Source: Candidatus Saccharimonadota bacterium (GTDB lineage Bacteria; Patescibacteriota; Saccharimonadia; Saccharimonadales; Saccharimonadaceae). From it: DNA of 45,378 bases. The stretch covers positions 1 to 45,378 of the forward strand of contig JAFQYO010000018.1 of assembly GCA_017406405.1 (NCBI GenBank). The letters are read 5' to 3'. The notes below the pieces were generated by a model. It did no database searches, was not told where the DNA came from, and saw nothing but the letters and a program-made list of their open reading frames with translations. Positions 1-45,378 of the stretch are shown here, one piece after another. The number at the start of each line of letters is the position of its first letter. Positions within the stretch are counted from its first letter, which is position 1. The position numbers and the translations under genes were made by a program.

Positions 1-144
1 GGAGTTACTCATGCCGTAGCTTAAGTCTCCATTGACAAATAAGTTATTAAAGGACTTATCTCCGGAATAAGTAGGTAGTTGCCAGCCCTTCGGGCATATA
101 CTGTCAGTTGCGTTGACGCCGGAGAAGGAAGAGAGGGAGGAATA
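1..144 (-). pseudogene. 5'-truncated FISUMP-type surface protein fragment (runs off left edge)
   Basis: On the minus strand one frame is open from position 144 through position 1 and continues beyond the window. It reads 48 residues containing DSICPKGWQLPTYSGDKSF, which matches the 'ICPxGWxLPT' signature of the Fibrobacter-succinogenes major paralogous (FISUMP) family, common in secreted CPR proteins. A stop codon (minus TAA, positions 145-147) closes the frame only a few codons before the signature. No ATG, GTG or TTG lies between the stop and the signature, so the N-terminal part (signal peptide or prepilin segment) is absent. It is either a decayed gene, a start-less silent cassette, or a gene broken by a frameshift. 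The rest of 1-186 holds only the gpsA promoter. Confidence 0.5.
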
Positions 145-170
145 TTATTATAAAAATAAATAAAAATTAT

Positions 171-178
171 GTTAAAAT
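171..178 (+). promoter_or_regulatory. gpsA extended -10 box, leaderless type
   Basis: TGTTAAAAT ends 8 nt before the ATG at 187. No Shine-Dalgarno sequence is present, so transcription should begin at or next to the start codon. This favours the start at 187 over an in-frame ATG at 169, which lies upstream of this box. Confidence 0.6.
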
Positions 179-186
179 GGGTATAT

Positions 187-1086
187 ATGAAAGTCGGGAT
201 TTTAGGCGCGGGGGAATTTGGGAAGACGATGGGGGTTGTCGTAAGAAAAAACGGAAACGCGACATATTTTTTTGACCCGGCGGTTTTCCCGGAGCGAACG
301 ATTAAGGACGTTATCGCTTTTTCTGACGCGCTTTTAATTGCGGTTCCCTCTTCGGCCATGCGGAAGTTATTATCGTCTTTCCCGGAAGCGGGATTTATGA
401 AACCGTTAATCGTGACGACTAAAGGTCTGTTCGACCCAGAAATTTTTGAGAAATTCCGCGAGGTCGAGATTGTCTCGGGGCCGGGGTTTGCGAGCGAGAT
501 TGTCGAAGGAAAAAGAGTGAAGCTGACAATTGCGAAAAGAGGGATTTTCGAGGGGGCGACGCTTTCGGAGAAACTCCTCGGGACGGAGACGCTTAAATTC
601 GACAAAACCGAAGACGTGAAAGGGGTGATGATTCTTTCGGGGTTGAAAAATATTTATGCTATCGAGTCGGGGCGGAGGAAACTCACAGTAAAATCGGACG
701 AGTTTAAGGAATATATAAAAACCGCGCTAATCGAGGCACAGAAAATCCTGCTTTATAACGGCGGGTTTTTAGAGTCGGTGCGACTTCAGGCCGGAGTCGG
801 GGACTTTGTGCTCACCTGCGGGAGCGAGATGAGCCGGAACTATCAGTTTGGGAAGAGATTAGGCGAATTTGAGATGGCCCAGAGGGGGAGAAGAGGGCGG
901 TTTTATCCGGCCGTGTTCAAGGCGAATCGAGACGCGAGGCTGAGACAAATGCTTTTCCCGCGAGGGACGACTATCGAGGGCGTGAACGCGGCGCGCGCGA
1001 TTTTAAGAGGGGAGCTGTTTGTTCCGCGAGAAGCAGAAATCCTATCAGATATTCTAAGGAGGATAAAACATGACATTGAACTCTAA
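187..1086 (+). CDS. gpsA: Glycerol-3-phosphate dehydrogenase [NAD(P)+]
   Basis: This cytosolic enzyme reduces dihydroxyacetone phosphate to sn-glycerol 3-phosphate for phospholipid backbones. The N-terminus carries a Rossmann loop GAGEFG (residues 7-12). SGPGFASEI matches the family 'GPxFAxE' motif, LKNIYAIESG holds the catalytic Lys region, and AGVGDFVLTC...SRNYQFG matches the C-terminal 'GxGDLxxTC..SRN' signature. At 299 residues it is somewhat shorter than typical GpsA (about 330), with a basic Arg-rich stretch (MAQRGRRGRF and following) replacing part of the C-terminal helical region. The start at 187 follows the -10 box by 8 nt. The 3' end overlaps the helicase gene by 17 nt, so the two are probably co-transcribed and translationally coupled. 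Confidence 0.85.
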   Translation: MKVGILGAGEFGKTMGVVVRKNGNATYFFDPAVFPERTIKDVIAFSDALLIAVPSSAMRKLLSSFPEAGFMKPLIVTTKGLFDPEIFEKFREVEIVSGPGFASEIVEGKRVKLTIAKRGIFEGATLSEKLLGTETLKFDKTEDVKGVMILSGLKNIYAIESGRRKLTVKSDEFKEYIKTALIEAQKILLYNGGFLESVRLQAGVGDFVLTCGSEMSRNYQFGKRLGEFEMAQRGRRGRFYPAVFKANRDARLRQMLFPRGTTIEGVNAARAILRGELFVPREAEILSDILRRIKHDIEL

Positions 1087-4000
1087 ACAAAAAGAAGCGG
1101 TCGAATATCTCGAGGGACCTTTGCTTGTTCTCGCGGGGCCGGGGACCGGAAAAACTCACCTTTTATCGGCGCGAGTCGAAAACATTTTAAAAAAGACAGA
1201 TACAAACCCGGAAAATATACTTTGTCTCACGTTTACCGAGAACGGGGCGACAAACATGCGCCTTCGACTTCTCTCGACGGTTCGGGAGGCGGCGCGAAAA
1301 CTCCAGATTCATACTTATCACGCGTTTGGGGCGGATTTGTTGTCGCAGTATAAAAACTATGCCGAAAAATATGACCGCGAGCTCGACGAGCCAATCGACG
1401 ACGTGAAAAAATATCGAATGATAAAGAAGATTCAGGGCGAGCTTCCGGCGATGAATATCCTGAAACGGGGGGCTGTGAAAGACATTATTTCGACAATTTC
1501 TTCGGCGAAATCGGCGCGACTCACCCCCGGTGATTTGATAAAAATCGCCGAAATGAACGAAAATTTGAGCGCGGAGCTGAACTCCGAAATTTCTCCGATT
1601 TTAGGGGCGGCGAAAAAGGGCGCGAGATACCCCGAAGCCGTTAAAGATGTTTATTTTCCGATTTTTGAGATTCTTCAAAAACATTTTTCTAAGAAGCCGA
1701 TTTCGAAAGATATCGAGGCGATCGCGAATCCGCTCGGGAAGGAGCTCGCGGAGATTATTAGCGAGGAAGATGCAAAACTCGAGGCAGGCGAGAAAGTTTC
1801 TGTTAAGGGTCTTACGGCTTGGAGAAATGCGAATTTTGAACTTGACGATAAGGGTGAGTGGCGACTCAAAGACCGGATTTCTAACAAGAAACTTCGAGCG
1901 GTTGGCGAGGTCATGGAAAAATATCAGGAGATGCTCGAAAAAGAGGGGCTTTATGACTTCGACGATATGATAGAAGAGGCGATAAAAATGCTGAAAAAAG
2001 ACCGAGGATTTCGGCTTACGCTTCAGGAGAGGTTTCAGTATATTTTGCTCGACGAGTTTCAGGATACGAACCCGAGCCAGGCGGAAATTATAAAACTGTT
2101 GACGGATTATGAAAAGCCAAATGTGATGGCGGTCGGCGACGACGACCAAGCGATTTTTGCGTTCCAAGGTGCGGAGGCGTCGAACCTTTTGACGTTCCAA
2201 CAGTTTTATAAAGCGAAAGTCGTGAATCTTGAGGAGAATTATCGTTCTAAGCAAGAAATTTTAGACTTTTCTCGAAAAATTGCTGACCAAATCGAGGATA
2301 GTTTTGCGAAAAAACAGAATGTGCCGAAAACTCTTAAGGCGTTTAAGGGGAAAGGTGCGGAGCTGAGTCGACACGAATTTTTGACGAGCGACCAAGAATA
2401 CCAGTTTGTTACGGACGAAATTTTGAAACTTATCAAGGCCGGGGTGAAGCAGAGCGAAATTGCGATTATTGCGCCGAAACATAAATACATCGCGCCGATT
2501 CTTCCCTTCTTAAAAGAGTCGGGAAAGATAAACATCGCGTATGAGCGGAGGGATAATATTTTTGAGGACGTGAGGCTGAGCGAGATTTTGACGCTTTCGA
2601 GGTTTGTGTATGATCTTTCGCAAGGGAAAAATATTTCTTCGAGACTGCTCGAAATACTTGCGTTTCCGTTTTGGAAAATTCCGGCGGGAGAGGCGATTTC
2701 TACGGTCTTCCGCGCGAAAAATGACCATAAGGCGGGGCTGGATTATCTCTTAAAGTCGGAGTCGAAGAAGATAAAAGAAGTCGGCGAGTTTTTGGCGAAG
2801 CTCGCGATGGTATCCTTCGACACACCACTCGAGCTGATGATAGATTATATGGTCGGGACGGTCGAACTTGATGACTTTAGGTCGCCATTTTTGGAGTTTT
2901 ATGCGAAGGAGCAGGGAGATTATGAGACATTTGAGCTTTATGAGAACCTCGCCGTCTTAAAACAAGCGCTAGAGAGCTATGTCTCGGGGCGAGAGAAAGG
3001 GACGAGACTGAAGGACCTTGTCGAGATGGCGAAAGATTATGAGGAAGCGGAAATTGCGCTCACGAACACTTCCCCCTATCGAGATTCGGAGGACGCGGTC
3101 CAAATCGTCACGGCGCACAAGTCAAAGGGACTCGAATATACCTATGTTTTTCTGGTTGCGGTTGACCATATGAGCTGGGGAAAAGGAAAAGGCAATAACA
3201 ACCTTCTTTCGCTCCCGAAAAACATGCTCCAAATCCGTCATACCGGGGTGACCGATGACGAGAGACTTCGGCTGTTTTTCGTCGCGATTACGCGGGCGAA
3301 AACTGTGCTTTGTATCACGAACTCTTTGAAGGATTTTTCTGGGAAGTCGCCGGCGAGACTAGAATATCTCGGGGAATATGAAGACGAAAACGGAGATGTG
3401 ATTTCTCCATATATCCGAGAAGATGGAAAATATAAGATAAAACAACATTATGACGACCTTAGAGAGCTTCGGAAGGTCGTTGACCTTCGGAAGACATGGC
3501 GGAGCGCGTACGCAAAACACTCGCCCGAACTAAAGCCGATTCTTCTCAAACGGATGGAGAATTATCGTCTTACGGCGAGCGATTTGACGAGCTTTGTTGA
3601 CATTACTTTCGGGGGGCCGATGATTTTCTATCAAAACAAAGTCCTTCTCACTCCTCAGCCGCCGGCAGACGCGAACATAACTTTCGGGAATCTTTTGCAC
3701 AGCGTTTTTGAGAAAGTTACGAACGAAAAAATTTCCGACGCGACGGCGATAAAAATGTTCAGGAGCGAGGCAGAAAAGACCGATTTAACAGAGACAGAAG
3801 TGAAAGATTTGCTCGAGGGAGGCGAGGTTTCGCTCAAGATTTCGCTCGAGACTTTCGGAGATTTGCTCCGCGCTCAAAATTCACGCGCGGAAGTTGATTT
3901 CCGGGCGGAGCATTTGACCGTCGAGGGGATTCCGGTGACCGGGAAAATTGACCACATTCAAGTCAATGATGAGAAAAAGACAATTGAGATTTTTGACTTT

Positions 4001-4378
4001 AAGACGGGAACGTATCATAAAGAAAAATGGGGGAGCGTCAGTTCGCTTTATAGGTATAGCCTTCAGCTCGGGTTTTATAAGTTGATTCTCGAAGCGTCGC
4101 CGAGGTATAAAAACTATAAAGTCACGAAGGGGCATATCCTCTTCGTTCGCCCGGATGACGAGGGGAAGGTTTATGATAAGGAGCTTGATTTCGACGAGTT
4201 TGAGAGGAAGGAAGAGCCGAAGCTAAAGGCGATGATGGCGGCGGTTTATCATCAGGCGACGACGCTCGAGTTTCTTGATGATGAAGAACTGAGGATTGAG
4301 CCGAATAAAAAGAGAAGCTTTAAAGAAGTGAAAGAGTTTATCGCACTTTTGCTTGAAAAATCTGGAAAGATAGGTTAG
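1070..4378 (+). CDS. UvrD/AddA-type superfamily 1 helicase with C-terminal RecB-family nuclease domain
   Basis: This is an ATP-dependent 3'-5' DNA helicase with a fused nuclease, expected to act in double-strand-break processing. Visible SF1 motifs are the Q-motif region (LNSKQKEAV), Walker A AGPGTGKT (residues 22-29), Walker B LLDEFQDTN (about 327), VGDDDQAIFAFQG (motif III), LEENYRS (motif IV), TAHKSKGLEY (motif V, about 683) and FVAITRA (motif VI, about 738). The C-terminal third has GNLLHSVFEK and then GKIDHI...IFDFKTG (about 958-980), a PD-(D/E)xK nuclease core as in RecB/AddA/AddB. Length 1102 fits AddA or actinobacterial AdnA-like helicase-nucleases rather than PcrA (about 730). A strong AAGGAGG lies 8 nt before the ATG inside gpsA. 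No partner subunit is seen in this window. Confidence 0.85.
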   Translation: MTLNSKQKEAVEYLEGPLLVLAGPGTGKTHLLSARVENILKKTDTNPENILCLTFTENGATNMRLRLLSTVREAARKLQIHTYHAFGADLLSQYKNYAEKYDRELDEPIDDVKKYRMIKKIQGELPAMNILKRGAVKDIISTISSAKSARLTPGDLIKIAEMNENLSAELNSEISPILGAAKKGARYPEAVKDVYFPIFEILQKHFSKKPISKDIEAIANPLGKELAEIISEEDAKLEAGEKVSVKGLTAWRNANFELDDKGEWRLKDRISNKKLRAVGEVMEKYQEMLEKEGLYDFDDMIEEAIKMLKKDRGFRLTLQERFQYILLDEFQDTNPSQAEIIKLLTDYEKPNVMAVGDDDQAIFAFQGAEASNLLTFQQFYKAKVVNLEENYRSKQEILDFSRKIADQIEDSFAKKQNVPKTLKAFKGKGAELSRHEFLTSDQEYQFVTDEILKLIKAGVKQSEIAIIAPKHKYIAPILPFLKESGKINIAYERRDNIFEDVRLSEILTLSRFVYDLSQGKNISSRLLEILAFPFWKIPAGEAISTVFRAKNDHKAGLDYLLKSESKKIKEVGEFLAKLAMVSFDTPLELMIDYMVGTVELDDFRSPFLEFYAKEQGDYETFELYENLAVLKQALESYVSGREKGTRLKDLVEMAKDYEEAEIALTNTSPYRDSEDAVQIVTAHKSKGLEYTYVFLVAVDHMSWGKGKGNNNLLSLPKNMLQIRHTGVTDDERLRLFFVAITRAKTVLCITNSLKDFSGKSPARLEYLGEYEDENGDVISPYIREDGKYKIKQHYDDLRELRKVVDLRKTWRSAYAKHSPELKPILLKRMENYRLTASDLTSFVDITFGGPMIFYQNKVLLTPQPPADANITFGNLLHSVFEKVTNEKISDATAIKMFRSEAEKTDLTETEVKDLLEGGEVSLKISLETFGDLLRAQNSRAEVDFRAEHLTVEGIPVTGKIDHIQVNDEKKTIEIFDFKTGTYHKEKWGSVSSLYRYSLQLGFYKLILEASPRYKNYKVTKGHILFVRPDDEGKVYDKELDFDEFERKEEPKLKAMMAAVYHQATTLEFLDDEELRIEPNKKRSFKEVKEFIALLLEKSGKIG

Positions 4379-4431
4379 AATTTTTCTAATCCTGGTTCAG
4401 TTTTCTTAATTTTTTGAAGGGGGTGAGATGA

Positions 4432-4647
4432 ATGGGATTGTTATTTCCGGATAAATATTGTCTGAAGGACAAAAGAACCGGCCAGACCGAAACGTTTAAT
4501 GACCCGAAGGACGCGGCGATGTTTTTAAAAATGCACGGTGCGAACACCGTCAACGCGGGCGGAACAAACACGCTCGAAAAACTCGGCGAACTTGGCTATA
4601 ACACAAAAGGTGATAAGAGCGGGATTTTAGGCTGGTTCGGGCTCTAA
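4432..4647 (+). CDS. Small conserved-looking hypothetical protein (71 aa)
   Basis: I do not recognise this 71-residue protein. It is soluble by composition, begins MGLLFPDKYCLKDKRTGQ and ends with a hydrophobic GILGWFGL tail. The middle (FNDPKDAAMFLKMHGANTV) looks like an amphipathic helix. Support for a real gene is a good GGGGGTG ribosome-binding site just upstream, a stop codon followed at once by a rho-independent terminator, and normal codon use. An ATG three bases earlier (4429) is in another frame. It lies 53 nt after the helicase, with a weak hairpin (TTAGAA...TTCTAA) between them. Confidence 0.6.
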   Translation: MGLLFPDKYCLKDKRTGQTETFNDPKDAAMFLKMHGANTVNAGGTNTLEKLGELGYNTKGDKSGILGWFGL

Positions 4648-5097
4648 TTATTTATCTTTTGCCTCCGCAAGGGGGCTTTTTTTATGTTTATAGTCTTCTA
4701 TTGCTTTATGGAGGGCTTGGTGGCCGAGGATAGAGCAGTGAAATTTGTGTTCCGGGAGACCGCCGAGAAAATCGCAAATTTCTTTCGCGGTGATTTTGTC
4801 CGCATCTTCGAGCGAACGACCTTTTGCGAGCTCGGAAAGGGCGGAAGTCGAAGCGATTGCACTCGCACAGCCATAAGTTTTCCAGCCAATATCAGAAATG
4901 TATTCTTCCCCGTTTTTCGCGCCGACCTTGATTTTTATGAGCATCTGGTCGCCACAAATCGGGTTTCCGACGATTCCCTCTCCGTCGGCTTTGAATTTTC
5001 TTTCGTCGCCCATGAGAAAATTGCGCGGGTTTAGAAAATGGTCTTTTACGATTTCTGTGTAAGCCCAAGATTTTTCGAGGGGAGAAGGTTTTGTCAT
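4648..5097 (-). CDS. iscU: Iron-sulfur cluster scaffold protein IscU/SufU type
   Basis: This scaffold accepts sulfur from the cysteine desulfurase and assembles [2Fe-2S] clusters. All ligand residues of the family are visible: Cys48 with Asp50 (GNPICGD), Cys77 (YGCASA) and His120-Cys121 (HKFHCSI). At 149 residues it is slightly longer than E. coli IscU (128), with a Lys-rich C-terminal tail that overlaps a terminator on the other strand. The start ATG overlaps the stop of iscS by 4 nt (ATGA), so translation is coupled and the pair forms a minimal ISC/SUF system. No IscA, HscA/B or ferredoxin gene is beside it. Confidence 0.88.
   Translation of the reverse strand: MTKPSPLEKSWAYTEIVKDHFLNPRNFLMGDERKFKADGEGIVGNPICGDQMLIKIKVGAKNGEEYISDIGWKTYGCASAIASTSALSELAKGRSLEDADKITAKEICDFLGGLPEHKFHCSILGHQALHKAIEDYKHKKSPLAEAKDK
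4661..4683 (+). terminator. Rho-independent terminator after the 71-aa gene
   Basis: GCCTCC-GCAA-GGGGGC forms a six-pair stem with a tetraloop, followed by seven T residues. The element lies inside the 3' end of the convergent iscU gene, where it encodes part of its Lys/Pro-rich tail. Confidence 0.75.
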
Positions 5098-6575
5098 GGT
5101 TGTTCCTTTAGTTTTATGGTTGAGATAGATTGGAGGCGGGAGACAATCGGTTTTAGAGTCTTTATGAGTTTTTTGAGGTCGGATTTTTTTGTGTCGAGGC
5201 CGAGGGAGAAACGAACGGAATTATGGGCGATTTCGGCGTCGCCGGTCATCGACATAATGACATGGGACGGTTCGAGGTCGCCGGAAGCGCAAGCGGAGCC
5301 GGTCGAGACGGCGAAGCCGGCGAGGTCGAGGTAAAGCTGGGTCGATTCGCCTTCGGCAGAGGGGAAAGAGACGTTTAAGATGTTCGGAAGGGATTTGCTC
5401 GGACGAGAAGCTATTTCTTCGGAACGGTTACTGCTTTTTCCATATTGCGAGCTATCACTATCTTTTTCGCTTCGGGAAACTTCAGTCGGATTTCTGTCGT
5501 CGTCCAGTCGTGCAGAGCGCAATGCGCCTCGGGAAACACCGGCCGTCGATTGCGCTCCTTCGTGGTCTCCTCCAGAAATCCGTGAAGTTTTTTTACTCCG
5601 CTCTAAAGACAGTGATAGCTCACCTTTTGACGATTGTTCCGAAGAAATAGCTTCTCGTCCTACTATCGTTTCTTTCGTACCTTCTCGTTCTATCCCTACT
5701 GCCGTGAGTATTTTTGCTGTGGGGAGTTCGCGGAGGATTTCGGAGGCGAGCCAGTCGCGGAGTTTCGCGACCTCCTTATACTTCTTGGGAGTCGAGAAGG
5801 ATTTTTCGGCGACGGCTTTAAATCCGGCGGCGAGAAGTGCGTTTGATGTTCCGGCGCGGCGTTTGTTTTCTTGTTCTCCGCCGAGAATGAGAGGTTTATA
5901 AGGAGCGCCGGTTCGGACGAAGAGCGCGCCGATTCCGACCGGGCCGCCGAGTTTATGAGCGGAGATTGTCAGATAATCAACGCCGAGAGATTTTGTGTCG
6001 AGAGGAATTTTTCCGACGGCTTGAGTCGCGTCGGTGTGGAAGTAAAGCTTTTTTAGGCCCTTTTCTCGATATTCTTTTATTAAAGTTGAGACTTCTTTAA
6101 GGGGCTCGAGGACGCCAGTTTCGTTATTTGCGGTCATGACGGAGATGAGGATTTTTTTCTTTGGAGAGGATTCGAGGAGGAAGTCGAGTTTTTCTTTAAG
6201 GAAGTCGAGCGAAATGACGCCTTCGGAGGAGACGGGGATTTTATAAAGCGGTTCGGCATGTTCTTCGGCGGGAGCGAGGACGGAAGGGTGTTCTATCTTT
6301 GAGACGAAAATCGGACAAGAGTCGAAAATGTTCATGACGGTATTGTTCGACTCGGAGCCGCCGGAAGTAAAGATAATTTCGTTCGGGGAGGCATTCACGA
6401 GATTTGCGACGGATTTTCGCGCGGAGGAGAGGAGGTCGCGCCCGCGGGAACCCGGAGTGTGAAGCGAGGAAGGATTCCCGAGAAGACGGCGTTCAGAAAG
6501 TTCCATGACTTCGAGCATGGCTTTTTTCGCGGAAGGGTCGAGCGGAGAAGTTGCGGAAAAATCTAAATATATCAC
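5094..6575 (-). CDS. iscS: Cysteine desulfurase with an in-frame palindromic insertion
   Basis: This PLP enzyme converts L-cysteine to alanine and delivers persulfide sulfur to IscU. The PLP-Lys motif SAHKLGG (about residue 207), the conserved TDATQAVGK and HTDAT region, GGEQENKRRAGT, and the catalytic Cys loop STGSACASGDLEPSHV (about 429) are intact. Length is 493 residues against about 390-400 for the family. The excess lies between VGIERE and SLPNILNVSF, roughly residues 298-396. It is Ser/Glu/Arg-rich, has no homologous segment in ordinary IscS, and is encoded by a large inverted-repeat element (5401-5660). It would sit on the small domain before the catalytic loop. The start is GTG at 6575, 6 nt after TATAAT, which implies a leaderless mRNA. 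Confidence 0.87.
   Translation of the reverse strand: MIYLDFSATSPLDPSAKKAMLEVMELSERRLLGNPSSLHTPGSRGRDLLSSARKSVANLVNASPNEIIFTSGGSESNNTVMNIFDSCPIFVSKIEHPSVLAPAEEHAEPLYKIPVSSEGVISLDFLKEKLDFLLESSPKKKILISVMTANNETGVLEPLKEVSTLIKEYREKGLKKLYFHTDATQAVGKIPLDTKSLGVDYLTISAHKLGGPVGIGALFVRTGAPYKPLILGGEQENKRRAGTSNALLAAGFKAVAEKSFSTPKKYKEVAKLRDWLASEILRELPTAKILTAVGIEREGTKETIVGREAISSEQSSKGELSLSLERSKKTSRISGGDHEGAQSTAGVSRGALRSARLDDDRNPTEVSRSEKDSDSSQYGKSSNRSEEIASRPSKSLPNILNVSFPSAEGESTQLYLDLAGFAVSTGSACASGDLEPSHVIMSMTGDAEIAHNSVRFSLGLDTKKSDLKKLIKTLKPIVSRLQSISTIKLKEQP
5401..5660. repeat. Nested palindromic element inserted in frame in iscS
   Basis: Arms 5401-5425 and 5636-5660 are exact 25-nt reverse complements. Inside them, 5449-5459 pairs exactly with 5611-5621 (11 nt). 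5480-5495 pairs with 5574-5587 (14 pairs around a 2-nt bulge), and 5515-5523 pairs exactly with 5549-5557 (9 nt). The arms are collinear, so the whole 260-nt unit can fold as one long hairpin in either strand. It is translated in frame within iscS as about 87 residues and stands where IscS proteins normally have a short loop. No terminal inverted repeats with target-site duplication and no transposase are visible. The design resembles the Rickettsia palindromic elements that insert into protein-coding genes, by analogy only. Confidence 0.85.
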
Positions 6576-6581
6576 ATATAT

Positions 6582-6587
6582 ATTATA
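6582..6587 (-). promoter_or_regulatory. iscS -10 box, leaderless type
   Basis: TATAAT (minus strand) ends 6 nt before the GTG start at 6575, within an AT-alternating intergenic stretch. No Shine-Dalgarno sequence is present. Confidence 0.55.
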
Positions 6588-6616
6588 GATATAAATCGGG
6601 AATTTGGGGAGGGGTT

Positions 6617-7363
6617 TTAAATTTTAGATGTGGCGAGTTTTCCGGCCTTTTTAAAACCGTCGTAGTAATTTGTTTTTATCTTCGGGTGGCCGATTTCGTT
6701 CGCGGCGGCGACGATTTCTTCGAGAGAGTCGGTCATTTTATAGATTTTTCGGTCGGGAGGGTTGATGGTTTTTAGGGAGGTTAGTTTTGTCGCGTAGAAA
6801 CGGTCGAGAGGGTGCCAGAATGACTTCCCGAAGAGGAACATCGGCATTTTTGGCATTTTTCCTTCTTGCATGAGAATCAGGATTTCGGAAAACTCATCCA
6901 TAGTCCCGAAACCTCCGGGAAAGAAAACATAGACTTTTGCGGACATGGCGAGCATAACTTTTCTTGCAAAGAAATATTCGAACTGGAGCACGTCGGTCAG
7001 ATAAGGGTTTGGATGCTGTTCGTGAGAGAGAGTGATGTTCAGACCGATTGAACGGCCGCCATATTCGAATGCGCCGCGGTTTGCGGCCTCCATGATTCCG
7101 GGGCCTCCGCCGGTGATGACGGCGTGACCGTTTTCGGCGAGGAGCCGGCCGAGTTCGCGAGCTTTTTTATAGTAGGAGCTAGCTTCTTTTAGACGGGCGG
7201 AGCCAAAAATCGTAACGCCTTGGGGGAACGTGCGGACGATGCGAAGGCCAGAAAGCAGGTCTTTTGCGTATGCTTGGGCGCGGTCATAATCGGCGGATTC
7301 AAGCTCTTTTAAGGCTTCTTGAAAACGTTTGGTGTCTTTTTCGGGTTCTTGTGTTTCGGTCAT
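6617..7363 (-). CDS. LOG-family nucleoside 5'-monophosphate phosphoribohydrolase
   Basis: LOG (TIGR00730) enzymes hydrolyse AMP-type nucleotides or cytokinin nucleotides to the free base plus ribose 5-phosphate. The Rossmann-fold core has GGGPGIMEAANRGA and the catalytic signature FPGGFGTMDE, both intact. Length is 248 residues with an N-terminal helical extension of about 40 charged residues before the core. It is the last gene of the gapA-rpiB-rpe-pfkB operon, 11 nt after pfkB, with a GAGGG ribosome-binding site. Its position beside two pentose-phosphate isomerases suggests that here it supplies ribose 5-phosphate from nucleotides. A wrong name 'lysine decarboxylase' is often attached to this family. 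Confidence 0.8.
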   Translation of the reverse strand: MTETQEPEKDTKRFQEALKELESADYDRAQAYAKDLLSGLRIVRTFPQGVTIFGSARLKEASSYYKKARELGRLLAENGHAVITGGGPGIMEAANRGAFEYGGRSIGLNITLSHEQHPNPYLTDVLQFEYFFARKVMLAMSAKVYVFFPGGFGTMDEFSEILILMQEGKMPKMPMFLFGKSFWHPLDRFYATKLTSLKTINPPDRKIYKMTDSLEEIVAAANEIGHPKIKTNYYDGFKKAGKLATSKI

Positions 7364-7374
7364 AATTTCCCTCT

Positions 7375-8340
7375 TTATTTAATAAGTTGAATCGGCATTG
7401 GATGGAGGTCGATAGATGAGGAAAGGAGACCTCCTTTCGCGCCACGATGTTGGACGACAGAAGTCGAGTTTGCGCTGGCAAAGACTAAGGACTGTTTGAA
7501 GGAGCTTCCGTTTAGAAAGGCGGCGAGGAAACCAGAGCCGAAAGCATCGCCGGCGCCGGTCGTGTCGACGATTTTTACGTCTTCGTAGATTCCGAAACGA
7601 TAGGTTTTTTCGCCGTTTGTCGCGATTCCACCCATCGAACCGTCGGTTATGAGGACGGTTTTGACGTAGTTTTTTAATTTTGAAAGGAGTTCTTCGAGCA
7701 GGTTTCCGCCGACGAGTGAGGCGGCTTCGTGTTTGTTGAGGAGAAGGACATCGACGTCTCCGAGAAGGCCGAGAAGCTGACGTTTATTTTCTAACTCTAG
7801 AACGCCGGGATTGAACATGATTTTTGTTCCGAGGTCATGGGCTTTTTCGAAGAAGGCGAGGATTGTCCCCATATCGCCACGAAGAGTCGTGACATAAAGC
7901 CAGTCGGGGGAGACATAATCAAGGTCGGAAGGTTTTAAGTTGTCGAATTTCGAGGAGGCGCCCCGAAAAGTCAAAACGGTTCTTTCGCCGGATTTTGAGT
8001 CGAGAAGAATAATCGAACAGCCGGTTTTTCCGCGACGAGGATAGGAGATATAGCTCGTGTCGATCCCCTCTTCGTCGAGTTTTTTCAGGATTGCTTCGCC
8101 GGCGGGGTCGTGGGCGATATTTCCGAAATAAATCGCTTCGTGGCCGGAGCGAGCAAAAGTTACGGCGGAATTTGTCCCGCCACCGCCGATAAAGAAATCG
8201 AGTTTGTCGATGTCGTATTTTGAGCCGATTTCGAGAGATTTAAACATGGACTTGTTTTTGAACTCGATAGAGCCGAAATCGTCGCGGTCGATGAGGTAGA
8301 TGTCTTGGAGGGCAGAGCCGAGAGAAACTATACGTGCCAT
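7375..8340 (-). CDS. PfkB-family sugar/nucleoside kinase
   Basis: This is a ribokinase-fold ATP-dependent kinase. The N-terminal substrate glycines appear as FIGGGGTNSAVTFARSG, and the C-terminal signature DTTGAGDAFGSGFLAA contains the anion hole and catalytic Asp. At 321 residues it has normal family length. The substrate cannot be fixed from sequence: ribose, adenosine/nucleosides, or fructose 6-phosphate are all phosphorylated by relatives. The operon context (Rpe, RpiB, LOG) argues for ribose or a nucleoside. The ATG overlaps the rpe stop by one base (TAATG), so expression is coupled. Confidence 0.8.
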   Translation of the reverse strand: MARIVSLGSALQDIYLIDRDDFGSIEFKNKSMFKSLEIGSKYDIDKLDFFIGGGGTNSAVTFARSGHEAIYFGNIAHDPAGEAILKKLDEEGIDTSYISYPRRGKTGCSIILLDSKSGERTVLTFRGASSKFDNLKPSDLDYVSPDWLYVTTLRGDMGTILAFFEKAHDLGTKIMFNPGVLELENKRQLLGLLGDVDVLLLNKHEAASLVGGNLLEELLSKLKNYVKTVLITDGSMGGIATNGEKTYRFGIYEDVKIVDTTGAGDAFGSGFLAAFLNGSSFKQSLVFASANSTSVVQHRGAKGGLLSSSIDLHPMPIQLIK

Positions 8341-8990
8341 TAGATGACAACTCCTTGTTTGTCGGCCTCTTTAACGAGGTCGTCGTAAAGCTTTTTCGGG
8401 TCAGAGGAGCTCGCAAAGGCGCTTCCGTAATTTATAACGTCGATGTCGGAATGTGCGAGAGCGCGGGTGTTCGACATGTTTGCGCCGCCGTCCCAACCAA
8501 TTTCAATCGAGGGACTGATTTTTCGGACAATCGGGACTTTTTCGATTTGGAGCATGTCGGCCGTGCCGCCTTGTGAACCGAGCTGGCCGGCGAAAATGAG
8601 ACAATGGTCGGCTTTTTGGATGTAGGGAGTGATTTTCCCGGGGTAAGTTCGCTTTAGAATCGCGACACCGGTTTTTATCCCGGCGTTTTTAAGCTGATCA
8701 AAGACAGGAAGGAGGTTTTCGTTTGTTTCGGCGTGAAAGATAACGAGAGAGGGTTTTAGTTTGATGAGTATCGGGAGGTATTGGGTCGGGTTCATGACCA
8801 TCATGTGAACATCCATCGGCGCCCAATTTGGGTCGTGGACGATGTTGCTGAGGCTGATGGTCTGGGTCGGAGTGAAGACGCCGTCGGTTATGTCGACTTG
8901 GATGCGTTTTGCGAAGGAAGAATATGTCGCGTATTGTGTTCGGAAGAGATTTGGGTCGTTTGTGAGGACGGTGGGGACGATTTCTGACAT
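8340..8990 (-). CDS. rpe: Ribulose-phosphate 3-epimerase
   Basis: It interconverts ribulose 5-phosphate and xylulose 5-phosphate in the non-oxidative pentose phosphate pathway. This TIM barrel has the metal and catalytic residues in QVDITDGVF (usually DVMDG), DVHMMV (DxHLM), and IGWDGGAN (VDGG). The strand bearing GQLGSQGGTADML corresponds to the phosphate-loop region. Length 216 is normal. Substitutions such as DITDG for DVMDG are conservative and keep both acids. It starts directly after the rpiB stop (no gap) and ends one base into pfkB. Confidence 0.82.
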   Translation of the reverse strand: MSEIVPTVLTNDPNLFRTQYATYSSFAKRIQVDITDGVFTPTQTISLSNIVHDPNWAPMDVHMMVMNPTQYLPILIKLKPSLVIFHAETNENLLPVFDQLKNAGIKTGVAILKRTYPGKITPYIQKADHCLIFAGQLGSQGGTADMLQIEKVPIVRKISPSIEIGWDGGANMSNTRALAHSDIDVINYGSAFASSSDPKKLYDDLVKEADKQGVVI

Positions 8991-9461
8991 TTAGGCCTCC
9001 TTATCTAGTTTTTTAATTCGGCGGACGTGACGAGATTCGTTCGAGAAAGGAGTATTTAAGAAGGCGTCGATGATCGCGGAAAGGTCTTCGTAAGCCTTTT
9101 CGCTTTCGAGGGGGTCTTTTGAATCCGAGATATCGTCCGCGGAGAGGCAAAGGACGTTTGTGTCGTTGTGTTCGCGGGTTTTCTGGGCGGAGTCGAGGGT
9201 GGAAACTACGGCGGCGCGGATTCCCTTGTGGCGGTTTGACTGGATGGAGACGCCGATGGCGGAGCCACAAATCAAAATCCCAAAGGAGCCGGGGTTTTTG
9301 AGGACGTTTTTAGAGAGGAGGTTTGCGAAGTCGTTATAGTCGTCTTCGGGGTTATACTCGGCCGGACCGAGGTCGATGAATTCGGGGTGGGCGAGTTTTA
9401 GCTTTGTTTTTAAGAAAAAGCCGCGGTGGTCGGAGGCGAGAAAAACTTTTTTCTCAGACAT
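8991..9461 (-). CDS. rpiB: Ribose-5-phosphate isomerase B
   Basis: It converts ribose 5-phosphate to ribulose 5-phosphate. The LacAB/RpiB fold is shown by LASDHRGF at the N-terminus, ILICGSAIGVSIQSNRHKGI carrying the catalytic Cys and anion-binding loop, and REHNDTNVLCLSAD. At 156 residues it matches the family. The ATG directly follows the gapA TGA. RpiB feeding Rpe in the same operon gives an unbroken route from ribose 5-phosphate to xylulose 5-phosphate. Confidence 0.88.
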   Translation of the reverse strand: MSEKKVFLASDHRGFFLKTKLKLAHPEFIDLGPAEYNPEDDYNDFANLLSKNVLKNPGSFGILICGSAIGVSIQSNRHKGIRAAVVSTLDSAQKTREHNDTNVLCLSADDISDSKDPLESEKAYEDLSAIIDAFLNTPFSNESRHVRRIKKLDKEA

Positions 9462-10466
9462 TCAGCGTTCCTTTCCGAAATCGACGGCGAGTTCGACGAG
9501 GCGGTTTGAGTATCCCCATTCGTTGTCGTACCAGGCGACGACTTTTATGAGAGTCCCGTCGACGATGTCGGTCAGCGGGAGGTCGATGATGGCGCTGTGG
9601 GCGTTTCCGCGGAAATCTGTCGAGACGAGTTCTTCTTCGGTCACGTCGACTATGCCTTCGTAATAAGGCTCGCGAGCGGCTTTTTTAAGGACTTTTATGA
9701 GTTCTTCTTTTGTGGTCGGGCGTTTAAGAACTGCGGTGATATCCGCGAGGGAGACAACGGGGGTCGGGACACGAACGGATAGACCATTAAAGCGACCTTT
9801 TAGAGAAGGGATAGTGAGAGCGGCGGCTTTTGAGGCACCGGTCGTAGTCGGGACAATGTTTTCGGCGGCGGCGCGAGCTTCGCGGAGGTCTTTTGCGGGG
9901 GCATCTTGGAGACGTTGGGAGGCGGTGTAAGAATGAACGGTCGTCATCATCGCCTTGTCAATTCCGAAATTGTCTTCGAGGATTTTCATGATGGGGGCGA
10001 TACAGTTCGTCGTGCAGGAGGCGTTCGAGATGATTTTATCGGATTTTTCGACGGCGTCTTCGTTTACGCCGATGACGATAGTCTTCGCGCCTTCACCCTT
10101 CGCAGGGGCGGAGATGACGACTTTTTTCGCGCCAGCGGAAAGATGGGCGCGGGCTTTTTCTGGGTCGGTGAAAAGGCCGGTCGATTCTATAACGACATCA
10201 ACGCCGAGCTCCTTCCAGGGGAGCTTTTTCGGGTCGGTTTCGGAGAGAGCAAGGATTTTTCGCGAGCCAACAAGAATGTTTTTTTCGTCGAAAGAAACCT
10301 TTTTGTCGTAGATTCCGTAAGAGCTGTCGTATTTCAGGAGCTTTGAGAGGGTTTTTGTGTCGGTTAAGTCGTTTATGGCGACGACTTGAACATCGCGCCG
10401 CTCGAGGGCGATTTTAAGCGCGTTTCGACCAATCCTCCCGAAGCCGTTGATTGCTAGTTTTAACAT
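9462..10466 (-). CDS. gapA: Glyceraldehyde-3-phosphate dehydrogenase, type I
   Basis: This glycolytic enzyme makes 1,3-bisphosphoglycerate with NAD+. The Rossmann signature INGFGRIGR is at residues 6-14, Asp33 in INDLTD points to NAD+ preference, the catalytic Cys151 is in SNASCTTNC, the base His is in TTVHSYTASQ, and WYDNEWGYSNR is near the C-terminus. Length is 334, exactly standard. It is the first gene of a five-gene operon and unlike many neighbours has a classic promoter (TTGAAA-17-TATAAT) and a strong AGGAGG 7 nt before the ATG. A perfect palindrome overlies both signals, suggesting dedicated control. Confidence 0.95.
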   Translation of the reverse strand: MLKLAINGFGRIGRNALKIALERRDVQVVAINDLTDTKTLSKLLKYDSSYGIYDKKVSFDEKNILVGSRKILALSETDPKKLPWKELGVDVVIESTGLFTDPEKARAHLSAGAKKVVISAPAKGEGAKTIVIGVNEDAVEKSDKIISNASCTTNCIAPIMKILEDNFGIDKAMMTTVHSYTASQRLQDAPAKDLREARAAAENIVPTTTGASKAAALTIPSLKGRFNGLSVRVPTPVVSLADITAVLKRPTTKEELIKVLKKAAREPYYEGIVDVTEEELVSTDFRGNAHSAIIDLPLTDIVDGTLIKVVAWYDNEWGYSNRLVELAVDFGKER

Positions 10467-10472
10467 TAAAAT

Positions 10473-10523
10473 ACCTCCTAATATAGTTATGTTTATTATA
10501 TATTAGGAGGTAAGATTTTTCAA
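10473..10523 (-). promoter_or_regulatory. gapA promoter with 13-13-13 palindrome spanning -10 box and Shine-Dalgarno
   Basis: On the minus strand TTGAAA (10518-10523) and TATAAT (10495-10500) are 17 nt apart. Arms 10499-10511 and 10473-10485 are exact 13-nt reverse complements separated by 13 nt. The upstream arm lies in the spacer and touches the -10 box; the downstream arm contains the AGGAGG of gapA. It could be an operator for a dimeric repressor. In transcripts reading through from tig it could also be a hairpin that hides the ribosome-binding site; mRNA started at the local promoter would lack the upstream arm and stay open. Confidence 0.65.
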
Positions 10524-10531
10524 GCGATTTT

Positions 10532-11809
10532 CTAGCTATTTGCTTTTACGAGGAAGTCGAGAGTTTTCTCGATTGTCATGCGGTTTTTAATGTCCATTTT
10601 TACGCGCGGGTCTTTCAGATTTTTTAGGGCCTCGGGAGATTTTTTATAGACGTCACGGAGTTCGGCAATTTTTGCGGCGACTTCTTCGTCGGACGTGGTG
10701 ATTTTTTCTTCGTTTGCGAGGACTTGGAGAACAAGAGAGGCTTTAACGCGTTTTTCAGCGACTTCGTGAGCTTGGGACTCCCATTCTGATTCAGAGAGGT
10801 CGTTTCGCTTTAGGTATTCTTCGAAGGTGAGGCCGGAAGCGGCGGCATTTCGGGAAATGTCGTCTTTAACGAGGCGAAGTTGGTCGGAGATGAGGATTTC
10901 GGGAGCGGAGACTTTTGAAGTTTTGACGAGTTCTTCGACAAGCGCGTCTTTATATGCTTCGGTCAATTTATATTCGTTTTGAGCCTTGAGATTTTTCTCG
11001 ATGTCTTCTCGGAGTTCGTCCATGTTTTTAAACGGGCCGCATTTTTTTGCGAATTCTTCGTCGAGCTTCGGAAGGGTAATCTTATTCACCTGTTTTAAGA
11101 GGACTTCGAAGACGGTCTTTTTTCCGGCCAGGGATTTTTCGGCGTAATCTTTCGGGAAAGTCAGCTCAAGGTCAAATTTGTCGCCGGATTCTTTGCCAAC
11201 GATTCCCTCTTCAAAACCAGGAATAAAGGTTTTTGAGCCAAGGGTGAGGGCGTAGTCTTTTGCGGTTCCGCCTTGGAAAGGCTCGCCGTCTTTCTTCCCG
11301 ACAAAGTCAATGATGACTTCGTCGCCGAGTTCGGCTTTTTTCTTTTCGGTCTTTTTCTCGGCATAGGCTTTTTGGATGTTTTTAACGATTTCTTCGACCT
11401 CAGACTTTTTTACCTTGTTTTCGGGTTTTTTCGCTTTGAGGTTTTTATAGTCGCCGAGTTTAACCTCGGGGAGAATATCGGCGGTCGCGGTGTATTCGAC
11501 AACTTCGTCAGGGACGACTTTTGTGACTTTTACGTTCGGGACGACAAGAGGAGCTTTTTCAACTTCTTTGAAGGCGGAGGGGACGGTCGTTCGGACGGCG
11601 ATATCGACGGTTTCATTTATCACGTCGTTCGGGTTTAGGGCTTTTTCGGCGAGAGACTTCGGGGCTTTTCCCTTTCGGAAACCTTCGAGTTTTACTTCTT
11701 TCGAGAGACGAGCGACGGCCTTTTCGCGCGCGGTTTTTAAATCGGATTTTTCAAGGGTGACTTTTATTTCGACACGGGTGTCGGATAGTTTCTTTGACTT
11801 TACTTTCAT
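10532..11809 (-). CDS. tig: Trigger factor, ribosome-associated chaperone/prolyl isomerase
   Basis: It binds L23 at the peptide exit tunnel and folds nascent chains. The N-terminal ribosome-binding signature is GFRKGKAPKSL (about residues 40-50), and the central FKBP domain includes GDEVIIDFVGKKDGEPFQGG...FIPGFEEGIVG. A long Lys/Glu-rich helical C-terminal domain follows. Length 425 is normal. The start at 11809 is 7 nt after TGATATAAT, giving a leaderless mRNA. It is followed 65 nt later by gapA with its own promoter. Confidence 0.93.
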   Translation of the reverse strand: MKVKSKKLSDTRVEIKVTLEKSDLKTAREKAVARLSKEVKLEGFRKGKAPKSLAEKALNPNDVINETVDIAVRTTVPSAFKEVEKAPLVVPNVKVTKVVPDEVVEYTATADILPEVKLGDYKNLKAKKPENKVKKSEVEEIVKNIQKAYAEKKTEKKKAELGDEVIIDFVGKKDGEPFQGGTAKDYALTLGSKTFIPGFEEGIVGKESGDKFDLELTFPKDYAEKSLAGKKTVFEVLLKQVNKITLPKLDEEFAKKCGPFKNMDELREDIEKNLKAQNEYKLTEAYKDALVEELVKTSKVSAPEILISDQLRLVKDDISRNAAASGLTFEEYLKRNDLSESEWESQAHEVAEKRVKASLVLQVLANEEKITTSDEEVAAKIAELRDVYKKSPEALKNLKDPRVKMDIKNRMTIEKTLDFLVKANS

Positions 11810-11816
11810 AGGGGAA

Positions 11817-11825
11817 ATTATATCA
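11817..11825 (-). promoter_or_regulatory. tig extended -10 box, leaderless type
   Basis: TGATATAAT on the minus strand ends 7 nt before the ATG; no ribosome-binding site is found between them. Confidence 0.65.
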
Positions 11826-11837
11826 CAATTTCGGAAT

Positions 11838-13427
11838 TTAAGAAATAATGCCAGGGTTTATCTCGGTCCGGAGATGGCGAACGGCGGAACGGGTGTCGTA
11901 GTTCGACTTTGTCTCGGGGGCAAAGATGTCGTTCGGGTCGAAGATTTCTTTAACGGATTTTATGAGGTCACGTTCGGACTTTTCGAGTTCGGGGTAGAGG
12001 ATAATCGACTTTAGACGGCCTTCGGGATAACCGCCGACGAGACTTCCGCCATGGGATTTTAAGAGCGAGTTCAAATCTCGGAGGAGAATAAGCGCAGAGC
12101 GACGTTCGTCGGTCTTTTTAAGGTCGAAACTTGGGCGAATCGAGAAGTTTTCTGTGTCGAGACTTCCGAAGAGCGCAAGAGGGCGTCTCAGGGATTTTTC
12201 GTAGGTCTTTAAGCCTTCAAGGAAGGCGGGGAGGTTTTCTCGGGGGACGTAGAGGTCGTGGAGGAGATTCGGGCGTTCGGATTTTATGCCGTCGTTGATG
12301 AAGGAAGAGAGACTTGTTTCAAAATCGTCAAAATCGGCAGAATTCGAGACGGTTTCGGCGACGACGTAGGCGGATTTCGGGAGGAAGCGGAGGCACTTTC
12401 GGACGGAGGAGCGACTTTTATGCATCTTGTCGTTAAAGGCGACGAGGACGATAAAGCCGTCTTCGAGCTTTTTCGTCAGGAGGTCGGGCTTTTTTCCGTA
12501 TTCTTCGGCGGTTTTAAAGATGCGCGTGTCGAAGATTTCGACGGAGAGCGGACGAAGACGAGAACAATATCCATAGAATTCTTCGACGGATTTATAGTCT
12601 TTAAAGACGGCAAAGAGGCGGTGTTTCCGGGGAGGTTGGACGGCGAGACGAAGAATAACTTCGGTGATGATTCCGAGGGAACCTTCGGAGCCATAGAAAA
12701 CGGGGAGGAGGTCGAAGACTTTCCCGTTTTGACGGGAGATGTGTTTTAAGGCGGGATAGCCAAGGCAGTCGGGCCAGGAGGAGATAAGCTCGGAGTGTTT
12801 CTCGAGAAGAGGAGGGAGCTTTGTGTAGATAGAACCGGAGAGGGATTTGTCGCGGGAGAGCTGGCGGAGTTTTCCGCGGGAAAGACGGTTTGTCTGGAGG
12901 AGGTCGCCGCTCGAGAGGACAACTTCGACGCGGTCGATATAGTTCATGATTCCGCCGTATTTTTTCGAGAATTTATCGCGGGGGGCGTTCGAGATAAGGG
13001 AGCCGATTGTGTCGCGGGGGTCGGCGTCGACGGGTAAGGTCAAGCCATAGGGGGCGAGAACGGCGTTCAGCTTTCCAAGGGTGATTCCGGCTTGGACATG
13101 AACGAGGCGGTCGTGGGCGTCGAGCTCGCGAACATGGTTCAGTTTTTCGGTCGAGATGACAAGGCCGGAGGAAAGATCGGAGCCGGTTTTCGAGAGGCCG
13201 GAGCCGCGGACGGAAATCGGGAGATGGTATTTTTTCTCGGAAAGTTGGTTGACGAATTTAACGAGTTTACGGACGTCGGAAGTGGACTCGGGGACGGCAA
13301 CAAAGCGCGGAACGACTTTTAAAAGCGAAGCATCAGTAGAATAAGCTTCGCAAATCGAGCTTTTATCAAAAATGTTGCCTGTGATATGGCGATTTAGATA
13401 AACCGCGATCTTATTCACTTCTGCCAC
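11838..13427 (-). CDS. FAD-binding oxidase (GlcD/lactate-dehydrogenase-like)
   Basis: This is a flavoprotein of the FAD_binding_4 (VAO/PCMH) family. The N-terminal FAD domain shows PISVRGSGLSKTGSDLSSGL (pyrophosphate loop), VHVQAGITLGKLN, and DPRDTIGSLISN. The C-terminal cap ends with EIFDPNDIFAPETK, matching the 'hFDPxxhhNPGK' close of GlcD/D-lactate dehydrogenases. Length is 529. No membrane segment and no Fe-S cysteines are visible, so the electron acceptor is unknown; a hydroxyacid substrate is only a family guess. The start is GTG at 13427 with an AAGGG-like site. The upstream AT-rich stretch offers several TATAAT boxes. Confidence 0.75.
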   Translation of the reverse strand: MAEVNKIAVYLNRHITGNIFDKSSICEAYSTDASLLKVVPRFVAVPESTSDVRKLVKFVNQLSEKKYHLPISVRGSGLSKTGSDLSSGLVISTEKLNHVRELDAHDRLVHVQAGITLGKLNAVLAPYGLTLPVDADPRDTIGSLISNAPRDKFSKKYGGIMNYIDRVEVVLSSGDLLQTNRLSRGKLRQLSRDKSLSGSIYTKLPPLLEKHSELISSWPDCLGYPALKHISRQNGKVFDLLPVFYGSEGSLGIITEVILRLAVQPPRKHRLFAVFKDYKSVEEFYGYCSRLRPLSVEIFDTRIFKTAEEYGKKPDLLTKKLEDGFIVLVAFNDKMHKSRSSVRKCLRFLPKSAYVVAETVSNSADFDDFETSLSSFINDGIKSERPNLLHDLYVPRENLPAFLEGLKTYEKSLRRPLALFGSLDTENFSIRPSFDLKKTDERRSALILLRDLNSLLKSHGGSLVGGYPEGRLKSIILYPELEKSERDLIKSVKEIFDPNDIFAPETKSNYDTRSAVRHLRTEINPGIIS

Positions 13428-13464
13428 CCTTAATATACATATTATATATTATATATTGCTTGCG

Positions 13465-14079
13465 CTAAATTTGGAAGAGTTTTTTTAGCTTTTCGAAGAC
13501 TTCTTCGGGCGTTCCGGTCGCATCGAGAGTTTTTACGTCGAACTTTTTCGCAACGTCGAGATAAGCGTGATTCAGGCGTTTTTGGAACTCGGAGTCTTTT
13601 GACTTGAAGAATTCTTCGGAACGCTTTCCCTGAGAGATGAGCCGTTTTTTTCTTTCTTCGTCGTTTAAGGTCAAGATAACGTATTTTTCGGGATGGAAGT
13701 ATTTTTCGGGCATGACTTCGTGATGAAGTTTTTTAATGAAGGATTTCGAGACGCCGGTTCCATAGCCTTCGTAGATTAAAGTCGAAAACCAACTTCGGGT
13801 GATGATGATGATTTTTCCCGACTTTAGGGCTGGTTCAGCAAGTTTTTTCCATTGTTCGTAGCGATTTATGAGATAGAGAAGGACGCGAGTTTTTTTGTCG
13901 ATTCCGAAGTCGGATTTATAGTTCAGGTTTGCGATGGCGGAGATGAAGGGGTCGGAGGACTCGGTCCCCGACTCGGAATAATGAACGACTTCGCGACCGG
14001 CCGATTTAAAGTAGCCTTCGAGAAGAGAGGCTTGGGTATCTTTTCCGGTCGCGTCTTGACCTTCGATGAAAATTAACAT
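13465..14079 (-). CDS. tmk: Thymidylate kinase
   Basis: It phosphorylates dTMP to dTDP. The P-loop is GQDATGKDTQ (residues 7-16), with the LID/acceptor region TRSWFSTLIYEG (in place of the usual DRYxxSxxAYQG) and ISQGKRSEEF. At 204 residues it has family length. The substitution of TRSWFS for DRYISS is a notable drift in the DR(Y/H) motif. It begins 2 nt after the tdk stop, so the two salvage kinases make dTDP consecutively from thymidine. Confidence 0.78.
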   Translation of the reverse strand: MLIFIEGQDATGKDTQASLLEGYFKSAGREVVHYSESGTESSDPFISAIANLNYKSDFGIDKKTRVLLYLINRYEQWKKLAEPALKSGKIIIITRSWFSTLIYEGYGTGVSKSFIKKLHHEVMPEKYFHPEKYVILTLNDEERKKRLISQGKRSEEFFKSKDSEFQKRLNHAYLDVAKKFDVKTLDATGTPEEVFEKLKKLFQI

Positions 14080-14081
14080 TT

Positions 14082-14672
14082 TTAAGCCCCTTTCTTTTTA
14101 TATTTTTCGACGCAGGCGGGGCAAAGGGCGCGATATTCGATTTCGGTCGTACCGTCGTCGATGAGGACGTCAGGGCCGTCGAGGACAAGTTTTCCGTCGA
14201 GGAAGCGACAGTTACAGGTCGCTTTTCTGCCACATTCGCAGATAGTTTTTAGTTCTTCTATGTCGTGGGCGATTTGGAGAAGACGAGTGGCGCCTTCGAA
14301 ACCGCCGTCTTCGAGCCGGAAATTTAGGCGGAGGCCGTAGGCCATAACGGGGATATCGAGCTGGATGGTGATTTGCATAAGCTGGTCGACTTGGGCGGGA
14401 GTGAGGAACTGTGCTTCGTCGATAAGCACGCAGGCGACGCCCGCAAAATCTTGAGCAATTTTTTCAAATAGGTCGGTTTTTTTGTCGAAACAAAAGTCGG
14501 TTTCGCGTTCAGGGCCGATTCTCGTCAGGAGTTTTGTGCCATTTTTTGTGTCGGTTTTGGGTTTGATGACGCAGACTTGATGGCCGCGTTCTTCGTAATT
14601 AAAGGCGACTTGGAGGAGTTGCATCGTTTTTCCGCAACCCATCGCGCCGTAACGAAAATATAACTTTGCCAT
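14082..14672 (-). CDS. tdk: Thymidine kinase, type II
   Basis: It phosphorylates thymidine to dTMP. P-loop RYGAMGCGKT (residues 7-16), Walker B-like LIDEAQFL, and the zinc-binding cysteines CECGRKATC and CPAC identify the class II enzyme. Length 196 is normal. The first 74 nt overlap the 3' end of the upstream secreted-protein gene, and the promoter (TGATACAAT, 9 nt before the ATG) lies within that gene. The start cannot move downstream because the P-loop begins at residue 8. With tmk it forms a two-gene dTDP salvage operon. Confidence 0.92.
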   Translation of the reverse strand: MAKLYFRYGAMGCGKTMQLLQVAFNYEERGHQVCVIKPKTDTKNGTKLLTRIGPERETDFCFDKKTDLFEKIAQDFAGVACVLIDEAQFLTPAQVDQLMQITIQLDIPVMAYGLRLNFRLEDGGFEGATRLLQIAHDIEELKTICECGRKATCNCRFLDGKLVLDGPDVLIDDGTTEIEYRALCPACVEKYKKKGA

Positions 14673-16278
14673 AATAAGTTAATTGTATCACGAAACTGAG
14701 GCTGAACAGTCCAAAAAACAGGGGAATTCCATCAAAAGTCGTCGGGTTTTCGGGCGGATTTTTCGGGGATTCGCTCCGCGCTTGAATTATTTCGATTTCT
14801 CTTGGTGTTTCGACGATTTTATCGAGAGGTTCGGGGTCGGGGAGGATTGGTTCTGGCTCCGGTTCCGGCTCTTCTATCGGTTCCGGGTCTGGCTCCGGCT
14901 CGTCTATCGGCTCCGGGTCTGGTTGTTTTGTTTCTGATTCTAGGACAACGGGGCTATAACCGAATTCTTCAAAAAAGGCGTCGTCGCTTCGGTTAAACGG
15001 GTCGAGTTGGGCAAAGTGGATTTTTCCGTTTATTATGGCCCAGCTAAACGGTCCGCTCCAGTCAATCGTGAAGCCGTGAGAGGAGTCTATCGTTTTGAAG
15101 GCAATCCAGAATAAATATTCGTTATCTTTTTCTATTTTCTCTTTGTTTTCGGGGTTTGTGAGGTTTTCGAGATGGGAGTTTTCTGGGTCGATTTCGAAAA
15201 GCGAGGAAGCGCAACTGATGCCGTTACAAATATCTTTCGCGACTTCGTCATCTCTTTTAAGAGAGTTCTTAAGCTGGTTTTCTGCGGTTCTGAAGTCATC
15301 GCCTTCTTGAATAGATTCGTCAACTTTTGCGTTTACTCCGTCAATAGCGGGAAGAAACATAAAGGTTCCGAGCGTTTCTGATTTTAGATGAGAAAAAGTG
15401 AAGGTCGGAGACGGGCCGATGACTTTTATATTAAACGGGTCTTCGATGCGGTGGCCTTCAAAGTCGTTGCCGAGGATAAAATCTCCTATGCCGTTTGTGA
15501 TTTTGTGGGTGAAAATTCCGTGGATATGACAGGGCGACATATTGTGTTCGAGCGCGACTTCAGGCGAAAAGAGTTCGGAACAATACTCCTCGTTTCTCCC
15601 GGTGCGATAGCTCTTTGCGGAAACGGCATAATTCCCTGTCGGATTAAAGATTTTTATGGTGTTTTTGTCGTTTGAATAAAAATCTTCGTTGCCTTCGACG
15701 GTAATACCAGTAACGTTGTCGGTCGAGATTTCGTCGGACGGGAGAGCGGAGGAGACATTTATCTCGAGGTTCACGCCTGAATTTGTCATGAGTCTGCCGT
15801 AGGAGCGAATTCCGTTTGCGACGGTTGTTGAAGAATCGAGATTTATAGTTAGTTTTGAGTCGGGAGAATTTGCGTAGAGATAATTCATTCTATAGTGAAG
15901 ATTATTATAATAAATTCCGTATTCGGCGGTCGAGGTTATGACGTTCTTTCCGGAAAAATTGATTTCAAAAATCTCCATTTTGGCGGATTTATAATAGATT
16001 TCTGGGCCAGAATAATTGTTTAAATACAAAGTGGTTACGAAGTCGATTTTTTCGGGAGAGAGGTAGGCAAGGCAGGTTTCGTCGCTAGAAATATCGCAAC
16101 TTTCGACCGCGCTCAAAATATTTGTCTCCGGGTCGGATTTTAGGTAAGGTTTTTCTGTTGTGAGATAAACATCTTCGCCAAATTTAACGATTCGCCCTTC
16201 TTCCCCGAGAGCGGAAACCGGAGTTAAGCTTATAAGTATTGCCGAGAGGACGGCTAGATAGGTTAATTTCTTCTTCAT
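14599..16278 (-). CDS. Secreted cell-surface protein with Pro-Glu spacer and sortase-type C-terminus
   Basis: The function is unknown. A clear signal peptide is visible (MKKKLTYLAVLSAILISLT...SALG). The body (residues about 30-445) is rich in Asn, Ser, Thr and Tyr, like beta-rich adhesins. It is followed by an acidic Pro-Glu/Pro-Asp spacer (about 449-484), NPTTFD (511-516), a hydrophobic segment of about 25 residues, and a basic tail with SLRRDGLRK. That order is the layout of sortase substrates, with NPTTFD in the place of LPxTG; the match to a sortase motif is inference. The last 74 nt overlap tdk. The start at 16278 is 6 nt after TGCTATCAT. Confidence 0.65.
   Translation of the reverse strand: MKKKLTYLAVLSAILISLTPVSALGEEGRIVKFGEDVYLTTEKPYLKSDPETNILSAVESCDISSDETCLAYLSPEKIDFVTTLYLNNYSGPEIYYKSAKMEIFEINFSGKNVITSTAEYGIYYNNLHYRMNYLYANSPDSKLTINLDSSTTVANGIRSYGRLMTNSGVNLEINVSSALPSDEISTDNVTGITVEGNEDFYSNDKNTIKIFNPTGNYAVSAKSYRTGRNEEYCSELFSPEVALEHNMSPCHIHGIFTHKITNGIGDFILGNDFEGHRIEDPFNIKVIGPSPTFTFSHLKSETLGTFMFLPAIDGVNAKVDESIQEGDDFRTAENQLKNSLKRDDEVAKDICNGISCASSLFEIDPENSHLENLTNPENKEKIEKDNEYLFWIAFKTIDSSHGFTIDWSGPFSWAIINGKIHFAQLDPFNRSDDAFFEEFGYSPVVLESETKQPDPEPIDEPEPDPEPIEEPEPEPEPILPDPEPLDKIVETPREIEIIQARSESPKNPPENPTTFDGIPLFFGLFSLSFVIQLTYYGKVIFSLRRDGLRKNDATPPSRL
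14682..14690 (-). promoter_or_regulatory. tdk extended -10 box inside the upstream gene
   Basis: TGATACAAT (minus strand) ends 9 nt before the tdk ATG, within the C-terminal membrane-segment codons of the secreted protein. Confidence 0.5.
14827..14934 (-). repeat. Low-complexity Pro-Glu/Pro-Asp repeat region
   Basis: DNA here is built of near-identical short units encoding DPEPI(D/E)EPEP-like repeats, about 36 residues. It probably forms an extended wall-spanning spacer between the folded surface region and the C-terminal anchor. Copy number could vary by slippage. Confidence 0.7.
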
Positions 16279-16284
16279 GCATGA

Positions 16285-16293
16285 ATGATAGCA
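16285..16293 (-). promoter_or_regulatory. Surface-protein extended -10 box, leaderless type
   Basis: TGCTATCAT (minus strand) ends 6 nt before the ATG at 16278. Confidence 0.5.
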
Positions 16294-16332
16294 CGCAGAA
16301 GAATTTTAAAGCAAAGTTAAGCGCGTTGGATT

Positions 16333-18117
16333 TTAGGCGGTTTCGGCGAATTGGGAGTTGTATAACTCGGCGTAAAAACCGTTCTTTTTTATCAGTTCGT
16401 CATGGTTTCCTTGTTCGACGATATTTCCGTCTTTTAGGACGAGGATTAAGTCGGCGTTTCGAATTGTCGAGAGGCGATGAGCGATGATGAAGGATGTGCG
16501 ATTTTTAGTCAATTTGTTAAAAGATTCTTGGATAAGTTGTTCGGCGCGGGTGTCGACGTTTGAGGTTGCCTCGTCAAGAATCATCATCGGTGAGTCTTTT
16601 ATCATGGCGCGGGTAATCGTCAAAAGCTGTTTTTCACCGGCGGAGATGTTGTCGGAATCTTCGGAGATTTTTGCTTTATAAGCGTGCTTCATCGACTCGA
16701 TAATATGGTCGATTCCGGCGGACTTAGCCGAGGATTTTATTTCGGCAAGGGTCGCGTTGGGGTTTCCGTAGGCGAGGTTTTCGCGGACGGTGCCGGAGAA
16801 AAGCCAGGTGTCTTGAAGGACCATGCCGAATATATTGCGGACGTCGGAGCGCTTCATCTCGCGAGTCGGGACGCCGTCGATGGTGATGTATCCAGAATCT
16901 GGGTCATAAAAGCGCATGAGGAGGTTTATTAAGGTCGTTTTTCCGGCGCCGGTCGGGCCGACGATGGCGACTTGAGAACCGGGCGCGATTTTTGCGGAGA
17001 AGTGTTTGATGATAGGTTTTTCTTTGTCGTAGCTAAAGCAGACGTCGTGGAATTCGACTTCGCCCTTTATTGTTTCGAGCTTTCTCGAAGGCTCTGGGTC
17101 GGGCGTTTCTTCGGGCTCGGCGAGGAATTTTTCGACACGTTCGACTGCGGCGAGGGTTTGTTGGATTGTGGCGACGATTTGGGAGAGATTCGAGAGAGGG
17201 TGGTTGAACTTCGAGAGATATTGGATGAAAGCCTGGATATTCCCGATGAGGAGTTTTCCGGACAGGACGAGATTCCCGCCGATTACACAAATCGCGATAT
17301 AACCGAGGTTGGTGAAGAAGTGGACGAACGGGAAGGCGAGTGAGCTTAAAAACTGAGCTTTCCAGGAATCGTCATAAAGCTTTTCGTTGACTTTTGAGAA
17401 TTCGCGGATGGAGGCGTCGGCGTGGGAGTTTGACTTTATGATGAGTTGGCCGGAATAATCTTCTTCTATGTGGGAGTTAAGTTTTCCGAGGACGGTGCGG
17501 CTCGAAACGAAATGCTTTTGGGCGCGGCGGGTGATTTTTGAGACGGAAAGAGCGACAATCGGAACGACGACAATGGCGACGAGAGCGAGACGGGCAGAGA
17601 TGACGACCATCATAATCACGCATCCGAGAATCGTGGTTAGATTTGTGATGATTTGGACAAGTTCTTCGGAGAGCGAGCCCGCAAGAACGTCGACATCGTT
17701 CGAGAGGATGCTAAGTGTGTCGCCGAATTGAACTTTATCAAAGTATGAAACGGGAAGTTTCATGATTTTTTCGATGATTTTTGTACGGAGAGATTTTGTA
17801 TAGTAAGCGGTCATTTTTCCGAGGAGGTAGCTTTGGAGGTAGCCGAGGAGCCCGGAGACGAGGTAGATGACAATAAGTTGGATGGCGGAGGTTTTTATCG
17901 GGGCGAGATTAAGCTTCCCTGTTTCCGAAATTGAGGCGACGGCGGAATTTGTCATATCGCCGAGGATTTTCGGAGAGAGGAGGGCGAGAATTGTGCTTAA
18001 AATCGCAAAGGTAATAGCGACGATGATTGTGAGCCGAAACGGCTTTAGGGTTTTTAAGAGGTATTTCAGGGAGTTTCGTGGGTTTTTCGCGGTTTCTTTG
18101 ACGAATTTAACGGGCAT
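16333..18117 (-). CDS. ABC exporter half-transporter, catalytically canonical subunit
   Basis: This has an N-terminal six-helix type IV exporter domain (residues about 20-330) and a C-terminal ATPase: Walker A GPTGAGKT (about 388), signature ISAGEKQ (normally LSGGQ, with Ala for Gly), Walker B MMILDEATS (about 512) with the catalytic Glu, and H-loop IAHRLST. Length 594 is normal for YheH/BmrD/TM288-type subunits. Its ATG overlaps the end of the partner gene by 11 nt, so the two are co-translated and probably form a heterodimer exporting lipids, peptides or drugs; the substrate is unknown. Confidence 0.85.
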   Translation of the reverse strand: MPVKFVKETAKNPRNSLKYLLKTLKPFRLTIIVAITFAILSTILALLSPKILGDMTNSAVASISETGKLNLAPIKTSAIQLIVIYLVSGLLGYLQSYLLGKMTAYYTKSLRTKIIEKIMKLPVSYFDKVQFGDTLSILSNDVDVLAGSLSEELVQIITNLTTILGCVIMMVVISARLALVAIVVVPIVALSVSKITRRAQKHFVSSRTVLGKLNSHIEEDYSGQLIIKSNSHADASIREFSKVNEKLYDDSWKAQFLSSLAFPFVHFFTNLGYIAICVIGGNLVLSGKLLIGNIQAFIQYLSKFNHPLSNLSQIVATIQQTLAAVERVEKFLAEPEETPDPEPSRKLETIKGEVEFHDVCFSYDKEKPIIKHFSAKIAPGSQVAIVGPTGAGKTTLINLLMRFYDPDSGYITIDGVPTREMKRSDVRNIFGMVLQDTWLFSGTVRENLAYGNPNATLAEIKSSAKSAGIDHIIESMKHAYKAKISEDSDNISAGEKQLLTITRAMIKDSPMMILDEATSNVDTRAEQLIQESFNKLTKNRTSFIIAHRLSTIRNADLILVLKDGNIVEQGNHDELIKKNGFYAELYNSQFAETA

Positions 18118-19855
18118 AACTCAACTCCTTCTTATACTCATTTTCAGACATTTGGCTTTTGACAATTTGTTGGTATGTTTTGCAGGTCTTCAATAGGTCG
18201 AGATGGGTTCCTTTTCCGACGATTTTTCCTTTATCTAAGACGATGATTTGGTCGGCGGACTTTATGGTGCTGACTCTCTGGGCGACGATAAGGACGACGG
18301 AACTTTCTGTTTCTTTCTTTAAGGCTTCGCGAAGCTTTTTGTCGGTTTTCATATCAAGGGCGGAAAAACTATCATCAAAAATGTAGATTTCGGGGGATTT
18401 TGCGACAGCGCGAGCGATAGAAAGGCGTTGTTTTTGACCGCCGGAGACGTTCGAGCCGCCTTGGGCGATGTGCGAAGAAAATTTCTTTTCTTGTTTTTCG
18501 ATAAATTCGGAAGATTGAGAGATTTGCGCGGCTTTTTCGACAAGGTTTTTAGGCGCGGATTCGTTTCCGAATTTTATGTTTGAATTTATGTCGCCGGAGA
18601 AGAGGATTCCGCGCTGGGGGACATACCCGATTCGGCGCATAAGGTCGAGCTCGCTGTAGTTTTTTATTTCGAGATTGTTGATGAGGATTTTCCCGGAAGT
18701 CGGGTCATAGAATCTGGGGACAAGAGAAATCAAAGTCGATTTTCCCGAGCCGGTCGAGCCGATGAAGGCGGTGGTTTTTCCGGCTTCGGCTTTGAAGGAG
18801 ATGTTGTCGAGAACTTTTTGTTCAGCATCCGGATATGAAAAATCGACGTGTGAGAATTCGACGCTCGGGATTTTTTCTGGTTCACCTAGAGTTTCTGGTT
18901 TCCATTTTATTTTTGGAGAAGTTTTTAGGACTTCGTTAATACGGGCGGCGGAAACGTTTGCGCGCGGGAGAACCACAAACAGCATGGTTAAAATAAGGAA
19001 GGATATAATCACGCTCGCGGAGTATTCGAGAAAAGCCATCATGTTTCCGAGATAGGAGATGTTGGTTTCGAGGCGGGAAATTCCTATCCAGACAACAAGG
19101 AGGCTGGTTCCGTTGAAAATAAAGCTAATCAAGGGGTCTTGGAGAGCGAAGATTTTATTGATAAAGATGATAGTTTTTGTTAGGTGGTCGTTTGCGCGTT
19201 CAAATTTTTCCTTTTCGCGAGTTTCGTTGTTAAAGGCGCGGACGACGCGGAGTCCGGTCAGATTTTCTCGGGCGATTAAGGTGATTTTGTCTATCAAGGT
19301 TTGAAAAATCTTAAATTTTGGAATAACGAGGCCGAGGATGATGATCGAGAAGAAAATCACACTGCTGACAGCGAGAGCCATAATCCAGGTCATATCAGGA
19401 GCGACTCGGAAGGCTTGAAAGATGGCGCCGATGCCCATGAGAGGGGCACGAAGCATCATCGTCAGCATCATCATAACGGCCGACTGGACTTGGGAGATGT
19501 CGTTTGTGGTGCGAGTAATAAGCGACGCGGTGCTGAAATTGTCGATGTCGGAGACAGAGAGGGAGAGAACTTTTTTATAGAAGTCGGCGCGGAGGTCGCG
19601 GGAGAAGGCTGCTCCGACGCGAGAGGAAAAGAAATGTGTAACAATCGAGGCAAAAACGGCGACAAGAGTAAATCCGAGCATGTGAAGGCCGGCGTTTATT
19701 GTATAGGTTGAGTCGCCTTTCGTGATGCCGTTGTTGACTATGTCGGCCATGATGGTCGGAAGCTGAAGCGAACACCAGATTTGAAGACAAAGAAAAACAA
19801 TGAGCAAGACGCATTGGAAGAAGTACGGCTTTAGATATTTCAGCAGTTTGAGCAT
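18107..19855 (-). CDS. ABC exporter half-transporter, degenerate-site subunit
   Basis: Six membrane segments in the N-terminal half precede an ATPase with Walker A GSTGSGKST (about 366), signature VSGGQKQR (about 471) and Walker B IYIFDDSFSALD (about 494). The residue after the Walker B Asp is Asp, not the catalytic Glu, and the H-loop reads VAQRVST with Gln in place of His. These two changes mark the non-catalytic nucleotide site of heterodimeric exporters such as BmrC/TM287. Length is 582. It is first in a two-gene operon, with the start 6 nt after TGATATAAT (leaderless type). Confidence 0.87.
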   Translation of the reverse strand: MLKLLKYLKPYFFQCVLLIVFLCLQIWCSLQLPTIMADIVNNGITKGDSTYTINAGLHMLGFTLVAVFASIVTHFFSSRVGAAFSRDLRADFYKKVLSLSVSDIDNFSTASLITRTTNDISQVQSAVMMMLTMMLRAPLMGIGAIFQAFRVAPDMTWIMALAVSSVIFFSIIILGLVIPKFKIFQTLIDKITLIARENLTGLRVVRAFNNETREKEKFERANDHLTKTIIFINKIFALQDPLISFIFNGTSLLVVWIGISRLETNISYLGNMMAFLEYSASVIISFLILTMLFVVLPRANVSAARINEVLKTSPKIKWKPETLGEPEKIPSVEFSHVDFSYPDAEQKVLDNISFKAEAGKTTAFIGSTGSGKSTLISLVPRFYDPTSGKILINNLEIKNYSELDLMRRIGYVPQRGILFSGDINSNIKFGNESAPKNLVEKAAQISQSSEFIEKQEKKFSSHIAQGGSNVSGGQKQRLSIARAVAKSPEIYIFDDSFSALDMKTDKKLREALKKETESSVVLIVAQRVSTIKSADQIIVLDKGKIVGKGTHLDLLKTCKTYQQIVKSQMSENEYKKELSYAR

Positions 19856-19861
19856 TAGATT

Positions 19862-19870
19862 ATTATATCA
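19862..19870 (-). promoter_or_regulatory. ABC operon extended -10 box, leaderless type
   Basis: TGATATAAT (minus strand) ends 6 nt before the ATG at 19855. Confidence 0.6.
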
Positions 19871-19878
19871 TGTTTATA

Positions 19879-20910
19879 CTAAACGTGGCGGATTTTCTTT
19901 CGCGCGGATTCGACGGTTTTCGTCAAGAGATATTTCGAGGGGTTTATGACGAGGTCGTGGGCTGGGGTATATTTATATTCTTCGCATCCGAAACTTCGCT
20001 TGAATTCGGAGACGCCGTAAAACCTGTGATTTCTTTCTTCTTGGCCGACGATTCCCCAGAGATTGTAGCGCTCGATGCCACGTTTTCTGGCTTCGGTCAT
20101 AGCGGAGAGGTGAAGAAGGGGGGCGGCGGAGTATTTTGTTCCGAGCTCAGAGGAGACGCCGTAATGATAGCTAGCTTCGTTCCCATAAAAAATCATGAAG
20201 TTCATCGCAAGAGTTTCTCCGTCTTTTCGCGCGGTGTACATAAGAACTTCGTCGTGTTTTGAGAACGCTTCGAATTGTTTTGTGAGGAAGGAGTCGGAGA
20301 AAGCGACGTATTTTTGGCGCGAGGCGTGAAGTTTTTCGAGACGACAGAATTCCTTCATGATTCCCGGGTCGGACGTGGAGGAGATTTCTATATCATTTTT
20401 TAAGGCTTTTCGGTATTTTCTTCGGAAACCTTGCGAAGCGCTGGCTAGGATTTCTTCCTCGGTTTTTCTTAGGTCAAGAATCCCGGCGTATTCGACGGAA
20501 AGATACATCGGAGATTTTTTTAGGCCGAGTTCTTTCATGAGTTTTAAGGACTCTTCGGAGAGTTCGAGCTGAGGGCGAATACGCGCAAAAACACATTTGA
20601 AACGTTTTGCTTCTTTTTTTATGTCTTCGAAAACGGCTTTTATGAGAGGTTTGTCGTTCCAGTCGAGAATTGGCCCGCCGGCAATAGCGAGATGACGACC
20701 GCGTTTTGCAGTTTCGACAACCCCAGCGTAAGCCCCGATGATAGTTCCGTTTTCATCGACGGCAATTTTTCGGACGATGTCGTTTCCTCTCGAGGCGTGA
20801 AATTCGTAAAAATCCCAGCTCTGGAGAAAGTTTGAGGATTTGTCCGAGATGATAAATTTGTCCCAGTTTTCTCGGTTTCCTGCGTCGATTAAAACTATTT
20901 TTCTTGTCAT
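19879..20910 (-). CDS. FemAB/FemX-type peptidoglycan cross-bridge aminoacyltransferase
   Basis: FemAB enzymes use aminoacyl-tRNA to add bridge amino acids to lipid II or related precursors at the cytoplasmic face of the membrane. The double-GNAT fold is suggested by FLQSWDFYEFHASRG at the N-terminus, LAIAGGPILDW, YRKALKNDIEI in the middle, and the family close RYNLWGI...HRFYGVSEFKRSFG. Length is 343. It is the last gene of a five-gene operon and overlaps its paralogue by 4 nt (ATGA). Both share GGPILDWNDKPL, so they arose by duplication and may add successive residues, as FemX/FemA do. Confidence 0.82.
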   Translation of the reverse strand: MTRKIVLIDAGNRENWDKFIISDKSSNFLQSWDFYEFHASRGNDIVRKIAVDENGTIIGAYAGVVETAKRGRHLAIAGGPILDWNDKPLIKAVFEDIKKEAKRFKCVFARIRPQLELSEESLKLMKELGLKKSPMYLSVEYAGILDLRKTEEEILASASQGFRRKYRKALKNDIEISSTSDPGIMKEFCRLEKLHASRQKYVAFSDSFLTKQFEAFSKHDEVLMYTARKDGETLAMNFMIFYGNEASYHYGVSSELGTKYSAAPLLHLSAMTEARKRGIERYNLWGIVGQEERNHRFYGVSEFKRSFGCEEYKYTPAHDLVINPSKYLLTKTVESARKKIRHV

Positions 20911-21908
20911 AAGTTCCTTTTCTTTTTTCTTGCGGTTTCGATTATTTCGTCGAATTTATAGAGAAGTTTGTTTACGACGATATCATGAGCGGGAAGAAAC
21001 TCGACGATTTCTCCGCCGAAGCCGGTTTTAAAGGTCGTTACTCCGGAATAGCGGTGATTTTCGACGCCGGGCGGGGCGATTCCCCAGAGATTAAAGCGCT
21101 CGAAACCGGCTTCTTTTAGGTCGCGGATTGCGCGCCAGAGCAGAGCATAAGCGCCGGGGAGCTTTCGATTTAGCTCGGTCGAAGCAGCTTCGAAATATTC
21201 AGCCTCTTTCCCGAAGGAAATAATAAGCCCATAGGCGATAGGTTCTCCTTCTTTTGTTCTTGAGACATAGAGGCGGAAATTTTTCGGGGAGAAGGAAGAT
21301 TTTTCGGCGAACAGTTCTTTTTTCGAGGGCGGGACGAAATTTTGACGCTTTGCGGTTTCAGACTGGACGGAATGAAATTCTTCGAGCATTTTTTCGGAAG
21401 AATCTTCAAGAACGGAGATTTCGAACTTTTCGGCTCGGCGAACTTCGTATCGGGTTTGGCGACGCATTTCCATTAGAAGTTCTTCTTCGGATTTTTTGAG
21501 GTTGAGGATAACTGTATTTTGGGCGTGAAGATGCATCGGAGATAAGCGCAAATCGAATTTGTTCTTCTCGGCAGTGTTTCTAAGAAGCGCTTCGTTTTCT
21601 TTCGTATTTAAGAGTTGGGGGCGGAAACGAACAAAAACGCATTTATTCGATTTTGCTTCTTCGAGGATGGATTTAAAGAGTTTTTCCCTAAGCGGCTTGT
21701 CGTTCCAGTCGAGAATTGGCCCGCCCGGGATTTCTAGATAGCGGCCGCGTTTAGCGTCTTTTATGATTCCGAGATAGAGAGCGCGGTCGTCAAATGTTCG
21801 CATGATGAGTTTTCGGCCGAGTTCTTTGTTCATTTCGGCCCAAAGCGGGCTTTGAAGGAAATTTGAGGAGGGGTTTTCTTCTAGGATTTTTTGCCAGATT
21901 TCTTGCAT
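20907..21908 (-). CDS. FemAB/FemX-type peptidoglycan cross-bridge aminoacyltransferase (paralogue)
   Basis: This is a paralogue of the next gene, with the same landmarks: FLQSPLWAEMNKELG, LEIPGGPILDWNDKPL, QTRYEVRRAEKFEI, and RFNLWGIAPPGVENHRYSG followed by TFKTGFGGE. Length is 333. The N-terminal Trp-rich substrate loop and the C-terminal NLWG motif are intact, so it should be active. The ATG overlaps the DegT stop by one base (TAATG) and the gene runs 4 nt into the second FemAB. Confidence 0.82.
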   Translation of the reverse strand: MQEIWQKILEENPSSNFLQSPLWAEMNKELGRKLIMRTFDDRALYLGIIKDAKRGRYLEIPGGPILDWNDKPLREKLFKSILEEAKSNKCVFVRFRPQLLNTKENEALLRNTAEKNKFDLRLSPMHLHAQNTVILNLKKSEEELLMEMRRQTRYEVRRAEKFEISVLEDSSEKMLEEFHSVQSETAKRQNFVPPSKKELFAEKSSFSPKNFRLYVSRTKEGEPIAYGLIISFGKEAEYFEAASTELNRKLPGAYALLWRAIRDLKEAGFERFNLWGIAPPGVENHRYSGVTTFKTGFGGEIVEFLPAHDIVVNKLLYKFDEIIETARKKKRNL

Positions 21909-23041
21909 TATTTTGTCCTCCGGAAACTTTTGATTATTTTTTCGGCTTCTTTTAGTTCGTTTTTATGAGTTTCGTCTTTATACCAAGTTGGGAGATTTAT
22001 AACTTCTTTCGAGAAGCGGACGGCGTTCGGGCAGGAGGCCTCGGGGTAGTGAAGTGATTTATAATATCTTTCGGGAGCGACAGGTACTTCGTACCATAAC
22101 TCCTCGAGACGAAAACCGTGTTTTTTCAACTCTTTAAGACAAGCTTCGCGGTTTTCGACGAGATAATATTTTCGGAGAGGGGTTGGGCGGAGGGATTTTA
22201 ACTGAGAAAGAGCGAGTTTCGACTGCCAGTTTGTGATAGTTCGGGACGAGTCAAGAGCGGTGTCGGCCGAACGCTCAATCCAGCGAAGTTTTAGGAGAAG
22301 GCCGAGGAATGGCTTCTCGAGGTGAAGATGAGTAAGCCCGCGCGCGATAACTCCGAAGAGAGGATACCAGCCCGCCCGCATTGAGTCACCAAGCTTCGGA
22401 AGTTTTAAGTCGGATTTTTTGAATGATTTTGGGAAGGAAAAATTGTTTCGAAGGACAACGGCGCCGCCGATAATAGTGTCTATCGACTTTCCCTTTCCGA
22501 AGGAAAGGCAGGCTGAGTCGCCGACCGTGCCGATTTCTCGACCATCAGCGTATTTTCGTCCGGCACAATGAGCAAGGTCTTCTATCATAAGTAGTCCGTA
22601 TTTTTCTTTTATTTTTTCAAAGCCGGAAATATCACAGGGGATTCCGAAGGTGTTCTGGAGGATAAAGACCTTTAGAAGTTTATCTTCTTTTATTTTAGAC
22701 TCGAGAGATTCTTTAGAGAAGTCCGGAGAAGATTTTTCTATGTCGATATAAACCGGCTCGAGTCCAGCCTTTTTTACGGCCTCCGCGACGGCTTTACAGG
22801 TGAATCCGTTGACGGCAACGTGGTCACCTTTTTTAATTTTTCCTGAGTCGAGAAAGGATTTTAAAGCGAGGAAAATCGCGGTACGACCGGAATAAACAAG
22901 CGAGACTTGAGAGATTTCAGTCTTAAAACGTTTCGCGAGCTCCTTCTCGAGGTTTTTATAGTCCGAGCTCGTCCCGAGCGAAAAAAGGTGGGAAAGAGTC
23001 GCGCGTCCTGAATAATTTGAGGCGAGTCCGAGAAAGAGCAT
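21908..23041 (-). CDS. DegT/DnrJ/EryC1-family PLP aminotransferase
   Basis: This is a fold-type I PLP aminotransferase of the sugar-aminating DegT family. Landmarks are YSGRTAIFLALKSFL (cofactor phosphate region), QNTFGIPCD, IEDLAHCAG with the PLP-ring Asp, and SFGKGKSIDTIIGG with the Schiff-base Lys in the family's usual place. Length 377 is normal. A sugar substrate is not certain. In the operon it follows a hydrolase and precedes two FemAB genes, so it may make a wall or glycan amino-sugar, or act on an amino-acid precursor. Confidence 0.8.
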   Translation of the reverse strand: MLFLGLASNYSGRATLSHLFSLGTSSDYKNLEKELAKRFKTEISQVSLVYSGRTAIFLALKSFLDSGKIKKGDHVAVNGFTCKAVAEAVKKAGLEPVYIDIEKSSPDFSKESLESKIKEDKLLKVFILQNTFGIPCDISGFEKIKEKYGLLMIEDLAHCAGRKYADGREIGTVGDSACLSFGKGKSIDTIIGGAVVLRNNFSFPKSFKKSDLKLPKLGDSMRAGWYPLFGVIARGLTHLHLEKPFLGLLLKLRWIERSADTALDSSRTITNWQSKLALSQLKSLRPTPLRKYYLVENREACLKELKKHGFRLEELWYEVPVAPERYYKSLHYPEASCPNAVRFSKEVINLPTWYKDETHKNELKEAEKIIKSFRRTK

Positions 23042-23724
23042 TAGTTTTTCTCCTTTAGGACTTCGAGGATAGCGGAGGCGAGCCCATCAGGGTCGGAGAT
23101 ATATGGAGCGTGGGTCCAGTTCTCGAAGAATTTTAGTGTCGAGTTTTTTAGGGATTTATGGAGAGCTTTTGCTTGGCGAGGAGGGGTAACGTCATCTTTT
23201 TCTCCCCAAAGAATTGTAGTCGGGGTCGTTACTTTTTTAAGGTCGAGATTTTTATCTGAGTCGAGCATGTTTGAGAGGGTTTTTTTCATGTTTTCCGGGG
23301 CATGGTCATAATCCGAGGCGCCGATGAGTTTATGATAGATTTTCGAGAGAAGGGGAAGCTTTTTTAGCGGAGCGCCGAGTTTAGAGACGGTGCGGAGGAT
23401 GTCTCGCTTTTTAGATGGTTCATAAACTCCGGCAGAGTCGAGGAGAATGAGGCGTTTTAACTTATTTGGGGTTTTTGAACAGAGGTTGAGGAGGATGCGG
23501 CCGCCGTTAGAATGTCCGAGGGCGATGGAACCGTCCGGAATATTCTCGTCCGCCCAGTTAACGTATTCGTCGATTGTCCAGATTCGCTCGCTTTTTTTTG
23601 TCAAACCGGGAACGTTAAGCATTTTTATCTCGATGCCAGAATCTTCTAGACTTTTTAAGGTCTTTTGCCATGGTTCGACAGAATATGTCCAGCCGTGGAT
23701 AATATAAAGAGTTTTCTTTTTCAT
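23041..23724 (-). CDS. Alpha/beta-hydrolase
   Basis: This is a serine hydrolase of about 227 residues. The oxyanion-hole motif is YIIHGWTYS, the nucleophile elbow GHSNGG, the acid lies in ILWGEKDDVTP, and the base in NWTHAPYI, so the triad is complete. The cap region (SKLGAPLKKLPLLSKIYHKLIG) is helical. There is no signal peptide, hence it is cytosolic. The substrate is unknown; it starts 1 nt after the Mur ligase stop and overlaps the aminotransferase start by one base, so it belongs to the envelope operon. Confidence 0.78.
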   Translation of the reverse strand: MKKKTLYIIHGWTYSVEPWQKTLKSLEDSGIEIKMLNVPGLTKKSERIWTIDEYVNWADENIPDGSIALGHSNGGRILLNLCSKTPNKLKRLILLDSAGVYEPSKKRDILRTVSKLGAPLKKLPLLSKIYHKLIGASDYDHAPENMKKTLSNMLDSDKNLDLKKVTTPTTILWGEKDDVTPPRQAKALHKSLKNSTLKFFENWTHAPYISDPDGLASAILEVLKEKN

Positions 23725-23725
23725 T

Positions 23726-24997
23726 TTAATCTAGCCCTCGTTTTTTTCGACGTCTTCTCGCGGCAGGTTCGCGACGGCAAAGTTTAGACGCGTCTTCGGG
23801 GTTTTCGAGAAGCTTTTCGATAATCCATTCGAGGTATTGAGAGCCTTTGAAAATGATGGTTTCTTCGCCGGTCGTGTTTTTTTCGATGTAGGCGAGGGCT
23901 TTCCTCGGGTCGAGGGTAGTCTTCGGCGAGAAACCGAGCTCTTTAAGCCTCGGGGCGGTGTATTGTTTTGTTCTCCGACCGACGAGGATGATTTCTTCGG
24001 GGTTTACGGAGGCGATTAAATCGGCGAGCTTTTTATGTTCTTTTCCTTCGATTTCGCCTTGTTCGACAATGTCGCCTATAATAAGCCATTTGTGGCTTGC
24101 GTGAAGGGATTTCGCCATCTCGAGAATGCTTTGCATGGAGATAATATGAGCGTTATAGCTCGAGTCGATGAGTTTTAGGCCTTTTTTTCCGTAGAAGAAG
24201 CTCGAACGGCTCGGGGGAAGTGGCATGTCGGAAAAATCGGTTTTTAGGGGGATTTTTAGGTATTTCATGAGGTCTTTTAGCATGAGGAGCTGAATCGAGA
24301 GGTCGCGAGGCTGGGGGGAGTTGAAATGAAAGCTACAGTTCATTGTTCCGAAGTCAGTACGGGTCGGATAAACAATGTATTTTTTCATGTCGGATTTTTT
24401 GTATTCGTTTACACGAGCTTTGATGTTTTTTGTCGCTTTTTTCATGAGTTCAGAATCGCCGTCGATAAAAACGAGGCATTTTGTGTTTTCGGGGAGTTTT
24501 GCAAATTCGTCGGTGATTGCGTCGTCAAGAGAGGCGAACTTTCCTTCTTTTACTTCTTGTTCGAATTGAATCGCGTGGGAACGACCGAGAGAAATCCATA
24601 AAGTTATCTCGGGCTTTAGCCAGCTCGCAAGAAATTCGGTCTCATGAGGGCGCTCGCCGTCTATTTCGACGACATAAAATTGTTCGGAGTGTTTATAGTA
24701 AAGAGAGCGGAGCGGAGCGGCGATAAGGAGAAAAAGCCAGCGAAGCTTCGAGCCTTTTATTCCCTTCAGACCGAGGATATCGAAGGCAACGCCAAAGGCG
24801 GAGTTTGCGTCGTGAGAATAATGCGCGTCTTTTCCGAGTTCAAACTCGACGAGGTGGAGCATGGTCGTTTTCCCGGCGGAACCAGTAAGAGCGATAATTC
24901 GAGGATTCCAGCGTTTAAGAGAAAAATTCGCGAAGAAACGAAAATATCCGGCCGCGATAAAATAGAAACGCTTTTTTAGGTGCGCTATAGTTGTCAT
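23726..24997 (-). CDS. Mur ligase family protein (MurF-like)
   Basis: This is an ATP-dependent amide ligase of the MurC-F type. It has the P-loop ALTGSAGKTT, the central-domain EIDGERPHE (acidic metal site), and a C-terminal domain with SSYNAH (MurF-like 'DxYNANP') and LIIGDIVEQGE (similar to 'LGDMLELG' of MurF). The usual MurF N-terminal UDP-binding domain is short and replaced by an aromatic, possibly membrane-associated segment (FYFIAAGYFRFF). The start is set at 24997: an ATG 6 nt after TATACT; a longer frame reaching 25114 would overlap rpsJ and its terminator. Length is 423. It heads the envelope operon. Confidence 0.78.
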   Translation of the reverse strand: MTTIAHLKKRFYFIAAGYFRFFANFSLKRWNPRIIALTGSAGKTTMLHLVEFELGKDAHYSHDANSAFGVAFDILGLKGIKGSKLRWLFLLIAAPLRSLYYKHSEQFYVVEIDGERPHETEFLASWLKPEITLWISLGRSHAIQFEQEVKEGKFASLDDAITDEFAKLPENTKCLVFIDGDSELMKKATKNIKARVNEYKKSDMKKYIVYPTRTDFGTMNCSFHFNSPQPRDLSIQLLMLKDLMKYLKIPLKTDFSDMPLPPSRSSFFYGKKGLKLIDSSYNAHIISMQSILEMAKSLHASHKWLIIGDIVEQGEIEGKEHKKLADLIASVNPEEIILVGRRTKQYTAPRLKELGFSPKTTLDPRKALAYIEKNTTGEETIIFKGSQYLEWIIEKLLENPEDASKLCRREPAARRRRKKRGLD

Positions 24998-25010
24998 AAG
25001 AATAGTATAC

Positions 25011-25039
25011 AAAAAACCTGCCGTTTCGACAAGTTTTTT
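25011..25039 (-). terminator. rpsJ terminator
   Basis: On the minus strand a 13-pair stem (with two G-U pairs) closes an AAA loop and ends in six T residues. The T-run abuts the -10 box (TATACT, 25004-25009) of the Mur ligase gene, so the end of one unit is the start of the next. Confidence 0.8.
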
Positions 25040-25055
25040 GTGTTTATGGTTTTTT

Positions 25056-25385
25056 CTACATGCGGATTTCGGCATCGACGCCGGCCGGAAGAGCGAGGTT
25101 TTGAAGAGATTCAATCGTCTTTGGGGTCGCGTTTGAGATGTCGATGAGGCGTTTGTGGACTTTCATTTCGAAAGCTTCGCCGCCGGTTTTATAAACGTGC
25201 GGGGATTTTACGACGGTGAAGGTCGAGCGTTTCGTCGGAAGAGGGACGGGACCCGAGACGGTCGCGCCGGTTCGAATCGCTGTGTCGACGATTTGTTTCG
25301 CGCTTTGGTCAATAACGCGGTGGTCGTAAGCGCGGAGACGAATACGGATTTTTAGACCTTCGTTTTTTGTGGCTTTTTCTGCCAT
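25056..25385 (-). CDS. rpsJ: 30S ribosomal protein S10
   Basis: S10 is a 30S head protein and also NusE in antitermination. [20 protein letters not shown] at the N-terminus and [19 protein letters not shown] are diagnostic. The start chosen is MAEKATKNE at 25385, preceded by AAAGGA; the frame extends upstream to 25433 without a ribosome-binding site. The protein is 109 residues. It stands alone: the next gene is a Mur ligase, not rplC, and the gene before it is divergent, so S10 is outside the usual S10-spc operon. A terminator follows. Confidence 0.93.
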
Positions 25386-25544
25386 GAATTCCTTTCTTTC
25401 TCTATAACTTCGGATTTTCGCGGAAGAAGGCAAAAGTCGACGAGTTTTTAGAGATTGATACTTAATTTTTTATACATATATATTATATATGGTTTTAGGG
25501 GTTTGGTCAAGGACACGCTTTGAAAATTTTAGAAAAATTTGGGC

Positions 25545-25594
25545 TTGAATTTAAAAAAACAACTTGGTATTATGGTTATAGTTATGTTAGGAGG
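25545..25594 (+). promoter_or_regulatory. Promoter and Shine-Dalgarno of the giant surface protein
   Basis: TTGAAT (25545-25550) and TATTAT (25568-25573), with a TGg extension, are 17 nt apart. AGGAGG (25589-25594) precedes the ATG at 25599 by 4 nt. Unlike most promoters here this one has an ordinary leader. The rest of 25386-25544 is AT-rich and contains only the divergent rpsJ upstream region. Confidence 0.65.
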
Positions 25595-25598
25595 TTTG

Positions 25599-28500
25599 AT
25601 GAGGAGACGAAATTTTCGAATATACGTCTTTTTTGTAACTATTTTTTCCATATTTTCTTTAGGTCTTCTTTCTAAAAGTGTTTATGCTGAAGGTTGGATT
25701 GGTACTGGGAATTTAGGAGGGGGCGGAGGTTCTTCTACCGGCGGTGGTACTAGCACGAATATCCAGTCATGGTGTAGTTCGTTGTCCGCATCTGCCAGGG
25801 CTTCACAGGTGAACTGTTTGGGAATGTCTTGGGTTTATTATTCTTATGTTGGGAATGCGAATACTAACGGAAAAGAGGTTTATTTTACTCCGATGCCTAA
25901 TTCTTCTGCAAAAATCAGCTCAGAGTGCGCAAAATCAGGTTCGGGATTCTGGCACTATGGTCGAAATACTACTTCTCAAACTTTTTCGTCTTATGGTTAT
26001 TTTGGTGATTATAATTATACTACTTTCTGCGAGGGGGGCGCTTATTGTACTAAATCATATAACAATTCACAGTATGGAACGAGCGGGAGTTCATGGGGAC
26101 ATTTAGAGACTTATAGTGTTGGCAAGGCTGAATCTACTTATGGGAATCAGGCATTCGCAACTCCTTCAGGCACGCTTTATAACTCTAGTATGCCAGGCAC
26201 GTTAAATCATAGTTTGTATCTTAACGGAGTCGAGATGTATAGAGCAACTGAAGTAGCGGGGAGTCACGCAGAAGTTTTGAGTGATTATAAGGCCGCTTAT
26301 CATGCCCTTAATAATAAGGATTATACCGGCACTTCTCTTCCGAATGATCTTTGGGGATTTTGTTATTCGGAGTCAATGGACGATACTCCTGGAATGGTTA
26401 AAGCCGCCTTTCAAGTTAGCAGTAAATCTGCGACTGCGACAAAGACAAGTGGCGGTAACGGGGCCACTGCTACTTTTAGTGTGACAGGTGAGTTTACAAT
26501 TAAACGTAAGTCAAATGGGGCTTATTCGCATTCGGGTGGCGCTATAACTGTTTATTCATTTAATGGCGAGACAAACTCCTCGAAGATGACTAGCACAAAT
26601 AAGCTTAAAAAAGAAAAAACTCAGGACGTTACGAGCACCAAAACTGTGAGTGTGGCCGTTGGTGCTTCGCAGGACGTCTGTTTTGATTTGAAGATGTACC
26701 AGCAGTCTTGGTATGCATCGTCTCAGGTTACTACTCCGAGTGAGTATAAAAAGATAAAAACATGGACTGTTTGTACTACAGTAAGCAACCCAAAGCCGGC
26801 GAATAAAACTGCGACTTTTACGGGTGATATCTCTATTACAGGAGGTAATGGTTTGACATGCTCTCAAAAGAGCGATGGGAACTATACTTGTGAAGGAAAC
26901 GGAGAGAAGGAATCGGGATTTAGTTTGGTTCGGACTTTTACTGTTAGTAGATCCGACACGGATACATCTTTAAATGGCGTCGCGGGGACGACGATGCTTA
27001 TTGGGTCTGACACTGTACCTATAAGTAAGGTTACATATTCAACAGCCGCTTCGGGAGGGTATTGTCCCGTAGCTAGCTTCAAAAAATCCGGGACTGGACG
27101 TTGTATTATTGATACTGGTAACTCTGTGTCCGTCAAAGGCAGTTCGGGAGTTAAAAAAAGCGATGACGTGGAACTTTCTAGCGGTGAGGCCGGATCATTG
27201 AAAATCAAATACGGCTCGACTGGAACGTTTTGTTTCTCTTTAATTTATAGTGGTTCTTCCATTTATGAATATCCGTTTGGGATTGCGAATAGAGTTGGGG
27301 GGACCTGGGGGAATGGTCTAGGGACTGGCGTTGATGTTCAGAGATGCGTGACCGTCTCTAACCCGAAAAAGGTTACGACCACTTTTTCTGGGAGCGTAGC
27401 GGGTGTTTTAGATTCGCGTCTTTATCATGTTCCGAACTCAAATACTTATTTAGGGGACGGACACAATACTTCTTATACTGTTGATAGAGGATATAGTGTG
27501 AAAAGAACTGATAATAATAGCGAGATTTCTACTTCGTCTTCAAAAACGATACCATGTAGGTATAGTCCGAATACTTGTACGGGCGTTGTGGATACAGATA
27601 ATTTGGCCCCGGGGGCGACTTGGACGAGGACTTATTCCGATAATAATACCGTTGCTGTCGCGATAGGTACTACTGGTGTTCAACTGTGTCTATCTTTAAA
27701 ATATGATACGTATGTGATATATCGAGGCGGGGTTGAGCGGTCTCGAGATAATATGTCGGGTTCGACTTCTAAATGTTATACTTTTAAGAACCCTTCGCCT
27801 TATATCGGGACTTATTCGGCAACGACATCTGGTTATCTTTTGGCGCATGATAAGTTGAGTCTATCGAATAGTAATAAAACTGGAAAAATCGAGAACCAAG
27901 CTCGAGATTCAGATAATGAGAGGGTTTTCTCTTATCCATCAGACAGTGTATATAAAGGACATTTTACGCATGTGTTGTCGAGAACGAATACAAGCGATGC
28001 TGCCGCTGATAGTTATTTTTCCAATACAACTTATTCTACATATCAAGTTCAGCAACAAGTTGATGGGGGGGCGTGGACAAATGTGGGTAGTGCAAGCGGA
28101 ACGAAGACTTTTGAGAGTAGGACTGATTCGTTTACGGTTTATGACTCAGACGTTAACCTCGCGACCATGAATGCGAGCAACGCTGGGAAATATTTGACGG
28201 TTTGTCAGAGGCTTTATTTTGCAGCAACCTCCGAGACACCTAGGAATGGGAATGCTTCTAATACATCTTATACATACTCAACATCTTCTCCTACTTGTTT
28301 GATTTTAAAGAACCCTGATTATAGAGAGACGGAAACGCCGAATTGGGATAATGACGATACGAGCAATACGACGAATGAGACGATGAAAGCTGTAAGAGCT
28401 CACGTTACGCGAGTTATACCTTTTGCGCCAACTGTCCATTTTATGGACGGGGCGGTAAAAACCTCGTCTGGGACGTATCAAGTTCATAAATACACGCTCT

Positions 28501-30635
28501 CCGCGCTTTATGACCATTTGTTAAAGAGGCAGGATTATGTGAACCTTACAGACAAGAATAAGCTTATTAGCTTTGATGAGAGTTTGAACGGGACGAATTA
28601 TGATAATGCGGCGGCGACAGAGACGATGACGGGCGGGAAATTTGTCTATAGTACGAAGAATGGTTCGATGTACGAAAACGATGCGTTTGAGGTCACGTCC
28701 GGGTATTTGTCTCAACAGAAATTCTATGAACTCGGGACGTCTTCGTTCGTTACGGGTACTCTTTATCCGATTTCAGATACGAATACGAATACGAGATATA
28801 ATTTAACCTTCGGGGCTAACTCTGTAACAAGTCCGGACCCGAGTAAGTGGGACACTTCAACACATACTAACAATAATGGGAGAACGCTATCTTCTCTCGG
28901 AAGCTCTATTCCCGCGGGGGTGACGGCGACGTTGATGAGAAATACGAACGTTGATAAATATCAATGGAGAGTGAGATATGTGGATGTGCTTCGAAGAGAA
29001 GTGTATTATAGCAATATGGAGACAAAGGCGATCAACGAGTCTGTTTCCGGAGGCTGGATGTATGATAGAACGAAACTTGTATCGACGAGCCCGGAGCTCG
29101 TGACGGGAGAACATAGTTCGGAGGATTCTTCGGTCAGAATCGAGAGAAAAAGAAACTATGAAATTTCTTCGACAAGCATAAATGCTCCGGGGAGAGTTGT
29201 CGTGAGTGCGGCGCAGACTATAAGTCCGACCTTCCATATTGATATTTTGAAGGATACTGGCTATACGGATAAAGATGTAGATGGGAATGCGATTCGGCGT
29301 GAGTATATTACCGACATGAACTCGGAAGTTAAGATTATTAAATTTGTGGTCGGAAACGGAGTTGCTTCGGGGAGTACTACGGACAGTTATTTGAATGATA
29401 AGGTGGATTCGGGAGATGCGAATGCTGTTTGTGGAAGTTTGACCGGTTCTGGATTTGCTAGTAGTTGTGACTGGTACGATTTATCGACTTCGTTCTCGAG
29501 CGAGAGTTCAAATTCGGCGAGATTGAAGGGGACGGGAGTGTATCGCGATGATGATAATAATGGATATACGATTGACTTGACGTTAAATCCGATTACTGTG
29601 CCGACATCTACACTCGGGGATAAGTTCTGTATTGCGCTCGTCATTTCTAATAGAAGCAGCACTTCGAGCCAGTACTATAAGTCAACAAGTTATTGTGTCG
29701 GGATTGGAAAGAGGCCAAATGTCCAGGTTTATGGCGGGAGTGTCGGGAGTAGCGGGAATATAAGCACTGCTGTTACGGCGATGGAGGCAGGAAGATTTGG
29801 TTCGTGGACAGATTTGGCGGTGATTGCGGACGGAATCATAAACAATATGTCTTCGGGAAATGGGATTGTTGCGAAAAAGACTTCGAGCGATTCAATTCCT
29901 TGCGGAGTTTCGAGTTTGACGATAGCGAATAAAGATTGCTCTACGAACGGGCTGGGGAATTCGGACATTAGCCTTGATGATTCGACGATAGATAATTTAA
30001 TCGCGAGATACGAAAACAGTAGTAGAATCATTTCTTATTCGACGGAGGATTCGATTGAGATAAATGCAGATACGTTCAGTAGCTTCGGGATGGGAGATAT
30101 CAAGAATGTTGGATATAATGTTGCAACGAGCGACGTAACAGCTTTGCCGTTCTTCATACACTCTTCCGGAACCGTGACGATTACTGATGATATCGTGAAC
30201 TATTTCTATGGGCAAGGCGTCGTTATTACCGGGAACGCAATTCCGCAAGTGATTATTGTCGCCGATCAAGGAATAAACATAGCAGAGAATGTAACGAGAG
30301 TTGATGCTTGGTTACTTACCCGAGGAACAATAGACACTTGTACAAAGGACAGGTCTTCGGTAGAGTATAATATCGGTGGCTCAGATAATAATAGCAACTT
30401 GAATTCCGACCAGTGTGGAGGGGCAACATTGAGGATAAACGGCGCTATGATTGCTAAAGTGTTTAACTTGAAGAGGACTTATGGAGCAGATTATGCGTTC
30501 GGAAACGAAAATATGGCAGCAGGCGCAGAGCTGATTGACCTTAATCCTTCGATGTATCTGTTCGGAACGAGCGAAGCAAATCAATCCGCCCAGCCAAAAA
30601 CGACATACCTTAAGAAGCTAGCTCCTAGGTACTAA
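25599..30635 (+). CDS. Giant secreted surface protein with paired-cysteine repeats
   Basis: This 1678-residue exported protein begins with a basic start and hydrophobic signal (MRRRNFRIYVFFVTIFSIF...SVYA). An in-frame ATG at 25539 lies upstream of the promoter, so 25599 is preferred. A Gly-rich linker follows. Five degenerate repeats each show a cysteine in a strand such as VCFDLKMY, FCFSLIY, LCLSLKY, VCQRLYF or FCIALVI. About 25-35 residues later comes CTTVSNPKP, CVTVSNPKK, CYTFKNPSP, CLILKNPDY or CVGIGKRPN (near residues 389, 581, 725, 899 and 1365). These look like disulfide-bearing Ig-like domains. The C-terminal 300 residues (IIVADQGINIAENVT...LKKLAPRY) resemble a module I associate with secreted CPR proteins. 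No LPxTG-type anchor. Its stop codon overlaps that of the convergent gene. Confidence 0.75.
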   Translation: MRRRNFRIYVFFVTIFSIFSLGLLSKSVYAEGWIGTGNLGGGGGSSTGGGTSTNIQSWCSSLSASARASQVNCLGMSWVYYSYVGNANTNGKEVYFTPMPNSSAKISSECAKSGSGFWHYGRNTTSQTFSSYGYFGDYNYTTFCEGGAYCTKSYNNSQYGTSGSSWGHLETYSVGKAESTYGNQAFATPSGTLYNSSMPGTLNHSLYLNGVEMYRATEVAGSHAEVLSDYKAAYHALNNKDYTGTSLPNDLWGFCYSESMDDTPGMVKAAFQVSSKSATATKTSGGNGATATFSVTGEFTIKRKSNGAYSHSGGAITVYSFNGETNSSKMTSTNKLKKEKTQDVTSTKTVSVAVGASQDVCFDLKMYQQSWYASSQVTTPSEYKKIKTWTVCTTVSNPKPANKTATFTGDISITGGNGLTCSQKSDGNYTCEGNGEKESGFSLVRTFTVSRSDTDTSLNGVAGTTMLIGSDTVPISKVTYSTAASGGYCPVASFKKSGTGRCIIDTGNSVSVKGSSGVKKSDDVELSSGEAGSLKIKYGSTGTFCFSLIYSGSSIYEYPFGIANRVGGTWGNGLGTGVDVQRCVTVSNPKKVTTTFSGSVAGVLDSRLYHVPNSNTYLGDGHNTSYTVDRGYSVKRTDNNSEISTSSSKTIPCRYSPNTCTGVVDTDNLAPGATWTRTYSDNNTVAVAIGTTGVQLCLSLKYDTYVIYRGGVERSRDNMSGSTSKCYTFKNPSPYIGTYSATTSGYLLAHDKLSLSNSNKTGKIENQARDSDNERVFSYPSDSVYKGHFTHVLSRTNTSDAAADSYFSNTTYSTYQVQQQVDGGAWTNVGSASGTKTFESRTDSFTVYDSDVNLATMNASNAGKYLTVCQRLYFAATSETPRNGNASNTSYTYSTSSPTCLILKNPDYRETETPNWDNDDTSNTTNETMKAVRAHVTRVIPFAPTVHFMDGAVKTSSGTYQVHKYTLSALYDHLLKRQDYVNLTDKNKLISFDESLNGTNYDNAAATETMTGGKFVYSTKNGSMYENDAFEVTSGYLSQQKFYELGTSSFVTGTLYPISDTNTNTRYNLTFGANSVTSPDPSKWDTSTHTNNNGRTLSSLGSSIPAGVTATLMRNTNVDKYQWRVRYVDVLRREVYYSNMETKAINESVSGGWMYDRTKLVSTSPELVTGEHSSEDSSVRIERKRNYEISSTSINAPGRVVVSAAQTISPTFHIDILKDTGYTDKDVDGNAIRREYITDMNSEVKIIKFVVGNGVASGSTTDSYLNDKVDSGDANAVCGSLTGSGFASSCDWYDLSTSFSSESSNSARLKGTGVYRDDDNNGYTIDLTLNPITVPTSTLGDKFCIALVISNRSSTSSQYYKSTSYCVGIGKRPNVQVYGGSVGSSGNISTAVTAMEAGRFGSWTDLAVIADGIINNMSSGNGIVAKKTSSDSIPCGVSSLTIANKDCSTNGLGNSDISLDDSTIDNLIARYENSSRIISYSTEDSIEINADTFSSFGMGDIKNVGYNVATSDVTALPFFIHSSGTVTITDDIVNYFYGQGVVITGNAIPQVIIVADQGINIAENVTRVDAWLLTRGTIDTCTKDRSSVEYNIGGSDNNSNLNSDQCGGATLRINGAMIAKVFNLKRTYGADYAFGNENMAAGAELIDLNPSMYLFGTSEANQSAQPKTTYLKKLAPRY

Positions 30636-31429
30636 TAAACGATAGCCGCGAGAATCGACTCGAGGGGGGAAGAAGGATTAAACATGGCGAAGACGGAGAT
30701 TTTTGCGGCGAGTTCGCCAGACCAGAGCGAGATAAGCGAGTAAGCGGTTTTTTCTAGCGGGATAGTCGAAACTTTTCCGTTTTGGGCGGCGATGAAGTGG
30801 CCTTCGTGGAAAGTTAAAATCGAAACGGGATAGGACAAGGTGAATTTATGAAGAGTTTCGATAACCGGGAGGAGAGGTTGGGAGAGGAGAAGCATCTTTG
30901 GGTAGTAGAGAGCACGGAAGATTTTTTGGAGCTGGGCGAGCGAGGCAAAAATAAAGAGGTTCTCCTTCATGATAATGTTTAGAGACTCGTTCGCTACAAG
31001 GTCGATAGAGTCGCGAACGAGAAGAATCGGAGTGGAGCCGGAGTTCGCTATCAGTTCAGAAATCCCTAGGGCGGTTTCTGAGTTTTTCGAGAGGTCGCCA
31101 AGAATGAGACCAAAATCCGAGTTCGCCAAACTTTCCCTAAAATCAGGCGAGCGTTTAAACGAACCCGAGTCGGAGCTAGCGAAAAATTTTAGGTTTTCCA
31201 GAGGCGGAAACTTTGATTTTAATGAGTCGGGAAAAAAATTGTTTACTTCTTTTAGAAACGGAAAAGTATTTGAGACGTATTCAGAAACTTTTACTTCGGT
31301 CGTGAAAGAGGCAGAATGACCCCCGATAATGCTTAAAGTTTTTGATTTTTGTTCCGGGAAGTTCCAGGCGAGGTCTTTTAGGGTTTTGTCGTTTTCTGCT
31401 TTTTGCCAATAATCTAGTTCGTTTTTCAT
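30632..31429 (-). CDS. Ribokinase-fold protein resembling NAD(P)H-hydrate dehydratase (uncertain)
   Basis: This 265-residue cytosolic protein is not firmly recognised. The order SIIGGHSASFTTEV, SDFGLILGDLSKNSETALGI, TPILLVRDSIDLV, LTFHEGHF and LWSGELAAKIS recalls the C-terminal YjeF/NnrD family. There 'GG', 'GPGLG', 'DADAL', 'TPHxGE' and 'GTGDxLAGxI' occur in that order. The GTGD motif is replaced by WSGE, so the repair activity (dehydration of damaged NAD(P)HX) may be lost. It begins directly at the xth stop (TAGATG) and ends overlapping the stop codon of the giant surface gene. Confidence 0.4.
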   Translation of the reverse strand: MKNELDYWQKAENDKTLKDLAWNFPEQKSKTLSIIGGHSASFTTEVKVSEYVSNTFPFLKEVNNFFPDSLKSKFPPLENLKFFASSDSGSFKRSPDFRESLANSDFGLILGDLSKNSETALGISELIANSGSTPILLVRDSIDLVANESLNIIMKENLFIFASLAQLQKIFRALYYPKMLLLSQPLLPVIETLHKFTLSYPVSILTFHEGHFIAAQNGKVSTIPLEKTAYSLISLWSGELAAKISVFAMFNPSSPLESILAAIVY

Positions 31430-32221
31430 CTAAATCTCCAGAGTTATCGAGACCGGACAATGGTCAGAGCCTATTTCGGATTCGTAGATTTCGGCGGATT
31501 TTAGGTTTTTCTTTAGGGACTTAGAGATAAAGAAGTAGTCAATGCGCCAGCCAATGTTGTTTTTACGGGCGTTTCCCCAGTGGGACCACCAAGTGTAGCG
31601 TTTTGTGTCGGGATTTAAACTTCGGAAGGTGTCAATAAACCCGGAGTCGAGGAGATTCGTGATTCCCTTTCGTTCTTCGTCGGTAAAACCGGCGTGGTGA
31701 TGGTTTTGTTTCGGGCGCGCGAGGTCAATCTCTTCATGGGCGGCGTTAAAATCTCCGCAAGCGACGACAGACTTTTCTTTTTCTAGGGTTTTTAGGAACT
31801 TTAGAAAAGCGGGGTCCCAGACTTTTTCTCGCAGTCTTAAGCGAGAGAGGTCGGGTTTTGAGTTCGGAGTATAGACGTTTACTAGAAAGAATTTTCCGAG
31901 GTCGAGAGTGAGGACTCGACCTTCGGTCGAAGCTTCTTTGTTTTCGAAAAGAGGCGTCCGAGGTTCGATCGTGAGCTCGCTCTCCTTTTTTATTAAGGTC
32001 ATAGTTCCGGAATAGCCAGACCTTTCGGCGGGGTGCCAGAAGATTTCGTAGTTTTCTAGAGCGGAGTTTTCAAAAAGGTCAAGCTGAGAGGGCTTGCATT
32101 TTATTTCTTGAAGACAGAGGACATCCGGGCTTTTTCGCTTTAGGAAATCCTGGAGGGCGTTTTTTCGCAAAACTGAGCGAAGGCCATTCACGTTCCAAGA
32201 GTAGAGGTTTAGTGATTTCAT
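31430..32221 (-). CDS. xth: Exodeoxyribonuclease III (AP endonuclease)
   Basis: This Mg-dependent enzyme cleaves abasic sites and removes 3' blocks in base-excision repair. Motifs are YSWNVNGLRS, CLQEIKCK (metal Glu), GYSGT, NVYTPNS, ACGDFNAAH (catalytic Asp/Asn), GWRIDYFF and GSDHCPV (catalytic His). Length 263 is normal. The ATG overlaps the smpB stop by one base (TAATG), coupling it to tmRNA-partner translation. Confidence 0.92.
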   Translation of the reverse strand: MKSLNLYSWNVNGLRSVLRKNALQDFLKRKSPDVLCLQEIKCKPSQLDLFENSALENYEIFWHPAERSGYSGTMTLIKKESELTIEPRTPLFENKEASTEGRVLTLDLGKFFLVNVYTPNSKPDLSRLRLREKVWDPAFLKFLKTLEKEKSVVACGDFNAAHEEIDLARPKQNHHHAGFTDEERKGITNLLDSGFIDTFRSLNPDTKRYTWWSHWGNARKNNIGWRIDYFFISKSLKKNLKSAEIYESEIGSDHCPVSITLEI

Positions 32222-32634
32222 TAGAATCTCCCGCGGTCGAGGTCGCGCCGCTTTATTGTTTCGCGTTTGTCGTATTTTTTCTTTCCTTTCCCGAGGGCAA
32301 CGACGAGTTTAATGTGGCGGCCGCCGGCAAGGATTTTCAGAGGAACTATGGTCGAGCCAGCGACTTTTTCGCGTTCAAGGGATTTTATCTGTTTCTTTGT
32401 CGCAAGGAGGCGGATGTTTCGGGCGGTTTCCGCGCCGAGAGTTAAGTTGTTTAGCCAGAGCTCGTCGTTTCTAATCGTGACGAAGGAACCTTTAAGCTGA
32501 ACATGGTGGTCACGAATCAGACGAACTTCGGGGCCAGAAAGCGCCATACCACAAACAAGCTCGTCTCCGAGAGAATAGTCGAAGCGAGCGCGACGGTTCA
32601 CGGTCGTTATTTCGGGCGATTTTTTCTTTTTCAT
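32221..32634 (-). CDS. smpB: SsrA (tmRNA)-binding protein
   Basis: SmpB binds tmRNA and the ribosomal A site for rescue of stalled ribosomes. NRRARFDY, GMALSGPEVRLIR and the C-terminal GKKKYDKRETIKRRDLDR are diagnostic; the basic tail that reads the mRNA channel is intact though short. Length is 137. No tmRNA gene is visible in this window. The start is 8 nt after TGTATAAT, and this -10 box includes the stop codon of the upstream nuclease gene. Confidence 0.92.
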   Translation of the reverse strand: MKKKKSPEITTVNRRARFDYSLGDELVCGMALSGPEVRLIRDHHVQLKGSFVTIRNDELWLNNLTLGAETARNIRLLATKKQIKSLEREKVAGSTIVPLKILAGGRHIKLVVALGKGKKKYDKRETIKRRDLDRGRF

Positions 32635-32642
32635 TTAAGGAT

Positions 32643-32650
32643 ATTATACA
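32643..32650 (-). promoter_or_regulatory. smpB -10 box overlapping an upstream stop codon
   Basis: TGTATAAT on the minus strand contains the TAA (32644-32646) that ends the exported nuclease gene and lies 8 nt before the smpB ATG. Confidence 0.55.
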
Positions 32651-33423
32651 CCAACTGCACGTTCGTTTGGGCAGGTTTCTAGGACTTTTAGAATGGCATC
32701 GTGCTCGGCTTGAGAAACCCAGAGAGAATATTTGTATTTTACGCTGACTTGACGAGCGACATAAGCGCATCGGAAAGATTTGTTCGGCGGAAGCCAAGAG
32801 GCGGCATCGCCGTCGGATTTTCCTTGGTTTGTTTTTGCGTCGACAGCAAGCAAGTTTAGGGGGTCAGTCGCGAGGTTGTAACGCTCGGACTTTGTGAGTT
32901 TTTGGGCCCCCTTTTGCCAGGCGTCAGAAAGAGCGACGACGTGGTCGATTTGGACGCCCGAGGTCAGGTCGGATTTTTGGTAAAAAATGAGGTGGGAACC
33001 GGTGTAGGGCTCGTCATATTCGCCGGAAATCACCGTACAGCCGTCTTCGCTCGAGATAACGGCCGAATCTCCGAGCTCACGTTTGATGATTTTCTGGCGG
33101 AGAGAACAACCATCGATCGTCGGCCAGGCGGAATAGAACTGCGTCCGGGCGTAGCCAGTTTTCGAGGCGCGACCCTTTATCTCTAACTTTTTCAGAATTT
33201 CGGTCGCGAGGGGAGATTTTGACTCGGTCTCTCCGAGGGGGGTGAGTTCGGAATCGGAAGCGGAGGTCGAGTTATTCGCAACCGGCTCAGCGGAGGATGT
33301 TTCGGGGGAGACGTCGGACTTTACGAGATAGTTTTCATAGGAGCCAGGGTTTTTTATGAGAAATAAAGAAATAGCCACTGCTCCGAGAGCAACGGCTATA
33401 ATTCTTTTTTCTCTATATTTCAT
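32644..33423 (-). CDS. Exported HNH nuclease (DUF1524/GmrSD-C type)
   Basis: This is a membrane-anchored or secreted nuclease. An N-terminal basic-hydrophobic segment (KYREKRIIAVALGAVAISLFL) acts as a signal anchor, a Ser/Thr/Glu-rich linker follows to about residue 70, then the nuclease domain. It has IDHVVALSDAWQKGA (the HxxP-like first His of the motif), LATDPLNLLAVDAKTNQGKS (Asn, catalytic region) and WLPPNKSFRCAYVAR. Length is 259. Related extracellular nucleases degrade environmental DNA, so it could feed nucleotide salvage. Paired Cys residues suggest disulfides outside the cell. The start follows TGCTATAAT by 6 nt. Confidence 0.8.
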   Translation of the reverse strand: MKYREKRIIAVALGAVAISLFLIKNPGSYENYLVKSDVSPETSSAEPVANNSTSASDSELTPLGETESKSPLATEILKKLEIKGRASKTGYARTQFYSAWPTIDGCSLRQKIIKRELGDSAVISSEDGCTVISGEYDEPYTGSHLIFYQKSDLTSGVQIDHVVALSDAWQKGAQKLTKSERYNLATDPLNLLAVDAKTNQGKSDGDAASWLPPNKSFRCAYVARQVSVKYKYSLWVSQAEHDAILKVLETCPNERAVGV

Positions 33424-33439
33424 GTGCTAATTATAGCAC
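33424..33439 (-). promoter_or_regulatory. Palindromic -10 region of the nuclease gene
   Basis: GTGCTATAATTAGCAC is a perfect 6-4-6 inverted repeat centred on the -10 box, ending at the base before the ATG. It may be an operator; the arms could also hairpin in RNA transcribed through from rplK/rplA direction, but no T-run follows. Confidence 0.5.
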
Positions 33440-33447
33440 GGAAAAGC

Positions 33448-34380
33448 TTATGAATAGAGATTTTCGACAGGAATCGAAGGGCCCATGGTCGTCGTGATGA
33501 AGACGGATTTAACATAGTTCCCTTTTAGAGAGGCAGGTTTTTGGGCCTTTAGGGAGTCAAAGAAGACGTTGGCGTTTTCGAGAAGTTTCTCGGTTCCGAA
33601 CGAGGCTTTTCCGAGACCGATATGGACGATGGATTGTTTGTCGACGCGATATTCGACCTTTCCGGCTTTTGCTTCTTTTACGGCTTTTTCGATGTCAGTC
33701 GTAACGGTTCCGGCTTTCGGGTTTGGCATGAGGCCTTTTGGACCGAGCATACGGGCGAATTTTCCGAGCTTTGGCATGTAGCCAGGAGTCGAGATAAGGA
33801 CGTCAAAGTCGATTCCGCCTTTTTCGAGCCGTTTCAAGAATTCTTCGTCTTCGGCAATATCAGCGCCGGCGGCTTTACCTTTTTTCGCTTCGTCGAGCGG
33901 AGCAAAAACGGCGACACGAACAGTTTTTCCATTTCCGTTCGGAAGAACAACAGTCGTGCGGATGTTTTGGTCGGCTTGTCGGGGATCAACACCGAGGCGA
34001 ACGTGAGCTTCGACAGTCGCATCGAATTTTGTCGTGGTCGTTTTTAGAGCAAGTTCGAGAGCGTCCTTTAGGGAGTAGAATTTTCCTTTTTCGACAAGTT
34101 TCGCGGAGGATTGGTATTTTTTTCCTCGACGCTCAATAAGAGGGCGAGTAATTGGGGCGGCGCCTTTTGGCTTTCCGGCTTCTTCTGCCTCTTTTTCGGC
34201 ACGCTCAGCTTTTCGGGCTTGGCGTTCTTCTTCGGCTTTTACTTCTTCGATGTGTTTTTTAGACTTTTTCCCGGACTTTGCGAATTTTTCTTCTTTTTGT
34301 TCGGGGGTTTTAGACTCTTCGACGACTTCGGGGGTAGTTTCGACAGTTTCGTCTTTAAGATTTTCGGCTTTTTCTGCCAT
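33448..34380 (-). CDS. rplA: 50S ribosomal protein L1 with acidic/Lys-rich N-terminal extension
   Basis: L1 forms the 23S L1 stalk and moves E-site tRNA. The conserved core includes KTTTTKFDATVEAHVRLGVD, NGNGKTVRVAVFA, ARMLGPKGLMPNPKAGTV and VKSVFITTTMGPSIPVE. The first 80 or so residues are an unusual Glu/Lys/Ala-rich extension (MAEKAENLKDETVE... KAERAEKEAEEAG), probably helical. Length is 310 against about 230. The start at 34380 has an AAAGGA site; the frame continues upstream to an ATG at 34431 without one. It is not followed by rplJ/rplL and is separated from rplK by a large gene. Confidence 0.92.
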   Translation of the reverse strand: MAEKAENLKDETVETTPEVVEESKTPEQKEEKFAKSGKKSKKHIEEVKAEEERQARKAERAEKEAEEAGKPKGAAPITRPLIERRGKKYQSSAKLVEKGKFYSLKDALELALKTTTTKFDATVEAHVRLGVDPRQADQNIRTTVVLPNGNGKTVRVAVFAPLDEAKKGKAAGADIAEDEEFLKRLEKGGIDFDVLISTPGYMPKLGKFARMLGPKGLMPNPKAGTVTTDIEKAVKEAKAGKVEYRVDKQSIVHIGLGKASFGTEKLLENANVFFDSLKAQKPASLKGNYVKSVFITTTMGPSIPVENLYS

Positions 34381-34405
34381 GATTATTCCTTTCTGTGGTG
34401 ATAGC

Positions 34406-34480
34406 GAGGGGGTTTCCTCCTCTCCCAACATGAATTTTATATATAATATATATTATAGCAAATTTTTATCAAAAAGTCTA
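34406..34480 (-). promoter_or_regulatory. rplA promoter and leader hairpin
   Basis: TAGACT (34475-34480) and TGCTATAAT (-10 at 34452-34457) are 17 nt apart. The leader of about 65 nt holds a hairpin at 34406-34422 (GAGGAGG-AAA-CCCCCTC, one A-C mismatch) followed by an AAAGGA ribosome-binding site. It is a candidate L1 autoregulatory site, as known for the L11-L1 operon of other bacteria; direct resemblance to 23S rRNA helix 77 was not shown. Confidence 0.45.
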
Positions 34481-34481
34481 G

Positions 34482-36422
34482 TTAAGAGCGGCGGCGGAAG
34501 AGAGAGCCAAGACGGGATTTTAAGGAAGAACGGGATTTTATCGCTTCTTGGAGTTCTTGTTCGGAAACAAGGCCGGTTCCAACAATATCGCGAGAGAGGG
34601 CTTTTAAGTCGCTGAGAGTGATTTCTTTAAGGAGTTCTTGAGGCGATTCGAAACCCTCGTATTCTTCGGGATAATCTTTCATCCAGAAAAAGCGGTCAAC
34701 GGGAGGGAGTTCAGCGAAAAGACGTTTTTTGTCGACGTCGGCCCCGGACTGGAGAAGCTGGACGATAACTTCTTTTTTGTTTTTTCCGCTATTAGAGATA
34801 AGCGCGTTAACATCGACTTTTACTCCGGATTCGGAAAGGGCTTTCAGATTTGCGGCGACAGCGAGCGGGCTCATTTGAGCGACGAGCTTGTTTGGGTCGA
34901 CCGGAACTCCGTGTTTTTCGAAAAACTCGCGGTGGTCGAGAAGAAACGTTGCGTCGCTCGTTCTAGCGAGTTCGGCGAGGTCGACTTTTACGCCGGCAGA
35001 GGCTAAGCTGTCATAGTTTTTGACGAGGAAGTACGTTCCGAGGCGGGAGGCGAGCTTGTCCGGGTCGGCTCCGGCGGCAAGCAAGTCATCGACCCGAGAT
35101 TGGAGCTCGGAAGGCTCTAGAACGGAGACGAGTTCTTCGACGTCCATTCCGCTTTCCGTGAGGAGTTTTACGTCGAGGACTTTTTCTCTTCGATTTCCCT
35201 TTGTGTATGTTCCGACGTCTTGTTGGCTTTTGTCTTTGTCTATCACAAATTCAAGTTCGGCCGGAGTGAACTTTTCGCCTTGTTCGAGCTTTTTCCGGAG
35301 ACGAATCAGCTCTTTTTGGTCTTCGAAAGCTTTTTTCATTTTTTCACCACCGGGGAGGGTGAGGACTTTTTCTTCGACGATCGGGATTAAGGAATCCTCG
35401 AGGTCTTGGTCTTCTTCGAGGCCGGAAATCTCCGCGACTTCGCCTTTTTCGTCGAGGCGAATCGAAGCACAGGCGGTCTTCGAGAGGTCGCCGCTTTGGC
35501 CCTCGAGGTGGAAGAGGAGAAAGCGGGTTTTGTCGTTCTTTAGGTAACTTTCGCCCATGGTTTTAGCGGCGATACACCAAGGAGTGCCTTCGGAGGCGGT
35601 GGCAAGTTTTTCTTCTTCACCTTTTTTATATTCGACCCAGTCGCCTTTTATGTCTTCGGTTCGTTCGGGAGTTTTTTGGATTTCTTTCGTCGCGATAAGA
35701 GCGCGGGAGTAGAGTTTGTTGAAGTTTCCTTGGGCGACGAGGGCTTCGATTTTAGCTTTTTCCTGGGGGTCGGAAGCTTCGGAATCTCGAGAAAGGCCGG
35801 TTGATTCGGTTATCATTTCGTAGGTTTTCGCGAGCGCGGCCGGGTTTAGCGCGGGATAGGGATTTATGGTTTGTTTGTTGCGCTTTTTGAACTCGCCTTT
35901 TTCCTTGTCGAAGGTGCGTTCGAGCTTCGTCACGCCGTCGAAGGCGTAAACCTTAAACCACATGGGGTACGGGGAGTTTTCGTCGGCGAGGTAATTCGAC
36001 CAGCTTTCGAGTTCGTCGCGGTTTTCCTTGTTTTCTTGAGTCGCCATGACCTTGTCAACGGAGGCTTCCCAGAGACGTTTTTCCGCTTTTGAACCGTGTT
36101 TTTTCACGATTTTTTCGAGGCGAGAAATGTAGGCCGACGTTCTTCGCTCGGCGTTTTTTCCTTCGAGTTTTTCGTCTTTTTCGAGGGCTTTTTTAAAGCT
36201 AGATTCGACGATTTCTTTATGACGTTCCTGGAAGGCGGAATTTGCGAGCATTCTCGCGCCGAGGATGCGTTCTTCTCGCTTTTTTTCTTTTTCTTCTTCG
36301 GAGAGAGTTTCTTCCGGGCTTTCCGGAGGGGCTTCGAGAGCGGCAGGAGGTTCGACTTTTTCGACTTCTCCCCAGCCGGAGTTAGAGTTTCTTTCTTCGG
36401 GTTCTGATATTGTTTCGCTCAT
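34482..36422 (-). CDS. Large unknown protein between rplK and rplA (646 aa)
   Basis: I do not recognise a characterised homologue. The N-terminal 40 residues are acidic and Pro/Glu-rich, with no signal peptide. A charged helical stretch is followed by a central module with DWVEYKKGEEE...ASEGTPWCIAA and FLLFHLEGQSGDLSKTACASI (about residues 260-330), a WCIA-type module I associate with uncharacterised CPR proteins. The C-terminal half has degenerate helical repeats (LLAAGADPDKLASRLG, LASAGVKVDLAELA, FEKHGVPVDPNKLVAQ, LSESGVKVDVNALIS, LLQSGADVDKKRLF), about 33 residues each, ankyrin-like. It ends RSRLGSLFRRRS-like and basic. The start at 36422 follows TGTTAGAAT by 7 nt. Confidence 0.6.
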   Translation of the reverse strand: MSETISEPEERNSNSGWGEVEKVEPPAALEAPPESPEETLSEEEKEKKREERILGARMLANSAFQERHKEIVESSFKKALEKDEKLEGKNAERRTSAYISRLEKIVKKHGSKAEKRLWEASVDKVMATQENKENRDELESWSNYLADENSPYPMWFKVYAFDGVTKLERTFDKEKGEFKKRNKQTINPYPALNPAALAKTYEMITESTGLSRDSEASDPQEKAKIEALVAQGNFNKLYSRALIATKEIQKTPERTEDIKGDWVEYKKGEEEKLATASEGTPWCIAAKTMGESYLKNDKTRFLLFHLEGQSGDLSKTACASIRLDEKGEVAEISGLEEDQDLEDSLIPIVEEKVLTLPGGEKMKKAFEDQKELIRLRKKLEQGEKFTPAELEFVIDKDKSQQDVGTYTKGNRREKVLDVKLLTESGMDVEELVSVLEPSELQSRVDDLLAAGADPDKLASRLGTYFLVKNYDSLASAGVKVDLAELARTSDATFLLDHREFFEKHGVPVDPNKLVAQMSPLAVAANLKALSESGVKVDVNALISNSGKNKKEVIVQLLQSGADVDKKRLFAELPPVDRFFWMKDYPEEYEGFESPQELLKEITLSDLKALSRDIVGTGLVSEQELQEAIKSRSSLKSRLGSLFRRRS

Positions 36423-36439
36423 TATTCTTATTCTAACAA

Positions 36440-36469
36440 AAAAGTACTTGCAGAACAACAAGTACTTTT
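36440..36469 (-). terminator. rplK terminator fused to next promoter
   Basis: AAAAGTACTTG and CAAGTACTTTT form an exact 11-pair stem, followed by Ts that run straight into TGTTAGAAT, the extended -10 box (36430-36438) of the 646-aa gene. Confidence 0.85.
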
Positions 36470-36480
36470 AAGGGAATGTA

Positions 36481-36909
36481 TTAGTCGATAACTTCGACGC
36501 CCATCGAACGGGCAGTTCCGGCGACGACTTTCACGGCACCTTCAAGGTCAATCGCGTTAAGCTGGTCTTTTTTCTTTTCGGCGATTTCTTCGAGTTGTTT
36601 TCTTGTGATTTTTCCGACTTTTTCGGAGTTTGGTCGACCAGAACCTTTTTCGAGTTTAATCGCTTCGCGGATTAAATCGTCGACGGGCTGGCCGAGACAA
36701 GTCCAATCAAACGTACGATCTTCGTAAACACGGATATGGACGATAACGTTCTTTCCCATGTATTCTTTTGTCGCTTCGTTGAAGGGGTTGATGAATTCCA
36801 TCATGTTCAAGCCCCACTGACCGAGGGTCGAACCGACCGGAGGTCCAGCAGTCGCTCTTCCGCCGGGGACACGAAGTTTCAGATTTCCGATAACTTTTTT
36901 GTTTGCCAC
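36481..36909 (-). CDS. rplK: 50S ribosomal protein L11
   Basis: L11 is a GTPase-centre protein. NLKLRVPGGRATAGPPVGSTLGQ at the N-terminus and KVGKITRKQLEEIAE, ARSMGVEV at the C-terminus identify it. Length is 142. Start is GTG at 36909, with AAGGAA about 11 nt upstream. Its promoter (TAGACA-17-TGGTATAAT, 36958-36986) overlaps the end of nusG, so it can be expressed apart from secE-nusG. The LRVPGGRATAG loop differs slightly from the usual LQIPAGKANPA, keeping the PP motif. Confidence 0.92.
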   Translation of the reverse strand: MANKKVIGNLKLRVPGGRATAGPPVGSTLGQWGLNMMEFINPFNEATKEYMGKNVIVHIRVYEDRTFDWTCLGQPVDDLIREAIKLEKGSGRPNSEKVGKITRKQLEEIAEKKKDQLNAIDLEGAVKVVAGTARSMGVEVID

Positions 36910-36957
36910 AGTAAAAATTCCTTATTAGATTATAAGATAGAATGCGTAACGGGATTT

Positions 36958-36986
36958 ATTATACCAAATATCGCTAAAGTTGTCTA
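36958..36986 (-). promoter_or_regulatory. rplK promoter
   Basis: TAGACA and TATAAT (with TGg extension) on the minus strand are 17 nt apart; the -35 box overlaps the nusG stop. The 42-nt leader has a second TTATAAT. Confidence 0.6.
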
Positions 36987-37529
36987 GAGCTTTGAGACTT
37001 GGAGAGCATCAAGCTCGACGGGGGTTTCGCGGCCAAACATCGAGACCATGACTTTTAGCTTTCCTTTTTGGCCGTCAATTTCGGAAACGGAGCCATCAAA
37101 ACCTTTGAACGGGCCGTCAGTAATCGAGACAACTTCGCCGATTTCGTAGTTAACGGAGTATTTCGGATCTTCGACACCCATGCGCTTTTTTATTTTTGTG
37201 ATTTCTTTTTCGGAGACGGGGGTAGGTTGGGTTCCGTTCCCGATAAAGCCGGTTACACCAGGGGTGTTACGAATAATGTACCAGGTTTCGTCAGAAAGTT
37301 TCATCTCGACGAGGACATAACCTTGGAAAATCTTCTTGTCGACAACTTTTCTTTTGCCGTTTTTTATTTCGATTTGTTTTTCTTTCGGGACGATTGCATC
37401 GAAAATTTTGTCGGCAAACTCGATTGAATTGATTCTTTGACGAATCGAATCTGCAACTTTGTCTTCGTAACCGCCATAGGTCGAAATTGCGTACCATGCG
37501 CGGGTGTCGTCATATCTGTTTACTGCCAT
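36984..37529 (-). CDS. nusG: Transcription elongation/antitermination factor NusG
   Basis: NusG binds RNA polymerase clamp and links it to S10 or Rho. WYAISTYGGYEDKVADSI is the NGN start, IFQGYVLVEM and WYIIRNTPGVTGFIG are NGN landmarks, and the C-terminal KOW domain is VVSITDGPFKGFDGSVSEID. Length 181 is normal. It begins 9 nt after secE with a GGAG site. Confidence 0.95.
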   Translation of the reverse strand: MAVNRYDDTRAWYAISTYGGYEDKVADSIRQRINSIEFADKIFDAIVPKEKQIEIKNGKRKVVDKKIFQGYVLVEMKLSDETWYIIRNTPGVTGFIGNGTQPTPVSEKEITKIKKRMGVEDPKYSVNYEIGEVVSITDGPFKGFDGSVSEIDGQKGKLKVMVSMFGRETPVELDALQVSKL

Positions 37530-37538
37530 TTTCTCTCC

Positions 37539-37901
37539 TTATCCTAACAGTTTATTAAATATTAAATCGAAAAGAAGGTTCATCACGACCAAAAAAGCAG
37601 AAAAGAGGGCGGTATAAACGAAGATTGCGAGCACCATTTTCCAGGTCGCCTTTCGGTTTGGCCAGCGGACTTGGCGAAGTTCGACCCACGAATCTTTGAG
37701 ATAATGACCGAGAACGATAAACGGGCGGAAAAGAACGAAAGGTTTTTTGTTTGACTCTTTCTGAGCCTTTCTTGCTTCTTTGCGTTCGGCCTTTTTGACT
37801 CGTTTTTCGGTTTCTTTAACGAGGCGAAGGTCCTTTTTTGTTATGTCTTTGCTCGAGGAGCGGACGGTCTCTCTTGCCTTGATGCGCGTGATGTTTGCCA
37901 T
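37539..37901 (-). CDS. secE: Preprotein translocase subunit SecE
   Basis: This small SecYEG subunit has a highly basic N-terminal extension (about 70 residues), then WVELRQVRWPNRKATWKMV, the conserved amphipathic motif, and one membrane helix (LAIFVYTALFSAFLVVMNLL). Length is 120, longer than minimal SecE (about 60). The secE-nusG-rplK order is the usual one. GGAGAAAGAAGG precedes the ATG. Confidence 0.9.
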   Translation of the reverse strand: MANITRIKARETVRSSSKDITKKDLRLVKETEKRVKKAERKEARKAQKESNKKPFVLFRPFIVLGHYLKDSWVELRQVRWPNRKATWKMVLAIFVYTALFSAFLVVMNLLFDLIFNKLLG

Positions 37902-37927
37902 TTTCCTTCTTTCTCCTGTGGTTTCAT

Positions 37928-37988
37928 AAAAAATAGTCTGTTACCAGACTGTCAAGAGTATTATAGCGCAAATGTCCGAGATTGTAAA
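37928..37988 (-). promoter_or_regulatory. secE-nusG promoter followed by an attenuator-like hairpin
   Basis: TTTACA (37983-37988) and TATAAT (37960-37965) are 17 nt apart. A few bases after the predicted start site comes AGTCTG-GTAA-CAGACT (37935-37950) followed by ATTTTTT. It has the form of an intrinsic terminator inside the leader, ahead of secE. Confidence 0.6.
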
Positions 37989-38005
37989 GAAGTGTTTTAG
38001 GGCGT

Positions 38006-38851
38006 TTAGCTTTCGCGAGACTTTAGGAGTTTTGCATGTATGACGAGCCGACGCGAGTCGTCATAGCAGGTCGAGAGGGTTAAAATTCGGTCGGAGCCAG
38101 AGACAGAGGTGTTAAAATTATAGGTGCTTCGGGATTTCAGGGTTTTGAAAAAGGCTTCCGCGGTTGCGTCGTTATAGAAAGAGGTTTGGAGATAATCAGA
38201 AGTCGTCGGAATAATATAAATCGAAAAAACCTGCCAGAGTTCGGAGGAATTTTCGGTTTTTGTGCGGAGGAGAAAATTCTCGGGATTCGAAATCCAGTCG
38301 GAAGTCAGTAGTTTCCTCAGGGAGCCGAACATTGTGTTGTCGAGGCGGCCGTGAGCGTAGATGATGCTGTTTTTATCGGTTAAACTCTTGTTGTTTCGAT
38401 AATCAAGAAAGACCCAGCCGCCGGAGTTATAAGAATGGTTAAATGAATGGTAGAGATAATAACGGTTGTCGGCGGTTTGGACGAAGGGATAGTTTACGTT
38501 TGTCCCGAGAACCTGGAGCCAGCCGACAGTATCTGAATTTTCTGCTTTTAGGGCGGCGAGGTTCACGTCTATAAGGGGCGTGTTTAGGTATTTCCAGTAG
38601 AGGGCGCAGTCGGGATTTTCGGAGATTTGACACGCGCTCGAAATTTCGTCATTTGTAGAGGTAGAATCGTCGATTTCGGTGATTTCAGCGATGCCTTCGA
38701 GGGCAGTTATTTCGGCGTTTGTTTCGTCTGATTCGAGCTTATAGCGAATTAACTTATATCCGGAGAAAATCAAAACACCAAGAGAAACGAAAAAAATAAT
38801 GGAAAGAATAGCCCTTTTCGAGATGTTTTCTTTTTTCTTTTCTCGACTCAT
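38006..38851 (-). CDS. Class B-type sortase
   Basis: This membrane-anchored transpeptidase acts outside the cell. An N-terminal signal anchor (ILSIIFFVSLGVLIFSGYKL) precedes the beta-barrel with VGWLQVLGTNVNYPFVQ, YYLYHSF, the catalytic His in IIYAHGRLDNTMFGSL, the Cys in LTLSTCYDD and the Arg in RRLVIHAKL. The long 60-residue segment after the membrane anchor and the SFNHSYNSGGWVFLD signature fit class B. Length is 281. Start follows TGTTATAAT by 6 nt. No substrate is adjacent. Confidence 0.88.
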   Translation of the reverse strand: MSREKKKENISKRAILSIIFFVSLGVLIFSGYKLIRYKLESDETNAEITALEGIAEITEIDDSTSTNDEISSACQISENPDCALYWKYLNTPLIDVNLAALKAENSDTVGWLQVLGTNVNYPFVQTADNRYYLYHSFNHSYNSGGWVFLDYRNNKSLTDKNSIIYAHGRLDNTMFGSLRKLLTSDWISNPENFLLRTKTENSSELWQVFSIYIIPTTSDYLQTSFYNDATAEAFFKTLKSRSTYNFNTSVSGSDRILTLSTCYDDSRRLVIHAKLLKSRES

Positions 38852-38899
38852 ATAAATATTATAACATAAAAATAGGAGTTGAAAAAATGCAGGGGGTGG

Positions 38900-38908
38900 T
38901 GGTATAAT
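38900..38908 (+). promoter_or_regulatory. tRNA-Gln extended -10 box
   Basis: TGGTATAAT lies 15 nt before the tRNA; no clear -35 is needed with the TG extension. Confidence 0.55.
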
Positions 38909-38923
38909 TGTTTATGTTCCTAC

Positions 38924-38998
38924 TGGGGATTCGCCAAGTGGTAAGGCAGTGGGTTCTGGTCCCACCATTCGGGGGTTCGAATCCCTCATCCCCAGCCA
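38924..38998 (+). tRNA. tRNA-Gln (anticodon CTG)
   Basis: The cloverleaf is complete: acceptor TGGGGAT/ATCCCCA, anticodon stem GTGGG/CCCAC with loop TTCTGGT giving anticodon CTG (38956-38958), T-loop GTTCGAATCC, and an encoded CCA (38996-38998). The UGG-opening acceptor is typical for glutamine tRNA. It reads CAG codons. Confidence 0.92.
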
Positions 38999-39016
38999 TA
39001 AAATATTGTTTTAGTT

Positions 39017-39910
39017 ATGAAAAATATAAAATTTGTTGACCTTCTTAAATTTTCTGATAAAGATTTAAAGAAACTGAAGTTAGTTTTTAATAGTAACTGG
39101 ACTTATACGCCCGAGGGGAGACCGGATTGTGTGCGAGAGATTTTTGGCGAGGAAAAGGTTTATCTAGATTTGTTAGACCTATATAAACTCGGAAAGGTCG
39201 AGCTCGTAAAAAAGTCCACGAGACTTCATGACCCAAAGAACAAACGCTTCCAGAATGGGGAGTTTGCTTTTTGTTTTATTCCGTACGGGGATAAGGATTG
39301 GTTACTAGTGAACGCGTTCGAAGTTTTAGACGACAGTAAAAAGCTTATTGAAGTAAATGAAGAGGCGATGTCGGATTATGAACAGTATTTCGGGAGGCTG
39401 GTTATTAGCTGGAAAGAACGAAATACGAGAAACGTCAGAATGAAAAACCTCGAAAACATCAAAAGGCTGACAGTAAAGACGATTTTAGAAGAGCCGTATA
39501 ACGTCGTGACCGAAAAGTTTCCGGGATATCAGAATATAGATATTTCTTGGGAGGAGTTAAACCGAGTTTTGAAGTTTAAGACCTGGAGGACGGCGCTTGA
39601 AAACCAGAAAGGCGTTTATCTTATAACTGATACGAACACAGGAAAGCGGTATGTTGGGTCGGCGACGAGCGAAAAAGGAATGTTCCTTAGCCGGTGGGAA
39701 ACTTATGCGAAGAATGGGCATGGAAATAATGAACTTCTTGTGGATCTGCTTGAGAAAGAGACTATAGAATATGTAAAAAAATATTTCCGATACACAATTC
39801 TTGAATTCTTTAGTTCTTCCGTAGAGGATAAGGTTATCTTTGAACGCGAATCTTGGTGGAAGCGGATTTTGTTGACAAGAAATCCTGACTACGGCTACAA
39901 TAAAAATTAG
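39017..39910 (+). CDS. GIY-YIG nuclease-domain protein
   Basis: The C-terminal 100 residues have the GIY-YIG signature: GVYLITDTNTGKRYVGSAT (GVY...YVG), RWETYAKNGHGNN, ILEFF, and the metal-binding Glu in FERESWWK, ending NPDYGYNKN. The N-terminal 200 residues are not recognised and may bind DNA. Length is 297. It begins 18 nt after tRNA-Gln, in the same direction, with no separate promoter, so it is probably on the tRNA transcript. Roles seen in the family are homing, restriction and repair; none can be chosen here. Confidence 0.75.
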   Translation: MKNIKFVDLLKFSDKDLKKLKLVFNSNWTYTPEGRPDCVREIFGEEKVYLDLLDLYKLGKVELVKKSTRLHDPKNKRFQNGEFAFCFIPYGDKDWLLVNAFEVLDDSKKLIEVNEEAMSDYEQYFGRLVISWKERNTRNVRMKNLENIKRLTVKTILEEPYNVVTEKFPGYQNIDISWEELNRVLKFKTWRTALENQKGVYLITDTNTGKRYVGSATSEKGMFLSRWETYAKNGHGNNELLVDLLEKETIEYVKKYFRYTILEFFSSSVEDKVIFERESWWKRILLTRNPDYGYNKN

Positions 39911-39944
39911 CTTTTTAGCTTTTGTTGTAATTTTTATTCGCTTA

Positions 39945-39953
39945 TGCTAAAAT
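39945..39953 (+). promoter_or_regulatory. glgP extended -10 box, leaderless type
   Basis: TGCTAAAAT ends 6 nt before the ATG at 39960. Confidence 0.65.
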
Positions 39954-39959
39954 TTCTTT

Positions 39960-41702
39960 ATGGGCATTTTTAAGCATCACGCTTTAGAGAATATTGAGGA
40001 GACTGACGATTTTTATTCGGCGATTGACCGAGAAAATTTAGTGAAAAGTTTGTCCGAGGAGAGACCCTATACATATTGGACAATTGAGCTTTATGATCAG
40101 AAGAATGGTATTCGGGGCGGGGGCGGACTCGGGGTCTTAGCGGCGGATACGCGAAGAGTCGCAGAGCAGATGCGAGTTCCGTTTACCTTAATAACGCCAT
40201 TTTATCCGGTCGAGTTTCATCAAGAAGTCAAGCCGGACGGGACCGTCTTAGACAAATCAGTCCCGGTTGATTTTAGAGATTTTGGGTTTGAGCTTGTTGA
40301 TACGATAAACATCAAGTGTAACGGCGAGCTCGTTGAGCTTTCCGTAGTCCAAAAGGAGTTTCAGACGACGCGGATTTTATGCGTGACGGAACCGAATTTT
40401 AGAGAACTCTACTCCGGAGAATCGGGGAGCGACCATCGGCTTTATCAAGAAGTCGCGCTCGGGTTCGGTGGGTATCAGGCTTTGAAACTGGTCGGGCTGA
40501 AACCGGCTGTTATGCAGTTAAACGAGGTCGCGACTTTTTTTGCGGCGCTTGCGAGACTTGATGAACTCGTTACAAATGGAATGGATTTTTATGAGGCGGT
40601 AGTTTATACGAGAAAACACTCCTTATATACGAATCACACCTTGGTTCAGGCGGCGGAGGCGGAGTTCAGTCTCGAACAGTTTGAGAAGTATGTTTTTCCT
40701 AACTTGCGTTCGAAACCTGTGAAGAAGTGGATTCGCGACAAGTTTGAGGAGGGACGGATTCGACTTTCTTCGGTCACGATTGAAATCGCCGAGCTTAAGA
40801 GTGGGGTCTCGAAGCTTCACGCGAGGGTAGCGGACTATCATGATTTGTCCGGAGAGAAGGTGAAATTTAAGGCTATCACGAACGGAATTGACATTCCTTA
40901 TTGGATTTTGCCGGATGCGGTGAAGTTTTATAAAGAGTCGGTGATTTTAGACCGGTTTTGTTTGCCAACCGAAAAATACGCGGAACAAATTGAAAAAATC
41001 GACGCTTCGCAGATTCGTGAAATAAAGAAGCGCGGACGAGTGTTTCTAAACGCAGTTTTAAAGACTCGGCCAGACCAAAACGGAAAGATTTTTCAGATTC
41101 CTGAGGACAGAATTCTTTTCGACTTCAAGAGACGATTCGTTGATTATAAACGGCCGTGGCTTCCGTTTTCTGATTTAGAAAGGCTCCGCACGATTCTTGA
41201 GAGCCATCAAGCCGACTATATTCTTTCCGGGCGGGTTCATTCCGGAGACGAAAGAATGAGCGAGAAACTTCGGGAGGTGTTAGAAAAAATCGAGAGCGAT
41301 GATTATCTCCGTGAACACGTCCATTATATCCCTGATTATGACGAAAATATTGCGCGCGCGCTTTCGGTCGGGTCGAACGTTTCGATAAACGTCCCGATTG
41401 TCGGGCTCGAAGCCTGCGGGACGAGCTGGGAAAAAGACGTCGGGAACATGTGTCTGTTGGTCTCTACGCATGATGGAGGAGTTGCTGATGCACCGAAGGA
41501 GAGTTATCTCTCGGTTTCTGGGGCTGACGAGAACGAAGAAATCGACAGCCTTTATCAAAGGATGGAAGAGGCGGCGGCGGCTTGGGAAAACGATTTTGAC
41601 CTTGAGTTTTTTGTAAAGAAACAACTTCAGGCGTATTTGCCGGTTATCTCTGGAACGAGAATGTTGAAAGATTATCTAAACTTTTTATTCAAAAAGGTTT
41701 GA
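39960..41702 (+). CDS. glgP: Alpha-glucan (glycogen/starch) phosphorylase, GT35
   Basis: It releases glucose 1-phosphate from alpha-1,4-glucan with a PLP phosphate. GGGGLGVLAAD, RKHSLYTNHTLVQA, ITNGIDIPYWI, KRRFVDYKRP and EACGTSWEKDVGN match the short bacterial/archaeal type (TIGR02094). The Lys of GTSWEK aligns with the PLP Lys of the usual GTSGMK. Length is 580. It gives the cell sugar phosphate without spending ATP. The start is leaderless type. Confidence 0.8.
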   Translation: MGIFKHHALENIEETDDFYSAIDRENLVKSLSEERPYTYWTIELYDQKNGIRGGGGLGVLAADTRRVAEQMRVPFTLITPFYPVEFHQEVKPDGTVLDKSVPVDFRDFGFELVDTINIKCNGELVELSVVQKEFQTTRILCVTEPNFRELYSGESGSDHRLYQEVALGFGGYQALKLVGLKPAVMQLNEVATFFAALARLDELVTNGMDFYEAVVYTRKHSLYTNHTLVQAAEAEFSLEQFEKYVFPNLRSKPVKKWIRDKFEEGRIRLSSVTIEIAELKSGVSKLHARVADYHDLSGEKVKFKAITNGIDIPYWILPDAVKFYKESVILDRFCLPTEKYAEQIEKIDASQIREIKKRGRVFLNAVLKTRPDQNGKIFQIPEDRILFDFKRRFVDYKRPWLPFSDLERLRTILESHQADYILSGRVHSGDERMSEKLREVLEKIESDDYLREHVHYIPDYDENIARALSVGSNVSINVPIVGLEACGTSWEKDVGNMCLLVSTHDGGVADAPKESYLSVSGADENEEIDSLYQRMEEAAAAWENDFDLEFFVKKQLQAYLPVISGTRMLKDYLNFLFKKV

Positions 41703-41717
41703 ATCGGAAAGAAAATG

Positions 41718-41726
41718 TGCTAAAAT
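41718..41726 (+). promoter_or_regulatory. P-loop kinase extended -10 box
   Basis: TGCTAAAAT ends 9 nt before the ATG at 41736. Confidence 0.5.
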
Positions 41727-41735
41727 AGAGATATT

Positions 41736-42218
41736 ATGGAAGGTAATAAGGTACAGCCAAGAGCAATTCTCGTTTTCGGGGCGCCAGGAAGCGGAAAGTC
41801 CACGTTTGCGGATAAGTTTTCGAAAAAATTTCATGCGGCGTTTTTTGATTTGGGCGAGATTGAACGAGAAAACGAGTTAGACAGAGATACGACTCTTTTT
41901 CTTCTTGAGCAGTTAGCGCACACGAAAGTCACTTTAGTAATCGAAGGTGTTTTAGATACGGAACGTGAAAGAACGGAAATCCGAAATGTTTTGAGGCGGG
42001 CCGGATACAATCCGTCGCTTGTTTGGATTCAGACGGATGTCTCGACGATCCGCCAGAGACTAAAGCTAAAGAATCGTAGTGCCGCAAAGGCGAAACAAGA
42101 ATATAACTCCCGCATCCAAAATATGGAGGCGCCGAGTGAGATTGAGTCGCCGATTGTGCTTTCGGGGAAACATACTTTCGAGACTCAACTTCGGCATGTC
42201 TTGACCCAGCTCGCTTAG
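41736..42218 (+). CDS. Predicted P-loop (AAA_33-like) kinase
   Basis: This 160-residue protein has Walker A LVFGAPGSGKSTF (residues 12-24), VIEGVLDTERER (Walker B-like), and an LID-like region rich in Arg/Lys (RQRLKLKNRSAAKAKQEY). It resembles small kinases of nucleotides or sugars and toxin-antidote-associated phosphotransferases (Zeta-like folds). The substrate is unknown. The next gene starts 7 nt later, so the two are in one operon. Confidence 0.65.
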   Translation: MEGNKVQPRAILVFGAPGSGKSTFADKFSKKFHAAFFDLGEIERENELDRDTTLFLLEQLAHTKVTLVIEGVLDTERERTEIRNVLRRAGYNPSLVWIQTDVSTIRQRLKLKNRSAAKAKQEYNSRIQNMEAPSEIESPIVLSGKHTFETQLRHVLTQLA

Positions 42219-42225
42219 GTTTTTT

Positions 42226-42771
42226 ATGATTTTGAAAGATAACGAATTTGGTGAAGTTGTTGTGCGTAAAAATCCCTTCTCGAAAGGGATTAAATTTTCT
42301 ATTTCGACAGACGGGAGACTTTCTATGTCGGTGCCAAGTCATTCGTCTGACTTTTTGATTAAACGATTCCTAAATCGAAACCGCGCGATTATTCGTGAAA
42401 AGCTCCCGGTAAATGACCCAAAAACTCAGAGAGCGCGAGACGCAAAAAAGAAATTATTGCAAAAACGCGCGAAGGACTATCTCCCCTATCGGCTTGAGTA
42501 TTATGCAAAACTTTATGGATATAAATATGAGAGATGTCGGCTTTCTCACGCAAATACGAGGTGGGGAAGCTGTTCTTCGAACCAGACAATCTCCTTGAAT
42601 ATTGGGCTGATGAATGTTCCGGAGGTTCTTCGGGACTATGTGATTCTTCACGAACTCGCCCATCTAAATCATATGGACCATAGCAACGCATTTTGGGCGG
42701 AAGTTAGGGAGCATGACCCGAAATATCGAGAACATCGGCGAAGGTTAAAAATGTTTTCGCCCGGAGTATAG
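42226..42771 (+). CDS. YgjP-type zinc metalloprotease (M48/DUF45)
   Basis: The family motif HELAHLNHMDHSNAFWAEV gives the HExxH-type zinc site with a third His in MDHS, and CRLSHANTRWGSCSSNQTISLN is the usual upstream signature. Length is 181. It is cytosolic, with no signal peptide. The natural substrate is not established for the family. It follows the P-loop kinase by 7 nt. Confidence 0.82.
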   Translation: MILKDNEFGEVVVRKNPFSKGIKFSISTDGRLSMSVPSHSSDFLIKRFLNRNRAIIREKLPVNDPKTQRARDAKKKLLQKRAKDYLPYRLEYYAKLYGYKYERCRLSHANTRWGSCSSNQTISLNIGLMNVPEVLRDYVILHELAHLNHMDHSNAFWAEVREHDPKYREHRRRLKMFSPGV

Positions 42772-42788
42772 GATTTTCTAACTCTTTA

Positions 42789-42797
42789 TGTTAAAAT
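42789..42797 (+). promoter_or_regulatory. Mini-HATPase extended -10 box, leaderless type
   Basis: TGTTAAAAT ends 6 nt before the ATG at 42804. Confidence 0.55.
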
Positions 42798-42803
42798 TGT
42801 TGT

Positions 42804-43136
42804 ATGTACAGGCTTTCCGTAATAATCGAGGATGTTTTTAAGAAATATTTGCCGATTGCGGAGAGTCTCGGAGTGACGTTTAATCTCGATTTCCCCGACC
42901 CGACTAAGAGAATAGCTAAACCTTCGAGAGTAAAAGAGCCTCTCGATAAGCATGTTTCCGCGGCGTTAAAGAGAACAAAAGGCGAAGTGAAGATCCTCGT
43001 GAAGAAAGATGGTATCGAAATCGTCGACAACGGGACGGTTCTGTCGCCGATGTCGCTCGCGCTGATAAACAAGCCTGACCATATAACCGCGAAGTCGAGA
43101 GTCGGGTTTGGGACGAGCGTGTTTATAAAATTCTAG
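42804..43136 (+). CDS. Miniature HATPase-like (GHKL) domain protein
   Basis: This 110-residue protein looks like the C-terminal part of a histidine-kinase ATPase: LDKHVSAALKRTKGE (N-box position), VKILVKKDGIEIVDNGTVLSP (G1-box DNG) and KSRVGFGTSVFIKF (G2-box GFGT). There is no phosphoacceptor His, sensor or dimerisation domain, and the N-box Asn is absent. It could be a nucleotide-binding regulator or a decayed sensor kinase. It ends 10 nt from the convergent sortase gene. Confidence 0.45.
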   Translation: MYRLSVIIEDVFKKYLPIAESLGVTFNLDFPDPTKRIAKPSRVKEPLDKHVSAALKRTKGEVKILVKKDGIEIVDNGTVLSPMSLALINKPDHITAKSRVGFGTSVFIKF

Positions 43137-43146
43137 ATTCTAAAGG

Positions 43147-43725
43147 TTAAACGCGATAAGCGAAGACAAACGTGCGGTAATGGTTGTCGTCGTCTCCGTG
43201 ACCGCAGGTCATCAAAACTGCATCGTATGTTTTTCCTCGGTAAGAGAGGGAGTCGGTCATGCTCGAATAGAAGTTTTGGACGGGGAGTTTTCCATCTTCT
43301 GCGTTGTCCATCGGAAGCCAGTCGATTTTCGCGATTTTATAGGTTTCTGTCGTGCCGTTTTCGAAAACCGTGAAGGTTTCTCCTTCGGAGGCATCACGAA
43401 TCCATCGGAAAGCGTGGTTCGAATGGGCGAAAAAGAAGTTTTTGTTACAGACATAGACGCCGGTCGCGGTCGGGGAGATATAATCGCACCCGGAGCGAGT
43501 CGGATTTTTTATAGAAAAGGGCTCAATTTCCGAGTCCGGAGCAGAATCGAGAGGGAGAGAGCTCGTTTTCGGGACGGAAGGAGAGGAAGCACGCGACAGT
43601 GAGGTCGGGAGAGCAAGCTCGATACCAAGAAAGCTAAGAAAAACCAAGGAGTAAAGCAAAGCAGGCGCTTTCTCGAGGTATTTTTTGAAAAATAAGCGTA
43701 TTTTGACCTTCACTTTTTCTCCCAT
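43147..43725 (-). CDS. Sortase-like transpeptidase (second, divergent type)
   Basis: It is 192 residues, with an N-terminal signal anchor (APALLYSLVFLSFLGIELAL). A Ser/Pro-rich linker follows, then a barrel whose active-site triad is readable: His in FFFAHSNHAF, Cys in VLMTCGHGDDD (TxTC-like) and Arg in HYRTFVFAY. The family is smaller than class B and distinct from the 38006 sortase. An alternative GTG start at 43713 has a GGGAG site overlapping the ATG. The promoter TGCTATAAT lies 15 nt upstream of the ATG. Confidence 0.75.
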   Translation of the reverse strand: MGEKVKVKIRLFFKKYLEKAPALLYSLVFLSFLGIELALPTSLSRASSPSVPKTSSLPLDSAPDSEIEPFSIKNPTRSGCDYISPTATGVYVCNKNFFFAHSNHAFRWIRDASEGETFTVFENGTTETYKIAKIDWLPMDNAEDGKLPVQNFYSSMTDSLSYRGKTYDAVLMTCGHGDDDNHYRTFVFAYRV

Positions 43726-43775
43726 TAGCTATACGAGACCATTATAGCACAGATTTGTCAAAAAAGCAAGAGCTT

Positions 43776-43801
43776 TAAAAAGAGACGCATCTCTGCGTCT
43801 C
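43776..43801 (-). terminator. rpmG terminator
   Basis: Minus-strand GAGACGCA-GAGA-TGCGTCTC (eight pairs, tetraloop) followed by TTTTTA, downstream of L33. Confidence 0.85.
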
Positions 43802-43833
43802 GATTTATACGGGCTCCAGAAGGAAAAGGAAGA

Positions 43834-44043
43834 TTAACGCTTCTTTTCCTTGACTTCGTTTCTTCCGAGGTTTTTCTTTGTTTCGGTGAAGACAACGTGT
43901 TTTCGGAGAACCGGGTCGTACTTTCGAAGCGAAAGTTTGTCGGGGGTATTCATCGTGTTTTTCTTTGTGTAATATTGACGAACACCAGATTCTTCAGAGA
44001 CGAGACCGACGAGTTTTCGCTTTGTATTATTCTTCTTTGCCAT
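43834..44043 (-). CDS. rpmG: 50S ribosomal protein L33, cysteine-free type
   Basis: The core is [31 protein letters not shown], matching L33. The zinc Cys pairs of the C+ form are replaced (SEESG, YDP), so this is the zinc-independent paralogue and cannot act as a zinc reserve. Length is 69 with an extended basic C-terminus. The ATG has an AGGG site 5 nt upstream and TGATAAAAT about 10 nt upstream. Confidence 0.92.
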
Positions 44044-44101
44044 AATTACCCTTATTTTATCATATTTTTATAAAATTGTAAACAAAAAGTGAGCTGATTT
44101 A

Positions 44102-44177
44102 TGGAGCCGCAAGTCGGACTTGAACCGACGACCTGCCGCTTACAAGGCGGCTGCTCTACCAACTGAGCTATCACGGC
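44102..44177 (-). tRNA. tRNA-Thr (anticodon TGT)
   Basis: On the minus strand the acceptor is GCCGTGA/TTGCGGC, the D-arm GCTC..GAGC, the anticodon stem GCCGC/GCGGC with loop CTTGTAA, giving TGT. T-arm GTTCAAGTC is present and CCA is encoded. It reads ACA codons. Promoter TTGACC-17-TGTTAAACT (-35 at 44212-44217, -10 at 44189-44194) precedes it. Confidence 0.93.
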
Positions 44178-44188
44178 AACCTTTCTCA

Positions 44189-44217
44189 AGTTTAACATTT
44201 TCGACCTGTTCGGTCAA
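44189..44217 (-). promoter_or_regulatory. tRNA-Thr(TGT) promoter
   Basis: TTGACC and TAAACT (with TGt) are 17 nt apart on the minus strand, placing the start about 5 nt before the tRNA. Confidence 0.6.
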
Positions 44218-44244
44218 GAAAAACCCGCAAGAACTTGCGGGTTT
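44217..44244 (-). terminator. Terminator of the coiled-coil gene
   Basis: AAACCCGCAAG/CTTGCGGGTTT, 11 pairs, followed by TTTTTC on the minus strand; it overlaps the -35 of the tRNA-Thr(TGT) promoter by one base. Confidence 0.85.
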
Positions 44245-44248
44245 AGAA

Positions 44249-44683
44249 TCATGGGATGGTGGCAAATAGCGCCGTTTCGTAGTTTCCTTGTTTTAATAAT
44301 GCTTTCTTTAATTTTCTTTTCTGAATACAGAGTTCTGCCTCAACTTCGTCGATACGACGGCATATTCTTTTTTGGTCAATCATGAGACGACGATAGGCTT
44401 TGTTCTGTTTTTCCTGACAACGTTTTTTCGAGGCAAAGTGTTCATTTATGCGTTTAATCTGTTTTGAATAGTTTCCGTCACTTTCTTTCGAAGAATGTTT
44501 CCTTAGGAACGCACGCTGTTCGCTTTTTAATTCGTTCAGCTCGGAGTTAAGTACGGCCCTATCACGAACGAGGTTTGTGTTGATAATATCATTTGAGTCG
44601 AGTCGACTATGGAGCTCGCTGAGCTCATTTTTTAAAGAAGATATTCTGTTTTGAATATCCTTAATACTTTCGTCGTATTCCAA
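44249..44683 (-). CDS. Coiled-coil hypothetical protein
   Basis: This 144-residue protein is almost entirely coiled-coil, with heptad-type leucines through the first half (IQNRISSLKNELSELHSRL) and a basic Lys/Arg helix in the second. It has no signal and no recognised domain. Translation probably begins at TTG (44683): AGGTGGTGG lies just upstream, and an ATG nearby leads only to an 8-codon frame. The promoter is TTGCCG-17-TGATATAAT at 44734-44762, with a leader of about 44 nt, divergent from the tRNA promoter at 44776-44803. Confidence 0.6.
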   Translation of the reverse strand: MEYDESIKDIQNRISSLKNELSELHSRLDSNDIINTNLVRDRAVLNSELNELKSEQRAFLRKHSSKESDGNYSKQIKRINEHFASKKRCQEKQNKAYRRLMIDQKRICRRIDEVEAELCIQKRKLKKALLKQGNYETALFATIP

Positions 44684-44775
44684 TCATTCCACCACCTTTC
44701 TTTGATTGTAATGTGCTTCTAGTGGATATTTTTATTATATCATAAAACAAGTTCGTCGGCAAGGAGAGTTTATTC

Positions 44776-44803
44776 TTGTTTTTATTTTTCCCTGTGTTAT
44801 AAT
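44776..44803 (+). promoter_or_regulatory. Promoter driving the tRNA-Thr half and tRNA-Thr(GGT)
   Basis: TTGTTT (44776-44781) and TGTTATAAT (-10 at 44798-44803) are 16 nt apart. The transcript would begin next to the tRNA-like sequence at 44813 and read into the intact tRNA-Thr(GGT). Confidence 0.6.
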
Positions 44804-44812
44804 GAGACTGTT

Positions 44813-44858
44813 GCCGCGATAGCTCAGTTGGTAGAGCGCATCCATGGTAAGACCATGG
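44813..44858 (+). pseudogene. 5' half of a tRNA-Thr(GGT) gene ending in a hairpin
   Basis: Bases 44813-44851 have a tRNA acceptor strand GCCGCGA, a full D-arm, the 5' anticodon strand CATCC and loop ATGGTAA with GGT, almost as in the intact gene at 44907. Where the 3' strand (GGATG) should follow, the sequence switches to ACCATGG, the reverse complement of CCATGGT (44842-44848). No T-arm or matching acceptor strand is found before the next tRNA. It is a broken gene but keeps its own promoter. Confidence 0.7.
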
Positions 44859-44906
44859 TGCCACCTCTGAAGCGATTTAGGCGGAGAAAAAGTACATTTT
44901 GGTTAT

Positions 44907-44982
44907 GCCGCTATAGCTCAGTTGGTAGAGCGTCGCCATGGTAAGGCGAAGGTCACCAGTTCAAACCTGGTTGGCGGCTCCA
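44907..44982 (+). tRNA. tRNA-Thr (anticodon GGT)
   Basis: The cloverleaf is complete: acceptor GCCGCTA/TGGCGGC (one G-U), D-arm GCTC/GAGC, anticodon stem TCGCC/GGCGA with loop ATGGTAA (GGT at 44940-44942), T-arm ACCAG/CTGGT, discriminator T, and encoded CCA. It reads ACC/ACU codons. A terminator follows. Confidence 0.93.
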
Positions 44983-44993
44983 TATAGCATCAG

Positions 44994-45043
44994 AAACACC
45001 TCGTTTCATTTAGTCAATTGACTACGTGAGACGAGGTGTTTTT
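44994..45043 (+). terminator. Long palindromic terminator after tRNA-Thr(GGT)
   Basis: AAACACCTCGTTTCA pairs with TGAGACGAGGTGTTT (one G-U), with an inner TAGTCAATTGACTA palindrome, then Ts. Outside it, CGGCTCCA (44975-44982, the tRNA 3' end) is reverse-complementary to TGGAGCCG (45047-45054). Nothing else is seen in 45055-45145. Confidence 0.8.
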
Positions 45044-45176
45044 CGTTGGAGCCGTTATTCAATATTCGCAATTTCGTTGAGAATGGTTTCAGAATGGTCA
45101 ACCCATTAGTACATCCAATATCAAACTAATCTTGGAGGAATCATTATGAAAACCTGATCCTAATTCTTTGCCATAT

Positions 45177-45378
45177 ATGCTCCGGCTTAACCAAACGAGC
45201 CAAGGTAATTACTCCACTAATAATTATATTGTTGTCGGGAGGTTGAGCCGGAACAGGATAGAAGCTCTATCCGGATCGATAAGTGCCGCAATTGAATTTA
45301 GGCAAAATTCAAAAGCATCCAGCACTTTATCTGCCGAACAATATGAGGTTTTCCTCGCAAATCTTGTCGATCCAGATA
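45177..45378 (+). CDS. Unknown protein, cut by right edge
   Basis: One frame stays open for 67 codons to the end (MLRLNQTSQGNYSTNNYIVV...FLANLVDPD). I recognise no family. Codon use (many AAT, ATA, TTA/CTT) differs from the GCG/GAG/TTC-rich neighbours. A much better initiation signal lies upstream: GGAGG then ATG at 45146, but that frame stops after three codons, and the longer frame is one base out of phase with it. Either a frameshift, a three-codon leader, or a weak start at 45177 must be involved. Confidence 0.35.
   Translation, partial: MLRLNQTSQGNYSTNNYIVVGRLSRNRIEALSGSISAAIEFRQNSKASSTLSAEQYEVFLANLVDPD

Follow-up and report, generated by a model that had tools for sequence, protein, structure and literature searches.

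The window analyzed here, a stretch of 45,378 nucleotides, is contig C16 of a 698-kb Saccharibacteria genome (G000). Its minus strand carries a gene for an IscS/NifS-like cysteine desulfurase and, directly downstream, a NifU/IscU-like gene, which together form an intact operon (Table 1). A nested palindrome is located inside the iscS reading frame and represents the only long in-gene palindrome of the window. In a 200-kb sample combined with the window, covering about 35% of the genome, no long in-gene palindrome was found beyond those in iscS and dnaX.

Table 1. Features of the iscS locus, in window positions; 5' and 3' refer to gene orientation
Feature	Position	Strand	Remarks
NifU/IscU-like gene	4648..5097	-	overlaps the iscS stop codon; named from its sequence, not from a model
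iscS/nifS-like cysteine desulfurase, 493 aa, GTG start	5094..6575	-	ORF; PF00266; NifS/IscS models of NCBIfam; cysteine desulfurases in the PDB
Nested palindrome, 260-nt composite	5401..5660	-	in the iscS reading frame
Entire additional segment compared with orthologues, 291 nt = 97 codons (IEREG...EEIASR)	~5403..5693	-	17 relatives; 4r5f/4eb5
Module A 5' arm, GGACGAGAAGCTATTTCTTCGGAAC	5636..5660	-	arm and adjoining flank (to 5685) also present in the dnaX copy
Module A 3' arm	5401..5425	-	perfect inverse of 5636-5660
Module B 5' arm	5605..5621	-	outer arm of type I, specific to this copy
Module B 3' arm	5449..5465	-	inverse of 5605-5621, 16/17
Type I element core, encodes RISGGDHEGAQSTAGVSRGALRSARLDDDRNPTE	5467..5598	-	77-87% identity to cores in congeners
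Conserved hairpin tip, TCGACGGCCGGTGTTTCCCGAGGCGCA	5523..5549	-	within the type I core

The initial annotation of this locus had described exact inverted repeats of 25 nt as outer arms and three further arm pairs inside, and both descriptions held. The arms of module A are complementary in 25 out of 25 nt (100%). Minimum-energy folds added two more nested stems to those of modules A and B, ACTTCA.GGATTTCT/AGAAATCC..TGAAGT and GAGCGCAAT/ATTGCGCTC, giving a total of four nested pairs from arm comparison and folds. The fold energy of the palindrome corresponded to a z-score of -10.25 as RNA and -9.7 as DNA, and none of the shuffled sequences reached values that low. The structure is a composite in which the module A hairpin encloses a second hairpin element, termed type I, with its own arms (module B) and a conserved tip. 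Rfam models gave no match at the elements.

As the initial annotation also stated, the frame runs through the palindrome: the 493-codon reading frame stays open, with the SAHKLGGP motif containing the PLP lysine upstream and the Cys loop STGSACASG downstream. The active-site motifs are retained, and the insert lies ahead of the Cys loop. The extra segment is real, although its length, previously given as about 90 residues, amounts to 97 amino acids between ILTAVG and PSKSLPN according to the alignments. IscS2 proteins 4r5f and 4eb5, the best solved relatives, have just 6 residues at this site (chain positions 275-280). Comparison with related IscS proteins had been suggested as a check, and an insert of the window type was present in 0 out of 17 aligned relatives. 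Alignment with these relatives and with 4r5f/4eb5 placed the insert in a short, length-variable loop ahead of KSLPN. A single-sequence AlphaFold2 model covering the insert reached a pLDDT of 37, too low for use. The designation of the desulfurase as essential was not established; a second NifS-like gene of the same genome (C17:6125-6949) encodes a 37% similar desulfurase.

Two further observations were made apart from this insert. The iscS gene of genome G134 (locus L131) encodes a different insert, about 27 residues long and at another position of the protein; it is rich in K, N and Q and non-palindromic (fold z 0.1). In the window, an intergenic, near-perfect 24-bp palindrome (AAACACCTCGTTTCATTTAGTCAA...) is located at 44994-45041, approximately 15 nt past a tRNA gene (44907-44979), and no open frame extends across it.

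Copies of the type I element and a second palindrome family

The initial annotation had proposed a search for copies at other loci, and such copies were found in the same genome and in congeners. A second, paralogous copy resides in dnaX of the window genome. It has the arms AGGACGAGAAGCTTTCTCTTCGGAAC/GTTCCGAAGAGAAAGCTAATCGTCCT, is read in the same frame as the iscS copy, and shares with it the peptides RISGGDHEGA and KE.IVGREA.SSE. In congeners, the type I core occurs in frame in tatD (G134), dnaX (G226), der (G213), obg (G356) and twice in valS (G343), and all genic copies sit in open frames. Intergenic relatives were identified in G134, G356, G214 (nine copies) and G251. The cores comprise about 132-141 nt (element about 140 nt), and the identity given in Table 1 refers to the copies in der, dnaX, valS (both copies) and obg and to one intergenic copy. 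Two matches in the window genome, G000:C10:8942 and G000:C14:51885, looked like chance and were dropped.

The type I tip is restricted to 7 out of 394 genomes of the family, all belonging to one of its 61 genera, and the reversed control gave no match. Exact tip matches in GTDB r220 derived solely from Candidatus Saccharibacteria of goat and sheep intestine. Alignments of IscS, ValS, Der and LeuS revealed empty orthologous sites in relatives.

Genus-wide alignments of ValS, Der and IscS uncovered other inserts in the same loops. These belong to a second palindrome family with the tip CCCGTRRCGACGGG (tip-2) and are nested palindromes as well. The tip-2 pattern matched 735 times in 105 genomes of the genus versus 7 matches for the reversed pattern. 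At least one match was found in 87 of these genomes, with a maximum of 39 per genome, and the tip is also present in other genera of the family and absent from the window genome. From six genomes, 60 copies were sampled, counting as genic those inside frames of at least 150 codons: 55 are in-frame insertions within genes, 5 are intergenic, and none is out of frame. Host genes, named from their sequences, include LeuS, ValS, IleS, Obg, TsaD, GyrA and Der. The IscS of congener G202 carries an insert of this family at the same loop position as the insert of the window protein. There are at least two palindrome families, and several families nest in one another. Being stop-free in all six frames was considered as a special property of the tip-2 core and discarded, since the core is barely more open than shuffled sequences of the same GC content.

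Several degenerate or truncated copies were noticed. LeuS of the window genome (L044, G000:C8:99831-102851) carries at about 1490-1540 a decayed right half of type I in frame (VVKKNPTEFSCTKK), in the loop where three congeners have intact inserts of the second family. In the first loop of ValS of G134 (L153), an in-frame single arm fragment (GTTTTCTCGATTCTTCTCCTGAGTGTCATAAAGAA) of the intergenic elements of this genome was found. A group of type II copies (L080, L086, L091-L093) is situated at contig ends of G214. These near-identical copies probably broke the assembly, so that the copy number in this genome is underestimated.

One may ask whether the insert serves the host as a functional peptide or domain, for instance as a regulatory loop or stress switch, and is retained for that reason. 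The type I peptide is indeed recognizably similar across several proteins and always read in the same frame. However, variability among coding type I copies peaks at the second codon position (0.258, compared to 0.178 and 0.172 at the other two positions), which indicates that the DNA rather than the peptide is conserved. The common frame of all genic copies is explained by stop codons in most other frames, whereas members of the second family are read in several frames and in both orientations. Furthermore, the host enzymes are unrelated, the distribution is patchy, and Pfam gave no match to the insert peptides. Neither NCBIfam nor Pfam searches supported a known peptide or domain as origin of the insert. 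We therefore regard a host function of the peptide as highly improbable. Neutrality of the peptide is presumed, and translation of the insert is probable in view of the open frame.

All genomes compared are assemblies without reads. They are metagenome-assembled, and palindromes and repeats end some of the contigs, as in G214, which might point to an assembly or binning artefact. The elements, however, occur in different genomes and genes and always in frame, they share cores with different flanks, and the same records turn up in an independent collection (GTDB r220). An artefact is hardly conceivable on these grounds.

Locus-specific inverted arms and a proposed mode of insertion

Past the shared core, the stems extend into outer arms of 10-22 bp that match each other and show no match to the arms of other copies. 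For the seven type I copies tested, own arm pairs scored 13-19, compared to a mean of 6.05 and a maximum of 9 for swapped pairs. In the tip-2 family, own pairs had a mean of 10.45 versus 7.24 (sd 0.25) in 5000 within-genome permutations, the maximum of which was 8.33; in a first arm test, 17 out of 60 tip-2 pairs failed to exceed the 95th percentile of swapped pairs. Unrelated arms were found even on copies whose cores are 94-95% identical. In iscS only module B is copy-specific. The module A arms are shared with dnaX and hence not locus-specific, and module A seems to be a hairpin that was already present when type I was inserted.

Native and copied arms were compared in the tip-2 family. At LeuS site A, the filled gene of G201 is 84 nt (3 x 28) longer than the empty gene of G204; its left arm consists of the conserved GAEIEF codons and its right arm is their inverse. 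LeuS site B is filled in three genomes, all with different arms, and in each of them the arm inverts the conserved A.RHR codons of the same genome. A further insertion in G204 (L240, G204:C1:80001-97000, minus-strand position 14662) is located between convergent genes. Here one arm encodes the end of one protein and the other arm that of the second, so that both terminate in ENRQAL*, which represents a way to copy a C-terminus from one gene onto its neighbor. Where conserved residues mark the native side, one arm is native gene sequence and its partner is a newly made inverted copy. The LeuS sites and the G204 insertion thus indicate that one flank is duplicated in inverted orientation, the product being either X - rc(Y) - element - Y or the mirror-image arrangement. 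This result was extended to the family found in the window, because type I arms are likewise copy-specific. At the aligned filled and empty sites, the latter coming from species far apart at the DNA level and including no near-identical-strain insertion, no direct target duplication was noticed and an inverted flank copy was seen instead.

Alternatively, the outer arms could be older than the insertion if elements enter the loops of pre-existing hairpins such as terminators or earlier palindromes. Nesting would agree with this, as in iscS, where A contains B and B contains type I, or in the type II copy of L084, and many intergenic copies lie just past genes, where terminators sit. The empty LeuS A sites of other species (L245, L266, L044), however, lack the arm pair, and at both LeuS sites one arm matches conserved codons of the very genome that carries it. 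Intergenic copies have AT-rich arms, unlike terminators, and perfect hairpins of 15-20 bp are improbable to have existed beforehand in dozens of housekeeping genes. Arms that predate the insertion are clearly unlikely. In L084 itself (G251:C11), the right arm of the type II element is interrupted by some 75 nt of additional inserted sequence, which makes this a nested insertion.

The evolution of the stems is informative with respect to a second alternative, a normal insertion followed by template switching during replication, which would have corrected and extended a quasi-palindrome into symmetric arms. In type I stems, 15 out of 46 pairs have two-sided changes and one-sided G-U pairs are almost lacking, as expected of a process at the DNA level and not of selection at the RNA level. 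The predominance of two-sided Watson-Crick changes fits template switching, a process cited for coding palindromes (PMC6649704). On the other hand, arm pairs were nearly universal in the sample, including young-looking copies with 94-95% identical cores, so the arms look like part of the insertion. Asymmetric bulges in the core were left uncorrected. The conservation of these bulges also implies that the whole arm is not remade at each move. Overall, we consider symmetrization by template switching after a normal insertion rather unlikely.

Most probably, the composite iscS segment consists of selfish, non-autonomous palindromic elements, which were inserted by a snap-back process and persist as an in-frame, translated loop extension. 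In such a process, hairpin DNA would join a broken or nicked target end. The fold-back 3'-end may then prime synthesis on its own strand, whereby about 10-22 nt of the flank would be copied in inverted orientation, and rejoining of the product would yield X - rc(Y) - element - Y. Gene-breaking insertions would be lost, whereas stop-free insertions of a multiple of three nucleotides in a tolerant loop could persist. Self-primed copying would also contribute to the symmetry of the stems. Comparative sequence data document mobility, multiplicity, frame preservation, locus-specific inverted arms, a native beside a copied arm, and paired stem changes. A hairpin-capped or snap-back intermediate is presumed, with host replication or repair as the likely engine, and joining of a hairpin to one DNA end with self-priming seems to be the simplest process giving the observed product.

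The more general proposition is that Saccharibacteria harbor a class of hairpin mobile DNA which is inserted by a self-primed or hairpin-capped process, duplicates 10-22 bp of one flank in inverted orientation, has no obvious transposase and mainly adds in-frame sequence to housekeeping genes, a large share of the lineage-specific loop insertions being fossils of selfish DNA. On this proposition we are evenly divided.

Relation to known palindromic elements and candidate mobilizers

In-frame palindromic selfish DNA has been known from Rickettsia, Wolbachia and single reports elsewhere. The initial annotation compared the iscS insert to Rickettsia palindromic elements (RPE). Our data support this reading as largely right but understated, since the phenomenon extends across the genus and single genomes can hold dozens of copies. 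The insert works like an RPE in kind, being palindromic, multicopy, in frame and absent from orthologues, but is not an RPE by sequence: among the NCBIfam matches of six host proteins with E<=0.1 (for two of them the best 25), there was no RPE family. We do not claim homology to RPEs; the likeness lies in the mode of action. The elements of Rickettsia (Ogata 2000, 2002) and Wolbachia are likewise multicopy palindromes of the 100-150 bp class, occur in frame in unrelated housekeeping genes as well as in intergenic regions, sit at tolerant positions, as the Saccharibacteria inserts probably do, and reside in host-dependent bacteria with reduced genomes (PMC3767692, PMC2229807, PMC10969869). In contrast, Saccharibacteria belong to another phylum, and their elements have no detectable sequence relation to RPEs. 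They are characterized by conserved tips, nested modules and up to 39 tip-2 matches per genome. Copies in Saccharibacteria are mostly unshared at orthologous sites, and the RPE genes of R. japonica differ in this respect. The locus-specific inverted arms may be a further, new feature; the RPE literature examined does not mention such arms.

Other palindromes in coding sequences resemble the Saccharibacteria elements in part. The palindromic coding repeats of Methanocaldococcus jannaschii (Suyama 2005, as cited in PMC2996958) and the PARCELs of Mollicutes are palindromic DNA with coding potential inside genes. PARCELs, however, are tandem amphipathic repeats of 25 aa in membrane proteins, whereas we found single dispersed inserts in housekeeping enzymes. 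Mitochondrial genes of Nematomorpha share long translated inverted repeats and paired evolution of the arms (PMC6649704), but there both arms encode conserved protein, while the core in Saccharibacteria is extra sequence shared between loci. The byp elements of Magnusiomyces mitochondria, according to their citation in PMC6649704, are palindromic insertions inside genes which ribosomes skip; in contrast, the retention of the frame in all 55 sampled intragenic copies in Saccharibacteria is as expected if these are translated. A 2024 review described the same process in other prokaryotes as no more than conceivable. The initial annotation considered a counterpart in this lineage to be new, and the open-access papers searched, which include few subscription articles, contained no report of such elements from Saccharibacteria.

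What appears to be new here is the occurrence in another phylum, where genomes of a genus with many sequenced species carry as many as dozens of copies, and filled and empty sites can therefore be compared statistically. The inverted duplication of one flank provides a concrete signature of the insertion step and gives a clue to the movement of such DNA. It also follows that loops specific to a lineage of Saccharibacteria can derive from parasites instead of being adaptive, a point to consider when their enzymes are annotated, their structures predicted or their evolution interpreted. Some Saccharibacteria are in culture and amenable to genetics (PMC10633639), and this idea is testable if a cultivated carrier turns up.

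REP/REPIN-RAYT systems and MITEs are also non-autonomous multicopy hairpins, and under an alternative explanation the elements would be REP/REPIN-like and depend on a RAYT (Y1 transposase) for their movement, or a reverse transcriptase would mobilize them. The similar hairpin size and the frequency of reverse transcriptase genes in the genus would be compatible with this, and our searches for a mobilizer covered both enzymes. Y1 transposase (PF01797) was not found above the cut-off in any of 16 genomes, among them G134 and the seven other carriers of the first family, although the controls were positive. Reverse transcriptase genes were present in 12 out of 18 high-copy versus 11 out of 17 zero-copy genomes, i.e. 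they were not associated with copy number, and none was detected in three of the richest genomes (G355, G351, G247). The flank duplication noticed in Saccharibacteria is inverted and not direct, a putative difference from REP/REPIN-RAYT systems and MITEs. Both enzymes were rejected as mobilizers, and this explanation is largely refuted and very unlikely. A virus as carrier was also dismissed, three element motifs having no exact match in IMG/VR.

The search for mobilizers additionally provided an overview of the reverse transcriptases of the genus. Genes of this type, encoding about 330-440 aa, were detected in 30 out of 43 genomes with up to 5 matches each (e.g. G000:C14:38303-39007 and L273-L282), and their size suggests that they may belong to diversity-generating retroelements.
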